Origin: an uncultured Acidobacteriota bacterium
GTDB taxonomy: Bacteria > Acidobacteriota > UBA6911 > CAINFC01
Assembly: GCA_903847975.1 (NCBI GenBank)
Contig: CAINFC010000004.1
Span: 1-59,116 of the forward strand
DNA: 59,116 bases
Direction of reading: 5' to 3'
Position 1 is the stretch's first letter. The number at the start of each line of letters is the position of its first letter. Below are positions 1-59,116 of the stretch, piece by piece. The position numbers and the translations under genes are program-made. The notes below the pieces were generated by a model that did not search any database, was not told the origin of the DNA, and saw nothing but the letters and a program-made list of their open reading frames with translations.

Positions 1-1035
1 GGACTGGGCTTCGAGGTTGCCGGTGATCATGGCCAGGCCGGAGAAGGCCAGGGTGGTGAGCTGGGCCTGGTCGGAAATGGTCTGCGCCAGGGTCATGGCG
101 CCGCTGTTCGGTCCGGGATTGTTGCCGGCGGTGGTGGCGCTCCAGGGGAAGGCCTTCACGTCCGCCACACTGGCCAGGGTCCGCGGGGGATTGAAGTAGG
201 TTTTTACCGTACCGGTCTGGGTGTCGGTGACCGTAATGGTATATTCCAAATCGGTAAGGGCGCCGTACAGGAACCAGAAGTAGCCGTTGGTCTTGTTCCC
301 GTCCAGGACCTTGACGATCAGTTCGGCTTGGGAGGAACCGAAAAACCAGAAATAGCCGCTTTCGGAGCCAATGGACACCGCATGGCCCGCACCGGTGGTT
401 CCGTCGGTGTAGTTACGCCAGTTGATTTTAACGGCGAAGCGCGACTGATTCAGGCACAGGGTGGTGTCGTCCGCCTTGCAGGGGGTAGCGGCCTCTACCT
501 GCATGGCAGGAGGCATGGTGGGAATGTTCCGGTGTCCCTGCAGGGAAGCAAAGCGTCCGTATTCATCGCCTCGTGGAGATCCGTAGGAGGCCAGGCCGGG
601 AACCGGAAAAGCCTGCGGGTCGAAATACCCGGCGGCCTGCAGAGCCGGGCGCTCAAAGGTTTTTTGCAGTCCGGTTTCCCGGTCTACTACCTGAATGGCA
701 TACGGCAGGTCTGTCAGCCCGCTGTACAACACCCAGTAGCAGCCGTTTATGGCTTGACCGTCCAGGATCTTGATGCCCAGGTCCACGGCACCTTCGGAAA
801 GAAAAGAGAAATAGCCGCTGTCATCGGCGATCGGAGTCCCGGTACCCGGACCGTAGCTGCCGTCGGCGGGGTTTTTCCAGAAAGCGGTGACTTCAAACCG
901 GCCGGCGCCGAGCAAAAGACCGGTCCCGGCGGCCGCCGCCTGCGCCGGCGTTTGCGGGCTTATGCCGGGCATTGCCTGCGGGAACAGCACCGTTGTTACC
1001 AGCAGAATCCAAAGAAACATTCGTAGTTTTTTCAT
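1..1035 (-). CDS. Secreted repeat protein with two GYFWFF/LDG modules (C-terminal part outside window)
   Basis: The frame is open from an ATG at 1035 to the window edge (345 codons, no stop), so the 3' end is missing. A good AGGAGG Shine-Dalgarno sits just upstream. The first ~25 residues (MKKLRMFLWILLVTTVLF...) form a signal peptide, so the product is secreted. Two homologous modules follow. The first reads FEVTAFWKNPADG, DSGYFSFLS, IKILDGQAINGCYWVLYSGLTD. The second starts at TLCLNQSRFAVKINWRN and has SGYFWFF, VKVLDGNKTNGYFWFLYGALTD, then TVTDTQTG. This module is familiar from extracellular proteins of Acidobacteriota-type genomes; its function is unknown. The first copy is the more diverged. 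Module identity comes from recognition, not a search; the reading frame is certain. Confidence 0.85.
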   Translation of the reverse strand, partial: MKKLRMFLWILLVTTVLFPQAMPGISPQTPAQAAAAGTGLLLGAGRFEVTAFWKNPADGSYGPGTGTPIADDSGYFSFLSEGAVDLGIKILDGQAINGCYWVLYSGLTDLPYAIQVVDRETGLQKTFERPALQAAGYFDPQAFPVPGLASYGSPRGDEYGRFASLQGHRNIPTMPPAMQVEAATPCKADDTTLCLNQSRFAVKINWRNYTDGTTGAGHAVSIGSESGYFWFFGSSQAELIVKVLDGNKTNGYFWFLYGALTDLEYTITVTDTQTGTVKTYFNPPRTLASVADVKAFPWSATTAGNNPGPNSGAMTLAQTISDQAQLTTLAFSGLAMITGNLEAQS

Positions 1036-1553
1036 GGCTCCTCCTTAGGTTGAAAAGTTTTTATAATTGGCTTTTTAAAATCGAGTTCGATGGGGCTAAT
1101 GCACGGGGAATGCCAAATCACCACCCGGCTCCCGCGAAGCGTGGACCCGGAGCAGACAAGGAGGAGCCCGCGTGAGTTGGATCACCGGAAACCCTTATGC
1201 AGAGCCTGTTTCCGATCTCCGACGGCGCGATTCGCGCGGCAAGAACTGTCGAATTCGACACCGGTTTCCGACAAATCTTGCCGGCCGGAAGGGGTTTGAG
1301 CCGGCTTTCCGGTGCGATTCTGCGATTCGAACCGGGACGGCGACCGTATGGCAGGGCGGGAGTGGGATTCAGAAAGGATGAATTTAGATTTCCCAATGCC
1401 GAAAGGGGGCGGCAGGTACGATATAATTACCGTTTCTTTCCCGGGAATCCCAGCCGATCGAAACGGAAGCGGGATTCTGCGGCAGGAATGCGATCGTTAT
1501 CGTGAGGCCCAGCCGGGAAAAATGCAGTTTTTAATTGCCCGGAAAGGCTTTAC
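1036..1553. other. Intergenic region without a supported gene
   Basis: About 520 bases lie between the divergent genes at 1035 (minus) and 1554 (plus). Short open frames exist on both strands but none has a Shine-Dalgarno, recognisable protein or codon bias. A TATAAT hexamer at 1422-1427 could be the -10 of the radical SAM gene, giving a leader of about 120 nt, but no convincing -35 is present. No repeat or clear RNA fold was seen. Confidence 0.5.
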
Positions 1554-3356
1554 ATGGGAACGACGGACAAAACACAACCCTCGGAATGCGCCGATGGCCG
1601 CATGCCGGCTCCCGGTGCGGCGGAGGGAAAGCTTATCGTGCTGACGGCTCCCCTGACCGAGATCATCGATCACGCCGGTTTTTTCATTCAGATGAGCATG
1701 GCTTCCATGCCGGTCTGGATGGAAGGGGTCCTGAACAAGAAGTATCCGAAGTGGAGGGATCTGGAGCGGAACGAGGACGGGTCGGCGCGGGTCATGCCCG
1801 CCGGGATCCGCATCCTGGAGGAATCGCTGCGGCTCAGCTTTCCGGCCGAGGATATCGTTTCCTGCTATCCCGAGGATCTGCCCCGGTTTGTCGGTCCGCG
1901 GACGCGCGCCGTGGGCATTTCTACGCACAACCCCCTGGGTGTTACTTTTGCGGCCGGGGTATACACTTCCGTTTTCGGCACCTCGAAAAATCCGATTAAT
2001 TCCCATTATGCCCGGCAGCTTTTCCTGGGCCTCCGCGACAATCCCTGGCGCAGGAATTTCAAGGTGATTGTCGGCGGATCCGGTGCCTGGCAGATCGCCC
2101 AGACGCAAAGTCAGCAGGAGCTGAGTGTCGATTGCGTACTGGAAGGGCGCAGCGAAGCGCGGGAAACGCGGGATCTGTTCCGCAAGGCCATCGGCGGGGA
2201 GGACCTGCCGGCCCACATCGATGTCGCTCATCCCCAGGAGAAAGAAGAGATCCTGGTGCCCACCGGGCGGACCACCTTCGGCGTTGTGGAAATGACCACG
2301 GGCTGCGGCCGGCGGTGCCGCTTCTGCATGCCCGACTTGAGCCCGCAGCTGGACCTCCCGCGGGAAAGCATCATGGCCGCGGTGCAGGCCAATGTGGCCC
2401 AGGGGAACAAACAGATCTCGCTGGCCACGGAAGACATGTTCATCTGGGGCCAGGTGCGCACCGGTACGCCGTTCTTTTTCCCCAACCGCGAAGCCCTGCT
2501 GGAGCTGTATGCGGAAATCGCCCGGACGCCGGGCGTGGAACAGATCCTTCTCAGCCACAGCACCATGGCCCCGGCGGTGGTCGATCCGGTGCTGATCGAG
2601 AAGCTGACCACGGTTCTGCTGCCCAAGAGCCCGGTTCATCTTCCCCGCATCAGCACCCACCCCAGCCGAAAGATCCTTTCGCCGCTGATCGGCCTGGAAA
2701 CCGGCTCGGTGGCGCAAGCCAGGGAGCTCATGCCGGGAAAGTCCGCGCCTTTTCCGATTGAGGAGTGGCCCAGCGTCTTTATCCAGGGCCTGACCATCAT
2801 GAATCGCCATCACTGGTTTCCGGTGGTAACGCTGATTATCGGCAGCCCGGGGGAAACCGAGGAGGACACCAAAGCGACCCTGGATCTGGTGTATGAAACC
2901 GAGCGCCGCAAGCTGTTTGCCTTCTACGTTCCCTCGATCTTCACTCCGCTGCAGGATACGCGCATGGCGGGCTCGGAGGGAGTCGCCGAGACCCGCGAGC
3001 TCACCGCCCTGCAATGGCAGCTGATGATGAAGTGCTGGAAAATGAACCTGCGGGCGGCGCAGTTCAAATGGTGGGCGCCGCTGGCCTGGCGAGCCGGAGC
3101 CTTCGGGCTGTGGCTTTTCCGGCTGCGCAAGCTGAACGGTCCCCGCTTCACCTGGCCTCTCTTTCTTTTTGCCGGAGCCTTGCCCGAGCGCCTGATGGCC
3201 CGTCTGGGGAAAATCTATATGGGCCGGCCGATGACCGTCAAGAGCCGCAAGGAGCTGATCGCCCTGATTCGTCCGGGCTGGTGGAAGCATCTGCGCGCCG
3301 ATGCCGGGGATATTCCCGAAGCGGCTGGTGCGGAACAAAGCCGCAGCGTAGCCTGA
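1554..3356 (+). CDS. B12-binding-type radical SAM protein
   Basis: A 600-residue radical SAM enzyme. The iron-sulfur motif is CGRRCRFC, with C251, C255 and C258 in the CxxxCxxC spacing that binds the 4Fe-4S cluster and S-adenosylmethionine. The ~200 residues before it (AVGISTHNPLG, then FKVIVGGSGAWQ) look like the Rossmann-type cobalamin-binding domain of class B radical SAM enzymes, but a DxHxxG base-on motif was not found, so cobalamin binding is inferred. After the cluster come the SAM-barrel strands (LIIGSPGETEEDT) and a basic C-terminal region of ~130 residues. The ATG at 1554 follows a GGAAAGG Shine-Dalgarno. The gene stands alone and the substrate is unknown. Confidence 0.8.
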   Translation: MGTTDKTQPSECADGRMPAPGAAEGKLIVLTAPLTEIIDHAGFFIQMSMASMPVWMEGVLNKKYPKWRDLERNEDGSARVMPAGIRILEESLRLSFPAEDIVSCYPEDLPRFVGPRTRAVGISTHNPLGVTFAAGVYTSVFGTSKNPINSHYARQLFLGLRDNPWRRNFKVIVGGSGAWQIAQTQSQQELSVDCVLEGRSEARETRDLFRKAIGGEDLPAHIDVAHPQEKEEILVPTGRTTFGVVEMTTGCGRRCRFCMPDLSPQLDLPRESIMAAVQANVAQGNKQISLATEDMFIWGQVRTGTPFFFPNREALLELYAEIARTPGVEQILLSHSTMAPAVVDPVLIEKLTTVLLPKSPVHLPRISTHPSRKILSPLIGLETGSVAQARELMPGKSAPFPIEEWPSVFIQGLTIMNRHHWFPVVTLIIGSPGETEEDTKATLDLVYETERRKLFAFYVPSIFTPLQDTRMAGSEGVAETRELTALQWQLMMKCWKMNLRAAQFKWWAPLAWRAGAFGLWLFRLRKLNGPRFTWPLFLFAGALPERLMARLGKIYMGRPMTVKSRKELIALIRPGWWKHLRADAGDIPEAAGAEQSRSVA

Positions 3357-3371
3357 TCGCTTTCCTTTCTC

Positions 3372-3417
3372 CCGGGCAGCCGCTTCCGGCCTGGCGGGGC
3401 TGGTGCCGGCTGCCCGG
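3372..3417 (+). terminator. Hairpin after the radical SAM gene
   Basis: A perfect 10-bp inverted repeat (CCGGGCAGCC at 3372-3381, GGCTGCCCGG at 3408-3417) lies 15 bases after the stop codon at 3356. The 26-nt loop is GC-rich. There is no T-run after it, so it is a candidate terminator or mRNA 3' stabiliser rather than a classical intrinsic terminator. Confidence 0.4.
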
Positions 3418-3443
3418 ATGACTAAAAATTCCCCTTCCCAAAG

Positions 3444-3472
3444 TTGACGGACCCGCGATTCGCACTTACATT
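3444..3472 (+). promoter_or_regulatory. Sigma70-like promoter of the small secreted protein gene
   Basis: TTGACG at 3444-3449 and TACATT at 3467-3472 are separated by 17 bases. Transcription would start near 3479, leaving a ~30-nt leader that contains the AAGGAG ribosome site before the ATG at 3510. Confidence 0.55.
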
Positions 3473-3509
3473 ATTAATGATCAGATGCAAGGAACAAGGA
3501 GAAGAAACC

Positions 3510-4091
3510 ATGAAAGCACGTTTGATTTTGTATGCGATCGCAGCGTTATGGGCAGGATTTCTCTGGCCGCGGGAGACCTTCGGGCAGGAAAAAGCCAAGC
3601 CCGATCATTATTCTGCCACCTGGGTGGTTACCGGAGGTGTCGGAGCAGGCCAGAACGTTCCGATCGAAATTCGGATCAACAAGTACAATTCGGATGAGGA
3701 TATTATGAACCTGGCCACCGTGCTTAAGGAAGGCGGTCAGGACAAGCTTCGCAGCACCCTGGAAAAAGAGGATGTCGGGCAGCTGTCTCCCGTCGGCCGT
3801 GTGGGGGTCCCGATTGCCGTGGCCCGCAAGCGGGTGCAGGGTAGCAAAACCGTGATTCGCGTGGTCACCGCCCGCAATCTTTCCTTCCTCGAGCTGCGCT
3901 CCGGCGGACGCTCGGTCGATTATCCCTTTACCATTCTCGAGCTGGAGCTGGATGCCAGCGGCAAGGGCAAGGGGAGCGCCATCGGTGCCGCCAGCATCCG
4001 CTTTAATAAGAAAAAAAATGTCTATGAGATCGAAAGCCTGCAGCACGGTGCGAGTGTCAACAAGCTCCTGAATGTCCAGACCTGGAAATAA
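3510..4091 (+). CDS. Small secreted protein of unknown function
   Basis: A 193-residue protein. The chosen ATG at 3510 follows AAGGAGAAGAAACC and opens a clean signal peptide (MKARLILYAIAALWAGFLWP, cleavage near ETFG-Q at residue 25); in-frame starts further upstream lack a ribosome site. The mature part looks like an all-beta domain with short strands (VPIEIRINKYNS, KTVIRVVTARNLSFLE, DYPFTILELELD). It resembles a small exported family I associate with Acidobacteriota, of no known function. Its own promoter lies just upstream and the 6S-like RNA follows it. No catalytic motif is visible. Confidence 0.75.
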   Translation: MKARLILYAIAALWAGFLWPRETFGQEKAKPDHYSATWVVTGGVGAGQNVPIEIRINKYNSDEDIMNLATVLKEGGQDKLRSTLEKEDVGQLSPVGRVGVPIAVARKRVQGSKTVIRVVTARNLSFLELRSGGRSVDYPFTILELELDASGKGKGSAIGAASIRFNKKKNVYEIESLQHGASVNKLLNVQTWK

Positions 4092-4131
4092 CCCGTCGGG
4101 TCGGAAACGGCCGGTTGTAGGGGCCGGGATA

Positions 4132-4140
4132 TGGTATAAT
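4132..4140 (+). promoter_or_regulatory. Extended -10 promoter (TGGTATAAT) for the 6S-like RNA
   Basis: The TGnTATAAT extended -10 consensus is matched exactly at 4132-4140, 41 bases after the stop of the preceding gene. The -35 region (around 4112-4117, CGGTTG) is weak, as extended -10 promoters allow. The start point would be near 4146, upstream of a stretch with no coding potential on either strand. Confidence 0.65.
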
Positions 4141-4145
4141 ACGTA

Positions 4146-4340
4146 GCTTTCAATTAATTTGTTTGCTGAGGTGGTTCGGAGCGCAGAAACCAGGAACCCT
4201 TTTTATCGGCCTCGCGCGTGCAGACAAGAAAAGCGAAGCCGGCTCAACCCGGCCACGGCATCCGCACCGGACCGATACGTTAGCCTGGAAGCGGATTGAA
4301 CCCGCCTGCTGAGTTGATCGAGGACATCCGCCTCGTGGGA
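4146..4340 (+). ncRNA. ssrS: 6S RNA candidate
   Basis: 6S RNA binds sigma70-RNA polymerase by mimicking an open promoter; the expected shape is visible here. The closing stem pairs GAGGUGG (4168-4174) with CCGCCUC (4328-4334). UUCG (4175-4178) can pair with CGAG (4319-4322), and GCAG (4183-4186) with CUGC (4306-4309). The central bubble has a 5' strand AAACCAGGAACCCUUUU (4187-4203); its 3' strand carries a small hairpin, GCGG (4291-4294) with CCGC (4302-4305), as 6S RNAs do. The apical stem starts with UAUCGG (4204-4209) and CCGAUA (4272-4277) and ends in the hairpin GCCGG (4238-4242)/CCGGC (4249-4253). The motif GGUGGUUCG resembles the E. coli closing-stem region. Ends are approximate; another structured RNA is possible. 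Confidence 0.7.
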
Positions 4341-4392
4341 GACCTGACGGAAGACGCTCAGGTTGAGGCGGTTGTCCTGTTGTCTGCTTCTG

Positions 4393-4412
4393 CCCGGAAA
4401 GCGTCTTCCGGG
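4393..4412. terminator. Hairpin between the 6S-like RNA and the GH28 gene
   Basis: A perfect 7-bp stem, CCCGGAA (4393-4399) and TTCCGGG (4406-4412), with loop AGCGTC. It lies between the plus-strand RNA and the convergent stop codon at 4423, so it could serve either strand. No T-run follows directly. A second, weaker hairpin (ACCTGA 4342-4347, TCAGGT 4358-4363) lies just after the RNA's closing stem. Confidence 0.35.
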
Positions 4413-4422
4413 GCCAAGGGGC

Positions 4423-6129
4423 TTACTGTTTTTCCAGGGCTTCCGCCGGCACATCCGCCTCCCTGCGGATTCTCCGGACGTCGTCGGCGATCCGACTGTC
4501 CAACAGGCGTATATGAGCGGTACGGCCACCTTTCAGCAGGAGAAAGGTGGGTATTGTTTCCACATCCCGGATCGCCTCCAGGCGTATGTTGCGGCCCTGC
4601 TCCACCTGAAACAGGGGTCCATCCTCGGCCAGAATACTTACCCTTTTGAGGGTTACCCCATCCGCCTCGCGGCAAATAAAACCTCTGCGGGAGGAAATGA
4701 CGACATCCTCCAGCGAGATATTGCGGACGGGCATCTCCGGCAATCCCTCCAGCGCAACAGCCCGGGCCGCTCCCCGACAGATGATATCCTTCAGGAAAAT
4801 ATTCCGGAATTGAGGAGTTCCTTCGTTCGCGGCAGGCGTCGCGACGGCGGGGGAGGGTGCCTTATCCTCTGCGGGGGCTTCCTCGCCATAGGACAGGTTG
4901 AATCCGACAGCGTCCGTCGGGATGTCCCGCATGAAAATGGATCGGATGAAAATGTTTTCCACAACTCCCCCGCGGCCCCGGTTGCTTTTGAAACGCAATC
5001 CCACGTCCGTTCCGATGAAGGTGCAGTTGCGGACATGAATATTCCGGATCCCTCCCGACATTTCACTGCCAATGGTAAAACCGCCGTGCCCGTGGTACAC
5101 CGTACAGTCGGCAATCGACACCCATTCGGTCGGTTTGCCGCGTTTGCGGCCGTACTCATCCTTGCCGGATTTCATGCAGATGGCATCGTCACCGACATCG
5201 AAGGTGCAGTTGTACACCACCGCGCGCTGGCAGGATTCCAGATCCAGGCCGTCCCCGTTTTGAGAGTACCAGGGGTTGCGCACCGTCAGATTTCGAATCA
5301 CCACATCTTCGCAGAGGAGCGGATGAATATTCCAGGCCGGCGAATTGGCGAAGGTGGGCCCGTCCAGCAGGACCCTTTTGCATTCCGACAGCCCGACCAT
5401 GACAGGACGGAGAAATTCCCTGGCCTGCCGGTAGTCATTCAGAGAGACCGCCGCACCTTTTTCCTGCAATGCCTGAACGGTCCGGGCCCCTTGCATGGCT
5501 TCCTCGGAGGGCCACCAGATGCTCTTGTCCTTGGATACCACCCCCCCGGAGGCCAGAAGATCGCGCCACTGGTTGGCGGTCATTTTAAATTTCTTTACCG
5601 GCCGCCAGGCGTCGCCGGAACCATCCACCATGCCGGGACCGGTTATGGCAATATCGGTTAATCCCCGGCCGTAAATGGGAGACATAAAGCGGACGCGCGG
5701 TCCTCCTTCGAAAGAGGTCTCGACCAGGGGATAATCGTCGGGATTCCGGCTGAAAAGCAGCAGGGCATTGCGCTCCAGGTGCAGTTCGATGCGGCTTGCC
5801 AGTTGGATGGGGCCGGTCCTCCAGATTCCGGCCGGCACCACCAGTCGTCCGCCGCCCTGCTGGGAGCAGGCGGCAATGGCCCGGCGAAAAGCTTCCGTAT
5901 TGAGGGCCTGTCCGTCGCCCACGGCGCCGAAATCGAGGATATTCCACTGGCGGTCCGGGATATCCGGCAACCTGACGGGAGGCATTGGGAAGGGCAACCC
6001 GGTAATATGTCGAACCGGTTCTCTTGGCGTACGTTCCGTTTGCGCCTGAATGGTCCATCCGAGTCCCCCGCACACCAGGATCGGAATGAGAAGAAACGGT
6101 CTACCGTTCAATCCGGTGATTCGCACCAT
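4423..6129 (-). CDS. GH28 polygalacturonase-like glycoside hydrolase, secreted
   Basis: A 568-residue right-handed beta-helix enzyme of glycoside hydrolase family 28, which cleaves galacturonan in pectin. The ATG at 6129 follows GAGGTGGC. A signal peptide covers roughly residues 1-30 (LLIPILVCGGLGW...IQAQ). The N-terminal signature WNILDFGAVGDG (62-73) marks the helix start. Family catalytic motifs are present: NGDG (291-294), GDD (313-315), GHGG (347-350) and RFK (379-381). These match the NTD, GDD, GHG and RxK motifs, with G for T in the first; the expected aspartates are all kept, so activity is likely. An insert near 185-225 and the length suggest the bacterial exo-type group; the exact substrate is not readable. 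Confidence 0.88.
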   Translation of the reverse strand: MVRITGLNGRPFLLIPILVCGGLGWTIQAQTERTPREPVRHITGLPFPMPPVRLPDIPDRQWNILDFGAVGDGQALNTEAFRRAIAACSQQGGGRLVVPAGIWRTGPIQLASRIELHLERNALLLFSRNPDDYPLVETSFEGGPRVRFMSPIYGRGLTDIAITGPGMVDGSGDAWRPVKKFKMTANQWRDLLASGGVVSKDKSIWWPSEEAMQGARTVQALQEKGAAVSLNDYRQAREFLRPVMVGLSECKRVLLDGPTFANSPAWNIHPLLCEDVVIRNLTVRNPWYSQNGDGLDLESCQRAVVYNCTFDVGDDAICMKSGKDEYGRKRGKPTEWVSIADCTVYHGHGGFTIGSEMSGGIRNIHVRNCTFIGTDVGLRFKSNRGRGGVVENIFIRSIFMRDIPTDAVGFNLSYGEEAPAEDKAPSPAVATPAANEGTPQFRNIFLKDIICRGAARAVALEGLPEMPVRNISLEDVVISSRRGFICREADGVTLKRVSILAEDGPLFQVEQGRNIRLEAIRDVETIPTFLLLKGGRTAHIRLLDSRIADDVRRIRREADVPAEALEKQ

Positions 6130-6351
6130 GCCACCTCATAAAGAAAGGAAAGCGCATTGTAATCCATTTGTTATCAAGAGATGGGACAAGTGTACGGTAC
6201 GGCCGGTGTAAAAGCAAGTGTCGGCGGCAGCACCCCCTTTCCTTTGCCGGTTTTGCGGGGTCATCTTTTTTGGCGGACTCGCCAAACGAAGCCATTTTGG
6301 TGCAAAATTCAGGTTTTCCCATAACCCGTTTTCGTTTCCGAGAAAAAGATT

Positions 6352-7890
6352 ATGTTGAAAATCGTAGCGACACGGTTGGTCGTCCTTGCCTTGGGGGTCT
6401 TCCTGCCGATCGATGGCCTTCGGGCTCAGTCACCGGTTCAAGCGGTTGCCCTGGAGAACCGCCGGGAGCTCTTCCTGGACGATTCTCTCCTTGGCGAAAT
6501 GAAAAATGTGCAGCTTCTGGTTCACCCGCCGACCCGCGAGGAGGTTGCCGTAACCTGCGACGCACCGTGGGAAGGGAACGGCTGCGGCTACTATACCGTC
6601 CTGCACGACAAGCGAGAGGCTGTCTACCGGATGTACTATCATGCCTGGCAGATTCCTACCGGACTCGAGCCGGGCGGCCCCTTAACCATCGCTTATTTTG
6701 AGAGCAAAGATGGCATCCGCTGGCAGCGTCCGAAGCTGGGAATCTGCGAATTCCGGGGCTCCCGGGAAAACAATATCCTGCTGGATAAGATGGGAGACGG
6801 ATCGGGCTGCCACGATTTTTCGCCGTTTATCGACACCAATCCGAAGGCCAGACCGGAGTCGCGGTATAAAGCCACCGGGGCCGGCATCCAAACAGCCAAG
6901 GGGGTATGGGCGTATCACTCCCCGGACGGCATTCACTGGACCCCGATGTCGGACCGCCCGGTCTTCGATAAAGGAATCTTCGATTCCCAGAACGTCTCTT
7001 TCTGGTCGGCCAGGGAAGGGAAGTACGTCCTCTATTACCGGATTTTTTCCGGCAAGGGTACCGAGGGGACGCGGCTGGTCAATCGTGCGGTCTCGGACGA
7101 TTTTCTGCACTGGGCCGACGAAGGGACCATCTCCTTTCCCGAAGGGGAGGGCCCCCATGCCCTGGCGCAATACTACGTCAATCAGATCAAGCCGTATGAA
7201 AGGGCTCCGCATATCTATATCGGCTTTCCGGCCCGCTATGTCGATCACGGATTGACCGCGTCCACTCCGCTTCTGCCGGAATGGGACCTTCGCGAGAAGC
7301 GAATGACGGTCTCGCGCCGGTATGGAACGGCCATCACCGACTCGGTCTATATCGTCAGCCGCGACGGACGTAACTTCCGGCAGAGCAACGACAGCTTCCT
7401 GGCCCCCGGGCTGCGAACGCGGCACAACTGGTCGTACGGCGACAACTACATCGCCTGGCATGTGGTGGAAACGGAATCGACGCGGGACGACTCCCCTCGG
7501 GAACTGTCCCTCTACGCCACCGAATCGTATTTCACCGGGCGTGACTCCCGGCTGCGCCGCTATTCCATGCGCATCGACGGATTCGCCTCGATGCACGCCA
7601 AGCGGCAGGAGGGTGAATTTACCACCCGGCCGATCACCTTCTCCGGCAGGGAGCTTTCTCTCAACCTGGCCACCAGCGCCGCCGGAATGGTAAGAGTGGA
7701 AATCCGCGATCCCGCCGGAGCGCCGCTCCCCGGATTTTCACTCGACGACTGCGACCTTATCTATGGCGATTCCCTGGACCGCCGGGTGAGCTGGAAGGGG
7801 AAACGGAGCGTCGAGGCCCTGGCCGGCAAGCCGGTGGTCTTGCGAATCGTCCTGCGTGAAGCGGATATCTACTCGCTGGTCTTCGAATAA
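6352..7890 (+). CDS. Secreted five-bladed beta-propeller protein (GH43/GH32-like fold)
   Basis: A 512-residue exported protein with a signal peptide (residues ~1-25, ending LRAQ). Repeated blade-like units follow: YRMYYHAWQ, LTIAYFESKDGIRWQRP, VWAYHSPDGIHWTPM, KYVLYYRIFSGKG, VSDDFLHWADEG, SVYIVSRDGRNF. The 'SxDGxxWxxP' pattern is typical of five-bladed propellers of the GH32/43/62/68 superfamily and of a large uncharacterised group common in Planctomycetota and Verrucomicrobiota, which begins with LFLDDSLLGEMKNV as here. The last ~110 residues look like a beta-sandwich (LSLNLATSAAGMVRVEI). Catalytic acids could not be assigned, so hydrolase activity is uncertain. It is divergent from the GH28 gene, which suggests a shared polysaccharide role. 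Confidence 0.7.
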   Translation: MLKIVATRLVVLALGVFLPIDGLRAQSPVQAVALENRRELFLDDSLLGEMKNVQLLVHPPTREEVAVTCDAPWEGNGCGYYTVLHDKREAVYRMYYHAWQIPTGLEPGGPLTIAYFESKDGIRWQRPKLGICEFRGSRENNILLDKMGDGSGCHDFSPFIDTNPKARPESRYKATGAGIQTAKGVWAYHSPDGIHWTPMSDRPVFDKGIFDSQNVSFWSAREGKYVLYYRIFSGKGTEGTRLVNRAVSDDFLHWADEGTISFPEGEGPHALAQYYVNQIKPYERAPHIYIGFPARYVDHGLTASTPLLPEWDLREKRMTVSRRYGTAITDSVYIVSRDGRNFRQSNDSFLAPGLRTRHNWSYGDNYIAWHVVETESTRDDSPRELSLYATESYFTGRDSRLRRYSMRIDGFASMHAKRQEGEFTTRPITFSGRELSLNLATSAAGMVRVEIRDPAGAPLPGFSLDDCDLIYGDSLDRRVSWKGKRSVEALAGKPVVLRIVLREADIYSLVFE

Positions 7891-7930
7891 AGGCATCGCA
7901 GTTCCCGTCCCGAACCCCCCGGGAGCCGAC

Positions 7931-7962
7931 CTGCGCGCGCCGGCGAAAGCCGGAGGGCGCAG
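7931..7962. terminator. GNRA-capped hairpin between convergent genes
   Basis: CTGCGC (7931-7936) pairs with GCGCAG (7957-7962), and CCGGC with GCCGG around a GAAA tetraloop (7945-7948). It lies between the stop of the plus-strand propeller gene (7890) and the stop of the minus-strand cytochrome gene (7983). No T-run is present, so a bidirectional termination role is inferred from position and stability only. Confidence 0.4.
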
Positions 7963-7982
7963 GGTTCGGCTGCATCAACTGT

Positions 7983-10760
7983 TTAACGGTAGTCGAATAG
8001 CATGCCGTAGATAATCCAGATGACCATACTGAATCCCAGGATCAGGGCGACCCATCCGAAGGTCCGGACGGCTCGCAGCACGATCGGCGGATAGGGCTCC
8101 ACCAGGTATTTTTCCAGCTCGCCGCTGGCCACCAGCGCCTCGTATTCCCCAGGCTTGTCGCGCTTGAATTCTTCTATGGGCATGCGTCCGGTGAAGACCA
8201 CGATGTCCATGGGGAACTTTTCCGGGCGCAGGTGGGTATTGAAAAAGTGGATGGTGAAAATAAATCCGGCGGCCAGCAGGGCTTCGTCGCTGTGGATGAT
8301 GGTGGCCACGTTGATCAGCCATCCGGGAATGAAGCGGGTGACGAACTCGGGGAACCAGAGCATCAGTCCGGTGCCGCCGATGACGAATACGCCCCAGAAG
8401 ACCGCAAAGTAATCGAACTTTTCCCAATAGGTCCAGCGCCCGTACTGGGGCCGCGGGCCGAGGCCCAGGAACCACTTGATGGAGCCGATGACCTCATGGA
8501 AGTCCCTCAGCGTGGGCAGCATGGTGTCCGGCCCGAACAGCAGCGCGCTCCAGGTCTTGTACTCCTTTCTTTTGCGGCGGAACAGGTCATAAATATGGAT
8601 TACAAAGACGCCGACCATCAGAATGGCCATAAAGCGGTGCCAGATGCCGGCCATTTCGAAGCCTCCGAAAAGCCGGGAGACGATGACCGCCCATCCGGTA
8701 TAGGAGAACTTCAGGGTCATGCCGGTCATCGCCAGGCTGATGAAGCTGATCACCATGGCGATGTGCAGGATTCGGTTGAGCCGGGTGAACCGCTGGAACT
8801 GCTTTTCGTTGGGGTCGTATTTTTCCTCGCGGTGATGCTTGCGTACCTGCCAGGCCCTCGGCAGCCAGAGCAGGGTGTGCAGGCCGCTGAAGAAAAAGGT
8901 GCCGATCACCAGGCTGGTCATGGCCCAGAACACCCAGAACAGGACCGGGTATTTTACCGGATCGTGATGGGTGGCATGCGAGAGATATCCGGCGAAACGC
9001 CGGGTGGCCCCGGGATGGCACTTCTGGCAGGTCTGTACCACATTCTGGCGGCTGAGGTGGGAGCGCGGATCGGCGATGGACTGAATGTCGTGGGCTCCGT
9101 GGCAGTCGTAGCATTTGGCCGTTTTGGCATAGCCGAGCTGGGTCACTTTGCCGTGATAGGTGTCGAAATAGGTCCGGGCAATGTCTTCGTGGCAATTGCC
9201 GCAGGTGTTCATGATTTCGATCTTGAATCCGGGAATGTCGGCCCGGCGGATGGAGTGGGCGGAATGGCAGTTGCTGCAGACCGGCAGCTTTTTGTCGGTT
9301 TTGGAGACCGCCTTGGAGTGAATGCTCTGCACGAACTGCTCCTGAATGCCGTGGTGGCACCGGCCGCAGGTGGCGGGCAGGTTGGCGGGATTTACGCTGG
9401 AGGCGGGATCCCTGGGCGGCAGCTCATAGTGGGCGGTGTGGCAGTCGGTGCAGGTGGCCGTCACCAGCAGGCCGCTCTTCATCAGCCCTTTTCCATGAAT
9501 GCTTTCCGTGTAATGGGAGACGATCTCCTTTTCCGGACCGGTAATGCGCAGGGCGGCTTTGGCTCCCTCCCGGTGGCAGCGGGCGCACAGCGCCGGGATG
9601 TTCGGCGGGAAAATGGGGCTGCTGGGCTCCCGCCGGCCGGCTACTCCGTGCCTGCCATGGCACTCCTTGCAGGTCGGGGCGTTCAGGTCGTTCCTGGCGG
9701 CGAGCGTGCCATGAACACTCTTCTGGTACTGCTCGTTCATGGCGGCATGGCAGGAGCCGCAGTCCACCTTTTTGGTGATCGAGGCACAGGGCCGCAGCAG
9801 GGAAGGAGAGACTTCGGAATGGCACTGGCTGCAGGAAACCTTGGCCCCGTGGCGGGATTTTTCCAGCTCCAGATAATCCACGAAAAGGGTGCGTCCGTCC
9901 CTGGACGATTTGAGGTCGGTCCTGGAATGGCAGCTCAGGCAATCCTTGTTGGCCATCCCCTGGTCGTAAAAAACTTTCCGGACCTTGTGCGGCTGATGGC
10001 AGTCGACGCAGGCCGGCAGCACGCTGGCTTCCTTTTCCCACAGTTCGCCGCGAATAATCTTGCGGTGCACCAGCTCGATCTGGGCGTGGCATTTGGAGCA
10101 GGTGGCGGCTATATTTTTCCGGGCAATGCTGGACCGGGGATCGGTGTGCGGCAGAATTTCGTGGGCCGAGTGGCAGGAGACGCAGGAGGCCGACACGGCC
10201 AGCCCTCGCTTCAGCAGACCCTCGCCGTGGATGCTTTCGGAGAAGTTTTCCAGGATGTTGTCCTGGGGAATTTCCCGCTGTCGGGAAACCGGTGTCCCTT
10301 CACGGTGGCATTTTCCGCAGAGGAAGGGAATGCGCAGCGGCAGAAGATTGGATTGCGGGCTTCTTACAGGACGAATATCGTGATTTCCGTGGCAGTCGCC
10401 GCAGCCGGGGGCCAGGGGGTCACCTCTTTTTTGAGCCAGTCCGTGGAAGGACACCGAATAATTTTTGCTTTCCTCCGTGTGGCAGGTTCCGCAATCCACT
10501 TTTTTCAGCGGAGTATCGTGAGGGAAATCCTTCTTTTCCAGATCCGCATGGCACTGGATGCATGGAAGGCTGGAATGCACAGAGGAGGCCATTACCTTCT
10601 CATCGACGTAAACCGAAACCGTTTTTCCCTGGCGTGTGCCGGTGGCCGACTTGTCGCCGTGACAGGCCAGGCAGTCCGAGTTTTCCTGGGCGCGGCCGAC
10701 GGAGGAAAAAAGCAGAAAGAGGCAGCCGAAAAAAATCAGAATTCGAATTGATAAATTCAT
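7983..10760 (-). CDS. Multihaem (19 CxxCH) cytochrome c fused to a membrane cytochrome b
   Basis: A 925-residue electron-transfer protein. After a signal peptide (MNLSIRILIFFGCLFLLFSS...AQE) I count 19 CxxCH c-haem sites, from CLACH near the N-terminus to CQKCH near residue 590. They are arranged in repeated blocks containing SIHG and CxxCHxAHxI, like NapC/NrfH- and octahaem-type cytochromes. The last ~300 residues are a membrane domain with histidine-bearing helices (LNRILHIAMVISF, GIWHRFMAILMVGVFVIHIYDLF, IIHSDEALLAAGFIFTIHFFNTH) like formate dehydrogenase gamma or cytochrome b561 subunits. The family suggests quinone-linked electron transfer to a periplasmic haem wire. ATG at 10760 is preferred; a TTG seven codons upstream is possible. 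The gene appears monocistronic. Confidence 0.88.
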   Translation of the reverse strand: MNLSIRILIFFGCLFLLFSSVGRAQENSDCLACHGDKSATGTRQGKTVSVYVDEKVMASSVHSSLPCIQCHADLEKKDFPHDTPLKKVDCGTCHTEESKNYSVSFHGLAQKRGDPLAPGCGDCHGNHDIRPVRSPQSNLLPLRIPFLCGKCHREGTPVSRQREIPQDNILENFSESIHGEGLLKRGLAVSASCVSCHSAHEILPHTDPRSSIARKNIAATCSKCHAQIELVHRKIIRGELWEKEASVLPACVDCHQPHKVRKVFYDQGMANKDCLSCHSRTDLKSSRDGRTLFVDYLELEKSRHGAKVSCSQCHSEVSPSLLRPCASITKKVDCGSCHAAMNEQYQKSVHGTLAARNDLNAPTCKECHGRHGVAGRREPSSPIFPPNIPALCARCHREGAKAALRITGPEKEIVSHYTESIHGKGLMKSGLLVTATCTDCHTAHYELPPRDPASSVNPANLPATCGRCHHGIQEQFVQSIHSKAVSKTDKKLPVCSNCHSAHSIRRADIPGFKIEIMNTCGNCHEDIARTYFDTYHGKVTQLGYAKTAKCYDCHGAHDIQSIADPRSHLSRQNVVQTCQKCHPGATRRFAGYLSHATHHDPVKYPVLFWVFWAMTSLVIGTFFFSGLHTLLWLPRAWQVRKHHREEKYDPNEKQFQRFTRLNRILHIAMVISFISLAMTGMTLKFSYTGWAVIVSRLFGGFEMAGIWHRFMAILMVGVFVIHIYDLFRRKRKEYKTWSALLFGPDTMLPTLRDFHEVIGSIKWFLGLGPRPQYGRWTYWEKFDYFAVFWGVFVIGGTGLMLWFPEFVTRFIPGWLINVATIIHSDEALLAAGFIFTIHFFNTHLRPEKFPMDIVVFTGRMPIEEFKRDKPGEYEALVASGELEKYLVEPYPPIVLRAVRTFGWVALILGFSMVIWIIYGMLFDYR

Positions 10761-10787
10761 GATACGGAAATCGACCCCCAAGGGTTA

Positions 10788-10806
10788 AGAGTTAAGCTAC
10801 AACTCT
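10788..10806. promoter_or_regulatory. Inverted repeat upstream of the multihaem cytochrome gene
   Basis: AGAGTT (10788-10793) and AACTCT (10801-10806) form a perfect 6-bp inverted repeat with a 7-nt spacer, starting 28 bases upstream of the cytochrome ATG. The size and spacing fit an operator for a dimeric regulator; a weak mRNA hairpin is the alternative. No regulator for it is recognisable in the window. Confidence 0.35.
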
Positions 10807-10893
10807 ACCTCACATTTTTCGGTTTTTCTATAGTTTGTCCCGGGATCCGGGGTTAAAAACGCCGCGGAGAGGACATCGGGCAGGGCTTTCCGG

Positions 10894-11886
10894 TCAGGGA
10901 TTCAGAAGTCGCCGCAAAAGATTCTCCAGTTGTGATTTCGCCGTTCCCGCCGAAGACGGATCCCGCAGAAGACGGCAGGCCTGCAGGAGGGCCGGGTGTT
11001 CCCTGGTCAGGCGGCCGGCGGACTGTTCCAGAACCTGCAGGGCATGGAACGGATCCCGGGCTGCGGCCAGCTGCTGTTTGATTTCCAGCCATTCCCTGTT
11101 TTGGGGATTCACCTTGCGGATCTCGGTGAAGAAATCTCTGAGTGTGCTGACGGCATCCAAAAGATTTTTCTCGGCGGGTGGGCCGGGCAAAGGAGGGGGA
11201 GCCGATCCAGCCGTTCCTTTCGGTTGCCTGCTCCCGTTCCTGGCTGTTGTTGCCGGCCTGGACGTTTCGGCCTCCGCAGCCGTTCCGGCGGGCGAAGCCG
11301 GGATCGGGCCAAAACCGGCGATGCCGGAGTCCGGCAGCCGGGCGGGCCGGCCGGGCGCTTCGTATCCGTTTACCAGAGTTTCCAGAGCACCGGTGGTCGT
11401 ATCCATGATCATTCCATGCACCGGCAGAGTAGCAGGTAAAAAGGGGCAGGCGCGGATCTGTTTTACGGCGGCCTGCACATTTTTCCGGACATCGTGGAAC
11501 GTTCCGACCCACTGGCGCAGATCGACGGGGCCGAGGCTCTGTCGCACCACCCCCTTGGCGGTCATGGCCTCCAGCAGGTGGTTGGCCTCCAGCTGTTCCA
11601 GGCGGCAATCGCTATGCCCCAGCACCAGGATTTCCGTGGCCCCTTTGAGGAATATCGCCAAAGCCAGGGATCGCAGCGGGTCGCCCAGCGGATCCCGGAC
11701 TATATTTCCGGCGTTGCGGATCCAAACGACTTCCGAAGAGGAAAGCCCCAGTGCGGAATGAAGATAGGGGGTTATCCTCGGATCAATACAGGTTAATACC
11801 GCCAGGGTTGCAGGGCATGCCGCCGGTGGCTTCTGGTTTTTCAGGAAGGCTTCGTTATGGGCGAGAATTGCCTCCAGGATCTTCAT
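10894..11886 (-). CDS. Beta-class carbonic anhydrase-like protein with long C-terminal extension
   Basis: A 330-residue protein whose first ~185 residues are a beta-carbonic anhydrase (CO2 hydration, zinc enzyme). Zinc and catalytic residues are present: C33, D35 and R37 in TCIDPRI, then H91 and C94 in GHSDC. The pattern VVWIRNAGN and the HSDC motif fit the Cab-type branch, but the usual CxDSR is CIDPR and the glycine after HxxC is arginine. There is no signal peptide, so it is cytoplasmic. Residues ~190-330 form a proline/glycine/alanine-rich linker and then a helical tail (AEKNLLDAVSTLRDFFTEI) that the family lacks; its role is unknown. The gene is divergent from cysE with 107 bases between. 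Confidence 0.75.
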   Translation of the reverse strand: MKILEAILAHNEAFLKNQKPPAACPATLAVLTCIDPRITPYLHSALGLSSSEVVWIRNAGNIVRDPLGDPLRSLALAIFLKGATEILVLGHSDCRLEQLEANHLLEAMTAKGVVRQSLGPVDLRQWVGTFHDVRKNVQAAVKQIRACPFLPATLPVHGMIMDTTTGALETLVNGYEAPGRPARLPDSGIAGFGPIPASPAGTAAEAETSRPATTARNGSRQPKGTAGSAPPPLPGPPAEKNLLDAVSTLRDFFTEIRKVNPQNREWLEIKQQLAAARDPFHALQVLEQSAGRLTREHPALLQACRLLRDPSSAGTAKSQLENLLRRLLNP

Positions 11887-11993
11887 GCCAATCGTCCTTT
11901 CCGGGTTTCCCTGATTATCGGGTTTTTGCCCGTGAATTGCAAGCGGCTCTGCTTTTGTGGGAAACTTACATCCTCAATCTGGAGAAAAAGAGC

Positions 11994-12893
11994 ATGGATG
12001 CACAACCGGAGCAGGCGTTTGCCGAGATTGTCGACGGGCTGGTCGGCAACATCAACGAGAGCATCAGCCCTCTGCTGCGCAAGCGCACCGACTTGCCTCT
12101 GCCCAATGGGAAGGAGGTCCGCCGGATGGTGGAAATGCTGCGTAGCGTGCTGTTTCCCGGCTATTACGGCCACCGGCCCTTTTCCGCCCGGAACACCCGC
12201 TATACCATCGGCGCGACGCTCGACGCCGCTCTGGAAATCCTGTCGGAGCAGATTCAGAGGGCCTTCTGCTTTTTCTGCCGGGAGACCGGCCCCCAGGACT
12301 GCGTGGAGTGCCACCGCAAGACGGAAAGAATTGTCGCCGAATTTGCGCAGGTTCTGCCCGGCCTGCAGCGCATTCTGATGACCGACGTCATGGCTGCCTA
12401 TGAGGGGGATCCGGCGGCTACCTGTCCGGCAGAGACCGTGCTTTGCTATCCCGGCCTGCATGCCATTACCAACCAGCGACTGGCTCACGAGCTCTATCAG
12501 CGCCGCGTTCCTCTCATTCCCCGGATGATTACGGAGCTGGCCCATTCGGCAACCGGCATCGACATTCATCCCGGAGCGAAAATCGGGAGCCGTTTTTTTA
12601 TCGACCATGGTACCGGCGTGGTGATCGGGGAAACCTGTACGATCGGGCACCGGGTCCGGCTGTACCAGGGAGTGACGCTGGGCGCCAAGAGCTTTCCGCT
12701 GGATCAGAACGGCAATCCGATCAAGGGGATCAAGCGCCATCCGGATGTCGAGGATGACGTGATCATCTACGCCGGGGCTACCCTGCTGGGAACGATCTGT
12801 ATCGGCCGGGGATCGTCCATCGGCGGCAATGTCTGGCTGACCCACAGCGTGCCGCCCGGAAGCAAAGTCAGCCAGGCGGACTCCGACCGCTGA
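11994..12893 (+). CDS. cysE: Serine O-acetyltransferase (EpsC-type)
   Basis: A 299-residue enzyme that makes O-acetylserine from serine and acetyl-CoA, the first step of cysteine synthesis. The C-terminal left-handed beta-helix carries GIDIHPGAKIGS (H192) and FFIDHGTGVVIGE (H205), the catalytic region, then LYQGVTLGAKSF. The N-terminal helical domain contains the family motif DVMAAYEGDPAA and two CxxC pairs (C92/C95, C103/C106), which I recall as usual in this longer EpsC-like clade. ATG at 11994 is chosen because it has a GGAG ribosome site and gives the family's N-terminus; the open frame runs 81 codons further upstream but there overlaps the divergent carbonic anhydrase. R1 repeat copy A follows the gene. 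Confidence 0.92.
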   Translation: MDAQPEQAFAEIVDGLVGNINESISPLLRKRTDLPLPNGKEVRRMVEMLRSVLFPGYYGHRPFSARNTRYTIGATLDAALEILSEQIQRAFCFFCRETGPQDCVECHRKTERIVAEFAQVLPGLQRILMTDVMAAYEGDPAATCPAETVLCYPGLHAITNQRLAHELYQRRVPLIPRMITELAHSATGIDIHPGAKIGSRFFIDHGTGVVIGETCTIGHRVRLYQGVTLGAKSFPLDQNGNPIKGIKRHPDVEDDVIIYAGATLLGTICIGRGSSIGGNVWLTHSVPPGSKVSQADSDR

Positions 12894-12974
12894 GGATTTG
12901 TATTTGGCAGGGCGGGCTTTTTTTCTTTGATGGCTTCGGAAAAATCACCATCTCCTGGCGATAGACCCTTCCGC

Positions 12975-13110
12975 TTTTCTTCCCGCTCTTGCTTTCTTCC
13001 TGTAAGCCTTTTCTTTTCACAGGAAGACGGGAAGATCAGGAAGGAAGAAGGAAGCCGTCCGTATATTTCGAAAGGGAAGAGGGACTTTTTGCGAAGCCGT
13101 CTTCTTTGCC
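12975..13110. repeat. R1 dispersed repeat, copy A
   Basis: One of three ~130-bp related sequences in this window (others at 20691 and 35941). The conserved core is TTTTCACAGGAAGACGGG followed by AAGATCAGGAAGG and CCGTCCGTATATTTCG. It starts with a nested palindrome: CTTCCCG, 9 nt, TCTTCCTGT, 15-nt loop, ACAGGAAGA, CGGGAAG. This copy lies between convergent cysE and the RNase T2 gene, just before R2 copy 1. It holds no gene. Confidence 0.75.
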
Positions 13111-13149
13111 AAACCGTTAAAGGTCCCACATCTTCGCATCCCGTTGGGG

Positions 13150-13208
13150 AAAGCCCTGCAGGGGTTGCGCAAAATCCAATAAAACGAACGTCAGCGCAAC
13201 CCGTGCAG
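13150..13208. repeat. R2 palindromic repeat, copy 1
   Basis: CTGCAGGGGTTGCGC (13156-13170) and GCGCAACCCGTGCAG (13194-13208) form a 15-bp inverted repeat with one mismatch and a 23-nt loop. It is preceded by AAAGCCCTG, and the related unit at 58981-59044 begins ACAGCCCTG. It ends 10 bases before the stop codon of the RNase T2 gene on the minus strand. It looks like a REP-type element and may also terminate transcription. Confidence 0.6.
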
Positions 13209-13218
13209 ACAGCCGGAT

Positions 13219-13887
13219 CTAGCGTACCGGGGGCAGGAGGACCGGCTCGCTGCGGCAGCCGTCGCGCAGCGAAGCCGGACAGGGCCGCGGCTGCAGGCTG
13301 CGGTCATAGCAGAGGCGCAGTTCGGAGAAGTAACGCCCGCTGCAATAGGTGCGGAGGGAAGACTCCCGGATGGAGTCATTGGCCGCACGGAACTTTTCCT
13401 TGATTTCCGCAGAAGAAATCGTAACCGGTCGGACCGGGTTCCGGAACAGCTCCGGGATACGAATCTGGCGGAAGACCTTCTCGATGGTCCGGAAGTACTC
13501 TTCCTGGGTCAGCCCGCTGCAGGTGCCGTGCCTGGTCCATTCGTGCTGGATCAGCTGGCGGCTGGGCATGATCGGCAGCAGGCGCTGTGCCAGGGCGGGG
13601 TCCACCGGCCGGCCGGGGGAGCAGTTCTGCGGCCAGCCGCGCTCGTACTGCGGCCAGAGCCCGTGAACCACGAATCCGTATCGCTTCCCCGGAGCGCACT
13701 GCGATTCGGCAGCGGCGCCTTTCGCCTGCGCGCAGTACTGCGGCGACCAGGACAGGCTGAGCACGTAAAAATCGAAGACGCCGGCTTCTCCGCGGGCCTG
13801 CGGCTGGCGTCTGTCCTGACCCCACGGGTGGATGGTTAAAGTGAAAAGGATGGCGGCGGCCGCCATCCCTTTCTTCCCGGCTCGCAA
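13219..13887 (-). CDS. Ribonuclease T2 family protein, secreted
   Basis: A 222-residue exported RNase of the T2 family, which cleaves single-stranded RNA through a 2',3'-cyclic phosphate. Both active-site segments are intact: VVHGLWPQ (H75) and QHEWTRHGTC (H115, E116, H120). The TTG at 13887 is preferred: AAAGGA stands 5 bases upstream and the basic stretch RAGKK completes a normal signal peptide (residues 1-24). An ATG at 13866 is the alternative and would leave the signal peptide without a charged start. Several cysteines suggest disulfides, fitting a periplasmic or extracellular site. It lies 26 bases after the PmoA-like gene and probably shares its transcript. Confidence 0.88.
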   Translation of the reverse strand: MRAGKKGMAAAAILFTLTIHPWGQDRRQPQARGEAGVFDFYVLSLSWSPQYCAQAKGAAAESQCAPGKRYGFVVHGLWPQYERGWPQNCSPGRPVDPALAQRLLPIMPSRQLIQHEWTRHGTCSGLTQEEYFRTIEKVFRQIRIPELFRNPVRPVTISSAEIKEKFRAANDSIRESSLRTYCSGRYFSELRLCYDRSLQPRPCPASLRDGCRSEPVLLPPVR

Positions 13888-13913
13888 GGCAGTCCTTTCC
13901 CGGAGGCGGGCTG

Positions 13914-14888
13914 CTATTTGCCGGCTTCCTTCACGTAGCGCCGGTGCTCCTGCTCCAGCTTCCGGGCGTCCCAGCGCTGCGGGTGCGGCATCACCCGGTA
14001 GCGCAGGGTGAGCGTTTTTCCTGCGGGCAGATCGTATGCTTCGTTCTGCAGCCAGGCGGCGTTCATGTACCAGAAGGGGCGTGAAGGTTCGGTGATCACG
14101 TACCAGCGGCTCGGGAAGCGCGGATTGGAGGGGTGGTCGAACATGGCCATTCCCGCTTCGCTTCCGTCGATGCGCCCGTTAAAGTCGGTGGCCGTAGCGG
14201 GGTAGCCGTAGCGGTCGCCGATTTTTTGCCCTTTGTCCGCCGTGGCGGAAATCCGGATCTCCTGCAGTTCCTTGGCCAGGCGGGCGGAAAGCCCGGCGTA
14301 TCCGCTGATGGAGGTAGGGGTTGAGGGGGTGCGATCGAACTGTACGTTCTCGCTGCCGGCGGTGAAGACCATGGTCCAGTCCATGGCGTAGGAGCCGTCC
14401 CGGGCGGGCGGCGAAATCCGGATGGTTCTCTTTTCCGTCAGGACCGTCTTGTCGCTTCCGTGCGGGTGATAGACCAGGTTCATCCGGATCCGGGCCGAAA
14501 AATCGGACCCGGTGTCCACCTGGACATCGGACCAGTCGGTCTTCCCGTCGCAGAATCCTTCCTTGTTGGCTTCCCAGTAGTTGATCTTGTTGAGGTACTT
14601 CCAGGCGAACCACAGCGCCAGGTGCCAGACGTGATCCGGCGGGCTCAGCCAGGTGAGGGACGATCCGCCGGGCAGGGCCACCGGGTGGAAATAGGGCTTG
14701 CGGGCCGGATCCGGCGTGTAGACGAATTGCCAGACCGCTTTTTCCTCCTGGAACAATCCGACCGAAGTCGCTTCTTTTTTCCATTGAAATTTGTCTTTGG
14801 CGTTCAGGGACCTGCCCGGAAGTGCGCCAAAGACAAGCAGTAACGCTAAAAATCCAGCCAGAACGACATCTTTCCTTTTTCTAATCAT
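13914..14888 (-). CDS. PmoA-like (DUF6807-type) secreted protein
   Basis: A 324-residue exported protein with a signal peptide (VVLAGFLALLLVFGALPG). Signature segments are KPYFHPVALPGGSSLTW, PPDHVWHLALWFAW and NYWEANKEG, and near the end FDHPSNPRFP and YVITEPSRPFWYMNAAW. These mark the family annotated 'PmoA family' in Planctomycetota and Bacteroidota, a mutarotase-like beta-sandwich fold found near sugar oxidoreductases; despite the name it is not methane monooxygenase. The substrate is unknown. Its ATG overlaps the stop of the flavin oxidoreductase gene upstream (ATGA), so the two are translationally coupled. Confidence 0.8.
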   Translation of the reverse strand: MIRKRKDVVLAGFLALLLVFGALPGRSLNAKDKFQWKKEATSVGLFQEEKAVWQFVYTPDPARKPYFHPVALPGGSSLTWLSPPDHVWHLALWFAWKYLNKINYWEANKEGFCDGKTDWSDVQVDTGSDFSARIRMNLVYHPHGSDKTVLTEKRTIRISPPARDGSYAMDWTMVFTAGSENVQFDRTPSTPTSISGYAGLSARLAKELQEIRISATADKGQKIGDRYGYPATATDFNGRIDGSEAGMAMFDHPSNPRFPSRWYVITEPSRPFWYMNAAWLQNEAYDLPAGKTLTLRYRVMPHPQRWDARKLEQEHRRYVKEAGK

Positions 14889-16033
14889 CGGGGCGACCTC
14901 TCTGTTTCAAATGACTCTTCTTCCAGACTATGATTTACTCCGCACCGCAGTGCTCCCTGTCGTATGGAGCTGAAGCACAAATTGCATTCCTGGCACCGCT
15001 CGATTTCCTCCTCCCTGCCGTCCAGGATTTTCCGGATGGCCTGCGGGTCGGCAATCAGCTGCCGGGCCAGGGCGATCAGGTCCGCCTGGCCCTGGTCCAG
15101 GACATCCTGGGCCAGACCGGGTTTTCCCATTTTCCCGACCGCTATGACGGGGACATGAACGGCGTTTCGTATTTTTCCGGTGAAGGGGGCGAATGCCCCG
15201 GCATTGTCGCCTTTGGGCAGGACCGAGCTGGTGTTCAGGAACGTCCGTCCTTCCCAGTTTCCCTGGGAGGAGGTGCCTATGCCGGAGGCATCGATCAGAT
15301 CGACTCCTTCTTTTTCCAGAACGCCGGCAAAATAAACGGAATCCTCGCTGCTCATCCCTCCTTCCACGAATTCCACCGCATGCATGCGGCAAAGCAGGGG
15401 AAAGCCGGCTCCGACCTCGCGGCGCACTGCGCGGACCACTTCCCGGCCCATCCGCGATCGTCCCTCCCGGTCGCCGCCCCAGCAGTCGGTGCGCCGGTTG
15501 GTGTAGGGGGACAGGAATTCGGAAATCAGGTAGTAGTGCGCCCCGTGCAGCTCCACCCCGTCGAATCCGGCCTCCACGGCTCTTCGTGCCGCACGGGCAA
15601 AAGCGGCGATGGCGGCCTCGATATCCGCTTCGGTCATGGCCCGCGGCGCCGGCCCGGGCATAAGCGGTACCGGCGAGGGGCCTACCCTCTCCAGGGAAAG
15701 GTCCTCGCGCCAGGAGCGGGCTCCGCCATGGACGATCTGCAGGATGGCGGGAATCCCTTCCGCCCGGATCGCGTCAGCGATCCGGGCCAGCCCCGGTATC
15801 TGGGCATCCTCCCATATTCCGAGCAGTCGAGGCAGAAGCAGGGCATCCGGGACGATCGCGCACGATTCGACGATGATCATGCCTGCGCCGGCGCGGGCAT
15901 GATCGGCATACCATGCCGCCTGCCTGGGGCTGGCCCGGTGATCCTCCGCAAATCCTGTAACCATGGGGGCCATGACCAGGCGGTTGCGCAGCCGGAGTCC
16001 TTTTACCTGCAATGGATCGCTGAGTCTGGGCAA
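14885..16033 (-). CDS. Old Yellow Enzyme-type NADH:flavin oxidoreductase
   Basis: A 382-residue FMN enzyme of the Old Yellow Enzyme family (TIM barrel, reduction of activated C=C bonds). Motifs: LVMAPM near the start, LQIVHGGARSW, GVELHGAHYYLISEFLSP with NRRTDCWGG, and VPVIAVGKMG. The C-terminus has RCQECNLC and a later cysteine, resembling the iron-sulfur site of the larger 2,4-dienoyl-CoA reductase group, although the protein stops soon after and lacks that group's second flavin domain. TTG at 16033 is chosen: it follows GAAGGAGG and gives the family N-terminus (PRLSDPLQVKGLRLRNR), while an upstream frame start would overlap the preceding gene. It is coupled to the PmoA-like gene. Confidence 0.85.
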   Translation of the reverse strand: MPRLSDPLQVKGLRLRNRLVMAPMVTGFAEDHRASPRQAAWYADHARAGAGMIIVESCAIVPDALLLPRLLGIWEDAQIPGLARIADAIRAEGIPAILQIVHGGARSWREDLSLERVGPSPVPLMPGPAPRAMTEADIEAAIAAFARAARRAVEAGFDGVELHGAHYYLISEFLSPYTNRRTDCWGGDREGRSRMGREVVRAVRREVGAGFPLLCRMHAVEFVEGGMSSEDSVYFAGVLEKEGVDLIDASGIGTSSQGNWEGRTFLNTSSVLPKGDNAGAFAPFTGKIRNAVHVPVIAVGKMGKPGLAQDVLDQGQADLIALARQLIADPQAIRKILDGREEEIERCQECNLCFSSIRQGALRCGVNHSLEEESFETERSPR

Positions 16034-16044
16034 GGGAACCTCCT

Positions 16045-17010
16045 TCAGGGCAGAGTGTAAAAATCGTAGCGCAGGGTCCACTTCACGGTTTTGCCGGGGG
16101 CCACCCGGATGCGCACGTAAGGCTCCGGGCAAAGCGTCTTGCGAATGCACCAGAAGATGATTTTGTCGAGCGGCTGATCGCCGCGGATCCGCACCCCGGC
16201 CCCTGCTTTCCGGTTTTCGATGCGGAAATCATAGTCCCGGGCCTCCGGTCCGAAGCCCTGCAGTTCCGTGAGCAGGCTCTGGCCGGTTTCCAGTTCGCGC
16301 AGGTAGACAAGGGAATTGTTTTCCACCCGGGCGATTCCTTTCAGGTCCTGCAGGGAACGGACCGCAAAAGGAAACCGGACTGCGAAATCCGGTCCGGTGG
16401 GCTGCCCGTCGATAGTAAAAAAATTGTGGTTGTACTGCTGGGTTTCGATCGGCCGGGTGCCGGTGTTGCGCAGCGAATGCTCCAGCACCATCACCGGCCG
16501 GCCCGGCTCCAGCCGGACTTTTTTGGTATAAACAAAGGCGTACCCCGAATCGCCCTTCAGCCGGTGGGTAAATTCGATCTGCTGTTTGCCCTTTCGGATC
16601 TCCCACGTTCCGGGATCCACGATCTCGTAGGAGCGGAACCGCTGGTAGCCCTTTTCTTCCGGCTTGCGCACGTTCCCCACCCCGATGCGGGGAAAGGTTC
16701 CGCCTGCCTTGGCATCCTCGTAACCCAGGCACGAGGTGTCCAGAAGAAATTCCTCGACCGGCCCGGTAATGGCATCGTGGGTCTTGGGATTGTAACGCTC
16801 GAACCAGGGGCCGAAATATTCGTGCCCCTTGTAGGTCAGACTGGAAATCACCCCGGACCAGTCGAAGCGGGTCCCCTGGTAGTAGCCGTCCCGGGCGTCG
16901 GGCAGATATAACCTGGCCCGCAGAATCCCGTTGGTCAGCTCGGCCTGAGGGGGTTCCGCGGCCCGGACCGCAACGGCCAGCAAAAGCAATGGAAGCAACC
17001 TTTTCCACAT
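16045..17010 (-). CDS. Aldose 1-epimerase/mutarotase-like secreted protein
   Basis: A 321-residue exported protein with a short signal peptide (MWKRLLPLLLLAVAVRAAE). The body looks like the galactose mutarotase-like beta-sandwich: LTNGILRARLYLPDARDGYYQGTRF near the start, VEEFLLDTS, then EHSLRNTGTRPIETQQYNHNFF and IIFWCIRKTLCPEPYVRI. Such proteins are often found with oxidoreductases and sulfatases in polysaccharide loci. A histidine pair typical of true mutarotases was not assigned, so enzyme activity is open. It ends 11 bases before the flavin oxidoreductase start, consistent with one operon. Confidence 0.65.
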   Translation of the reverse strand: MWKRLLPLLLLAVAVRAAEPPQAELTNGILRARLYLPDARDGYYQGTRFDWSGVISSLTYKGHEYFGPWFERYNPKTHDAITGPVEEFLLDTSCLGYEDAKAGGTFPRIGVGNVRKPEEKGYQRFRSYEIVDPGTWEIRKGKQQIEFTHRLKGDSGYAFVYTKKVRLEPGRPVMVLEHSLRNTGTRPIETQQYNHNFFTIDGQPTGPDFAVRFPFAVRSLQDLKGIARVENNSLVYLRELETGQSLLTELQGFGPEARDYDFRIENRKAGAGVRIRGDQPLDKIIFWCIRKTLCPEPYVRIRVAPGKTVKWTLRYDFYTLP

Positions 17011-17031
17011 AAGAACCTCTCCTCCATTCCG

Positions 17032-17319
17032 TTACTCTTCCCGGCTGCGAACGCGGGCTCTGGCTTCCTCCCGATCCCGGTCCAGGGAGAGCTTTTCCCT
17101 CCTCATCTCCTCCTGGACCAGCTCGGCCTGCTGCCAGTCGCCGGCCTGCAGCAGTTCTTTCATTTTTCTCTGCAGAAAGATCTCCCGCTCCGCCCATTTG
17201 GCCTTGAACTTCGAGTCGATTTCCGCCAGTTCGGCTTTTTGCCCGGCGCTGAGCGTCCGGGCTCCATCCGGGTCCATGGCGGCCAGTTTCTCCATGGCAA
17301 TTTCCAGTGCGGTCTTCAT
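17032..17319 (-). CDS. Small coiled-coil protein of unknown function
   Basis: A 95-residue charged protein, almost entirely helical (ALEIAMEKLAAMDPDG, then LSAGQKAELAEIDSKFKAKW, ending in alternating E/R-rich coils). There is no signal peptide or membrane segment. Support for it being real: an AGGAGG ribosome site at proper spacing before the ATG at 17319, gap-free packing between gpmI (48 bases) and the mutarotase-like gene (21 bases), and normal codon use. I do not recognise a named family; LSAGQKAELAEIDSKFKAKW resembles small coiled-coil proteins next to gpmI-type genes in some Acidobacteriota-like genomes, but that is a recollection. Confidence 0.7.
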   Translation of the reverse strand: MKTALEIAMEKLAAMDPDGARTLSAGQKAELAEIDSKFKAKWAEREIFLQRKMKELLQAGDWQQAELVQEEMRREKLSLDRDREEARARVRSREE

Positions 17320-17367
17320 GATTTCATCCTCCTGTTATTTTTCCTGGTGCCGAAAGGCACCCTTTGC

Positions 17368-19023
17368 CTATTTCATTCTCAGAAGGGACATGTCGTAGTC
17401 CTCCGGAGGCAGGTAGCCCAGCAGGTGGATGCTGGTGGCTGCCAGAGAGGAGATTCCCAGGCCTTCGTTCAGAGCGGGTTCGTACTCTCCCTGGTATCCC
17501 GGATCGTAAAGGATGCAGGGAACCGGGTTGAGGGAATGGCTGGTCTTGGCTTTGGGAGTTCCGTCCTCCTTCTTCAGCACCGCACCGCTTTTCTTGTCGT
17601 GCTCGAACATATCGTCTGAATTGCCGTGGTCGGCGGAAACCAGCAGAATGCCCCCGGCTTTTTCGACCGCTTTGACCAGGCGGCCCAGGCAAATGTCCAC
17701 GGCCTCCATGGCGCAGATTACCGCAGGATAAATTCCGGTATGCCCGACCATGTCGCCGTTGGGGTAGTTCAGCCGGATCATCCGGTACTTGCCGGAGTCG
17801 ATAGCCCGGACGATGGCGTCGGTAATCTCGGCGCACTTCATCCACGGGCGCTGCTCAAAAGGAACGATATCGCTCGGGATTTCCACGTAATCCTCAAGGG
17901 CCTCGTCAAATTTGCCGGTCCGGTTGCCGTTGAAGAAATAGGTGACATGGCCGTATTTCTGGGTTTCGCTGATCGCCAGAGTCGGAATGCCGGTGGCTGC
18001 CAGAAATTCGCCCACCGTCCTTTCGATGGAAGGCGGGTCGACCAGGTACTGTTTCGGCACATGCAGGTCTCCGTCGTATTCCATCATTCCGGCATATTCC
18101 ACCCGGGGTCGGCGTATGCGGTCAAAGCGGTCGAAGGCCTCCTGCTCGAAAGCGGCGGTAATTTCCAGAGCGCGGTCTCCCCGAAAGTTGAAGTAGACGA
18201 CCGAGTCCCCGTCCCGGATCGGTCCGACCGGCTGCCCGTTTTCGACGATGACGAATTCGCGCAGGTCCTGGTCGATGATGCCCGGTATTTCCTTGCGGTA
18301 GGTCTCTACCGCCTCGGCCGCGGAGGAGAACTTCCGGCCTTCCCCCAGCACGTGGGTGTGCCATCCGCGCCGGACCATCTCCCAGTCGGCGCCATAGCGG
18401 TCCATGGTAATGTACATGCGCCCGCCGCCGCTGGCGATCCGCGCATCAAAACCCCCGTGGTTCAACCCGGCCAGGAATTCCTCGAAAGGAAGAATGTATT
18501 CCAGGGCGCTGGTTTCCCCGACATCCCGTCCGTCCAGCAGAATATGAACGCGGACTTTGCGGACCCCCTCCTCTCTGGCCCGGACAATCATGGCCTTGAG
18601 GTGGTCCATGTGGGAGTGAACGTTGCCGTCCGAAAACAGCCCGATGAAATGCAGGCTGGAATCGTTTTCCCGGGCATGGCCGGTCAATCGGACCCAGGCC
18701 GTGCCCTGAAACATGGCGCCGCTGCCGATCGATTTGGACACCAGGGCGGCTCCCTGCTCGTACACCCGGCCGCAGCCGATGGCATTGTGGCCCACTTCGC
18801 TGTTTCCCATGTCGTCGTCGCTGGGGAGCCCGACCGCTTTCCCGTGCGCCTTGAGCCGGGTATGCGGGCACCCGGATGTCAGCTTCTGCAGGTTCACCAT
18901 CATGGCCTGAGCTACGGCGTCCCCTTCGGCGTATTTTCCGTAGCCGACTCCATCCAGAATTGCCAGAACCAGCGGACCGGTCCGCCCTTTCCATTTTGGA
19001 TTTTTTAATAAAGCATCCGTCAT
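17368..19023 (-). CDS. gpmI: 2,3-bisphosphoglycerate-independent phosphoglycerate mutase
   Basis: A 551-residue alkaline-phosphatase-superfamily enzyme that interconverts 3- and 2-phosphoglycerate in glycolysis, binding two metal ions. Motifs: LAILDGVGYG (D24), SDDDMGNSEVGHNAIGCGR (nucleophile S75), HFIGLFSDGNVHSH, HILLDGRDV, VYFNFRGDRA, GDMVGHTG and LVSADHGNSDDM. The internal ATG at 19023 is chosen because AAGGAG lies 6 bases before it; an ATG seven codons upstream puts that ribosome site inside the gene. It is slightly longer than the usual ~510 residues. The protein is cytoplasmic and heads the minus-strand run down to 13219, though a shared transcript throughout is not proven. Confidence 0.93.
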   Translation of the reverse strand: MTDALLKNPKWKGRTGPLVLAILDGVGYGKYAEGDAVAQAMMVNLQKLTSGCPHTRLKAHGKAVGLPSDDDMGNSEVGHNAIGCGRVYEQGAALVSKSIGSGAMFQGTAWVRLTGHARENDSSLHFIGLFSDGNVHSHMDHLKAMIVRAREEGVRKVRVHILLDGRDVGETSALEYILPFEEFLAGLNHGGFDARIASGGGRMYITMDRYGADWEMVRRGWHTHVLGEGRKFSSAAEAVETYRKEIPGIIDQDLREFVIVENGQPVGPIRDGDSVVYFNFRGDRALEITAAFEQEAFDRFDRIRRPRVEYAGMMEYDGDLHVPKQYLVDPPSIERTVGEFLAATGIPTLAISETQKYGHVTYFFNGNRTGKFDEALEDYVEIPSDIVPFEQRPWMKCAEITDAIVRAIDSGKYRMIRLNYPNGDMVGHTGIYPAVICAMEAVDICLGRLVKAVEKAGGILLVSADHGNSDDMFEHDKKSGAVLKKEDGTPKAKTSHSLNPVPCILYDPGYQGEYEPALNEGLGISSLAATSIHLLGYLPPEDYDMSLLRMK

Positions 19024-19180
19024 ATCCAGCTCCTTAGGGATCATGAATGATCGGGCCGACGGAACAGATCTCTTTTCCTGCGCCCGGAATTAAAATGGAT
19101 ATTGTACAACGGGACCGAATGGAATCGGCCAGCTTATTTGGATGGAAGCCCGGCGGGAGGTGATCCCCCTGGGCAAGTGA

Positions 19181-19189
19181 TGATAAAAT
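19181..19189 (+). promoter_or_regulatory. Extended -10 promoter (TGATAAAAT) next to the start of the 19202 gene
   Basis: TGATAAAAT fits the extended -10 pattern TGnTAnAAT. The start point would be near 19196, only ~6 bases before the ATG at 19202, and no ribosome site lies between. No -35 at normal distance is convincing. Confidence 0.4.
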
Positions 19190-19201
19190 GCTATTTCAAT
19201 T

Positions 19202-19879
19202 ATGGAAGTGGAAGAGGCGGAAAAGGGAAAACCACGTTTTCGGATCCTGTTGTGGGTCGGCATCCTGCTGCCGGCCGGAGGGGCGCTGTATCTGCTGGCG
19301 GCGTCCACTCTGAGCTTCCGCCTGTGGATGGGGGACCGCAGCCTGCAATCTTCGGATTACCCGTCGGCCATCGTATGGTATTCGCGCGCCCTTCGGTTGT
19401 CGGAGGACGCCCGGGATCCCCGGCAGGCGGCAGACACGCTCTCGCGCCTCTATCGGGCCTACGAGGGGTTTAGCCGCTGGGAGTTCGAGGGCGACCGTTT
19501 GTGGGGCTGGTATGCCGCCCGGCAGATCAGTGAGCTTTTGCTGAACCGGGGCGTGCTGGAGGTCACCGCTACCGGTGAGGACCCCTGGCTGGAGATCCTC
19601 CGGCTGCGACTTCCGGCCAATAAGGCCTACCGTTTTGAAGCGCGCATGCGCGTGCCGAAAGGGAGCCGTGCCCGATTGCACTGGGCTCCGCTCACCGATG
19701 TTTTCGACTCCGCTCACGTGGCTGAAATTGCGATTCCATCCGGCGGAGAGTGGCAGGAATACCACGTGGAAATGAGCCCCCTTCGGGAGGAAATCGGCAA
19801 GCTGCGGTTCATCCCTTCGAACGCTCCCGGCCGGATTTCGGTCGACTGGATTCGCATCGTGCCCGCCGGGGGAAAATAA
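19202..19879 (+). CDS. Membrane-anchored protein with TPR-like segment
   Basis: A 225-residue protein. One transmembrane helix lies at about residues 15-36 (ILLWVGILLPAGGALYLLAAS). It is followed by a TPR-like pair of helices (YPSAIVWYSRALRLSEDA, QAADTLSRLYRAYEGF) and a C-terminal part rich in beta strands (YRFEARMRVPKGSRARLHW, GKLRFIPSNAPGRISVDWIRI) that resembles a carbohydrate-binding-type sandwich. I do not recognise the family. The ATG at 19202 has no Shine-Dalgarno, but an extended -10 lies just upstream, so the mRNA may be nearly leaderless. The gene ends 23 bases before the PSP1 gene. Confidence 0.65.
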   Translation: MEVEEAEKGKPRFRILLWVGILLPAGGALYLLAASTLSFRLWMGDRSLQSSDYPSAIVWYSRALRLSEDARDPRQAADTLSRLYRAYEGFSRWEFEGDRLWGWYAARQISELLLNRGVLEVTATGEDPWLEILRLRLPANKAYRFEARMRVPKGSRARLHWAPLTDVFDSAHVAEIAIPSGGEWQEYHVEMSPLREEIGKLRFIPSNAPGRISVDWIRIVPAGGK

Positions 19880-19902
19880 TAAAGCAGGACCATTGGCTCG
19901 CT

Positions 19903-20598
19903 ATGCTTGAAATTGTCGATGCGCAGTACACCGCCACCCGCAAGGTGGATCGGTTCTTGTCCAAGGACCTGGAGCTCAAAGCGGGAGATTCCTGCATCGT
20001 TCACACCGACCGGGGCCTGGAACTGGTCAAGGTGCTGCGCACCACGGTCTACAATCCGGGTATGTACGCCAATCCGATCGTCCACAAGGTGCTGCGGAAG
20101 GCCACCCGCCGCGACCTGGACCTGCTGGAGCAATATGCGGTGAAAGAGCAGCAGGCTTTTGCCATATGCCGCCAGAGAGTGGAGGCGCTGGGGCTGGAAA
20201 TGAAGCTGGTCTGCGTGGAATACATTTTCGACGGCAGCCGCGCCATCTTCTATTACACTGCCGACGGGCGGGTCGATTTTCGGGACCTGGTGAAAAAACT
20301 GGTGGTGGAAATCAAAACCCGGGTCGAGATGCGGCAGATCGGCGTCCGGGAAGCCGCCGCCATGCTGGGTGGGCTGGCCTATTGCGGGCGTCCGTCCTGC
20401 TGCGCCTCCTATTTGCACGATCTGGATCCGGTTTCCCTCAAAATGGCCAAGCAGCAGAGCCTGAGCGTAACTCCCTCGCGCATGATGGGCCTTTGCGGCC
20501 GGCTGAAGTGCTGCCTGGTTTTCGAGCCGGGAGAGGATAGCACCAACGGGGAGGAAAAGCCGGCTTCCTCCTACCCCTGCCCGAGCATTGTCGAGTAG
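19903..20598 (+). CDS. PSP1-domain protein (RicT/YaaT-like)
   Basis: A 231-residue cytoplasmic protein of the PSP1 C-terminal family. It has the core VRTDRGLELVKV-like segment (CIVHTDRGLELVKVLRT), then EYIFDGSRAIFYYTADGRVDF and RTRVEMRQIGVREAAAMLGG-like segments. The two cysteine motifs are YCGRPSCCASYL and GLCGRLKCCLVFE. In Bacillus the relative RicT (YaaT) joins RicA and RicF to carry Fe-S clusters and affect RNase Y; no RicA or RicF is visible here, so that role is a family inference. ATG at 19903 gives the usual N-terminus; the open frame extends upstream into the previous gene. A strong terminator hairpin follows at 20656. Confidence 0.85.
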   Translation: MLEIVDAQYTATRKVDRFLSKDLELKAGDSCIVHTDRGLELVKVLRTTVYNPGMYANPIVHKVLRKATRRDLDLLEQYAVKEQQAFAICRQRVEALGLEMKLVCVEYIFDGSRAIFYYTADGRVDFRDLVKKLVVEIKTRVEMRQIGVREAAAMLGGLAYCGRPSCCASYLHDLDPVSLKMAKQQSLSVTPSRMMGLCGRLKCCLVFEPGEDSTNGEEKPASSYPCPSIVE

Positions 20599-20655
20599 CG
20601 CCCGCCTTTCCGCTCCTATCCTCTCCTTTTTGCGAACGCATCTTTTTGAAGCCGC

Positions 20656-20687
20656 AAAAAGGCCCTGTCGGCTGGCGACAGGGCCTT
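20656..20687. terminator. Intrinsic terminator between PSP1 gene and ilvD
   Basis: A perfect 10-bp stem, GGCCCTGTCG (20661-20670) and CGACAGGGCC (20676-20685), with loop GCTGG. Five A residues (20656-20660) precede it, which read as TTTTT on the minus strand: a textbook terminator for ilvD. On the plus strand it is followed by TTGATCGTTTCTT, so it may also stop the PSP1 transcript. Confidence 0.8.
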
Positions 20688-20690
20688 GAT

Positions 20691-20826
20691 CGTTTCTTCC
20701 CGCTCTTCCTTTTCTTCCTGTGAGCCCAATCTTTTCACAGGAAGAAGGGAAGATCAGGGAGGAACAAAGAAGCCGTCCATGTATTTCGGATGGGGAGTGA
20801 GATTTATTGCGGCGCCGTGTTTTTCG
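20691..20826. repeat. R1 dispersed repeat, copy B
   Basis: Same unit as at 12975 and 35941: CTTCCCG, TCTTCCTGT, loop, ACAGGAAGA, AGGGAAG, then AAGCCGTCCATGTATTTCGG. It lies between the terminator at 20656 and the ilvD stop codon (20834), again in a convergent gap. Similarity to copy A continues past the core into TTATTGCGGCGCCGTG. Confidence 0.75.
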
Positions 20827-20833
20827 AAGCGGT

Positions 20834-22498
20834 TCAGCGCAGGATGGCGCCGGTATTGGCGCTGGAGGCCAGCCTGGCGTAGCGCGCCAGCCAGCCGGTG
20901 CTGATCCTGGGCACAGGCGGCTTCCAGGCCAGCCGGCGTTCCTGAAGCTCGGCTTCGGTCAAATGAACGTGCAGCCTTCTTTCGCGGACGTCGATTTCGA
21001 TGGTGTCCCCGTCCCGGAGGAAAGCGATCGGACCGCCTTCGGCAGCCTCCGGCGAGATGTGGCCGATGCAGGCCCCGCGGGTTCCGCCGCTGAATCGTCC
21101 GTCGGTGATCAGGGCCACCTTGTCCCCCAGGCCCTGCCCCATGATGTAGCTTGTGGGGGCCAGCATCTCCTGCATGCCCGGCCCGCCGCGCGGGCCCTCG
21201 TAGCGTATGACCACCACCTGCCCGGGTTGAACCCTGCCGGCCAGGATACCTTCGCAGGCTTCTTCCTGGGATTCGAAGACCAGCGCCGGCCCGCTATGCT
21301 TCCACATTTTGGGGTCTATCCCGGCGGTTTTCAGAACCGACCCGTCCGGAGCCAGGTTGCCATACAGTATGAAAAGCCCGCCTTCCGGGCTGTAGGCTTC
21401 CGCGACCGGCCGTATGCACTGCCTGTCCAGGACCACGGCGTCGGCGATGTTCTCCCCGAGCGTTTTTCCGGTTATCGTGGGCAGGTCGGTGCGCAGCAGT
21501 CCGGGAAGGGTGCTGACCTCCTTCAGGATGGCGCTGATCCCGCCGGCCCGCTCCACATCCTCGATGTGATAGGCGGAGGAGGGCGAGACCTTGCACAGAT
21601 TGGGTGTCCTGCGGCTCAATTCGTTGATCCGCTGAAGGTCGTAGTGGATCCCCGCCTCATGGGCGATGGCCAGGGTGTGCAGGACCGTATTGGTGCTGCC
21701 GCCCATCGCCATGTCCAGGATCAGGGCATTGTCGATCGCTTCCAGGGTGACGATATCCCGGGGTTTGAGATCCTCCTTGGCCAGCTCCACAATTCGCCGA
21801 CCGGCGGCTTCCCATAGGGCTTCCCTTCGCGGATCCTCCGCCAGCAGGGTCCCGTTGCCGGGCAAAGCCAGACCGATGGCTTCCGAAAGGCAGTTCATGG
21901 AATTGGCGGTAAACATCCCGGAGCAGGAACCCGGGCCGGGGCAGGCGCAACACTCCAGTTCGGCCAGCTCGGACTCGGAAATTTTCCCGGCCTTCCATTT
22001 TCCGATTCCCTCGAAGACGGAAATCAGGTCGACGGTTTTCCCTTCCGTTGTGCGACCGGCTTTCATGGGGCCGCCGCTGGCTACCAGGGCCGGGATGTTG
22101 CAACGCAGCAGGCCCATGATCATTCCGGGCACGATCTTGTCGCAGTTCGGAATGCAAATCACCCCATCGAACGAATGGGCCCGCAGCATGGTTTCCACGG
22201 AATCGGCAATCAGTTCGCGGCTGGCCAGGGAGTACTTCATGCCGGTGTGCCCCATGGCAATTCCGTCGCAGATGCCGATGGTGTTGAACTCGAAGGGGGT
22301 TCCTCCGGCATCGCGAATGGCCTTCTTGATGATGTCGCCGACCCGGCGCAGGTGAACGTGCCCGGGAATAATATCGGTATAGGAATTGCAGACGGCGATA
22401 AACGGCTTGGACATGTCTCGCGAGTCGACGCCGGCCGCCCGCAGAAGGCTGCGATGCGGCGCTCTCTCAAAACCTGCCTTAATTTGATTGCTGCGCAT
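20834..22498 (-). CDS. ilvD: Dihydroxy-acid dehydratase
   Basis: A 554-residue iron-sulfur dehydratase that converts dihydroxy acids to 2-keto acids in valine, leucine and isoleucine synthesis. Cluster or conserved cysteines: C77 in [11 protein letters not shown]119 in NCDK and C192 in CPGPGSC. Other motifs are [22 protein letters not shown] and [11 protein letters not shown]. The PGHVHL form is typical of the archaeal/Firmicutes-like branch. The ATG at 22498 follows GGAGGAAG at good spacing. A near-consensus promoter lies just upstream and an intrinsic terminator downstream, so it is probably monocistronic. No other branched-chain genes are in the window. Confidence 0.95.
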
Positions 22499-22522
22499 AG
22501 TCTTCCTCCAGGAATTTGGGCA

Positions 22523-22551
22523 AGTGTATCCAAGGGGCGTAATCCTGTCAA
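22523..22551 (-). promoter_or_regulatory. Near-consensus sigma70 promoter of ilvD
   Basis: On the minus strand TTGACA (22551-22546) and TACACT (22528-22523) are 17 bases apart. The -35 is perfect. Transcription would start near 22516, giving a leader of ~18 nt that includes the GGAGG ribosome site. There is no room for a leucine-type attenuator. Confidence 0.75.
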
Positions 22552-22634
22552 ATTTCTTTTCGCAACCGGGGCCTCCCGTCCGTTGTACGGATGAAAGAAG
22601 TCATTTTTCACGAAAAACGGAAAGGAGCAGAGCG

Positions 22635-23081
22635 GTGAACAACAAGGAGCGCGGTTATACCCTGCTGGAAATGTGTCTGGTAACGGCTGTTTTTCTGGTG
22701 CTGGCGGGAATCTTATATCCCGTGGGCATGCAGGGGCTGCAGGAGATAGCCCTGCGGAGCGCCACGCAGGCCTTTGTCGGGGAACTGCTGCGGGCCAGGC
22801 TGCTGGCCCTGAGCGAAAACGCAGCGGTGGCGGTGCGTGTGGCCCAGGAAACAAACAGCTATCAGCTGTTCTCTTCGGCAGACCGCTCCTGCGAGCGTGG
22901 TTCGGAGAAAAACCTCGGGTCCAGGGTCTCTTTCGTCCAGGTTCCCGCGCGGGAAGTGGTGTTTCATCCCTGGGGGACCGCGGCGCCGGCCGGGAGTTAC
23001 ACGCTGGCCGGATCCGGCGGGCGCATGACCGTGGTAGTGGGCTTAACCGGCCGGGTGCGGTTCGAGCGGGTGAAGCCGTGA
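22635..23081 (+). CDS. Type IV minor pilin, FimT/GspH-like (cluster I)
   Basis: A 148-residue prepilin. A GTG start at 22635 follows AAGGAG by 7 bases and gives a short basic leader (NNKERG) ending in the glycine cut by prepilin peptidase. The mature N-terminus is YTLLEM with glutamate at position 5, then a hydrophobic helix (CLVTAVFLVLAGILYPVGM). The C-terminal domain (VVFHPWGTAAPAGSYTL, GRMTVVVGLTGRVRFERV) fits the GspH/FimT pattern. It opens a four-gene operon, and its stop overlaps the next start. Such minor pilins prime pilus or pseudopilus assembly at the inner membrane. Confidence 0.82.
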   Translation: MNNKERGYTLLEMCLVTAVFLVLAGILYPVGMQGLQEIALRSATQAFVGELLRARLLALSENAAVAVRVAQETNSYQLFSSADRSCERGSEKNLGSRVSFVQVPAREVVFHPWGTAAPAGSYTLAGSGGRMTVVVGLTGRVRFERVKP

Positions 23082-23500
23082 AAAACCCGGTTCGCCAGGA
23101 TCAATTTGGATTGTCGCTGGTGGAGTGCCTGGCAGCCCTGCACCTGCTGCTGGTCGGAATGCTGTGCCTCGGTCCGCTTCTTTACGCGGGATTTGCGGCG
23201 CGCAGCCGGGCGGAAGTCCGTCAGGATGCCTTTCGGAAGGTGCTGGATCGCCAGGAGATGAATCGGGCGGCCCTGCTGCTCTCCGGGGGGTGTCCGGGTT
23301 TGCCGGCAAGCGGTCGGGAAGAGGTGGTCATCGCCGGCAAGCGATGTGTGCTGCGCTGGAAGTCGGGTGCGCCCTCCTTGCCCCTGCCGTCGACTTCCCC
23401 TCTGGCGCTGATGGAACTCGAAGCCGCGGTGCACTGCCCCGCCGACGCCGGGCGGCCCGTTTGCGCCTTAACCGAACTGGCGGCCTGCCGCCGCCGATAA
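23078..23500 (+). CDS. Type IV minor pilin, PilV/GspI-like (cluster I)
   Basis: A 140-residue prepilin with GTG start at 23078 overlapping the previous stop (GTGA). The leader KNPVRQDQFG is followed by the methylation-type motif LSLVECLAALHLL and a hydrophobic helix. The rest is short and cysteine-containing (CVLRW, HCPADAGRPVC). Position and the LSLVE motif suggest PilV/GspI. Family assignment beyond 'prepilin' is by gene order. Confidence 0.78.
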   Translation: MKNPVRQDQFGLSLVECLAALHLLLVGMLCLGPLLYAGFAARSRAEVRQDAFRKVLDRQEMNRAALLLSGGCPGLPASGREEVVIAGKRCVLRWKSGAPSLPLPSTSPLALMELEAAVHCPADAGRPVCALTELAACRRR

Positions 23501-23513
23501 GGAGATCGTGGTT

Positions 23514-24128
23514 ATGGCCGGCTCCCTGCGTTTCGACCGGAAAAGCATGGCAGGCTTCAGCCTGGTGGAGTGCCTGGCGGCGTTGGGGATCCTGTCGCTA
23601 GTCGTTCCTTCCGCCCTGGGGTTTCTTGCCGCTTTCCGGCAGCAGAATGCCGCGGAAGAAGCGGCGCAGGAAATGGAAGCGAATCGGAAGATCGTCCTCG
23701 ACCGGGTCACTCTCCTGGTGGAGCAGGCCGGGAACAACCCCTTGGGGATCGGCCTGACGCCCATCCAGCTGAACGGCTCGACCGGTATCACCGTAGAGAG
23801 CGATACCAACGACGGCGCAGACGGGCCGCCGGACGGCAAGCTGGACGGTGCCTTCGAACAGGTCACCGTGGAGTGGGATCCGACTACCAGGCAGGTTTAT
23901 CAGCGGTCCGGAAAAGGCACGAGGCAGCCGCTGGCCACGGAAGTATCCCTGTTCCGGGTACAGGGCTGGGACGCTGCGGCGCAGCCGGCGGCGGTCATGG
24001 AAAATGTCGCCTGGGTCTCGGTTTACGTGCGAGCGGAAAAGCTCTCCCCCCTGTTCGGCGGCGGAAGAACGGTTGGAGCGGAAGGGTCCCGGAGGATTCC
24101 GGTCCTCTCGCGGCTCCTGGGAAAATGA
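23514..24128 (+). CDS. Type IV minor pilin, PilW-like (cluster I)
   Basis: A 204-residue prepilin. ATG at 23514 sits 9 bases after AAGGAG; a GTG at 23508 is too close to it. The leader ends ...SMAG and the mature start is FSLVECLAALGILSLVV. After the membrane helix come an acidic segment (VESDTNDGADGPPDG, possibly a metal-binding loop) and a beta domain (FEQVTVEWDPTTRQVYQ), as in PilW proteins. Between PilV-like and PilX-like genes, the order supports PilW. Confidence 0.78.
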   Translation: MAGSLRFDRKSMAGFSLVECLAALGILSLVVPSALGFLAAFRQQNAAEEAAQEMEANRKIVLDRVTLLVEQAGNNPLGIGLTPIQLNGSTGITVESDTNDGADGPPDGKLDGAFEQVTVEWDPTTRQVYQRSGKGTRQPLATEVSLFRVQGWDAAAQPAAVMENVAWVSVYVRAEKLSPLFGGGRTVGAEGSRRIPVLSRLLGK

Positions 24129-24137
24129 GATAATCCT

Positions 24138-24875
24138 ATGCGATTACCTGAATCCGCCCGTGGCCGAAGCCCCGGCACGCAGGGGATGGCACTGATATCC
24201 GCTCTGCTGGTGTTGACCGTAGGGCTGTTGATCGGAATCTCGTTTTGCCTTTCGACGCAACTGGCGGAATCCCTGGCTGCCAACGAGGGCTGCCGGCACT
24301 CGGCCCGGGCGGTTGCTTTTTCCGGTTATTCCCTGGCGGCAGCCGATCTTTCGGCCCTGGCGGAGGCCAGCCCTGAATTCTCCTGGGACCAGCTCTTCCA
24401 GGGAGAGGATGGCGTCGTTTCCTGTTCGGGGTCGTTTTCCGCGGAAAACCTGAATCCGCTGGACCCGGTGGATGCCTGGAAAACTCCGATCGGGGTTCTC
24501 CGCAACCGCTGTTGGGATGACGGGACTCTGGGCGGCCTCTCCGGGCTTCCCTACCGGATGGGTCCGGAGGGCTGGCTTGTTTACCCCGTCACGGGAGGAG
24601 GATTTTCCTTCGGTTCCGGAGGTTTGGCCGGCGGGCAGGATTTGGTTGGGCATCTCTGGATCCGGATCAGCGACAACCGGGAGCCGGACGGGAACATATA
24701 TAAGGATACCGACGGCAAGGCGGTTTTGCGCGTGCTGGCGGCCGTTCGCGGTGCGGTATTTGACGTTCCGGGGCGCACCGCGGCCCGGAATTCCGTGGCC
24801 GCCCTCGAAGCCTGGCTTGCGCATAGCAAGGATAGCGCCTTTCGGGTTTTGTCGCTCCGGCAGGTCGCTTTCTGA
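24138..24875 (+). CDS. PilX/GspK-like pilus assembly protein (cluster I)
   Basis: A 245-residue protein with a basic leader and the hydrophobic start GMALISALLVLTVGLLIGI. It lacks glutamate at mature position 5, as is usual for PilX and GspK, which cap pilus tips. The body has no recognised catalytic motif; 'DNREPDGNIYKDTDG' may bind calcium. It is the last gene of cluster I, 9 bases after the PilW-like gene. A promoter for the next gene follows directly. No PilY1 adhesin is nearby, unlike most pilVWXY1 operons. Confidence 0.72.
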   Translation: MRLPESARGRSPGTQGMALISALLVLTVGLLIGISFCLSTQLAESLAANEGCRHSARAVAFSGYSLAAADLSALAEASPEFSWDQLFQGEDGVVSCSGSFSAENLNPLDPVDAWKTPIGVLRNRCWDDGTLGGLSGLPYRMGPEGWLVYPVTGGGFSFGSGGLAGGQDLVGHLWIRISDNREPDGNIYKDTDGKAVLRVLAAVRGAVFDVPGRTAARNSVAALEAWLAHSKDSAFRVLSLRQVAF

Positions 24876-24895
24876 ATCATCGCAGAAAAAAGCAG

Positions 24896-24924
24896 TTGGG
24901 AAAGAACCCGGCGCCCGGTATAAT
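24896..24924 (+). promoter_or_regulatory. Sigma70-like promoter of the secreted carbonic anhydrase
   Basis: TTGGGA (24896-24901) and a perfect TATAAT (24919-24924) are 17 bases apart. The start would be near 24931, and the AAGGGAG ribosome site at 24941 lies in the short leader of the gene at 24953. Confidence 0.7.
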
Positions 24925-24952
24925 TTCTCTCGGACCATACAAGGGAGTACCT

Positions 24953-25720
24953 ATGCGTAATTCAAAATCCTTGATCGGCTTGCTGCTGCTTGCTTTATTT
25001 CTTTTTTCGGCGATGGGATCCTCTTCTTCCCCGTCGATCGAAGCCAAGGTTTACCCGGATGCCGCCCTGAAGCTGCTGAAACAGGGAAATGCCCGGTTTG
25101 TGTCCGGGAAAAGCCTGCACCGGAACCAGACGCGGGTAAGGCGGCACGAAACCGCCGTGAAAGGGCAAAAGCCCTTTGCCGCCATTCTTTCCTGCTCCGA
25201 CTCGCGGGTTCCTCCGGAAATCCTTTTTGACCAGGGGATCGGGGATCTGTTCGTAATCCGGGTCGCCGGGAATGTGGCCGACACCAATGAAATAGGTACC
25301 CTTGAATACGGTGTGGAGCACCTGGGATCCACCCTGGTAGTGGTGATGGGACATACCCGGTGCGGGGCGGTCACCGCTGTGGCCACCGGAGCCGAAGCCC
25401 GGGACAATGTCCTCAAGCTGGTCGAACACATCGTGCCGGCGGTAAAAAAGGCCAGGGAGCTGAATCCCACTCTGCAGGGGGAATCGCTGGTGCCCGAGGC
25501 CACCAAAGCCAATATCTTCCAGTCCATGGAGGATATTTTCAGGAAAAGTCATCTGCTGCGGGAAAAAGTGTCCTGTGGGGGAACCGCCCTGGTGGGGGCA
25601 CTCTACGATATTGACTCGGGGAAGGTCGTATGGCTGGGAGCCCACCCCGAGGAGAAAAAGCTGATCGAGGAAATCCGTAAGGCTGCTCCTGCACCGGAAA
25701 AACCGCCCGCTGAAAAGTAA
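24953..25720 (+). CDS. Beta-class carbonic anhydrase, exported
   Basis: A 255-residue zinc enzyme for CO2/bicarbonate interconversion. Active-site motifs are standard: SCSDSRVPPE (C81, D83, R85) and GHTRCGAV (H134, C137). A signal peptide or lipoprotein-like N-terminus (LIGLLLLALFLFSAMGSSSS) points to the periplasm. ATG at 24953 is chosen for its AAGGGAG site and the promoter just before it. It is the second beta-carbonic anhydrase in the window and, unlike the one at 10894, a canonical one. The C-terminus is lysine/proline-rich. Confidence 0.9.
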   Translation: MRNSKSLIGLLLLALFLFSAMGSSSSPSIEAKVYPDAALKLLKQGNARFVSGKSLHRNQTRVRRHETAVKGQKPFAAILSCSDSRVPPEILFDQGIGDLFVIRVAGNVADTNEIGTLEYGVEHLGSTLVVVMGHTRCGAVTAVATGAEARDNVLKLVEHIVPAVKKARELNPTLQGESLVPEATKANIFQSMEDIFRKSHLLREKVSCGGTALVGALYDIDSGKVVWLGAHPEEKKLIEEIRKAAPAPEKPPAEK

Positions 25721-25796
25721 ACCGCTTGAAGATCGTTGCCTTTTTCCTCTGCATTTTTTCCGAAGAAAGGGGAGAAAGGATTCATTTGGAAGGGTT

Positions 25797-27494
25797 ATGA
25801 GTTTTATATATATGATGAAAATTTTTTCCATCCGGCGGCGGCCGGCGGCCGTTTTCTTTTTCCTGTGTTTTGCGTCCCTCTGCCCGGCGCAAAATGCCGC
25901 ACCTCCTTCCCGTCCTGCAGGGTCTTCGGCCGAGGAGCGCCCTACGGACCAGAAAGCGTTCCAGGAGGCCATGCGCACCGTGGATCTGCAGAAGAAGCAG
26001 GCGGCCTTGGACGCCTTCGTGAAGGCCTACCCGAAGAGCGCCTCGGTCAAAACGGCGCAATGGGAAGCCCTGAGCGCGCTGATCAAAAGCCGGCCGGAAC
26101 AGAAGCAGGACATCCTCCGCCGTGCGGAAAAGCTGCTGAAGGGAACCAGGGGATCGACCCGGAGCCGCTATTGCAATTCGATCGCCACCGCCCTGGCCGA
26201 TGCCGGCATTTTCCTGGATCAGGCGGAGCAATATGCCCGTAAGGGAATCAAGGCCACCAACCAATCGAAGTACCTCGCCGAGCAGAGAGCCGATTATTTA
26301 CGCCGCAAGCAGACCGCTCCGCCCCAGAGCAGCATGATCAAACGCTATCAGACCACTCTGGCCGGCAGCCAGGCAACACTGGGAAGGATTCTTTGGAAGC
26401 TGGGCCGGAAAGAGGAGGCGGAAAAATGGCTCACAACCGCCTATGCGGTGAACCAAACCCTGGACGCTGCCTCGTTTCTGGCTCTGGCGGAGCTCTCCGA
26501 AGCCAAAGGGCGGAAAGCGGAAGCCCTGGATTACCTGGTGCAGTCGCGGCTGAGCGGCAAAATTTCCGCCGATGGCCGGAAGAAGTTTGCCGAACTCTAC
26601 CGGGATACTCATCAGGGATCGACGGAAGGGATGGAGGAGTTTCTGGATGCCAGGTACAGCCAGCTGTACCCGAATCCGGTGAAGCACGAGAAATTCAGCC
26701 CGACCGCTTCGCGAAGCGACCGGGTCGTTCTGGCGGAGCTTTACACCGGGGCCGGATGCCCGCCCTGTGCCGGTGCCGATCTGGCTTTCGATGCGGCCAT
26801 GGAGCGTTACAGCCGCAGCGAGCTCGCCGTGGTCGTTTACCATCTGCACGTTCCCCGTCCGGATCCGATGACCAACCCCGATACCGTAGCGCGGGGCAAA
26901 CAGGTTCAGGTCCGGGGCACCCCCAGTTACGCCATTGACGGGAAGCTGAGCGTCGGCGGCGGCGGGCGGGATGAGAGCCAGGAATTTTTCGAGGAGCGCC
27001 TGCGCAAGCCGATCGATCAGCGCCTGGAGGAGCCGGCCCAGGCAAAGCTTTCCCTGGAGGCGGTACGGGACGGAAAGTCCGTGCGGGTCAAAGCTTCTGT
27101 TCCCGAAATCAAGGCTCCTTCTCCGGACCTCCAGCTACAGATTGCCCTGGTGGAAAACCAGATCCGCTATTCGGGGGAAAACGGCATACGCAATCATGCC
27201 ATGGTGGTTCGCAGTCTGGCCGGTTTCAAAATGGACGGCAGCCTGTCGGCGGGCATCGAGCACTCCTTCGACCTGGAGAAGATCGAGCAGGACCTTAAGG
27301 TTTACCTGGATAAATTCGAAAATGAGAACGAGCGGTTCGGGAAGTTCAGCTTCCTGGAAAAAAAGAGCCGGATCCATCGGGAACAGCTGGGGGTGGTGGC
27401 CTTCCTGGAAGACGCCAAGTCCAAAACCGTGCTGCAGGCCGTCCAGATGATGCTGCCTGCGAAAAAGGAGGGTAAAAGTGAAAGCGAAGAATAA
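25797..27494 (+). CDS. Exported protein with helical repeats and thioredoxin-like CPPC domain
   Basis: A 565-residue protein. The signal peptide (AVFFFLCFASLCPAQ) places it in the periplasm. Residues ~45-290 are helical, TPR-like repeats (YLAEQRADYLRR, WKLGRKEEAEKWLTTAY, AEALDYLVQSRL). A thioredoxin-like segment follows: VLAELYTGAGCPPCAGADLAFD, with redox cysteines C321 and C324, and a cis-proline-like VRGTPSYAIDG. The C-terminal ~170 residues are beta-rich (AKLSLEAVRDGKSVRVKASV). This arrangement suggests a thiol oxidoreductase on a protein-binding scaffold. The next gene, a lone DsbD N-terminal-type domain, overlaps it by 17 bases, so the two probably act together. Confidence 0.75.
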   Translation: MSFIYMMKIFSIRRRPAAVFFFLCFASLCPAQNAAPPSRPAGSSAEERPTDQKAFQEAMRTVDLQKKQAALDAFVKAYPKSASVKTAQWEALSALIKSRPEQKQDILRRAEKLLKGTRGSTRSRYCNSIATALADAGIFLDQAEQYARKGIKATNQSKYLAEQRADYLRRKQTAPPQSSMIKRYQTTLAGSQATLGRILWKLGRKEEAEKWLTTAYAVNQTLDAASFLALAELSEAKGRKAEALDYLVQSRLSGKISADGRKKFAELYRDTHQGSTEGMEEFLDARYSQLYPNPVKHEKFSPTASRSDRVVLAELYTGAGCPPCAGADLAFDAAMERYSRSELAVVVYHLHVPRPDPMTNPDTVARGKQVQVRGTPSYAIDGKLSVGGGGRDESQEFFEERLRKPIDQRLEEPAQAKLSLEAVRDGKSVRVKASVPEIKAPSPDLQLQIALVENQIRYSGENGIRNHAMVVRSLAGFKMDGSLSAGIEHSFDLEKIEQDLKVYLDKFENENERFGKFSFLEKKSRIHREQLGVVAFLEDAKSKTVLQAVQMMLPAKKEGKSESEE

Positions 27495-27996
27495 TAATTG
27501 TACGGCGGCCTGCCTGGCGCTGCTGATGCTTGCCCTGGCCGGCTCCGCTTCCGCCTACCAGGGGTTGCCTGCCAATCCCATCCGCTGGTCGGTTAAGGAT
27601 GCCGGGCCGAAAAAGCCTCTCCCGGCCGGCTCCTCTTTTTCCTTGCAGATCCTGGCCCATATCACTCCGGGGTGGCACCTTTACTCGACCAGCCAGCCGG
27701 AAGGCGGGCCGATACCCACCCGGGTCTGGCTCGCGGAAGGGCAGGTTTTTCAGCCGGCCAAGGAGCTGCAATTTCCCGTGCCACACAAGATGTTCGACAA
27801 GAATTTCGAAATGGATGTGGAGTATTACGAGGAGTCTCCCACCTTCACCCTGTTCCTGAAGGTGGCGCCCAAAACACCGCCGGGGAAGCATACGCTGGTG
27901 GTCCAGGCCCGATTCCAGGCCTGCAACGATAAAGTTTGCCTCCCTCCGCGTACCGAAAAGATCTCCCTGGATGTGGAAGTGGCTGCCGGAAAATAG
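27478..27996 (+). CDS. DsbD N-terminal-domain-like protein, exported
   Basis: A 172-residue exported protein; signal peptide ends near SASA. It matches the N-terminal thiol-exchange domain of DsbD: GWHLYSTSQPEGG, LEFPxPHKMFD-type segment, and FQACNDKVCLPP with C149 and C154 in the place of the DsbD cysteine pair. The membrane and thioredoxin domains of full DsbD are absent here, so it stands alone. GTG at 27478 follows GGAGG and overlaps the upstream redox gene. Inferred role: reductant carrier for the CPPC protein. Confidence 0.78.
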   Translation: MKAKNNNCTAACLALLMLALAGSASAYQGLPANPIRWSVKDAGPKKPLPAGSSFSLQILAHITPGWHLYSTSQPEGGPIPTRVWLAEGQVFQPAKELQFPVPHKMFDKNFEMDVEYYEESPTFTLFLKVAPKTPPGKHTLVVQARFQACNDKVCLPPRTEKISLDVEVAAGK

Positions 27997-28018
27997 CCGC
28001 TGGGCAAGGAAGAAGGAA

Positions 28019-28789
28019 ATGAAAAGCAAGTCGCCCGTACCCCGGGAAATGGCCCGCCGCGGAGAAGAGGCTCTGAAAGCGCAGGCGGATCCGAAGAAGG
28101 CGGAGGGAGCCTACCGTTATTTCAAAGCGTACGACCAGGTCCGCTTTTACGGAGTCGGCTCGGAGGCGGTGCGGGATCTGGCGGCGGAAGTCTACGAGGG
28201 GGTGCGCCGGGACTGGGGCCTGCCGGAGGTTCTCTCCCATTGCGAAATCCTGCTGCAGAGTCCGTTTCATGAGGCGAAAGGCCTGGGGATCCTGGTGCTG
28301 GCCCGGTACAAAAAGCAGCTAACCGCCGATTTTCTGGAAACTCTCCACCGCTGGCTTTCCGAAGATCGGCTCAGCAGCTGGGCTCTGGTGGATATCAGCT
28401 GCCCGGAGCTGCTGGGGGCCCTTCTGGAGAAGGATCCCGGGCTTGCGGAAGCACTCGAGCCCTGGGCCCGGTCCGAAAACCGCTGGGTCCGGCGCGCCTC
28501 GCTGGTGGCGTTTCTCCAGCCGGCCAGGCGAAACAAGCTGCACGACGCGATCTTCCGGATGTCGGCCCGTCATTTTGCGGACCGGGATGACCTGATCCAG
28601 AAAGCAAACGGCTGGCTGCTGCGCGAGGCGGGCAAAGTGGACGAACCGCGGTTGGAGCGGTTTCTGCTGCAGCACGGGCCGGCCATACCGCGCACCACCC
28701 TGCGCTATGCCATCGAACGCTTCGAAGAGAGCCGCCGCAAGGCCATCCTGGAACGGACCCGGCCGCCTCGCGCGAAGGGGAGCGCCTGA
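28019..28789 (+). CDS. AlkD-like DNA alkylation repair protein (HEAT-like)
   Basis: A 256-residue helical protein of the DNA alkylation repair (AlkD/AlkC) family, glycosylases that release alkylated bases. Signatures: YRYFKAYDQVRFYGVGSEAVR near the N-terminus, SSWALVDISCPELLG (W and D in the positions of the catalytic site) and SENRWVRRASLVAFLQPAR. ATG at 28019 follows AAGGAAGAAGG. It lies 22 bases after the DsbD-N-like gene and may be co-transcribed, though no functional link is evident. Confidence 0.85.
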   Translation: MKSKSPVPREMARRGEEALKAQADPKKAEGAYRYFKAYDQVRFYGVGSEAVRDLAAEVYEGVRRDWGLPEVLSHCEILLQSPFHEAKGLGILVLARYKKQLTADFLETLHRWLSEDRLSSWALVDISCPELLGALLEKDPGLAEALEPWARSENRWVRRASLVAFLQPARRNKLHDAIFRMSARHFADRDDLIQKANGWLLREAGKVDEPRLERFLLQHGPAIPRTTLRYAIERFEESRRKAILERTRPPRAKGSA

Positions 28790-28876
28790 CCTCCTCCCGA
28801 TTCCCGTTCTTTCGGTCTTCCCGTGAAATCGCCGCCATCCTTTTCCCCGCTGCATCCTTGGGGGCTCCTTTTATGT

Positions 28877-28905
28877 TTGAATACGCCGTAAATTGTCCGT
28901 ATACT
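28877..28905 (+). promoter_or_regulatory. Sigma70-like promoter of the CPBP/radical SAM unit
   Basis: TTGAAT (28877-28882) and TATACT (28900-28905) are 17 bases apart, inside an AT-rich island. The predicted start (28911-28913) coincides with the ATG of a 29-codon open frame at 28912. Confidence 0.65.
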
Positions 28906-28911
28906 TGCGAA

Positions 28912-29001
28912 ATGGTAAAGAAATATATAAAAGCGAACTACTATTCCTGTCGGCCGGTTTCTGCAGAAGAAACTTTTGTGAAAGCCTGCCGGGTGCGTTG
29001 A
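28912..29001 (+). CDS. Candidate leaderless 29-residue peptide upstream of the CPBP gene
   Basis: An open frame of 29 codons starts at the predicted transcription start of the unit and ends 12 bases before the CPBP ATG. The peptide begins MVKKYIKANYYSCR, has two cysteines (residues 13 and 26) and ends KACRVR; it is basic and short. There is no ribosome site, as expected for a leaderless mRNA. It could be a precursor peptide for the downstream radical SAM enzyme, a regulatory leader peptide, or simply untranslated leader. Evidence is position only. Confidence 0.3.
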   Translation: MVKKYIKANYYSCRPVSAEETFVKACRVR

Positions 29002-29013
29002 CGATATCAAGCC

Positions 29014-29991
29014 ATGGACAAGAAGGATACCGATACGCCTCGCCTTCCCGAGGGGCCCGGGCCCGGGGACGGCCGGCTGACCGGGCCGGTTGGAGACGAG
29101 GATCACCTCGAGTATTTCCGCCGTCAGGCGGAACGGATTACCCGCGGTAAATATCACGAGGCTGCGGAAGTGCACGAGGTTTCGAGCTGGCCGGGGGTTT
29201 CGCCGGGGGTGGCACGTTTCGCCGAGTCCTTCGGCCTGATGGCCGTCAAGCTGGAGGCGCGCGAGCACGCGCTGGAGGCAACCATCGAAGACTTGCGGCG
29301 CGCCAATGAGCAGCTGGCCGAATCGCTCAAGCTCCGCCAGGAATTCACCTACATCTTCCTCACCACGGTCGGCGCTCTCGGGCTCTACAGCCTGGTCAAC
29401 AGCCTTCTTGTGGCCACTGTCCAGCTTTCGAGCCTCGTGGCGCGCGTTGTCGAATTCGGCGCACTTCTCTCGATCTTCGGGTTCATCCGGACGAGCCGGA
29501 TTCCGCCCGGCTCGCTTGGCCTGACCACGGTTCGGGCCCGCCAGTCGATTGCCGAATCCCTGGTTGCGACCGCTCCGATCGTGGCGCTTCTCTTCGCCGC
29601 CAAGGCTTGGATGCTGAGCCGCGGCATCCTCTGGGCCGGCGATTCCCTATTTACCTGGCTGGCTCTCGACTGGACCTACGCCCTCTATCTGGTGGTTGCG
29701 CCGCTCCAGGAGTTCGTGGCCCGGGGCATGATGCAAACCTCGGTCGAGCGGGTGCTGACCGGCCGGCACAGCTGGTTCTGGGCAATCCTCATCGTGGCCC
29801 TCGTTTTTGGCGTTTTTCATCTCCAGGTGTCGGTGCCGATGGCGCTGGTCAGCATGGCCTTCAGCTTCTTCTGGGGGCTGCTCTACAACCGGCATCGGAC
29901 CATCATCGGGGTCAGCATCTCGCACTTCATCATCGGCAACCTGGCCGGCATTCTCGGCCTGTGGGATTTCCTGGTCCGGGCCAGGCTCTAG
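29014..29991 (+). CDS. CPBP-family (CAAX-type) intramembrane protease with coiled-coil N-terminus
   Basis: A 325-residue protein. Residues ~28-110 are cytoplasmic with a coiled coil (LEAREHALEATIEDLRRANE). About six membrane helices follow. The CPBP/Abi glutamic protease motifs are present: LQEFVARGMMQ (E233, R237; first Glu of EExxxR replaced by Gln), FGVFHLQ (H269) and SHFIIGN (H304, N309). The family cleaves peptides or prenylated proteins in the membrane and is common in peptide maturation or immunity. No clear Shine-Dalgarno precedes the ATG. It is followed after 5 bases by the CxxCxxCC protein gene. Leucine codons here are often CTC or CTT, unlike the CTG-rich neighbours. Confidence 0.8.
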   Translation: MDKKDTDTPRLPEGPGPGDGRLTGPVGDEDHLEYFRRQAERITRGKYHEAAEVHEVSSWPGVSPGVARFAESFGLMAVKLEAREHALEATIEDLRRANEQLAESLKLRQEFTYIFLTTVGALGLYSLVNSLLVATVQLSSLVARVVEFGALLSIFGFIRTSRIPPGSLGLTTVRARQSIAESLVATAPIVALLFAAKAWMLSRGILWAGDSLFTWLALDWTYALYLVVAPLQEFVARGMMQTSVERVLTGRHSWFWAILIVALVFGVFHLQVSVPMALVSMAFSFFWGLLYNRHRTIIGVSISHFIIGNLAGILGLWDFLVRARL

Positions 29992-29996
29992 CTCCT

Positions 29997-30542
29997 ATGA
30001 TAAACGCCGGCCCGGACCAACGGCATGCGCCGCGTCTCTCTCCCTTTCTTTGGGCGGCGGCCCGCCTCGGTTACCACGCGTTCGTGATTGCCGGCATGAT
30101 GACCGGCGGCCTTTTCTTCTTCCTGGTCGCGCCGGTCAGCTCATGGGTCTTTCTGGGTACCTGGCGGTTCTGGCGGTATTGGCCGGTCTATCCGGGACTT
30201 ATCGCTCAGCCCTACAAACTGCTCCGGCGGTTGCTGCGGGATCCCCGGGCCTACGCTTTCGACTTCTCGGTGCCGCTCACCGCGCCGCCGCTCCACGGTC
30301 CGGCGGGGGGCGGTTTCCGCCTCCAGGCGTCCTGGGCGCACGGCGCGATCGGCTGCCACGGTTGCGCGCGGTGCTGCGAATATCTGGGGTGTCCCCTGCT
30401 CGACCGGGAATCGCGGCAGTGCCTCTCCTTCGGCTCCTTTCACTGGCGCTATTTCACCTGCGGTGCCTTTCCGGCCGGGCAGACGGACATCTCCCGCTAC
30501 CAATGCCCGAAGTGGGAGCTGGTGCCCGGGGAGGAGCGATGA
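29997..30542 (+). CDS. Membrane protein with CxxCxxCC (YkgJ-like) cysteine cluster
   Basis: A 181-residue protein. A hydrophobic segment at about 27-53 (HAFVIAGMMTGGLFFFLVAP) is followed by a basic region and a cysteine-rich C-terminus: C120, C123, C126 and C127 in GCHGCARCCEYLGC, then C132, C142, C155 (FTCGAFP) and C170. The CxxCxxCC core matches the YkgJ-type Fe/Zn-binding cluster family. It probably binds a metal or Fe-S cluster at the membrane. Its stop overlaps the radical SAM start (ATGA), so it is translationally coupled to it and likely assists that enzyme. The exact function is unknown. Confidence 0.72.
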   Translation: MINAGPDQRHAPRLSPFLWAAARLGYHAFVIAGMMTGGLFFFLVAPVSSWVFLGTWRFWRYWPVYPGLIAQPYKLLRRLLRDPRAYAFDFSVPLTAPPLHGPAGGGFRLQASWAHGAIGCHGCARCCEYLGCPLLDRESRQCLSFGSFHWRYFTCGAFPAGQTDISRYQCPKWELVPGEER

Positions 30543-31768
30543 TGCCACCCGCCCGGAAACCACTTCCGTTCCTGCAGGTGCTGTGGCGGCTCCTGCGCGA
30601 GAGCCGGGGGATCGCCCGCGTCGCTGCGCCGCGAAAGACAGTCCACTACCTGACGGCCCTGTGGCGGGAGAAATGCCTCGCCTTCGACGGCAAGGTTGTA
30701 ATCAACATGTTCTTTCCGCCCTTTCCGGGACGCGCTTTTCTTCCGATCGTTGCCGACTGCCTCGATTTCCCGGGGAGCGTTCATCTGGCGGTCACCAACC
30801 GCTGTCATCAGCTCTGCCGCTACTGCAACCTGGGCGCCTCTCCGCCGCGGGATCTCTCCACCGCGCAGATGCTCGACATCCTGAAGCAGGTCCAGGATCT
30901 GACCGCACCGATCATCGGCTTCACGGGCGGCGAGGCACTGATGCGCGAGGACATCGAGACGCTCCTGGCCGGGGTCGACGACCGCTCCTCGACCATTCTC
31001 TACACTTCGGGCACCGGCCTGACCGCCGCGAAGGCTCTCTCTCTCAAGCGCGCCGGCCTATTCGCGATCTCGATCAGCCTCGATCATGCGGACCGCGCCG
31101 TCAACGATGCGCACCGATTCCCCGGCAGTCACGACGCGGCGCTCCGCGGCATCCAGAACGCGCTCGCGGCCGGGCTCTTCACGGTCGCCTCGGTTGTCGT
31201 CTCCGGGGAAACCCTCGAATCGTTCCCGAGCTATCTGGCGTTCGCCAACCAGCTCGGGGTACACGGGATCCGGGTACTCGACATCATCCCGAGCGGCGCC
31301 TGTATCGACCGGCCGCCCCTCGATGCACGGTCACGCGCGCGGCTGATCGAATGGTGCGAGGCCGCCAACCGCGACCCCTCGCTGCCGCAGATCACCTGCA
31401 TGGCGCGCCTGGAGGGGCCGGATCAGTTCGGCTGCGGTGCCGGCGGGGTCTATCACATGTACATCGACGGCGAGGGATACCTGCGGCCCTGCGATTTCAT
31501 CCCGATCCGGTTCGGGAATCTGGCGGAGGAGCCGCTGGCGGTCGTTTACCGCCGGATGCGCCGCTATTTCCCCCGCACCCGGGACTTCTGTTTCATGAAA
31601 CGCCACAGCCGGCGGCTGGCGGCACTCCTCGGCGGCCGGCCCTGCCTGCCGTGGACCGAGGCTGTCGGTTTTCTCGAAGCGGTCCGGAACGATCCGCCGC
31701 CCCGAATGTTTACGCGGATTCACGGCAATCATTTTCACAGCAGCACGCGCGGCAGTTCCGGTAATTAA
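30539..31768 (+). CDS. Radical SAM protein with C-terminal cysteine region (SPASM-like)
   Basis: A 409-residue radical SAM enzyme. The cluster motif is CHQLCRYC (C89, C93, C96). GFTGGEALMREDIE and YTSGTGLT, ISISLDHAD are the expected SAM-barrel segments. The C-terminal part has FGCGAGG, YIDGEGYLRPCDFIPIRFGNL and CFMKRH, like the auxiliary-cluster (SPASM/twitch) region of enzymes such as PqqE, NirJ and AlbA that modify peptides or cofactors. The ATG at 30539 overlaps the previous stop and follows GGGGAGGAG. A terminator hairpin follows at 31844. The substrate is unknown; a peptide is inferred from the CPBP neighbour. Confidence 0.82.
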   Translation: MMPPARKPLPFLQVLWRLLRESRGIARVAAPRKTVHYLTALWREKCLAFDGKVVINMFFPPFPGRAFLPIVADCLDFPGSVHLAVTNRCHQLCRYCNLGASPPRDLSTAQMLDILKQVQDLTAPIIGFTGGEALMREDIETLLAGVDDRSSTILYTSGTGLTAAKALSLKRAGLFAISISLDHADRAVNDAHRFPGSHDAALRGIQNALAAGLFTVASVVVSGETLESFPSYLAFANQLGVHGIRVLDIIPSGACIDRPPLDARSRARLIEWCEAANRDPSLPQITCMARLEGPDQFGCGAGGVYHMYIDGEGYLRPCDFIPIRFGNLAEEPLAVVYRRMRRYFPRTRDFCFMKRHSRRLAALLGGRPCLPWTEAVGFLEAVRNDPPPRMFTRIHGNHFHSSTRGSSGN

Positions 31769-31843
31769 TCGACCGCCTGAATCAATCGCATCCCTTTCTG
31801 CATGGAACTGCCTACCGCGAGATAAAGCGCACGGAACCCGGAT

Positions 31844-31878
31844 AAGTGGTAAGCAGCCCTAATCTGCTTTCCACTTTT
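31844..31878. terminator. Terminator hairpin after the radical SAM unit
   Basis: AAGTGGTAAGCAG pairs with CTGCTTTCCACTT (one T-T mismatch) around a CCCTAAT loop, followed by TTTT on the plus strand. It lies between convergent genes and could stop both; on the minus strand the trailing bases are ATCC, so plus-strand use is more likely. Confidence 0.6.
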
Positions 31879-31881
31879 CGA

Positions 31882-32526
31882 TTACGCCTGCCGCTTCACC
31901 CAGGCATTCAAGCCAACTGCCAGCAGCCCAAACCCCACCATCTGGATGACATGAAAAACACCATTTTTATCAAAATACCAGAATAGGGCATGCCCGGATG
32001 GACCCACAGCCTGCACCACCGCTGCCACGAGCGTCACCAGCACCGCAGCCGTCATCCAGCCCGCCCCCGGCAGCCGGTTGCGGACGGCAAGATAGCCATA
32101 AACACCCAGGGCAAACAGCATCGCCAGCGCTTCATAGGCGATAAAGGTCAGGAAAGTATACGGAATCAGCACCGAGATCCCGAAAAAACCCAGGCCCAGA
32201 GCAAGCATCAGCGGAAGAATCCGGCGGGCCGCCCCCTCTCCCGCCAGGTCAAACACCGCACCGACGACGAACAGTCCCAACGTCAGCCCCAGCGCCAGGT
32301 TAAGCGGTCTCCAGACCAGCGCGCCGGCCTCCGGGGTCAGCTCCAGGCCGTGGGCCACCGTCCCGAGGAAAGAAGCCACCGCCAGCAGCCGGCACACCCA
32401 CTTCCAGGTTGCCGCCTTAAAACCCGCAATTTTCAATAACTTCCACGGGATGTAAAGCACCATCAGGCCAAGTAAAAAATCCGTACCGGCGGTAACCAGT
32501 TCGATCGGGCTCGGGTTCAGTGTCAT
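31882..32526 (-). CDS. Polytopic membrane protein of unknown function (DUF6962-like)
   Basis: A 214-residue integral membrane protein with about seven helices. Conserved-looking polar residues are TDFLLG near the start, VAHGLEL in the second helix region and GHALFWYFDKNGVFHVIQMVG near the end. The histidine positions in TM2/3 and the last helix recall the CREST/alkaline-ceramidase-like group and DUF6962 proteins, but this is a weak resemblance. The ATG at 32526 gives a natural N-terminus. It is divergent from pilin cluster II and ends against the terminator at 31844. Confidence 0.65.
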   Translation of the reverse strand: MTLNPSPIELVTAGTDFLLGLMVLYIPWKLLKIAGFKAATWKWVCRLLAVASFLGTVAHGLELTPEAGALVWRPLNLALGLTLGLFVVGAVFDLAGEGAARRILPLMLALGLGFFGISVLIPYTFLTFIAYEALAMLFALGVYGYLAVRNRLPGAGWMTAAVLVTLVAAVVQAVGPSGHALFWYFDKNGVFHVIQMVGFGLLAVGLNAWVKRQA

Positions 32527-32691
32527 TATTCCGTTCCTCGTTTGTAACGAATCAGTCTAACAAAAAATCGCGGTTATTCCTTCTCCCCCGTCTCTCTTTC
32601 GGCAGAGGGCAGGCGCGAATCCCCCCGGGAGAGGAGCAACGCCGGACATTACACTCATTGTTCCCGCCACAGTATCGTTGGAACATCTTTT

Positions 32692-32720
32692 TTGGAAATT
32701 ATACAATTAGATAGTATAAT
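32692..32720 (+). promoter_or_regulatory. Sigma70-like promoter of minor-pilin cluster II
   Basis: TTGGAA (32692-32697) and a perfect TATAAT (32715-32720) are 17 bases apart. The expected start (about 32727) lies only a few bases before the candidate ATGs at 32731 and 32740, so the mRNA would be leaderless or nearly so. Confidence 0.7.
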
Positions 32721-32730
32721 AACAATGACC

Positions 32731-33216
32731 ATGCGCTACATGCGAGGCAAGACGGGTGGCTATACGCTTATCGAGAGCATGATCGTTTTGTTGATCGTCG
32801 GCATTGCCACGGGCGCGGCCGTGCCGCCTCTCCTGCAGTACGTCCGGCAGGCCCGGTTCCAGGATTACTCCTCGCAGGCGGAATACCTGGTCAAGTTCGC
32901 CCGGCTGTATGCCATGGAGAGAACCACCAACGTCGGGATCTGCCTGGGAACCGGGCAGATCGTGTTGCGCGACCTGGGAACCGGCCGTTCCGCGGACATC
33001 TGCTCGGCCGGCACGATCGTCCGCAGCGTGCAATTGCCGTCGGCGTACCCGTACCTCAGCTTTTCCGGCAGCAATGCGGCCCTGGATCCCCGAGGCCTTG
33101 CGATTACAACGGGAAACCTATGTACCTCTTACGGAAGCAACTCAAACAATATCTGTATCGGGAAAACCAGAATCAACAGGATGGAGGTTGCCGGAGGATG
33201 CGGTACCTGTCCCTGA
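32731..33216 (+). CDS. Type IV minor pilin, FimT/GspH-like (cluster II)
   Basis: A 161-residue prepilin. The leader (MRYMRGKTGG) ends in glycine before YTLIESMIVLLIVGIATGAAV, with glutamate at position 5. The C-terminal domain includes NVGICLGTGQIVLRDLG, LDPRGLAI and a cysteine-rich end (CTSYGS, CIGKT, CGTC). The promoter upstream excludes the ATG at 32725 unless transcription starts early; 32731 is chosen, 32740 is possible. It is the same family as the first gene of cluster I but clearly diverged from it. It overlaps the next gene by 19 bases. Confidence 0.8.
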   Translation: MRYMRGKTGGYTLIESMIVLLIVGIATGAAVPPLLQYVRQARFQDYSSQAEYLVKFARLYAMERTTNVGICLGTGQIVLRDLGTGRSADICSAGTIVRSVQLPSAYPYLSFSGSNAALDPRGLAITTGNLCTSYGSNSNNICIGKTRINRMEVAGGCGTCP

Positions 33217-33560
33217 AGGCCAGCGGCAGCCGGGGCATGTCCCTGGTGGAGTCGCTGATCGCCTGTACCATTATGGCCGGGTCTCTCCTGAGCCTGGCGT
33301 ACATGCAGGCCAGCTTCGGCAAGCAGTATCTCGACCGCCGGCTGCAAAGTGCCTTGCAGGACGTGGCCGCCAGCGAAATGGCGCGGTGCCGGATCGGGGC
33401 TGCCGCCAATGCATCCGTCACCTATCTGGGCTTTGCGGTGACCGTCAGCCGAACGGGCGGGGACTGCCTGCCGGCTCAAAGCGCCTGCCAGAACATCGCG
33501 GTAACTACCATGAGCAATAATCGGACCTATTCCCTGGTTTCCAAAGTCTGCGGTTATTAG
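33198..33560 (+). CDS. Type IV minor pilin, PilV-like (cluster II)
   Basis: A 120-residue prepilin; leader MRYLSLKASGSRG, mature start MSLVESLIACTIMAGSLLSLAYMQ with glutamate at position 5. ATG at 33198 is preferred: GGAGG lies 10 bases upstream (33183-33187) and the leader length is normal, while the open frame reaches back to 33120. Cysteines occur in pairs (DCLPAQSAC, VCGY), suggesting disulfides in the exported domain. Confidence 0.78.
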   Translation: MRYLSLKASGSRGMSLVESLIACTIMAGSLLSLAYMQASFGKQYLDRRLQSALQDVAASEMARCRIGAAANASVTYLGFAVTVSRTGGDCLPAQSACQNIAVTTMSNNRTYSLVSKVCGY

Positions 33561-33562
33561 AG

Positions 33563-34546
33563 ATGCGAGTTAAGGAGAAGGGGCGCACCTCCGGATTCGG
33601 AATGCTGGAACTGCTGTTGGCTCTGACGGTCACAGGATTCGTCCTGATGAGCTCCACCTTTCTTTTTGTCGTTTCGACGCGGCTCTTTCGCGATACCAAA
33701 AGCCAGTCGGACAACCTGGAAAACAAATCCCCGTCGATGGAGCTGCTCTCCCGGTACGTGGACCGCTGGGGGGTGGGGGTTGTCTCGCAGGCGGCGCTGA
33801 GCGGCTGTACGGGGACGATGTCCGACGGCCTGGGCAACACCTTGCCGGTCTGTCCGCCCCAGGAAAAGAGCTTGTCCATCACCTCCAACCTGATCGATGG
33901 AACCTCCTTTTCCAATGTCTCATTTTACGGGAATATGAACGGCTTCGGTTTCGTGCAATCCGTCGTCGCCGGTACGACGACGACCGCCAGCCTGGTCAGC
34001 TGTCGACTGGCCGGCACGGAAGCGGCCTCGTGGAATTGCCACAACGTCTGGCGAAGTTCCGGTCTGCTCAACGATCTCTCTTCCGCCAGGGTGGTTCCGC
34101 TGGCCTTTCTGGGCGCCATGAACAGCGTGGACTGTCTTTCTGCCACCGCGCCCAATAAGACCGGAGTCAATTTCGCCATGAGCGGTTCCTCCGGAAACAG
34201 ACAACTGGCGGCCGGGGATATTATCCAGCGCAGTCCTTTTCACATCCGGCTCTTCTGCCAGCAGAATTCGAACGACAGCAACCGTATCTGGCTGTATGTA
34301 AAAATGACCGATACGGCGGCGGCCTGCAATGCCGGCGATTCGACGGCGCAGCCGGTGATGCCCGTGGACGCCTTTAACGTGCAGGGCATTGCCGCGGTGA
34401 ATCCCGCTTCCAGCAGTTGCACCGCAGCCAGCGGCGGGGATGATTGCGGCGCCATGCAGATCACCCTGACTTTGCGCAGTGAAACCCGGAGCTCCAGGGC
34501 GAATCAGTACGATACCATCCAACTGTCAGGCGTCTATGGGAGGTAA
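33563..34546 (+). CDS. Type IV minor pilin, PilW-like (cluster II)
   Basis: A 327-residue prepilin starting 2 bases after the previous stop. The leader MRVKEKGRTSGFG precedes MLELLLALTVTGFVLMSSTFLFV, with the conserved glutamate at mature position 3 by this alignment (or 5 if cut after SG). The large exported domain is Ser/Thr/Asn-rich with several cysteines (LSGCTGTM, SLVSCRLAG, SSSCTAASGGDDCG). Length and order suit PilW. It is much longer than the PilW-like protein of cluster I. Confidence 0.76.
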   Translation: MRVKEKGRTSGFGMLELLLALTVTGFVLMSSTFLFVVSTRLFRDTKSQSDNLENKSPSMELLSRYVDRWGVGVVSQAALSGCTGTMSDGLGNTLPVCPPQEKSLSITSNLIDGTSFSNVSFYGNMNGFGFVQSVVAGTTTTASLVSCRLAGTEAASWNCHNVWRSSGLLNDLSSARVVPLAFLGAMNSVDCLSATAPNKTGVNFAMSGSSGNRQLAAGDIIQRSPFHIRLFCQQNSNDSNRIWLYVKMTDTAAACNAGDSTAQPVMPVDAFNVQGIAAVNPASSSCTAASGGDDCGAMQITLTLRSETRSSRANQYDTIQLSGVYGR

Positions 34547-34550
34547 CCCC

Positions 34551-35876
34551 GTGATCCGCGAGCAAGGCTTCGCCCTGATAACCGTACTTCTTTTTTCCAT
34601 GGTTTTCTTTGCCCTGGGCGTTGCCGCCCTGACCATGTCCTATTTCGGCTTTCACACGCAGAACAGCGAGAACAACTATCAGCGCGCCGGATGGGCTGCC
34701 GAGTATGCGATCAACCAGGCCGTTTCCGCCCTGCCCACCTGTTCTTCGACGGAGACCAGCTGTCCCGTGCTGTCGCTCTCCGGACTCTCCTGCCGCTACG
34801 CAGGCATCCCGGATTCCGGGAACGCTTACTGCCTGATCCGCGGGGTGGGCCAATTCAGAAACGCCAGTATTGTCAAGATGGTGGTCATGCCGATCGCTCC
34901 CACCGGCAACTGGTCGGCCATGGTGGCCCGCTCGGGTACCCTGAACCTGAGCGGCAGCTCCTCCATTGCCAACTGCGATACCACCTGTCCGGCCGGCGGG
35001 CCGGCGGTTCTTTACCAGGCGGCCCTCAACGGATCCTATACGCCTGTCGATTCCACTCCGGCCAACTGCCCGAACAATCCCACAGGAGTATACGGGCACC
35101 CGGCCGTCCAGCAGAAATCCACTCTGCCCAACGATCTGGCTTCGACTTTTTTTGGCGGCGCAACCGACTGGGCCGCGCTGCTCAGCGCCTTGGGATCGAA
35201 GTATGGGGCGGATGCCTCCGGCCTGGGGGCGGGTTCGATTCCTGCCGCCTGCCAGGTCAGCTGGGTGAGCCCGTGCGGCGGGAAAAAACAGCCGGCCTGC
35301 AAAACGATTCCTCCGAGCGGCTGCACCGGCGGCCGGGTTTACGTGAACGCCCCGAATCAGACCGTAACCCTGAGTACCGCCCTGAGCAATCTGACTCTTG
35401 TTTCCAACGGTACCGTCGCATTGAATACGGAAGTGTCCGGAGTAAACATTTTTGCCGAAAACATCTCCGTGTCCACAGACGGAGAGATTTTGCAGGGCGG
35501 GGCTTTCTTTTCCCGCTCGGCCACCTCCATAGCCCTGGGCAGCAACCAGGTGCTTGGAACCAGCTCCAGCCCGGTGCTGATGATCCAGGGAGGCAACCTG
35601 AGCATGTCCGGGAGCGGCGGGCCGGACCTCTTCGGGATGACTTATACCCGGGGATCTTCCGTATCGATTTCCGGAAACGGAAACGTGAAGGTTCACGGTA
35701 CAATGATTCACGATAACGCCAACGGAACGTTCGACACGTCCAGCGGGAACCTGGCCCTGACTTTTGACTACACGGTTCTTGCCAACCTCTCGGTCAACCT
35801 GTCCGGATTGACCCGAAGTCCATCCTGCGGCGGTACCACCAAGGACTACCTCTTAACCAAACAGACCGCTTTTTGA
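34551..35876 (+). CDS. PilX-like pilus protein with beta-solenoid-like domain (cluster II)
   Basis: A 441-residue protein. GTG at 34551 is chosen because GGGAGG lies 7 bases before it; an ATG at 34536 would include that site. The N-terminus EQGFALITVLLFSMVFFALGVAAL is a PilX-type membrane helix. Residues ~250-420 have repeated short strands (TVTLSTALSNLTLVSNGTVALN, EVSGVNIFAENISVSTDGEIL, SSVSISGNGNVKVHGTM), suggesting a beta-solenoid or DUF-type repeat. Such a domain could bind a surface partner. It ends cluster II and is followed by R1 copy C. Confidence 0.74.
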   Translation: MIREQGFALITVLLFSMVFFALGVAALTMSYFGFHTQNSENNYQRAGWAAEYAINQAVSALPTCSSTETSCPVLSLSGLSCRYAGIPDSGNAYCLIRGVGQFRNASIVKMVVMPIAPTGNWSAMVARSGTLNLSGSSSIANCDTTCPAGGPAVLYQAALNGSYTPVDSTPANCPNNPTGVYGHPAVQQKSTLPNDLASTFFGGATDWAALLSALGSKYGADASGLGAGSIPAACQVSWVSPCGGKKQPACKTIPPSGCTGGRVYVNAPNQTVTLSTALSNLTLVSNGTVALNTEVSGVNIFAENISVSTDGEILQGGAFFSRSATSIALGSNQVLGTSSSPVLMIQGGNLSMSGSGGPDLFGMTYTRGSSVSISGNGNVKVHGTMIHDNANGTFDTSSGNLALTFDYTVLANLSVNLSGLTRSPSCGGTTKDYLLTKQTAF

Positions 35877-35940
35877 CCGGGTGTCCGGCTTCCGAACGGA
35901 AGCGGTCCGCCTGTCCGGCGAAGCGTCTTTCCGGAGACGC

Positions 35941-36073
35941 CGAAAGAAGGTCCTGCTCTTCCTTCCTCTCCTGTACGTCCTTCCTTTTCACAGGAAGACG
36001 GGAAGATCAGAAAGGAAGAAGGAAGCTATCCGTGTATTTGAGAAGGGGGAAGGGAATTATTACTAACTTGTCT
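35941..36073. repeat. R1 dispersed repeat, copy C
   Basis: Third copy of the unit at 12975 and 20691: TTTTCACAGGAAGACGGG at 35985-36002, then AAGATCAGAAAGGAAG and CCGTGTATTTGAG. The left arm is more diverged (TCTCCTGT). It lies between the convergent ends of pilin cluster II and the dehydrogenase gene and reaches that gene's stop codon. Confidence 0.75.
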
Positions 36074-37014
36074 TAGAAAACGACCTGCACCTTCCGGGCG
36101 CCCGGTGCTGCGGCGCGGGCAAAAGCTTCCAGGGCCCGATCGACCGGGAATTCCGAGTCGGTCAGTGCATCGACCTCCACCAGCTTCTGTTCCAGCAGGC
36201 GCAGGGCCGGGGCAAACGGGCCGCAGCGCGAGCCGACCAGGGTGACCTCATCCACGACCAGCGGAACGAACGAGCCGGCCTGACCGCCGTGAAACGTGGA
36301 CTTGAGCACCAGGGTCCCCCGGGGGCGGGTCAGCCGGCGGGCCAGATCGAATCCGTCGGCGTGGCCGGTGCAGTCGACGACCACATCGAATGACTCCCGA
36401 ATCTCCTCTCCACGGACCGTAACCTCCACGCCCTGTTTCCGGAGCAGCTCCATTTTCGAGGCATGATGGCCGATGAGCAGCAGCCGGCAACCCGTCAGCC
36501 GCAAGACCTGGGCACAGAGCAGCCCGAGCTTGCCATCCCCGAGCACCGCCACGTGGTCCGTCGGGCGTATGTGCAGCCTCTCCGTGATCTCCAGGGCGGC
36601 GGCCAGGGGCTCGGTAAAAACCGCCTCCCGGTCCGTCACTCCCTCCGGCACGACATGGAGGCAATGCTGCGGCAGGACGACATGTTCCGCCAGGGATCCG
36701 TCCCGGCGATCGATGCCCAGCGTGGTCCGCTTCGGGCAGTGGCTCCGGTCGCCGCGCCGGCAGGCGGGGCAGCTTTCGCAGGAGGCGTTGATTTCCCCGA
36801 CCACCCGGCGGCCCTGCCAGGGGCCCTCTTCCGCCAGGCCCACGAACTCGTGGCCCAGGACGCCCCGAAATCCCATGTATCCCTTGATGATTTCCAGATC
36901 CGTATTGCAGATCCCGGCCCGCAGGACGCGAATCCGCACCTCTCCGGGCGGGACCGCGGGAAGAGGATAGTCGCAGACCAGCCGCAATTGACCGTCGAAC
37001 AGCAGCGCACGCAT
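36073..37014 (-). CDS. Zinc-dependent medium-chain alcohol dehydrogenase
   Basis: A 313-residue MDR-family oxidoreductase. Catalytic zinc ligands: C36 (GICNTD), H55/E56 (GHEF) and E135 (TEPLA). The structural zinc site is CESCPACRRGDRSHC (C79, C82, C85, C93). The dinucleotide fold has VAVLGDGKLGLL, slightly off the usual GxGxxG. ATG at 37014 is chosen for its AAAGGAG site; an ATG nine codons upstream lacks one. The likely substrate is a sugar alcohol or threonine-like compound, which the sequence does not settle. R1 copy C touches its 3' end. Confidence 0.87.
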   Translation of the reverse strand: MRALLFDGQLRLVCDYPLPAVPPGEVRIRVLRAGICNTDLEIIKGYMGFRGVLGHEFVGLAEEGPWQGRRVVGEINASCESCPACRRGDRSHCPKRTTLGIDRRDGSLAEHVVLPQHCLHVVPEGVTDREAVFTEPLAAALEITERLHIRPTDHVAVLGDGKLGLLCAQVLRLTGCRLLLIGHHASKMELLRKQGVEVTVRGEEIRESFDVVVDCTGHADGFDLARRLTRPRGTLVLKSTFHGGQAGSFVPLVVDEVTLVGSRCGPFAPALRLLEQKLVEVDALTDSEFPVDRALEAFARAAAPGARKVQVVF

Positions 37015-37113
37015 TCCAGCTCCTTTCCAGGAATTTTCCATTTCCGATTGACTTGGATCGAACCTTTTCCTGTGCTCTAAACTTGGGGAGATCCTGAAGT
37101 CGCTGGTTGGAGC

Positions 37114-37761
37114 TCAGGAGGCAGGGGCCAGATAGGCGGCAATGGAAACGAAGTGGGCCAGCGCCCCGCAAACCACGAAAAGGTGCCAGACTTCGTGAAA
37201 TCCGAATTTTCCCGGGAAGAAATCCATCTTTTTTGTGGCATAAACAATGGCGCCGCCGGTGTAGAGAAGGCCGCCTGCAAAAAGCCAGATCAGGGCGCCC
37301 GCGGAAAGAGTTCTCCACATCTCCCCAACCGCGGCGACGGAGAGCCAACCCATCCCCAGGTAAACGCCGGCCGAGACCCAGCGGGGAGCCTGCATCAGGA
37401 ACATTTTCACCAGGATTCCCAACCCGGCCAGCCCCCAGATGACGGCCAGCAACCCCCAGCTCCAGAAGCCATGAAAAACAAGAGCGCAGAAAGGGGTATA
37501 GGTGCCGGCAATCTGCAGGTAAATGGCGGCATGGTCCAGCTTGCGCAGCCGCTCCAGGATCCGGGGAGCGGCAAAGACGGAGTGATAGGCGGCGCTGCAG
37601 GAAAAGAGGAAAACCATGCTCAATCCGTAAATGCTCAGAACCATCTGCCGGGCAAAGTCCTCTCGGCCCAGAAAAAGAAGCACCCCCCAGCCGACCGCCG
37701 CCAGGACGGCTGCCAGAAAATGGCTCCATCCGTTGACCGGTTCTCGAAATCGAATTCGCAT
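37114..37761 (-). CDS. Hemolysin III/TrhA-type (PAQR-like) membrane protein
   Basis: A 215-residue, seven-helix membrane protein of the hemolysin III family (YqfA/TrhA). Conserved motifs: EPVNGWSHFLAA at the start, SCSAAYHS, LDHAAIYLQIAGTYTPF and FGFHEVWHLFVVCGA, with metal-binding-type histidines shared with PAQR receptors. The family influences membrane lipid composition; hemolysis is not established for most members. ATG at 37761 gives the canonical N-terminus; the open frame reaches 27 codons further up. It is 99 bases upstream of the dehydrogenase gene and in the same direction. Confidence 0.88.
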   Translation of the reverse strand: MRIRFREPVNGWSHFLAAVLAAVGWGVLLFLGREDFARQMVLSIYGLSMVFLFSCSAAYHSVFAAPRILERLRKLDHAAIYLQIAGTYTPFCALVFHGFWSWGLLAVIWGLAGLGILVKMFLMQAPRWVSAGVYLGMGWLSVAAVGEMWRTLSAGALIWLFAGGLLYTGGAIVYATKKMDFFPGKFGFHEVWHLFVVCGALAHFVSIAAYLAPAS

Positions 37762-37835
37762 AGTCCCTATTCCCGGAAGCGTTCCACTGTCGTTTTGCCG
37801 GCAGTGGCCGTCCCTTGGCGCGGCGTAAATGAAGT

Positions 37836-37865
37836 TTGACAAAGGCGGCGCGCGCCTCCTAAAAT
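37836..37865 (+). promoter_or_regulatory. Sigma70-like promoter of the hybrid histidine kinase
   Basis: A perfect TTGACA (37836-37841) and TAAAAT (37860-37865) are 18 bases apart. The start would be near 37872, about 60 nt before the ATG at 37935. Confidence 0.6.
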
Positions 37866-37934
37866 GTGGCTTTGGGTAAACGGAGAATTCATAAGCTTAT
37901 TCTCTCATTTTCACCCATTTTCCGGAAATAATCC

Positions 37935-40900
37935 ATGGCTAACCCCCAACCCAGGCCGGAACGAATCCAGATCTGGAGCAGACGGTACGCTCTGTTCGGC
38001 TTTCTATTCGGGAGCACCTTTCCCCTGGTGGCCACGGCTTTTGACATGCTTTCCCGCGGGCTGCCGATCAGCCTGGAGGGGTTTGTGAACTCCCAGCTGT
38101 CCCAGCCCATTCTCTGGGCAGTGGATACCTCTCCGCTGGTTCTGGGAGTGCTTTGCTTTCTGATCGGGACCAGGCAGGACCAGCTGGAATCCAGCCGGAA
38201 CGATCTGGAGAGAACCGTCGTCCAGCGAACCGAGCAGCTGACTCAGGTCAATAACGAGCTGAAGACGGAAATTAGCAAACTGCGGGCCATGGAAATCATA
38301 CTGCGCGAAAACGAGGATCGCTATCGCACGGTTGCCGATTATACCTATGACATGGAATACTGGCTTTCCGAGGACAACCGGGTGATCTTCATGTCGCCCT
38401 CCTGCCGGCGCGTAACCGGCTACACCGTTCCGGACTTCATGGAAAGGGCCAATCTCCTGCGAAAAATCATCCATCCGGAGGACTACCCTCATTTCAGGGG
38501 GCATCGCCATCGCAAGGATGAAAAGGGAGTGTCCTTTGCCCAGTACCGCATTATCTGCAGCGATCAGACCATCAAGTGGATCGAGCATGCCTGCCAGCCT
38601 GTTTTCGGCCAGGGAGGGAAATCGTTGGGGAGAAGGGCCTCCGACCGCGACATTACCGACCGCCGGCGTGCCGAGATTTCCCTGCAGGAAAACGAGGAGC
38701 GCTTCCGCTATCTGGTGGAAAACGCCAATGACCTGATTTTCCGGACCGATACCCGCGGACAGTTTGAATTCCTCAATCCGACTGCTGTGCGGGTGCTGAA
38801 GTATCCGGAGAGGGAGCTGGTGGGCCGCTATCTCATTGAGCTGGTCCGGCCGGATTATCGCAAGGCCGTGGGGCAGTATTACAAGGTTCAGGTAGCGGGA
38901 AAAGTATTGAGCACCTACTACGAGCTGCCGATTCAGGCCGGAGACGGGACGGAGATCTGGCTCGGCCAGAACGTCCAGCTTTCCCTCGAAGGGGGCGAGG
39001 TGGTCGGGCTGCAGGCGATTGCCCGCGACATTACCCGGCGGCGGCAGATGGAAATCCAGCTGGCGCGGGAAAAGCAATTCCTTGAATCGCTGATCCGCAA
39101 CAGCCCGGTAGCCATCGTTCTGCTGGATCTGAACGGGTGCATTACCTCCTGCAATCCCGCTTTCGAAAGGCTCTTCGGTTATGCTCCGCAGGAGGTCATC
39201 GGGCTGAACCTGGACCTCCTGATCTCGGAGAGTTCCGGGCTGCAGACCTCGGAGTCCCTGACCCGGAAAGCCATGCAGGGAGAGCTGGTCCACGACTTCG
39301 GTCTGCGACGCCGCAAGGACGGCTCCCTGGTCGATGTGGAAATCTTCGGCCTGCCGGTAACGGTCGAGAAGCGGTTCGCGGGGACCCTCGGCATGTACCA
39401 CGATATTTCCGAGCTGGTCCAGGCCCGGCATCAGGCGGAAGCGGCCGACCGTGCCAAGTCCGCTTTTCTTGCGGCCATGAGCCATGAGATCCGCACCCCG
39501 CTCAATGGAATCATCGGCATGATGGGGCTTTTGCTGGATACTCCCATGAGCGCCCAGCAGCGCCAGTTTGCCGAGATTGTCCGCTTTTCCGGCGAAAACC
39601 TTCTGAAAATCATCAACGACGTCCTGGATTTTTCCAAAATCGAGGCGGATCGTATCGAACTGGAAAACAGCTTTTTCAATCTGCGTGAAGTGATCGAAGG
39701 GATCGGAACCCTGTTCGCGGAGCGAACCCACCAGAAGGGGCTCGAATTGATCATTTTCATAGAGCCGGACGTTCCCAACACCCTGCTGGGTGATTCGTTC
39801 CGCCTGGGGCAGGTGCTGACCAATCTGATTGGCAATGCCTTGAAATTCACCGAAGAAGGGGAGATTTGCCTGGGAGTGGAGCGGATCAGCTCCACGGAAG
39901 AACAGGCGTTGCTGCGATTCAGCGTTCGGGACACCGGGATAGGAATTACGCCGGAGCAGCAGCAGCGCCTGTTCCAGCCTTTTACCCAGGCGGACTCATC
40001 CACCACCCGCAAGTATGGGGGAACCGGCCTGGGCCTGGCTATTTCCAAGCGCCTGGTGGAGCTGATGGGCGGAGAACTGGAAATCGAAAGCGCGCCCGGG
40101 CGGGGCAGCACCTTCCGCTTTCAAGTGGTCATGAAAAGAGGAGTGCCGGCAGCGTCCGACCAGGAAGATCGGAGCCGGTCGCTGCAAAACATGCGGGTTC
40201 TGATTGTGGACGACAACGAGACCAACCGGGCGGTGCTGGAACATCAGGTGGCCACCTGGGGCATGGTGTCCCAGAGTGCGGCCGGCGCCGCGGAGGCGCT
40301 GGCCATTTTGCGAAAGGCGGCGGGGGAGGATTCTCCTTTTGAATTGGTTCTTACGGATATGGAAATGCCGGTCATGGACGGGATCGGACTGGCTCGCGAA
40401 ATCCGGGCGGATGCGGCTCTTCGCGGTCTCAAGCTGATCCTGCTGACTTCGGTGGGTAAGATTGGAGTGCAAAAGACAATCCGGGAGATCGGGCTGGATG
40501 CCGAGATGGTCAAGCCGGTGCGACAGCAGGACCTGCTGGACTGCATTCTCCGTATTCTGGGAGCGACACCGGAAAGCTCCAACAAGGCGGTTGCGGGTTA
40601 TATGGGCGAACTTGGGGGCGAAGGTGTGCCTCATGAGAAGGAAGGATTGGGAATCCGCCTTCTGGTTGCCGAGGATAATCCGGTGAACCAGAGGGTCGCG
40701 GTGCTGATGCTGGAATCCCGGGGATACCGCGTGGACCTGGTGTCCAACGGGCGGGAAGCCGTGGATGCGGCGGCACGGTGTTCCTATGCGGCGATCCTGA
40801 TGGATTGCCAGATGCCGGAATTGGACGGTTATGAAGCCGCAGAGGAAATACGCAGACGGGAGGGCGCCGGCCGGCACATGCCGATCATTGCGCTGACCGC

Positions 40901-41438
40901 CCACGTTCTCCAGGGCGACAAGTCCAAATGTTTTGCCGCAGGCATGGACGATTATGTTCCCAAGCCGATTAAAGCGGAAGAGCTCTTTTCTACCCTGCGC
41001 CGCTGGGTCAAAGCCGAGGATCCGGCGGCTTCCATCCAGGAGGCTTCGATTTCCGGCAGGACGGCGGCGGCGGAGGGGAGGGCCCTGACAATGCCCGTTC
41101 TGGAGGAATCGGCACTCAACAAATTGAAGAAGCTGCAGCAGGCCGGTAATCCGGATGTGGTGGTCCAGCTGATCGAACTGTTTGTGTGCGATCTGCCGCT
41201 GAAGCTGGCCACGATTCGTCAGGCCATCGCCCAAAGCAACGGCAGGCTGCTGCGCCAGAGCGCCCATGCTTTGAAGGGCAGCGCCTCGAGTCTGGGGGTT
41301 CTCCGCCTGGCCTCGCTGTGTGAGGAGCTGGAAGCCAAAGGGAAAAAGGAGGAGTGGTCCGGCCTGGAGCGCCTGCAATCTCAGCTGGAGGCGGAAAGCG
41401 AGCAGGCGCGAATCGCATTGGAGCAAAGGACGAAATAG
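37935..41438 (+). CDS. Hybrid sensor histidine kinase (TM-PAS3-HisKA-HATPase-REC-REC-HPt)
   Basis: A 1167-residue phosphorelay protein. Two membrane helices lie near residues 18-36 and 60-78, then a coiled coil, then three PAS domains (about 125-245, 255-370, 380-500; each ends RDITxRR-like). The phosphoacceptor His is H517 in SHEIRTPLNG. The ATPase has GNALKFTEEG and GGTGLGLAISKRL. Two receiver domains carry D808 (VLTDMEMPVMDG) and D957 (ILMDCQMPELDG), and a C-terminal HPt domain has H1111 (SAHALKGSAS). Thus the full four-step relay is in one chain, of the BarA/ArcB type. The output may be the REC-GGDEF protein encoded 55 bases downstream. The ligand is unknown. Confidence 0.92.
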   Translation: MANPQPRPERIQIWSRRYALFGFLFGSTFPLVATAFDMLSRGLPISLEGFVNSQLSQPILWAVDTSPLVLGVLCFLIGTRQDQLESSRNDLERTVVQRTEQLTQVNNELKTEISKLRAMEIILRENEDRYRTVADYTYDMEYWLSEDNRVIFMSPSCRRVTGYTVPDFMERANLLRKIIHPEDYPHFRGHRHRKDEKGVSFAQYRIICSDQTIKWIEHACQPVFGQGGKSLGRRASDRDITDRRRAEISLQENEERFRYLVENANDLIFRTDTRGQFEFLNPTAVRVLKYPERELVGRYLIELVRPDYRKAVGQYYKVQVAGKVLSTYYELPIQAGDGTEIWLGQNVQLSLEGGEVVGLQAIARDITRRRQMEIQLAREKQFLESLIRNSPVAIVLLDLNGCITSCNPAFERLFGYAPQEVIGLNLDLLISESSGLQTSESLTRKAMQGELVHDFGLRRRKDGSLVDVEIFGLPVTVEKRFAGTLGMYHDISELVQARHQAEAADRAKSAFLAAMSHEIRTPLNGIIGMMGLLLDTPMSAQQRQFAEIVRFSGENLLKIINDVLDFSKIEADRIELENSFFNLREVIEGIGTLFAERTHQKGLELIIFIEPDVPNTLLGDSFRLGQVLTNLIGNALKFTEEGEICLGVERISSTEEQALLRFSVRDTGIGITPEQQQRLFQPFTQADSSTTRKYGGTGLGLAISKRLVELMGGELEIESAPGRGSTFRFQVVMKRGVPAASDQEDRSRSLQNMRVLIVDDNETNRAVLEHQVATWGMVSQSAAGAAEALAILRKAAGEDSPFELVLTDMEMPVMDGIGLAREIRADAALRGLKLILLTSVGKIGVQKTIREIGLDAEMVKPVRQQDLLDCILRILGATPESSNKAVAGYMGELGGEGVPHEKEGLGIRLLVAEDNPVNQRVAVLMLESRGYRVDLVSNGREAVDAAARCSYAAILMDCQMPELDGYEAAEEIRRREGAGRHMPIIALTAHVLQGDKSKCFAAGMDDYVPKPIKAEELFSTLRRWVKAEDPAASIQEASISGRTAAAEGRALTMPVLEESALNKLKKLQQAGNPDVVVQLIELFVCDLPLKLATIRQAIAQSNGRLLRQSAHALKGSASSLGVLRLASLCEELEAKGKKEEWSGLERLQSQLEAESEQARIALEQRTK

Positions 41439-41493
41439 GAATCCTAATATCGAAGCGCAGCTTCCCCTGTGTGGTTTGTTCGCAGGAATCATC

Positions 41494-42435
41494 ATGAGAA
41501 TACTGATTGCCGAAGACGATGTTGTTTTACGAATGATCCTCAAAATGGCGGTGGAAAAGTTCGGCCATGAGTGCCTGGTGGCGGAAGACGGGTTTTCCGC
41601 CTGGGACATTTATCAAAACTCCCTGATCCACGTCATTATCAGCGATCGGGCCATGCCGGGGATGGACGGACTGGAGCTCTGCCGGCGGGTGCGGGAAAGG
41701 AATCAGAGTCCTTACACCTATTTCATTTTTCTGACCGCCATGAGCGAAAAGGAGCAGATGCACGACGGAATCCAGGCGGGAGCGGACGACTACCTCACCA
41801 AGCCGTTTGACGTCGACGACCTCCGCACCCGGCTTCTGGTGGCCGCGCGGATTACCGCCTTGCACCAGCAGCTGACCCAGCAGAAAACCGAGCTGGAGCG
41901 GCTCAATCAGGAGCTGTTCGAACAGGGTCGCAGGGATCCGCTGACCAGTCTCGGAAACCGGCTGCGGCTGATGGAGGACCTTCTGGTTCTGGCCGGCCAG
42001 GCGGAGCGCTACGGCCGCCATTATGCCGCGCTGATGTGCGACGTCGATTTCTTCAAGGCCTACAACGATCATTACGGACATCTGGCGGGGGACGAAGTGC
42101 TGCGCGAGGTTTCCCAGACGATTTCCCGCTCCTGCCGAAGCGGGGACGCCGCTTACCGGTTCGGCGGAGAGGAATTTCTGATCATCGTTCCCGATCAGAT
42201 TCCCAGCTCTGCCCTGGTGGCCGCCGAGCGCATCCGCAGAGCGGTGGAAGCGCTGGGTCTGCCGCACGTGGCCAAATCCCCGCCGGGCGTGCTTACCCTG
42301 AGTATCGGCGTGGCCCTGCTGCACCCGCAGGATTACCATGCCACCCACCTGTGGATCCGGCGTGCCGATGAGGCGCTGTATCGGGCCAAGCAGGGGGGGC
42401 GTAACTGTGTTATTCAGATAGAGGTGGAAAAATAA
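41494..42435 (+). CDS. REC-GGDEF response regulator diguanylate cyclase
   Basis: A 313-residue response regulator. The receiver domain (residues 1-120) has D51 in IISDRAMPGMDG and K in LTKPFD. A coiled linker (LHQQLTQQKTELERLNQEL) leads to a GGDEF domain starting RRDPLTSLGNR. The active site is GGEEF (224-228), and an RxxD inhibitory site (RSGD) lies five residues before it. It therefore should make cyclic di-GMP, with product inhibition. ATG at 41494 follows CAGGAATC. It is 55 bases after the hybrid kinase, its likely partner, and 3 bases before the sulfatase. Confidence 0.92.
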   Translation: MRILIAEDDVVLRMILKMAVEKFGHECLVAEDGFSAWDIYQNSLIHVIISDRAMPGMDGLELCRRVRERNQSPYTYFIFLTAMSEKEQMHDGIQAGADDYLTKPFDVDDLRTRLLVAARITALHQQLTQQKTELERLNQELFEQGRRDPLTSLGNRLRLMEDLLVLAGQAERYGRHYAALMCDVDFFKAYNDHYGHLAGDEVLREVSQTISRSCRSGDAAYRFGGEEFLIIVPDQIPSSALVAAERIRRAVEALGLPHVAKSPPGVLTLSIGVALLHPQDYHATHLWIRRADEALYRAKQGGRNCVIQIEVEK

Positions 42436-42438
42436 CCT

Positions 42439-43884
42439 ATGAACCGTCGTCATTTTTTCCGATCCCTGAGCCTGATACCGGCAGCCGGCCTCCGGGCCGC
42501 TGCCGCTCCTGTGGCCCGCCCCAACATTGTTTACATTCTGGCCGACGATCTGGGCTGGGGAGATCTGGGCTGCTATAATCGCTTTTCCGCCATCCCCACA
42601 CCGAACATGGACCGGCTGGCCCGGGAGGGGATGCGCTTTACGGATATGCATTCCCCTTCGGCCGTGTGCACCCCCACGCGCTACGGCATCATGACCGGCC
42701 GCTACTGCTGGCGCAGCCGGCTGAAGGAAGGCGTACTGTGGGGCTATTCCCCCAGCCTGATCGAGGAGGGTCGGCTGACCGTTCCCCGCTTGCTGCAGCA
42801 GTCGGGCTACACGACGGGCGGCATCGGCAAATGGCACCTGGGCTTGGGGAATGCGGAAAAGGTGGATTACAGCCAGCCGCTCCGCCCGGGCCCTGCCGAT
42901 CACGGATTCGATTATTACTTCGGAATCCCCGCTTCGCTGGACATGGATCCCTACCTTTACTTTGAAAATGACCGGGTCGTCGAGCAACCCACCAGCGCCA
43001 CAAAAGGTTCCAACAGCCCCCGCGGAGTTTTCTGGAGGGGAGGGGACATGGCGCCGGGCTTCCGGCACGACCAGGTGCACCAGACGTTGACCGGCAAGGC
43101 GCTCGACTTTATTCGCCGTCAGTCATCCAAACCGGAAAAACCGTTCTATCTTTACCTGGCCTTGGCCTCCCCGCACACCCCCTGGCTTCCCTCTCCGGAA
43201 TTCCGCGGCCGGTCCAAAGCCGGCGACTACGGCGATTTCGTGGCCCAGGTGGACGACACGGTCGGTCAGGTGATGAAGGTTCTGGAAGAGGGAGGACTGG
43301 CTGCCCATACCCTGCTGATCGTCACTTCCGACAACGGCGCCGACTGGAAGCTGGAGGACAAGGCCCGCTTTGCACACCTGGCCAACGCCGATTGGCGCGG
43401 GGAAAAGGCGGATATCTGGGACGGCGGACACCGCATCCCTTTCCTGGCGCGCTGGCCCGGGAAGATTCGGGCAGGGTCGGTAAGCCCTCAGCTGGGGTGC
43501 CTGACCGACCTGATGGCCACTGTGGCTGCCATCCTGGGCAGCCCTCTGCCGCCGAATGCGGGAGAGGACAGCTACAACCTGCTTCCGGCACTGCTCGGCA
43601 GGGATCGCCAACCGATCCGCCAGGCGATTGTCCACCATTCCAACCAGGGAGTGTTTGCCATCCGGCGGGGAAGCTGGAAGCTGGAGTTCGGACTGGGCTC
43701 GGGCGGCTTCAGCCCGCCCAACAAGGTGGAGCCGGCAGAGGGCGGGCCGGCCGGCCAGCTCTACAACCTGGCCGAAGACCCGGCCGAAAACTTCAACCTC
43801 TACCAGAGGCACCCGGAGATCGTCCGGGAGCTGACCCGGCTGCTGGAGCAGTACAAAAAGCAGGGCTACAGCCGTCCCATGTAG
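42439..43884 (+). CDS. Arylsulfatase-family sulfatase
   Basis: A 481-residue sulfatase. The N-terminus MNRRHFFRSLSLIPAAGLRAAA resembles a Tat-type signal with a twin arginine. Metal-binding start: RPNIVYILADDLGWGDLG. The formylglycine motif is CTPTR at residues 77-81, needing conversion of C77 by a formylglycine-generating enzyme or anaerobic maturase. Later motifs are GKWHLG, FLYLALASPHTPW-like segment, TSDNGAD and WDGGHRIPFLARWPG. The substrate is a sulfate ester, probably a carbohydrate. It starts 3 bases after the cyclase stop, an unusual neighbour for such an enzyme. A 7-bp hairpin (GGCTACA/TGTAGCC) overlaps the stop codon. Confidence 0.9.
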   Translation: MNRRHFFRSLSLIPAAGLRAAAAPVARPNIVYILADDLGWGDLGCYNRFSAIPTPNMDRLAREGMRFTDMHSPSAVCTPTRYGIMTGRYCWRSRLKEGVLWGYSPSLIEEGRLTVPRLLQQSGYTTGGIGKWHLGLGNAEKVDYSQPLRPGPADHGFDYYFGIPASLDMDPYLYFENDRVVEQPTSATKGSNSPRGVFWRGGDMAPGFRHDQVHQTLTGKALDFIRRQSSKPEKPFYLYLALASPHTPWLPSPEFRGRSKAGDYGDFVAQVDDTVGQVMKVLEEGGLAAHTLLIVTSDNGADWKLEDKARFAHLANADWRGEKADIWDGGHRIPFLARWPGKIRAGSVSPQLGCLTDLMATVAAILGSPLPPNAGEDSYNLLPALLGRDRQPIRQAIVHHSNQGVFAIRRGSWKLEFGLGSGGFSPPNKVEPAEGGPAGQLYNLAEDPAENFNLYQRHPEIVRELTRLLEQYKKQGYSRPM

Positions 43885-44091
43885 CCGATGGAATGACAGC
43901 TTCCTGCATTTTGCCCTTCTCCGTCAACCATTCATGGTCTTGTGGGACGACACCTGGGTTGATATCGTGAAGGAGGCCGGTGTGAATTGAAAGGGGAGGA
44001 ATTCATCACCACAGCAACTTCGGAACCGTGTGTGGAGCACGTGATCGCAAAGTCAAGTTCAGATCCGACATCGAGCGATGAAAGATCCGTT

Positions 44092-44604
44092 ATGAACTGC
44101 CCGAAATGCAGACTGATTAATCCGCCCGAGGCCATACGGTGCGACTGCGGTTACGATTTTATTTCCGGCCAAATGGAGCACTCTTACCTGCCGCAGGAAC
44201 CGCTTGCAATCACTCGTGTTTCTTTAAATACCAGAGCTGTTCTTGGCATCATTCTATTGGGATTGTCCGATTTAGGTTTTTATATCGTCGGCTCACAACC
44301 TTCAGGAACCGATCCATCTTGGGGAGGTCCAGGTTACTTTATGTTTTTTTTCCTGTTCGCCATCCTGATCGGGGTGGCCATGAAAAAGAATTACAATGAA
44401 CTCGGCCAGCGGATATACGGTTGGGTCTTCATCCTGGGATTATTGTACTGTACGGTGGCCTGCGTTAAAAACCCGATTTGGTTCGGTCCGGCCCTGGGGT
44501 TATTTGTGTTGGCATGGATACACACGAACACATTGTTGACGAAACGGTTGGCCGGCCCTGTGGTTATAAGAGAATCAAAAATAAGGATCAAGGATTTACC
44601 GTGA
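44092..44604 (+). CDS. Zinc-ribbon membrane protein heading the MoxR operon
   Basis: A 170-residue protein. MNCPKCRLINPPEAIRCDCGYDF is a zinc ribbon with two CxxC/CxC pairs. Three or four hydrophobic helices follow (AVLGIILLGLSDLGFYIVG, FMFFFLFAILIGVAM, YGWVFILGLLYCTVAC, GPALGLFVLAWI). ATG at 44092 is placed at the zinc ribbon; the open frame continues up to a TTG at 43987 with an internal GGGGAGG, so a longer form is possible. Its stop overlaps the MoxR start (GTGA). The base composition is more AT-rich than its neighbours. The role is unknown. Confidence 0.68.
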   Translation: MNCPKCRLINPPEAIRCDCGYDFISGQMEHSYLPQEPLAITRVSLNTRAVLGIILLGLSDLGFYIVGSQPSGTDPSWGGPGYFMFFFLFAILIGVAMKKNYNELGQRIYGWVFILGLLYCTVACVKNPIWFGPALGLFVLAWIHTNTLLTKRLAGPVVIRESKIRIKDLP

Positions 44605-45551
44605 CAGACAACGTAGCGGAATATTGGCGCCAGGAGCTGGATGCGCTCCGACGAAATCTGGAAAAAGTGATCCAGGGCAAGTCGGACTGCATCGATCTGT
44701 TGCTCACCGCGTTTCTGGCCGACGGTTCGGTGCTGATGGAAGACGTGCCGGGCGTAGGCAAAACGACGCTGGCCAAAGCACTGGCCAAATCCATCGCACT
44801 GCCGTTCAACCGCGTGCAGTTCACTCCGGACCTGCTTCCCGCGGATATTCTCGGAGGCTCGATCTACAACCCCGTCTCCGGAGGATTCGATTTTCGGAAA
44901 GGTCCGGTCTTTTGCAGTATTCTCCTGGCCGACGAAATCAATCGCGCCTCGCCGCGCACCCAATCGGCACTGCTGGAGGCCATGAGCGAACACCAGGCCA
45001 CCATCGAAGGCCGGTGCCATGTTCTGCCGGCTCCTTTCCTGGTCCTGGCGACGCAGAATCCTATCGAGTTTCACGGCACCTATCCGTTGCCCGAAGCGCA
45101 ACTGGACCGCTTTCTGCTGCAGATGAGCCTGGGTTATCCCACTCCGGAAAAGGAGGTCGGCATTCTGTATTCCCAGGTGGTACAGCATCCCCTGGAAGAG
45201 ATCGAGCCGGTAATGACCGCGGAAACGGCGCGCCAAATGCAGGAGCAGGTCCGGCGCGTCAAGGTGGAGAGAAGCGTCGCGCAGTACATGGTGGCGCTGA
45301 TGGAAAAAACGCGCCAGGAGCCGCGACTGAAACTCGGCGCCAGTCCGCGCGGATCCCTGATGCTGTTCCGGGCCTGCCAGTCGGCCGCCTTCCTCTGCGG
45401 CCGGGATTATGTTCTGCCGGATGACGCCAGGCGCCTGGCGCCCTGGGTACTGGCGCACCGACTCACTCTTTCCTCCAAGTCCAAATACAGCGGAGCCTCC
45501 AAGCGGGACATTGTTCAGGACATTCTAGGGCAGGTTCCTGTGCCGGTATGA
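44601..45551 (+). CDS. MoxR-family AAA ATPase
   Basis: A 316-residue MoxR-type AAA+ chaperone ATPase. Walker A is DVPGVGKTTLA, Walker B is ILLADEINRASP, and the sensor and MoxR signature TQNPIEFHGTYPLPEAQLDRFL is intact, followed by SPRGSLMLFRACQ. GTG at 44601 follows AAGGATTTACC and overlaps the previous stop; the upstream open frame lies inside the zinc-ribbon gene. MoxR proteins typically work with DUF58 proteins to mature or activate partner complexes, and that gene follows with an ATGA overlap. Confidence 0.9.
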   Translation: MTDNVAEYWRQELDALRRNLEKVIQGKSDCIDLLLTAFLADGSVLMEDVPGVGKTTLAKALAKSIALPFNRVQFTPDLLPADILGGSIYNPVSGGFDFRKGPVFCSILLADEINRASPRTQSALLEAMSEHQATIEGRCHVLPAPFLVLATQNPIEFHGTYPLPEAQLDRFLLQMSLGYPTPEKEVGILYSQVVQHPLEEIEPVMTAETARQMQEQVRRVKVERSVAQYMVALMEKTRQEPRLKLGASPRGSLMLFRACQSAAFLCGRDYVLPDDARRLAPWVLAHRLTLSSKSKYSGASKRDIVQDILGQVPVPV

Positions 45552-46894
45552 AAAGGAGGGAATCCGAATACAGGGCGATGGTGCCTTTCCGCCCGTTCCT
45601 GAAACCCATCACCTATTGGTGGCTCTACCGGACGACGGCCGCGGGCAAGTTCGTGGCCATCGGCTTTGTGGTGAGCGCCGGGATGGGCGCCCACTCCGTG
45701 CAGATTCCGATCTATCGGCTATTCAGCCTTCTGCTGGGCATTTTATCGGTAGCCTGGGCGGTCGGGTTTCTGATGCGCGCCAGGCTCTCCGTGTCGGGCG
45801 GGCTGCCTGCCAGGGCCGCGGTGGGCCAGGCAGTTCGGGGAGACTTTACCCTGACCAATGTCTCCCGGAGCAGCGTCCGCGATCTCTCGGCGGGCTTCTT
45901 CCGCCTGTCGCCCTCGCTGCGCGAAAGCAGATCCGACGACCTGGTTCCGCAGCTGGGTCCCGGTCAGTCCGCCCGACTTGCCGTCGAGCTTACACCGTGG
46001 AAGCGGGGCAGCTATGTGCTGCCGCCCCTCTGCGCCTTCACCACCTTTCCCTTTCACCTGTTCCGCACCACCGCCCGCACGAATGCCCAGGAAGCATCGC
46101 TGCTCGTGCTGCCCTGGTTTCATCCGGTCAGCGATATCCATGTTCCCCTCGGGCGCCGCTATCAGCCGGGCGGCGTTTCGCTGACCTCGAATATCGGAGA
46201 ATCGCCGGAATACATCGGCAATCGCGAATATCGGCCGGGCGATCCCATACGCCGCATGGATCACCGCTCCTGGGGACGGCTGGGCAAACCTGTCGTGCGC
46301 GAGTATCAGGAAGAATACTACTGCCGCATTGCCCTCATCCTGGATACCTTTGTGCCTCCTGCCTCGCGAAACGCCGCGGGCAGCCGCGCCTTGCGTGGAC
46401 GCTGGTCCGCTTTGGCCTTGTCGCCGCCGGGAGCCGGGCCTCCCGAGGGCTATCCCGAACTGGAAGCGGCCATCAGCCTTTCGGCGTCGGTGGCCGACAT
46501 ACTGTCGCGCGGCGAATATCTGATCGATATTTTTGCCGCAGGGCCCGAGCTTTATACTTTCCGTGCCGGGCGGCATATCGCTCACTTCGACAACATACTG
46601 GAAATCCTCTCCTGTCTTGACGCCTGCAAGGACAACCCCTTCACGACGCTGGCGCCGGCGCTGAGCGATGAACTGGAAAGCATCTCGACGGCGATATGCG
46701 TTTTCCTCGATTGGGATACAACGCGGCAGGAATTTGCCCGCCGCATCGCAGAGTCCGGTTGCAGCCTGAAAGTCCTGGTGGTTTGCCAAGGCGGCTCCGC
46801 GGCCGCGGAGGCGAAAGGGTGGGGCATTCCCGACGGTTCATGGTCCGTGTTTTCGCCCGAAGAAATCCGAAGCGGAGGGATTGAAACTCTTTAA
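45548..46894 (+). CDS. DUF58-domain membrane protein
   Basis: A 448-residue protein. Two membrane helices lie near residues 32-72 (FVAIGFVVSAGMGAHSV, LFSLLLGILSVAWAVGFLM), then an extracytoplasmic-type beta domain, then the DUF58 signature EYIGNREYRPGDPIRRMDHRSWGRLGKPVVREYQEE and a vWA-like remainder with ILDTFVP. It is the standard partner of MoxR ATPases. It is translationally coupled to the MoxR gene and followed by the transglutaminase gene after 24 bases. The family's precise substrate is unknown. Confidence 0.87.
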   Translation: MKRRESEYRAMVPFRPFLKPITYWWLYRTTAAGKFVAIGFVVSAGMGAHSVQIPIYRLFSLLLGILSVAWAVGFLMRARLSVSGGLPARAAVGQAVRGDFTLTNVSRSSVRDLSAGFFRLSPSLRESRSDDLVPQLGPGQSARLAVELTPWKRGSYVLPPLCAFTTFPFHLFRTTARTNAQEASLLVLPWFHPVSDIHVPLGRRYQPGGVSLTSNIGESPEYIGNREYRPGDPIRRMDHRSWGRLGKPVVREYQEEYYCRIALILDTFVPPASRNAAGSRALRGRWSALALSPPGAGPPEGYPELEAAISLSASVADILSRGEYLIDIFAAGPELYTFRAGRHIAHFDNILEILSCLDACKDNPFTTLAPALSDELESISTAICVFLDWDTTRQEFARRIAESGCSLKVLVVCQGGSAAAEAKGWGIPDGSWSVFSPEEIRSGGIETL

Positions 46895-46918
46895 GGAGCT
46901 CATGGAAGACGTGGGGCT

Positions 46919-49009
46919 ATGGCACTGAGGCTGTTGCTTCTCCTGATGATCGTCGTCCAGGCGCAAACCATGCGCCTGATGACCGGCTTTTTCGTCTTTC
47001 CCCTGCTGATCGTGATGGTCAGCCTTGTCGGAGTATCCGGCCGGATGGTCATCGAAATGAATCCGGCCAACCGGATTCGGTTCGGATTGTTGCTGGCGGC
47101 GGTCTTTGCCTTTGTGGCCCAGGCCTATGATTTCAACGCGCAGGGAATTATGGACATCGCGGTCCCTTACAAATACGGCGTGGCCATTGCGCAATGGAGC
47201 CTGATCGTGCAGACGGCCTGTTTCTTTCTGAAGTGGAAAGACGGCCCTCCTGTCTTCCTTTCGCTGATCGGGTGTTTGGCCATGGTTTTTGTCGGCAACA
47301 AAATCTGCGACCAGCCGGACCATACCTATTATCTGCTCTGCACCGTGGTATTCGGAATGGCGCTGATGGTTTTTCTGGCACTGGCAGGTTCCGCCAGGCG
47401 TCCGGCATCCATGTCGTTTTCCTATGGAAGAGGTCTGTCCGCCTTGGTTCTTTTGGTGCTGGCCGTCGGCTTTGGCGTATCGAAACTGGTCCTCGTGGCC
47501 GAGACGGAAGCCACCCGGCTGTATGAGAAGCTTCTCTATGGCTCGCGTGCCTCCGCCGGTTTTTCGCTCCATGCCAGCCTGGGCAGCATTGCGGCATGGC
47601 AGGAGGATGACGGCCGGGAAGTCGCCCTGCGCATCGTGAGCGCCTCTCCTCCCGGCTATATGCGCGGCAGGATGTTCCGCGTTTTTCAGAAATCGACCTG
47701 GCGGGGAGAAAAATTCGACCGGCGGATCCTGCCGCTTTCCGAAGCGTCGGCCGGCATGGTGCCCAGGGCGGCACACGAAAACATGTATGATCTTGCCCTG
47801 ATTCCGCCGCCGGCGAAAGAGCAGGAGGCCGCCGTACGGGTGGCTCCCGGAAGCACCGGTGGGATCCGTTCCCTGGAGATATGGAACGGGTCGAAGGTGG
47901 GCGGTGTCATCTTCTCCCCTCGGGACGCGCGTTATATCGGCACGGTTGCCCCTGTTTTGCTCGCCGATCGGGACGGCGCTCTGCAGGTGCAGAACGAGTC
48001 GGAGGCCGACCATTATCGGGTGCACACCCGGATGGAGGCAAAGGCCGATGGTCCCATTCCCTCGGCCGCGCTCCAGGAGTATCGGAGCATCCCGGAATCG
48101 CTCGACCCCGAAGTGGTCGCTCTGGCCCAACGCATCACGGCCGGGTGCAATGCAGACCCGTGTAGGATCCGTGCCGTCGTGGAGTACTTTCATTCCAACT
48201 ACAAATACAGACTCGGAATCAGGATTCCGGGCGGAGCGGATCCGCTGAGCTATTTTCTGCTCCAAAAGCCTGCGGCGCATTGCGAATACTTCGCCACGGG
48301 AGCGGCGGCGCTATTGCGCCTGGCCGGCGTGCCCTGCCGCTATGTGACCGGCTTTGCCGTTTCGGAAGCCAATCCGGTGGGGGGGTATTACGTCGCCCGC
48401 AACCGCGACGCTCATGCCTGGGTAGAGGCATTTTCCGAGGGACGCTGGGTAACGGTGGAAGCCACACCTCCGGAAGGCCTTCCGGGAAGTGCGTCCCATG
48501 CGGAATCAGGTATGTTCTTCCAGCTGTCCGATACGATTCAATTCGCCTTCCAGCGAATGTTCGCCGCCCTCCGGGCCGGGGCCGTCTCCGCCGCTTTCCA
48601 GGCACTCGCGGATATCACCATTTCTACGGTTCTGCGGCTGCGGCGAACCATCCCCGGGATAATCGTCCTGTCGGCTGTTCTGGCGGCCGGTCTGATCCTG
48701 TTCCGCCGCCAGCGCCGGCAGCGCTCCCGGCCGGAAGCGGATGCGCAGCTTGCCGCCCTTCATCGCCTCCTGGCCCGCATGGATCGGCAGTCGGCGCGCT
48801 CGAATTTCCGCCGGGCGCCCGATGAAACCGTCGTCCAGTTTGCCGAGCGCATCCTCCGGGACGGGAGTCAGGACCGGGAGGACAAAGACCGATTAAGGAA
48901 AATCGGAACATGGTACCAGGATTACGCCGCCATCCGATTTCGCGGGTCCGTCCTGCCGGAAGAGATTGCCTTTCTGGAAGCGCAGTGCTCCCTTTCTCGC
49001 GACCCGTGA
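46919..49009 (+). CDS. Transglutaminase-like membrane protease (TgpA-type)
   Basis: A 696-residue protein. About six N-terminal membrane helices (residues 1-175) precede a periplasmic transglutaminase-like domain with C455 (AAHCEYFATGAAALLRLAG) and H499 (NRDAHAWVEAF). The third catalytic position has E514 (WVTVEATPPEG) where aspartate is usual. A last membrane helix near 575-595 is followed by a cytoplasmic helical tail (DUF4129-like). The MoxR-DUF58-TgpA order is a common bacterial cassette; in Pseudomonas TgpA is essential. ATG at 46919 has only a weak site; an 8-codon open frame at 46902 with AAGGAG overlaps it and might couple translation. Confidence 0.86.
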   Translation: MALRLLLLLMIVVQAQTMRLMTGFFVFPLLIVMVSLVGVSGRMVIEMNPANRIRFGLLLAAVFAFVAQAYDFNAQGIMDIAVPYKYGVAIAQWSLIVQTACFFLKWKDGPPVFLSLIGCLAMVFVGNKICDQPDHTYYLLCTVVFGMALMVFLALAGSARRPASMSFSYGRGLSALVLLVLAVGFGVSKLVLVAETEATRLYEKLLYGSRASAGFSLHASLGSIAAWQEDDGREVALRIVSASPPGYMRGRMFRVFQKSTWRGEKFDRRILPLSEASAGMVPRAAHENMYDLALIPPPAKEQEAAVRVAPGSTGGIRSLEIWNGSKVGGVIFSPRDARYIGTVAPVLLADRDGALQVQNESEADHYRVHTRMEAKADGPIPSAALQEYRSIPESLDPEVVALAQRITAGCNADPCRIRAVVEYFHSNYKYRLGIRIPGGADPLSYFLLQKPAAHCEYFATGAAALLRLAGVPCRYVTGFAVSEANPVGGYYVARNRDAHAWVEAFSEGRWVTVEATPPEGLPGSASHAESGMFFQLSDTIQFAFQRMFAALRAGAVSAAFQALADITISTVLRLRRTIPGIIVLSAVLAAGLILFRRQRRQRSRPEADAQLAALHRLLARMDRQSARSNFRRAPDETVVQFAERILRDGSQDREDKDRLRKIGTWYQDYAAIRFRGSVLPEEIAFLEAQCSLSRDP

Positions 49010-49028
49010 CCATCGGTTTTATCGACGA

Positions 49029-50693
49029 TCACTCATTGGTCCCGGAAGGCATCGGGACCTGGTCGAGGCGTGTTCGGCGGAGACGCAAGCCCAGGTAACT
49101 TTGACGATGGCCGGGACGAATTGAATAACGAACGTAAGAGGGCTCCGGAACGTGCCCCCACCAGCCTCCCCGAACAATCCGCTCCGTCCCGGTGGATGGA
49201 CCTGCCGGATCAGTAACGCTTTCCGAAGGATAGGCCCCTTTCCAATCCCGGCACCATTCCCATACGTTTCCATGCATGTCATAGAGCCCCCAGGCATTGG
49301 GTTTCGTTATTCCCACCGGGTAAGTCTGACGCGCGGAAGGGAAATGTTTCCCAGGCCGGATCATGGAAACGGGATCCCCGGGAAAGTCTCCTGTCGTACC
49401 GGCACGGCATGCATACTCCCACTCCGCTTCGGTTGGCAAGCTATACCGGTAGCCGTCGTTCCGACCATTCAACCTCCGGATGAATTCTTCAACCTCGTCC
49501 AGCCCAACCATTTCAACCGGGCAATCCTTACCGCAGTCCGCGGAATAGGATGGGTTGTAACCCATGACTCTTTCCCATTGCCCTTGCGTCACCTCGGTTG
49601 TCCCAAGCTCAAACCCGCGGCGGATGCGTACCGGATGGATCGGTTTGGCATTGGCCCTGGGCCCCTCGGATCCCATCTGGAATTCCCCGGCGGGAATCGA
49701 TACGAATTCCATTCCCGGGATGGGCGGAACGGAGCCTCCCGCATTCTTTTTGTTCCCTTTTGCCTTATTTTCGGGGGGAGACTCCCCGGGAGGAAAAAAG
49801 ACCGACCGGAGAGTCGTGGGGGTGGCCATCCGCCGGGTATTTCCGGAAACGGCAGAAGTCGTTTGGTCGGATGAACCCTGCTTTAATAATCCATCTTCGA
49901 TCACCTGCTGCGACCAGGTGTTTTGGAGATCCCTTCTCTGCAACACCTTTCTTAAGGCGGCTACGGTAATCGCAGGCAGGGAGTCGAATTGCAACAGGGC
50001 TTTGGCGATACATACCTCACATTTGTAATTTTTCAATGCCGCCGTCATAGCCGGGATGGCCTCTCGGGCGTTGATTTGCGCTAATGCCTCGGCGGCGTTA
50101 CAAGGAACATACTCGAGGTGGTACCCGGTATATTGTAACGCGGGCAGGATATAGGGAACCGCTTTTTGAGCCCGGCGGCCAAATTTTGCCAAAGCCTCCA
50201 TTACCGAGGCATGCGAGGATCTTTGCAAACGCGGATAATCGACCGGAACGGCAGCCGAGGAAAGGGGAGCGACATCGTCGGAGGCCAGAACGGAAATCAA
50301 AGGATCGATGGCCGAATCATCCCCCAGGTCACCCAGAACCGCGGCAATTTCGGATCGTATGGGGATAATGCCGTCTCCGGAATCGACATTGTGGTATTTA
50401 TGCAGGGCGGCAATCAAGGCCGGAACCACTTTGGGGGATGGCGCAGGAAGTCTGCGAAGCCCTTGAACCGCGGATAGAATTTTCCTGTCATGGTAATTTC
50501 GAGTGGTGGCGGACGCCCAGGGTTCCGGAAACCATTTTCCATTAAGCTGATCGATCAGTTTTTGCTCGGGATCCTTGGAGTGGAAATCGTAGTAGTAAAA
50601 AGCCAGGATCCCCACAGCCAATAACAAGAATAATTCCACGACGATATACTTGGGGCGGCTGTGAAATAATCGCTTGTTAGTGATTTTCTGCAC
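49029..50693 (-). CDS. HEAT-repeat protein with SUMF1-like (formylglycine-enzyme-fold) domain
   Basis: A 554-residue protein. A membrane helix near 17-35 anchors it, with the rest outside. Residues ~65-290 are HEAT-like helical repeats (VVPALIAALHKYH, IAAVLGDLGDDSAIDPLISVL, AVPYILPALQ). Residues ~325-545 form a SUMF1/FGE-type domain: GMEFVSIPAGEFQMGSEG, TTEVTQGQWERVMG, LPTEAEWEYACRAGT, GLYDMHGNVWEWCRDW, RIVRGGWW. The catalytic cysteine pair of true formylglycine-generating enzymes is missing near RGGWWGHVPEPSYVRYSIRPG. It is therefore unlikely to activate sulfatases; ligand binding is more likely. GTG at 50693 follows GGGAGG. Confidence 0.82.
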   Translation of the reverse strand: MQKITNKRLFHSRPKYIVVELFLLLAVGILAFYYYDFHSKDPEQKLIDQLNGKWFPEPWASATTRNYHDRKILSAVQGLRRLPAPSPKVVPALIAALHKYHNVDSGDGIIPIRSEIAAVLGDLGDDSAIDPLISVLASDDVAPLSSAAVPVDYPRLQRSSHASVMEALAKFGRRAQKAVPYILPALQYTGYHLEYVPCNAAEALAQINAREAIPAMTAALKNYKCEVCIAKALLQFDSLPAITVAALRKVLQRRDLQNTWSQQVIEDGLLKQGSSDQTTSAVSGNTRRMATPTTLRSVFFPPGESPPENKAKGNKKNAGGSVPPIPGMEFVSIPAGEFQMGSEGPRANAKPIHPVRIRRGFELGTTEVTQGQWERVMGYNPSYSADCGKDCPVEMVGLDEVEEFIRRLNGRNDGYRYSLPTEAEWEYACRAGTTGDFPGDPVSMIRPGKHFPSARQTYPVGITKPNAWGLYDMHGNVWEWCRDWKGAYPSESVTDPAGPSTGTERIVRGGWWGHVPEPSYVRYSIRPGHRQSYLGLRLRRTRLDQVPMPSGTNE

Positions 50694-50807
50694 GAAAGAC
50701 CTCCCATCTGTATCATCCGGCCGGTTCCCGGATATACCTTTGTAAGGTCCGGCATCTCCGGGATATCCTCATTCCGGTATTTCCCAATCCTCTGCCGACA
50801 AGCGCCG

Positions 50808-52100
50808 TCAATTCTGCTTCTTGGCGGGGGCCGCTTTTAGAAGACCCATCAAGCGGAATTGAACCTTAGCGTTTCCGAAGGAAAGGGAAGTGTAGCTGAT
50901 GTCGAATTCTCTGGTTTCTCCGGGCTCGATGGTGGCGTTCAGTCGTTTGGTCTCTCCTTGGGCATCCATCCCCGCGTAATACGTGTCTCCCACAAGGTAC
51001 TTTATATTGGTATAAGCCACAGCCCCTTCGTTGATGATCTGAACAATACATTGAATAGGCCCATATTGCTGGGTGATCTTGCAATCCATCCCGCCTACTT
51101 TCAAATCGGTACGTTTGCCGAGAGCGGATATTTTTGCCGCCTCGCGAACCTCGGCATGCGTATCGGATTCGGCAATACGGGTCAGAATTGCCGAATCGGC
51201 CACGACCCACACGGCATCTCGCCTGACCATAGGGTCTGCATTCCTGGAGGCAATCTCCGCCACTACGAAAGAGGGTAATTTCTGCAAGGCTTCCAGGCGC
51301 AAAACGGAGGGTCCGGCGGCAATCAATTCGAGAAGCGTAGCGCGGTCTGAAATCCTGTTGAGGATGGCATCCTTGAACCCTGGATCCCAATCATTTTTGA
51401 GGAGGGCCGCTAATTCCTGCTGGTCCGACAACAGCTTGAGTGCGGCCTTTTTCACATTTTCCGATGGGTCTTTTCGAATGATCTCGGCCAGCTCGCTGGG
51501 CTTGCCGATCGCGGGTAAAGCAGCGGCTCGAACGTTAAAGTCCGTATCGTTGCGTGCCAGAGGCCCAATATCAGAACGGGATTCCTCCGGCGCGATCTTC
51601 CACAGGATCTCGATCGCTTGCAGTCGTACCGAGGAACTGCCGGCCTGAAGCCTCTGCAGGAGGAGAGGAGCAACCGGGGAGGCCAAAGGTCCAAGTTTGG
51701 TGAGAATGGTTTGCGCTGAGTTTTTCACGGAAAACTCCGGATGATCGAGGAGCTTCACGATGTCCGGCAATGCATTCACTGCTCCTGACCCCATGGCTAT
51801 GATCGCATTGGCAGGAGGAGATGCCTCCCGAAAATTCTTCGCTTTGGCAAGCGTTTGAAGATGTTGCTGAATCTCTTCGTTTGCCTGGGCTGGAATCGAA
51901 GTAGTTCCTAAGAGAAAAGGCAGCAGAAGAAACACCAGCCATAAGGAATGCTTCGCTGCCGGGCAAAAAACCCGGTTCGCAATGCCCGAAGGGTGCAGAG
52001 ACGAATTGCCATGGATGATCGAATAAATCAAAGCCTTGAAGTTCACCATGGCAGAGATTGTACGTTGGCCTTTTGGTGTGGAGAATGGGATTGTGTTCAT
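50808..52100 (-). CDS. Exported HEAT-repeat protein
   Basis: A 430-residue protein. A hydrophobic segment (LWLVFLLLPFLLGTTSIPAQA) follows a ~60-residue N-terminal part, so it is a late signal or anchor. HEAT-like repeats fill residues ~90-330 (ALPDIVKLLDHPEFSVKNSA, VAPLLLQRLQAGSSSVRLQAIEIL, ELAALLKNDWDPGFKDAIL). The last ~100 residues are a beta domain (ITQQYGPIQCIVQIINEGAVA, TIEPGETREFDISY). The start is uncertain: ATG at 52100 has AGGACT and lies after a TTGACG-type -35 region; 52202 and 52049 are alternatives. It is 114 bases upstream of the HEAT/SUMF1 gene. Confidence 0.7.
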   Translation of the reverse strand: MNTIPFSTPKGQRTISAMVNFKALIYSIIHGNSSLHPSGIANRVFCPAAKHSLWLVFLLLPFLLGTTSIPAQANEEIQQHLQTLAKAKNFREASPPANAIIAMGSGAVNALPDIVKLLDHPEFSVKNSAQTILTKLGPLASPVAPLLLQRLQAGSSSVRLQAIEILWKIAPEESRSDIGPLARNDTDFNVRAAALPAIGKPSELAEIIRKDPSENVKKAALKLLSDQQELAALLKNDWDPGFKDAILNRISDRATLLELIAAGPSVLRLEALQKLPSFVVAEIASRNADPMVRRDAVWVVADSAILTRIAESDTHAEVREAAKISALGKRTDLKVGGMDCKITQQYGPIQCIVQIINEGAVAYTNIKYLVGDTYYAGMDAQGETKRLNATIEPGETREFDISYTSLSFGNAKVQFRLMGLLKAAPAKKQN

Positions 52101-52238
52101 AGTCCTGAATGGAAAGGTAATTGCTCTTAGCTCGTTGTAAACAATGAATAAACTGGAAACGCTTGCGTCAAGAATGGGATCTTTCGGCGAAAAATCGCTC
52201 AAAAAGGACAGATGGTAAAGTAATCTCTCGGCTTCCTT

Positions 52239-52487
52239 TCATTTCGTGTGGCGCGATTCCTGCGCCAGCTGATACCACCGGGCCAGGATCCATCCCGGCA
52301 AACAAACGATCACAAAGCTGCGGAAAAACAGGAAAATGGAGGCACCCAGAATCAATACCAGCGATTCGGAACCCCCGGGTGAAAGCAGCACATCCATCCA
52401 GGCCATCTGCGACATAAGATACAGCCCAAGGTTATAGGCCAGCAGAATACAGACCAGCTCGATGATAATCCGTCTTCCTGTTTTCAT
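52239..52487 (-). CDS. Small two-helix membrane protein
   Basis: An 82-residue protein with two hydrophobic helices (ELVCILLAYNLGLYLMSQMAW and LVLILGASIFLFFRSFVIVCL) and charged ends (MKTGRR, AQESRHTK). Its ATG overlaps the stop codon of the gene upstream (ATGA), which argues that it is translated. No family is recognised. It may be an accessory or anchor for the exported alpha-barrel protein encoded before it. Confidence 0.65.
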   Translation of the reverse strand: MKTGRRIIIELVCILLAYNLGLYLMSQMAWMDVLLSPGGSESLVLILGASIFLFFRSFVIVCLPGWILARWYQLAQESRHTK

Positions 52488-53665
52488 ATTCCCCCATCTT
52501 TTTCCGCAGTCAGCAGGGCCAGAGCCAGAGCGTTGCCGAGAGGCCCTCCCATTAAAAAGTTACGCCGCCCGCCGGAGTCATAGGGCATACCGAATAAATA
52601 TAATTGCCGGTAGACTCCCCGGAAGACCTCCCGGTCATGATGGATTCGGGCCGATGCCAGGCTGAAGCCGGTGCCCGATACACTCAGCCCGAAGACGACC
52701 GGGCCCGAGTCCACATCGCCGTCTCCCGGGGCCACATTGGCGGGGTATTCCAGGAAAGCGGTAAACCCGGCCAGCTCCTTTCGGCAGGCCTTCAGCGAGC
52801 CGTACAATTCGCGCGAGAGTGCCGGGTCGACAAACGAGAGAAAATAGGCGGCCAAGGCGGTGCCGCTGACCCGGGGCTTATCGGCAGGCATTCCGTTGCC
52901 GGCCAGAACACTCTGATACAGCAGACCGGAGACCGCATCCCGATACTGTTCCCTGAGCCGGCGGACCAGCCCGGGAAGCAGGGGGTTCGCTTTTTGTCCG
53001 GTCGCTTTCCGCCAGAGGGCCAGGGAGGCCAGGGCAGGCGTGTTGTCAACCGGGTAGACTTCCTGCGGATAGGTTTCGATCAGCCCCAGAGGGCTCGAAC
53101 GGAAACGCTGCAGGAGGGCTTCGCTGATGCGATCATTGATTTCCGCAAACCGGTTATGCGGCTCTATTTTTCTCCAGAAGCTTAACAGGGCGTTGGCATA
53201 ACCGAGAAAAGCCAGATGTCCCCTGGTTCCGGACAGTCCTTCCAATGCATCTTCATTCCAGCGCCGGGTATCGAAAGCTCTGGTTTTTGGTTCCAGCAAA
53301 CGATCGATCGAAAGTTCCACCAGCGGCGCAAGCCGGCTCTTCCGGTCCGGGAATCTGTCGATAAGCTGGCATAATCCTATCCCGTTCATTTGCCAGGTAA
53401 CCAGGTTCCACTCGCCGTCATACTGCCAGTCTCCCGTCGGGGAGTGGCCCGCTCCCGAGTCGGATTGGAGGCTGTGGGCCGCTTCGGCCACCAGGGGAGC
53501 AAATGTTTCGAAGGAATCCCCCACGAAGAAGGAGTCGGCTTCACGGCCGCACCACCAGGCGGGCCAGAAAGGTATCGGGATGGCGATTAAAACCAGAACG
53601 ACTATTCGCTGCCGTATGGCAATGCCCAGCCTCGACAGGATTGAACTGTGATCGCGCGGTTGCAT
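52484..53665 (-). CDS. Exported alpha/alpha-barrel protein (linalool dehydratase-isomerase-like)
   Basis: A 393-residue protein. A signal or anchor helix (IVVLVLIAIPIPFWPAWW) is followed by a helical, Trp/Tyr-rich domain: DWQYDGEWNLVTWQMNGIG, LSGTRGHLAFLGYANALLSFW, QEVYPVDNTPALASLALW, VSGTALAAYFLSF, VFGLSVSGTGFSLASARIH. This pattern recalls the (alpha/alpha)-barrel group that includes linalool dehydratase/isomerase and glycan-active enzymes. The resemblance is by eye; the reaction is unknown. ATG at 53665 is 5 bases after AGGAGG, so the GTG at 53671, which overlaps that site, is rejected. It is coupled to the small membrane gene. Confidence 0.6.
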   Translation of the reverse strand: MQPRDHSSILSRLGIAIRQRIVVLVLIAIPIPFWPAWWCGREADSFFVGDSFETFAPLVAEAAHSLQSDSGAGHSPTGDWQYDGEWNLVTWQMNGIGLCQLIDRFPDRKSRLAPLVELSIDRLLEPKTRAFDTRRWNEDALEGLSGTRGHLAFLGYANALLSFWRKIEPHNRFAEINDRISEALLQRFRSSPLGLIETYPQEVYPVDNTPALASLALWRKATGQKANPLLPGLVRRLREQYRDAVSGLLYQSVLAGNGMPADKPRVSGTALAAYFLSFVDPALSRELYGSLKACRKELAGFTAFLEYPANVAPGDGDVDSGPVVFGLSVSGTGFSLASARIHHDREVFRGVYRQLYLFGMPYDSGGRRNFLMGGPLGNALALALLTAEKDGGI

Positions 53666-53883
53666 CCTCACCTCCTATGGATTCCAACAGATCCCTTTTG
53701 TGGAATTGCGCGGGCTGCTCTGAGCAGGTCCACCAGTCGGGAATTTGCTTCGTCTGATCCGATGGGATGGATTATAACTCAAACAGGACCTCCATTCCTT
53801 TTCCGTCACCGGAAAGAAGCGGCGCCCGCCCGCGTTCTGCCTTATAATCTTTCGAAAAGGAAAACGGCTGCTTCGGTGGCGCC

Positions 53884-56800
53884 ATGAATCGAAAAAAGGA
53901 ACCGGAATCCAGAAACGACCGTTGCGCGGACTTCGCGCCGGGAAATCCTACCGCATCCGCGGAAGGCACCGGTATCGGACCGGAGCCCGCTGCGCTTTCC
54001 GGCGCGGAGGCCGATATCGGCTTCCGTTTGCCCGGGGAGCCTTTACGAAGAACCTTCGGCCGCTTTGCGCTGACCGGGGTTCTGGGCGTGGGCGGGATGG
54101 GGGTGGTTTATCGCGCCTGGGATCCGCAGCTTCGCCGGGAGGTGGCCCTGAAGCTGCTGCACCGGGACAGCCCGGCGCGCAAGGAACGGCTGCTGCGGGA
54201 AGCCCGGGCCCAGGCCCGGCTGGAACATCCCGGGATCTGCCGCGTCTACGAGGCGGGGGAATGCGAAGGCGAGCCCTACATCGCCATGCAGCGCATTGAG
54301 GGCCGGCCGCTTTCGGAAATGGCCCGCGGGCTCAACTTTCAGCAGAAGGCGGAAATCGGGCGGCAGGCCGCCGAGGCTTTGCATGCCGCCCACCGGGAGG
54401 GGCTGATTCACCGGGATATCAAGCCCGCCAACCTGCTCATCGAGCAGGGCGAGGACTTGTCCCTGCACGCCTATGTGACCGATTTCGGGCTGGTGCGGGA
54501 CCTGGGCGAGGAAGGCGGCGGCACGCAGAGCGGCGTGATCCTCGGCACCTGGAGCTACATGGCTCCGGAACAGGTGCGCGGAGATGCGGCGGCCATCGAC
54601 CGGCGCACCGATGTCTACGGCCTGGGGGCTACGCTCTACGAGCTCTGCAGCGGTCAGCCGCCCTACGGAAAGCGGGACCCGGGCGCCATCGCCCTGGCCA
54701 TGGCCCGGGAGGAGATGATTCCGCTGCAAAGAATCAGCCGATCGGTTCCGGCGGATTTGAGCGCCATCATCGGGAAGTGCCTGGAACCAGATCCCGACCG
54801 GCGCTATGCCTCCGCCCGGGATCTAGCCGAGGAGCTGGGGCGATACCTGGACGGCATGCCCGTGCGGGCCCGCCGGTCCGGGCCGTGGCGGCGCCTCGGG
54901 AAGTGGACCCGGCGGCATCGCTATGTTTTGTCGGCGGCGGCTTCGGCCCTGCTGGCCGTTCTCGGCTTTGCTCTCCTCCGTGCCCGGGAGGTGGGGGAGC
55001 TGCGCAGGGTGGGAGAAAAGGCGGAGCGCTACATCGGGTTGCTGAGCGGGGTGGAGCTGCGGCTGATGTATGCCTACCTGCAGCCGGCCCATGACCTGCG
55101 GAGCGATCTTGCGGAAGCGCGGAGGCGGCTGGAAGAGATCGAGACGGCCGTGAGCCGGGAGGGGGTTTCGGCGGAAGGGCCGGGCAACTACGTTCTGGGG
55201 AGGGGCGAGCTGCTCCTGGGGGAACCGGAAGCGGCGGTAAAGCGCCTGCGCACGGCCTGGCAATCGGGCTATCAGCGGCCGGAGGCGGCCTACAGCCTGG
55301 CCCGGGCGCTGCTGGCCGAGCAGGAGCGGCAGAGGATCTTTGCGGAAGGATTGCCGGATGCGGAAGTGCGCCGGGCCCGGCTGGCGGAAATAGACCGGAC
55401 CTACGGTGCGGAAATTGCGGGATTTCTGGCGCGGGTCGAAGCCGGCGGGAATGAGATTCCCATCGGCGTGTTTCAGGCGGCGCAGGCCGGCCGGTGGGAG
55501 GAGGCCCTCCGAATGCTGGCGCAGGTTCAAAACCGGCTGCGCTGGCCGATGGAAGGGCAGGCTTTGCGCATCCGCCTGGAGACCCGGCGGGCCGACGGGG
55601 AGCGCGACCGCAGGTCCTTTGACCGGGCCCGGGAGGCCTATCGCCGGGCCGGAGACCCGCTGTTCCAGGAGACGACGATCACCCCTTCCTATCCGGCACG
55701 GCACGAAGCGGCCTGCGCCCTGGCGGTCTCGCGATTGACTCTGGCCACGACGGAGGGGGCCGGGGCGGAGGATGCCTATCGGGAAGCGGCCTTGGCGGTG
55801 GAGGCGTTCCGGCAGGTGCTGCCCGGATCCGACCGCGCTTCCCGCTTCTACCGCCAGATTCGTTTGATTTACGCCGCCTGGCGCTTTGCCATGAACGATT
55901 TTGCCCGGGAGGAGCTCGCCGAGGTCGACGGAGAGGCCGAGCGCGCGCTGTCCCGAAACGCCCGCGATGCGGAGGCGCTGCGGGACCTGGCCACCGCCTG
56001 GCGGATCCGTGCCTTTATCGCCAAACAGGGATATATCACCAGTCCGGTGGTCGGGGGGATTCCGGACAATCCGGACCAGGCGGTCCGGGAAGTGGACCGG
56101 ATCACAGACCGGATCGGAAGGCTGCAGCCTTTGCGCGCTCAGGACTGGCACAACCTCGGCGCCGCCCGGCGCACCCTGCTGGAGACGACACGCGAGGAAG
56201 ATTCCGGGGAGTGGCTCCGTCAATTTGAAAATACCGAAATGGCGCTGCTGAAATCGATCCGGGCGGAGGAGAGATTCGCTCCGGCGCACAAGGATCTGGG
56301 TTTCCTTTATTTTCTGAGAGTAATAAGAAGTTATGTGCTGGGCGCTCGGCAGGATTTGCCGGAGCCGTGGCTGCAGAAATCTCTTCGGCATTCCAGGCGG
56401 GCCATCGGGCTTTCCCCGGGATACTATGACGCCTGGGACAACCTGGCCGGTGTCCTTTCTTATTCCGCCCTGGGGAAGATGACGCACGGAGAGGAGCCGC
56501 GCGGCGATCTGGAAGCGGGGGAGCAGGCCTGGATCGAAAACATGGCGGTCAATGCGGACCGCCTTTATCCCTATTTTAACGCGGAGATGTACTGCTACCT
56601 TCCCTGGGCCCGCTTTGAATCCCTCCGGGGAGGAGACTGGGAAGCCCCGCTGCTGCGCCTGGAGCAAATGTTGAAGCGATGGGAAAGCAACCCGCGAAGC
56701 AGGGAGTTTCCATGGAATACGAGCGATCTTCTCTTCGATTTTCATTACGCCCGTGCGGATTTATGGAGCGCTGCAGGCAAGGGATATTCGGCGGCCGATT

Positions 56801-57330
56801 TTAAGGCTCTTCGCCGCCTTCTTCCGCGCATGGCGGACCGTATCGCCCGGGAAAGGGCACTGGACTTCCTGGAGTCGGCTCATGCCCTGCGAAGCGGCCG
56901 AAAGCTCGGGGATAAAGAAATCAGATCGATTCGCAACTTTTATTCGGATTGCTCGGGAGCGATCCTTTTAAAAAATCTGAAGTTGATTGACACCTTTGCC
57001 GACCTGGCCGAATCCCTGGCAGCCGGAGGGATTTCGCCGGAAGCGGAACTGGAGCGACTGGCGGTCCATTTGGATTGCATCGGTCGGGAGCGCTACTCGA
57101 ATCAGGCGGAAGTAAAGCTGGTGGAAGGCCGGATGGCCCTGATCCGCGCGGAGTGGCAGAGCAAAACCCGGCCTTCCGGTTCCGGTGACCCCGCTGCCTG
57201 GCAGGCGCTGGCCGGCCAGGCCGGATCGGCCCTCGGAGAAGCCGTCCGGATCAACCGCTGGCTCGCCCGCGCCGCCGCCCCCTACCTCCGGAGAGCGGAT
57301 CATCTCCTGGACCGGAAGAAGGAACCCTGA
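53884..57330 (+). CDS. Serine/threonine protein kinase with long helical-repeat domain
   Basis: An 1148-residue membrane kinase of the bacterial PknB type. The kinase domain (about 58-325) has GVGGMGVVYRAWD, K90 in VALKLL, HRDIKPANLL (176-185, catalytic D178), D200 in DFG and MAPEQ. One membrane helix lies near 347-365. The remaining ~780 residues are helical and TPR-like (EAAVKRLRTAWQSGYQRPEAAY, KSLRHSRRAIGLSPGYYDAWDNLAG). Such kinases, with repeats outside the membrane, are abundant in Acidobacteriota. A TATAAT at 53843-53848 may be its -10, though no -35 is clear. The substrate and signal are unknown. Confidence 0.9.
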   Translation: MNRKKEPESRNDRCADFAPGNPTASAEGTGIGPEPAALSGAEADIGFRLPGEPLRRTFGRFALTGVLGVGGMGVVYRAWDPQLRREVALKLLHRDSPARKERLLREARAQARLEHPGICRVYEAGECEGEPYIAMQRIEGRPLSEMARGLNFQQKAEIGRQAAEALHAAHREGLIHRDIKPANLLIEQGEDLSLHAYVTDFGLVRDLGEEGGGTQSGVILGTWSYMAPEQVRGDAAAIDRRTDVYGLGATLYELCSGQPPYGKRDPGAIALAMAREEMIPLQRISRSVPADLSAIIGKCLEPDPDRRYASARDLAEELGRYLDGMPVRARRSGPWRRLGKWTRRHRYVLSAAASALLAVLGFALLRAREVGELRRVGEKAERYIGLLSGVELRLMYAYLQPAHDLRSDLAEARRRLEEIETAVSREGVSAEGPGNYVLGRGELLLGEPEAAVKRLRTAWQSGYQRPEAAYSLARALLAEQERQRIFAEGLPDAEVRRARLAEIDRTYGAEIAGFLARVEAGGNEIPIGVFQAAQAGRWEEALRMLAQVQNRLRWPMEGQALRIRLETRRADGERDRRSFDRAREAYRRAGDPLFQETTITPSYPARHEAACALAVSRLTLATTEGAGAEDAYREAALAVEAFRQVLPGSDRASRFYRQIRLIYAAWRFAMNDFAREELAEVDGEAERALSRNARDAEALRDLATAWRIRAFIAKQGYITSPVVGGIPDNPDQAVREVDRITDRIGRLQPLRAQDWHNLGAARRTLLETTREEDSGEWLRQFENTEMALLKSIRAEERFAPAHKDLGFLYFLRVIRSYVLGARQDLPEPWLQKSLRHSRRAIGLSPGYYDAWDNLAGVLSYSALGKMTHGEEPRGDLEAGEQAWIENMAVNADRLYPYFNAEMYCYLPWARFESLRGGDWEAPLLRLEQMLKRWESNPRSREFPWNTSDLLFDFHYARADLWSAAGKGYSAADFKALRRLLPRMADRIARERALDFLESAHALRSGRKLGDKEIRSIRNFYSDCSGAILLKNLKLIDTFADLAESLAAGGISPEAELERLAVHLDCIGRERYSNQAEVKLVEGRMALIRAEWQSKTRPSGSGDPAAWQALAGQAGSALGEAVRINRWLARAAAPYLRRADHLLDRKKEP

Positions 57331-57364
57331 ACCCTCCCCTTTTCCTCCGAATTTTACTCCCCCC

Positions 57365-57394
57365 TTGTGGGGTCGCCTGCACATGGAGTACAAT
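57365..57394 (+). promoter_or_regulatory. Promoter of the rhlE leader
   Basis: TTGTGG (57365-57370) and TACAAT (57389-57394) are 18 bases apart. The start near 57401 would give rhlE a leader of nearly 290 nt. Confidence 0.5.
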
Positions 57395-57478
57395 AGAAGC
57401 GGATTTTTCGTCGCTTCAGAGTTTGTCGGCCCAGTCGCCCATTATCTCCTGAGGCTCCCAGCCTTAAAAGGAGGATGT

Positions 57479-57586
57479 ATGGGCAGGAAACTTCACGCGG
57501 GGCTTCGGTTCCCCGAAACAACCGGTCGGTTTTACTCCGAGTCACTTTTCTTTTGTCTGCCGCCTTCAGGCCGTTTCCATTGCTGA
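57479..57586 (+). CDS. 35-residue small ORF in the rhlE leader
   Basis: A short frame starts at ATG 57479, 4 bases after a perfect AAGGAGG, the strongest ribosome site in this region. The peptide begins MGRKLHAGLRFPETTGRF and ends SGRFHC; it has no recognised domain. An overlapping ATG at 57475 opens the frame that continues into rhlE but lacks spacing. The ORF could be a regulatory leader peptide or a small protein. Confidence 0.4.
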   Translation: MGRKLHAGLRFPETTGRFYSESLFFCLPPSGRFHC

Positions 57587-57628
57587 GCCTTCGATTGCGG
57601 CAGAAACATGCATTTCTTCCGGAACCAG

Positions 57629-57658
57629 CCGCTCCTTTTTCGTGTGGAAGAGGAGCGG
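57629..57658 (+). promoter_or_regulatory. Long hairpin just upstream of the rhlE ribosome site
   Basis: CCGCTCC followed by TTTTTC (57629-57641) pairs with GGAAGAGGAGCGG (57646-57658) around a GTGT loop: 13 bp with two G-U pairs. CCGCTTCCCCTTTTT follows, then the AGGA ribosome site at 57677. It could be an attenuator-like terminator or a temperature-sensitive structure controlling the helicase gene. Confidence 0.45.
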
Positions 57659-57687
57659 CCGCTTCCCCTTTTTCTCAGGATCCTATT

Positions 57688-58821
57688 TTGACCACTTTTC
57701 AACAGATGAACCTGCCCCCGCGACTCTACAGCGTCCTGGAGGCCATGAACTTTGTAACCCCGACCCCGATTCAATCGAAAGCCATCCCGGCCGCTTTTTC
57801 CGGCCGCGATCTGGTCGGATGCGCCCAGACCGGAACCGGCAAAACCGCGGCGTTCTGTATTCCCATCCTGGTGCGCCTGGCGGAGCGGGAAGACCAGACC
57901 GCCCTCATTCTGGCACCCACCCGGGAGCTGGCCGTGCAAATCCACAAGGTCGTGGAACAGCTCGGGGCGGCCTTTCCCGAACTGTCTTCCGTGCTGCTCA
58001 TCGGCGGCGCCCCCATGCCGCCCCAGGTCCGGGCGCTGAAGAAAAACCCCCGGATCATCGTCGCGACGCCCGGCCGGCTTCTCGACCACCTGCAGCAGGG
58101 GACGGCGTCCGTCTCCGCGGTCGGTTTCCTGGTCCTCGACGAAGCGGACCGGATGCTGGATATGGGCTTTGCCCCCCAGCTGGCGAGGATCCGCTCGTAC
58201 CTTCCCGCCACCCGGCAGACGTTCTTTTTCTCCGCGACCTTTCCCGAAAGCATTCGGGCCACCGCCGTTCAGTTTCTGAAGAATCCGCTGGTGGTCACCG
58301 CCGGTCCCGCTTCCCGCCCCATCGCCAAAATCCGCCAGTCGGTGATTGAGACCACCCTGGAAAAGAAAAATGATGTTCTGCTGGACGAGCTGGGAACCCG
58401 CGACGGATCGGTGCTCATCTTCACCCGCACCAGGCGGAGAACCGATCGCATCGCCCGGTACCTGAGCCGCTTCGGCCACTCCGTGGCGCGGATTCACGGA
58501 GACCGGAATCAGTCGCAGCGCGACAGCGCCATCCGGGAATTCCGGTCGGGCAGCGTCCGCATTCTCGTGGCCACGGATATCGCCGCGCGCGGCCTCGACA
58601 TTCCGAAGATTGCCCATGTCATAAACTATGATCTTCCCCAGCTTCCCGAAGACTACGTGCACCGGATCGGCCGGACCGCCCGGGCCGGAGCCGACGGGGC
58701 ATCCCTCAGCCTGGTTTTGCCGGAAGACCGGACGCAATGGCGCAGGATTGCGAGTCTGTGCGCTCCCCCGGCTTCCCCTGCCGGTTTCGGACAGAAGGCC
58801 TCGGCCCGGGCCGGATCCTGA
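57688..58821 (+). CDS. rhlE: DEAD-box RNA helicase, RhlE-type
   Basis: A 377-residue ATP-dependent RNA helicase. Motifs in order: Q-motif region (TPTPIQSKAIP), AQTGTGKT (46-53), PTRELAVQ, TPGRLLDHL, DEAD (151-154), SAT (182-184), ARGLDIPKIAHVINYD and HRIGRTARAG (325-334). There is almost no C-terminal extension, so it is a minimal RhlE-like enzyme for ribosome or mRNA remodelling. TTG at 57688 is chosen: it has AGGA upstream and gives the family start (TTFQQMNLPPRL); the open frame continues up to 57475 without helicase features. A long leader with a small ORF precedes it. Confidence 0.9.
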   Translation: MTTFQQMNLPPRLYSVLEAMNFVTPTPIQSKAIPAAFSGRDLVGCAQTGTGKTAAFCIPILVRLAEREDQTALILAPTRELAVQIHKVVEQLGAAFPELSSVLLIGGAPMPPQVRALKKNPRIIVATPGRLLDHLQQGTASVSAVGFLVLDEADRMLDMGFAPQLARIRSYLPATRQTFFFSATFPESIRATAVQFLKNPLVVTAGPASRPIAKIRQSVIETTLEKKNDVLLDELGTRDGSVLIFTRTRRRTDRIARYLSRFGHSVARIHGDRNQSQRDSAIREFRSGSVRILVATDIAARGLDIPKIAHVINYDLPQLPEDYVHRIGRTARAGADGASLSLVLPEDRTQWRRIASLCAPPASPAGFGQKASARAGS

Positions 58822-58836
58822 AGACAGCGGCCGGAA

Positions 58837-58860
58837 GCCGCAGCGCTGCGGCCCCTCTTT
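58837..58860 (+). terminator. Terminator-like palindrome after rhlE
   Basis: GCCGCAGCGCTGCGGC (58837-58852) is a perfect 16-base palindrome, 16 bases after the rhlE stop, followed by CCCTCTTTGATTT. The T-run is poor, so termination is likely but not certain. Confidence 0.45.
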
Positions 58861-58899
58861 GATTTCCGCCCAATAGTGATGATGCTGCAAAAAGTCACA

Positions 58900-59095
58900 G
58901 GAACCCCATAGGGGTTCCGGATCACAGCCCTGGGTTGCGACGCAGGCGCTACCCCGGGTAGACGGATTTGTTTTAATAACAGCCCTGTAAGGGCTGCGCA
59001 AACACCTGCCAATGCTGGATATTGCGCAACCCTTGCAGGGTTGCCTCCTCCGCACATTCCTACCCAGGGTAGGCGCGAAGCGCGCCAACCCTGGG
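58900..59095. repeat. Cluster of REP-like palindromes, including R2 copy 2
   Basis: No gene was found in the last ~290 bases; they hold a row of palindromes. GGAACCCC/GGGGTTCC (58900-58918). AGCCCT/AGGGCT (58981-58995) and GCAACCCT/AGGGTTGC (59026-59044), which also pair together as a longer unit of the R2 type (CTGTAAGGG with CCCTTGCAG). CCCAGGGTAGGCGCG/CGCGCCAACCCTGGG (59063-59095, one mismatch, AAG loop). The motif CCCTGGGTTGCG also occurs singly at 58928. The cluster runs to the window edge and may continue. Confidence 0.65.
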
Positions 59096-59116
59096 CTGCG
59101 ATCCGAAGCCCTTTGA

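Follow-up and report, generated by a model that had tools for sequence, protein, structure and literature searches.

A three-gene operon of an Acidobacteriota genome joins a radical SAM enzyme to a signalling-type CPBP-fold protein and a cysteine-rich membrane protein

We analysed a 59,116-nt stretch of DNA from an uncultured Acidobacteriota bacterium (hereafter, the window), in which three genes on the forward strand form one translationally coupled unit. The unit and its flanking signals comprise the following features:

28877-28905, + strand: weak promoter-like site (TTGAAT-17-TATACT), from a consensus scan
29014-29991, + strand: gene 1, encoding a signalling module and a CPBP-fold membrane domain
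29997-30542, + strand: gene 2, encoding a 181-aa membrane protein with 8 cysteines
30539-31768, + strand: gene 3, encoding a radical SAM enzyme
about 31842-31880, + strand: terminator-like hairpin with a T-rich tail behind it, from a computed fold

A gap of 5 bp separates genes 1 and 2, and genes 2 and 3 overlap by 4 bp (ATGA), as expected from the original prediction, which had described three tightly packed, coupled genes between a promoter and a terminator of their own. The terminator is borne out by the hairpin (-18.3 kcal/mol, z -4.5) and its T-rich tail. A promoter-like site does exist where one was proposed, but it is weak, because it matches the consensus at only 9 of 12 positions and the single site found compares with 0.5 expected in shuffled sequence, so that chance would often give as much. 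The tiny peptide encoded upstream, once considered as a possible substrate, is not credible, since every in-frame start falls within the promoter-like site, directly next to it or upstream of it, and no ribosome site was found ahead of the frame. Directly downstream of the three-gene unit, a run of prepilin-like genes occupies positions 32692-35876 of the window.

The three genes differ sharply in leucine codon usage from the remainder of the window, which served as the baseline (chi-square p 3.7e-13; 109 leucine codons in the trio, 1,491 in the rest). CTC accounts for 44% of leucine codons in the trio versus 15% elsewhere, and CTG for 41% versus 62%; the shift is present in each gene separately, with CTC fractions of 0.42, 0.42 and 0.47 for genes 1, 2 and 3. 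The predicted change from CTG-rich to CTC/CTT-rich usage thus stands for the rise of CTC and the drop of CTG, but not for CTT, which over the three genes together makes up 11%, the same as in the rest of the window. The foreign character of the codon usage upholds the earlier hint of transfer, and its sharpness suggests that the trio was probably acquired together. We found the operon in one genome only, and the whole set nowhere else among 396 genomes of the phylum, plasmids and viral contigs; the co-occurrence in other genomes that had been proposed as a check was therefore not observed within the phylum. In viral contigs, neither genes 2 and 3 nor the profiles A1 and A2 found a match, and a comparison of genes 2 and 3 with the contigs of 84,980 species, based on exact peptide seeds that reach close relatives only, returned no relatives. 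The codon bias, combined with the lack of close relatives in the bacterium's own class and phylum, favours joint horizontal acquisition. Likewise, no named system matched this exact set of genes within the databases searched, in agreement with the original prediction.

The product of gene 1 consists of a signalling module (residues ~30-110) and a CPBP-fold membrane domain (~112-325), the latter matching Rce1-like PF02517 (E 8.7e-11; 42.4 bits against a cut-off of 22.4) as the sole Pfam domain. The N-terminal module, of ~75 aa and without a Pfam name, recurs in two other proteins: its residues about 34-106 match the start of an HD-GYP phosphodiesterase encoded elsewhere in the same genome (E 5e-11) and that of a class III nucleotide cyclase of another genome (G028; E 4.3e-7), the gene for the cyclase sitting within a run of signalling genes. 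The module was located at two loci:

L101 (G000:C259), about 1355-2150, - strand: ~75-aa module
L064, 929-1906, - strand: ~75-aa module

The nearest full-length relatives of gene 1, retrieved in the plasmid search, are proteins of Azospirillum lipoferum (AZO_p1) and Legionella lytica (WP_252582690.1), in which a cyclic-nucleotide-binding domain precedes the same kind of membrane domain. Both resemble gene 1 in their cytoplasmic sensory N-terminus and in the motifs of the CPBP domain, and differ from it in the nature of the N-terminal module (cNMP-binding); as cNMP domains dominated the matches of a profile built from the full-length relatives, the profile was restricted to the membrane part. 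Neither gene 2 nor gene 3 is annotated alongside the Legionella gene, near which no radical SAM gene was found, and the Azospirillum stretch carries no annotation.

The original prediction regarded gene 1 as an intramembrane protease, an assignment that its motifs (QEFVAR, FGVFH and SHFIIG) do not favour. In myxosortase, the first glutamate of the EExxxR motif (E146) acts together with H188 in bridging the catalytic water, while H223 and N227 form the oxyanion hole (PMC11980579). Gene 1 has QEFVAR in place of EExxxR, without the water-activating first glutamate, and SHFIIG in place of HxxxN, with glycine at +4; the alignment shows the same QExxAR/HxxxG pattern in both nearest full-length relatives (QETIAR and QELIAR; SHAILG and SHVLIG). 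The histidines of motifs 2 and 3 are kept. Judged by this alignment, the domain appears to be without two catalytic residues, the water-activating glutamate and the oxyanion-hole asparagine, which makes proteolysis by gene 1 doubtful. Loss of the first glutamate alone need not abolish activity, given that two other CPBP proteins of the phylum (one on contig C252 of the same genome, one in G151) have lysine or arginine aligned at that position and keep HxxxN. Among CPBP-fold proteins without catalytic residues, LnsB, SpdC and APH-1 have a non-proteolytic role that is either known or proposed (PMC7387801); they share with gene 1 the fold, degraded motifs and a proposed role as partner or scaffold. 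Their kinship with the trio is through the fold only, as they have neither a radical SAM partner nor a signalling module. Overall, gene 1 does not look like an ordinary bacteriocin-type protease and resembles a signalling protein.

Gene 2 was expected to encode a membrane protein with 8 cysteines, and it does: one strong hydrophobic segment (29-53) precedes a C-terminal domain holding exactly 8 cysteines, at positions 120, 123, 126, 127, 132, 142, 155 and 170 (CxxCxxCC-x4-C-x9-C-x12-C-x14-C). This pattern alone suggests that the domain may bind metal. We found no match to gene 2 in Pfam, NCBIfam or PDB sequences, nothing resembling the whole protein among the 396 genomes of the phylum and no relative on plasmids. 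Membership of the CxxCxxCC family PF03692 (YkgJ) was considered and rejected, as there is no Pfam match at E up to 1 and the hhalign probability is 5%; compared with two YkgJ sequences, the likeness covers about 20 residues, the CxxCxxCC stretch only.

Gene 3 is a clear member of the radical SAM superfamily (PF04055, E 1.2e-20; 74.8 bits against a cut-off of 29.5), with the CxxxCxxC motif at residues 89-96 (CHQLCRYC) and an N-terminal proline-rich motif, PPxPxxAF, common to it and its relatives. Its C-terminus, which matches the SPASM model weakly (18.4 bits, below the cut-off of 21.5), carries C299-x13-G313-x4-C318 and C351, three cysteines kept in all relatives aligned. A twitch domain holds one auxiliary cluster. 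The spacing in gene 3 fits the SPASM/twitch motif, C-x9-15-G-x4-C plus further cysteines (PMC6231123), and these conserved, twitch-spaced residues uphold the earlier description of an auxiliary-cluster-like C-terminus, which we predict to be of the three-cysteine twitch type. In a phylogenetic tree, gene 3 and ten relatives stand apart from PqqE, MftC, TIGR04053 and MoaA (bootstrap 80, SH-aLRT 97), although this bootstrap support is modest and the tree has several long branches; from its sequence, we regard the family as unnamed and separate from PqqE, MftC and MoaA. Gene 3 scores far under every NCBIfam equivalog cut-off. AhbD and NirJ2 are among the best scores for its core, yet they reach 90.8 and 80.8 bits where the cut-offs stand at 500 (48.7-90.8 bits against 500-650 over the NirJ/AhbD heme models), and heme-pathway partners are absent here; a place in the heme pathway was accordingly rejected, and gene 3 falls outside the NirJ clade, which had been named as a possible home, and the other named clades. 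A role in defence was rejected too, as the likeness to viperin is generic, covers the radical SAM core only (residues 84-190, E 5.7e-8) and comes with no viperin context.

No gene 1 or gene 2 was found near any relative of gene 3, and the partners of these relatives change from branch to branch:

L049 827-3070, L050 2317-4371, L052 (G265:C43) about 5006-6187: radical SAM and methyltransferase fusions in three genomes of the phylum
L051 766-3649, L053 6280-9416: radical SAM gene with a lipoprotein-like gene
L054 5893-9457, L055 8811-12251, L056 7970-11466, L057 8016-9775: twitch radical SAM/GMC cassette
L047 11869-22247: radical SAM relative on the Haliovirga abyssi plasmid pHIC

The fusions (about 33-37% identity) are the closest relatives and share with gene 3 the PPxPxxAF motif and the three C-terminal cysteines; unlike the trio, they have an additional methyltransferase domain, recognized by Pfam in G033 (L050), from the sequence in G012 (L049), and from an 863-aa open frame and the tree position in G265. 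In two genomes, a lipoprotein-like gene (about 530-570 aa, 37% identity) adjoins the radical SAM gene. In G308, G170, G294 and probably G114, the twitch radical SAM gene belongs to a conserved row with genes for a small membrane protein (~135 aa; not seen in G170, L055), a ~193-aa protein without a Pfam match and a GMC-type oxidoreductase, which is distantly like mycofactocin MftG and 59-60% identical among three genomes. This row represents a conserved, undescribed cassette. On pHIC, the radical SAM gene is followed by genes for KAS III, a DMT transporter, DUF1302, MMPL and LolA-like proteins, a set that hints at a product of lipid or polyketide type. Taken together, the methyltransferase, GMC-type oxidoreductase and KAS III partners suggest small-molecule or lipid chemistry over peptide chemistry; lipid chemistry for the trio would be a guess from the partners of distant relatives.

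The reading that we favour, with a rough probability of 35%, is that the operon was acquired horizontally and encodes a radical SAM modification system that is tethered to the membrane, gated by a signal and partnered by a CPBP-fold protein without proteolytic activity. The cysteine domain of gene 2 would bind an Fe-S cluster or another metal and dock or reduce gene 3 at the inner membrane, while gene 1, not or no longer a protease, would serve in the membrane as a scaffold or to present the substrate, a role proposed for APH-1 and LnsB, and would be switched by its cytoplasmic N-terminal module. Gene 3 would then abstract hydrogen from a substrate that resides in the membrane, either a lipid or an envelope protein, and so modify it, its auxiliary cluster binding the substrate or accepting an electron. 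A narrower version seems to us unlikely: a membrane-tethered system gated by a second messenger or a signal, whose CPBP-fold protein is catalytically dead and presents the radical SAM enzyme with a lipid or an envelope protein. If true, it would amount to a new class of controlled envelope modification. Single-sequence AlphaFold models (pLDDT 58-59) were too poor for use. The operon joins three poorly understood strands, namely sensory CPBP-fold proteins without catalytic residues, a radical SAM family that switches partners and a cysteine-rich membrane protein for which our searches found no relative. If the trio works together, a signal would control the radical chemistry that it performs on a membrane substrate, in an operon small enough for testing in a laboratory host.

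Several other readings deserve consideration, among them the one originally proposed, a peptide-maturation unit. On this reading, gene 3 would modify a ribosomal precursor, with gene 2 giving electrons or metal and gene 1 removing the leader in the membrane, as in skf-like systems. Many SPASM enzymes are RiPP maturases, and the solved structures matching gene 3 include that of SkfB, a peptide maturase of the twitch radical SAM type (residues 77-336, E 1.8e-6). In the skf cluster, too, a putative protease, SkfC, is encoded with the radical SAM enzyme (PMC8172795). However, SkfB carries an RRE at its N-terminus and comes with a precursor gene, neither of which was detected here: there is no credible precursor gene beside the trio (a distant one is possible), and the Pfam PqqD model gave nothing at E up to 1, a sequence search that a very divergent RRE could escape. 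Considering also the two residues missing from gene 1, the position of gene 3 apart from PqqE and MftC, peptide-maturase NCBIfam models of which none comes near its cut-off and the lack of co-occurrence in the other genomes searched, we find this reading unlikely. Active proteolysis could also take another form, with gene 1 as a protease under signal control, gene 2 as the protein that it cleaves or controls, and the activity of gene 3 regulated by gene 2. The fusion of a signalling module to the CPBP domain and the retained histidines of FGVFH and motif 3 would suit such regulated intramembrane proteolysis, which is nevertheless quite unlikely in view of the glutamine and glycine that replace the water-positioning glutamate and oxyanion-hole asparagine in gene 1 and both relatives.

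Protein sorting of the myxosortase/MrtJ type, whereby gene 1 would trim C-terminal tags of surface proteins, is very improbable. While MrtJ is the best NCBIfam match of gene 1 (E 4.5e-7), the scores with the NF033192 and NF040914 models are low, at 30.5 bits against 75 for MrtJ and 20.7 against 100 for Mrt_core, HxxxN is not kept, and MrtJ has a single JDVT-CTERM protein as its conserved neighbour in place of a radical SAM enzyme (PMC11980579). Alternatively, the trio might be three unrelated genes in one acquired block of DNA, with no joint function, as could be argued from the gene 3 relatives, which have neither partner nearby, and from the Legionella relative of gene 1, which has no radical SAM gene nearby. 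Yet the overlapping start and stop, the 5-bp gap, the shared codon bias and the one plausible terminator speak against chance neighbours, which we consider rather unlikely.
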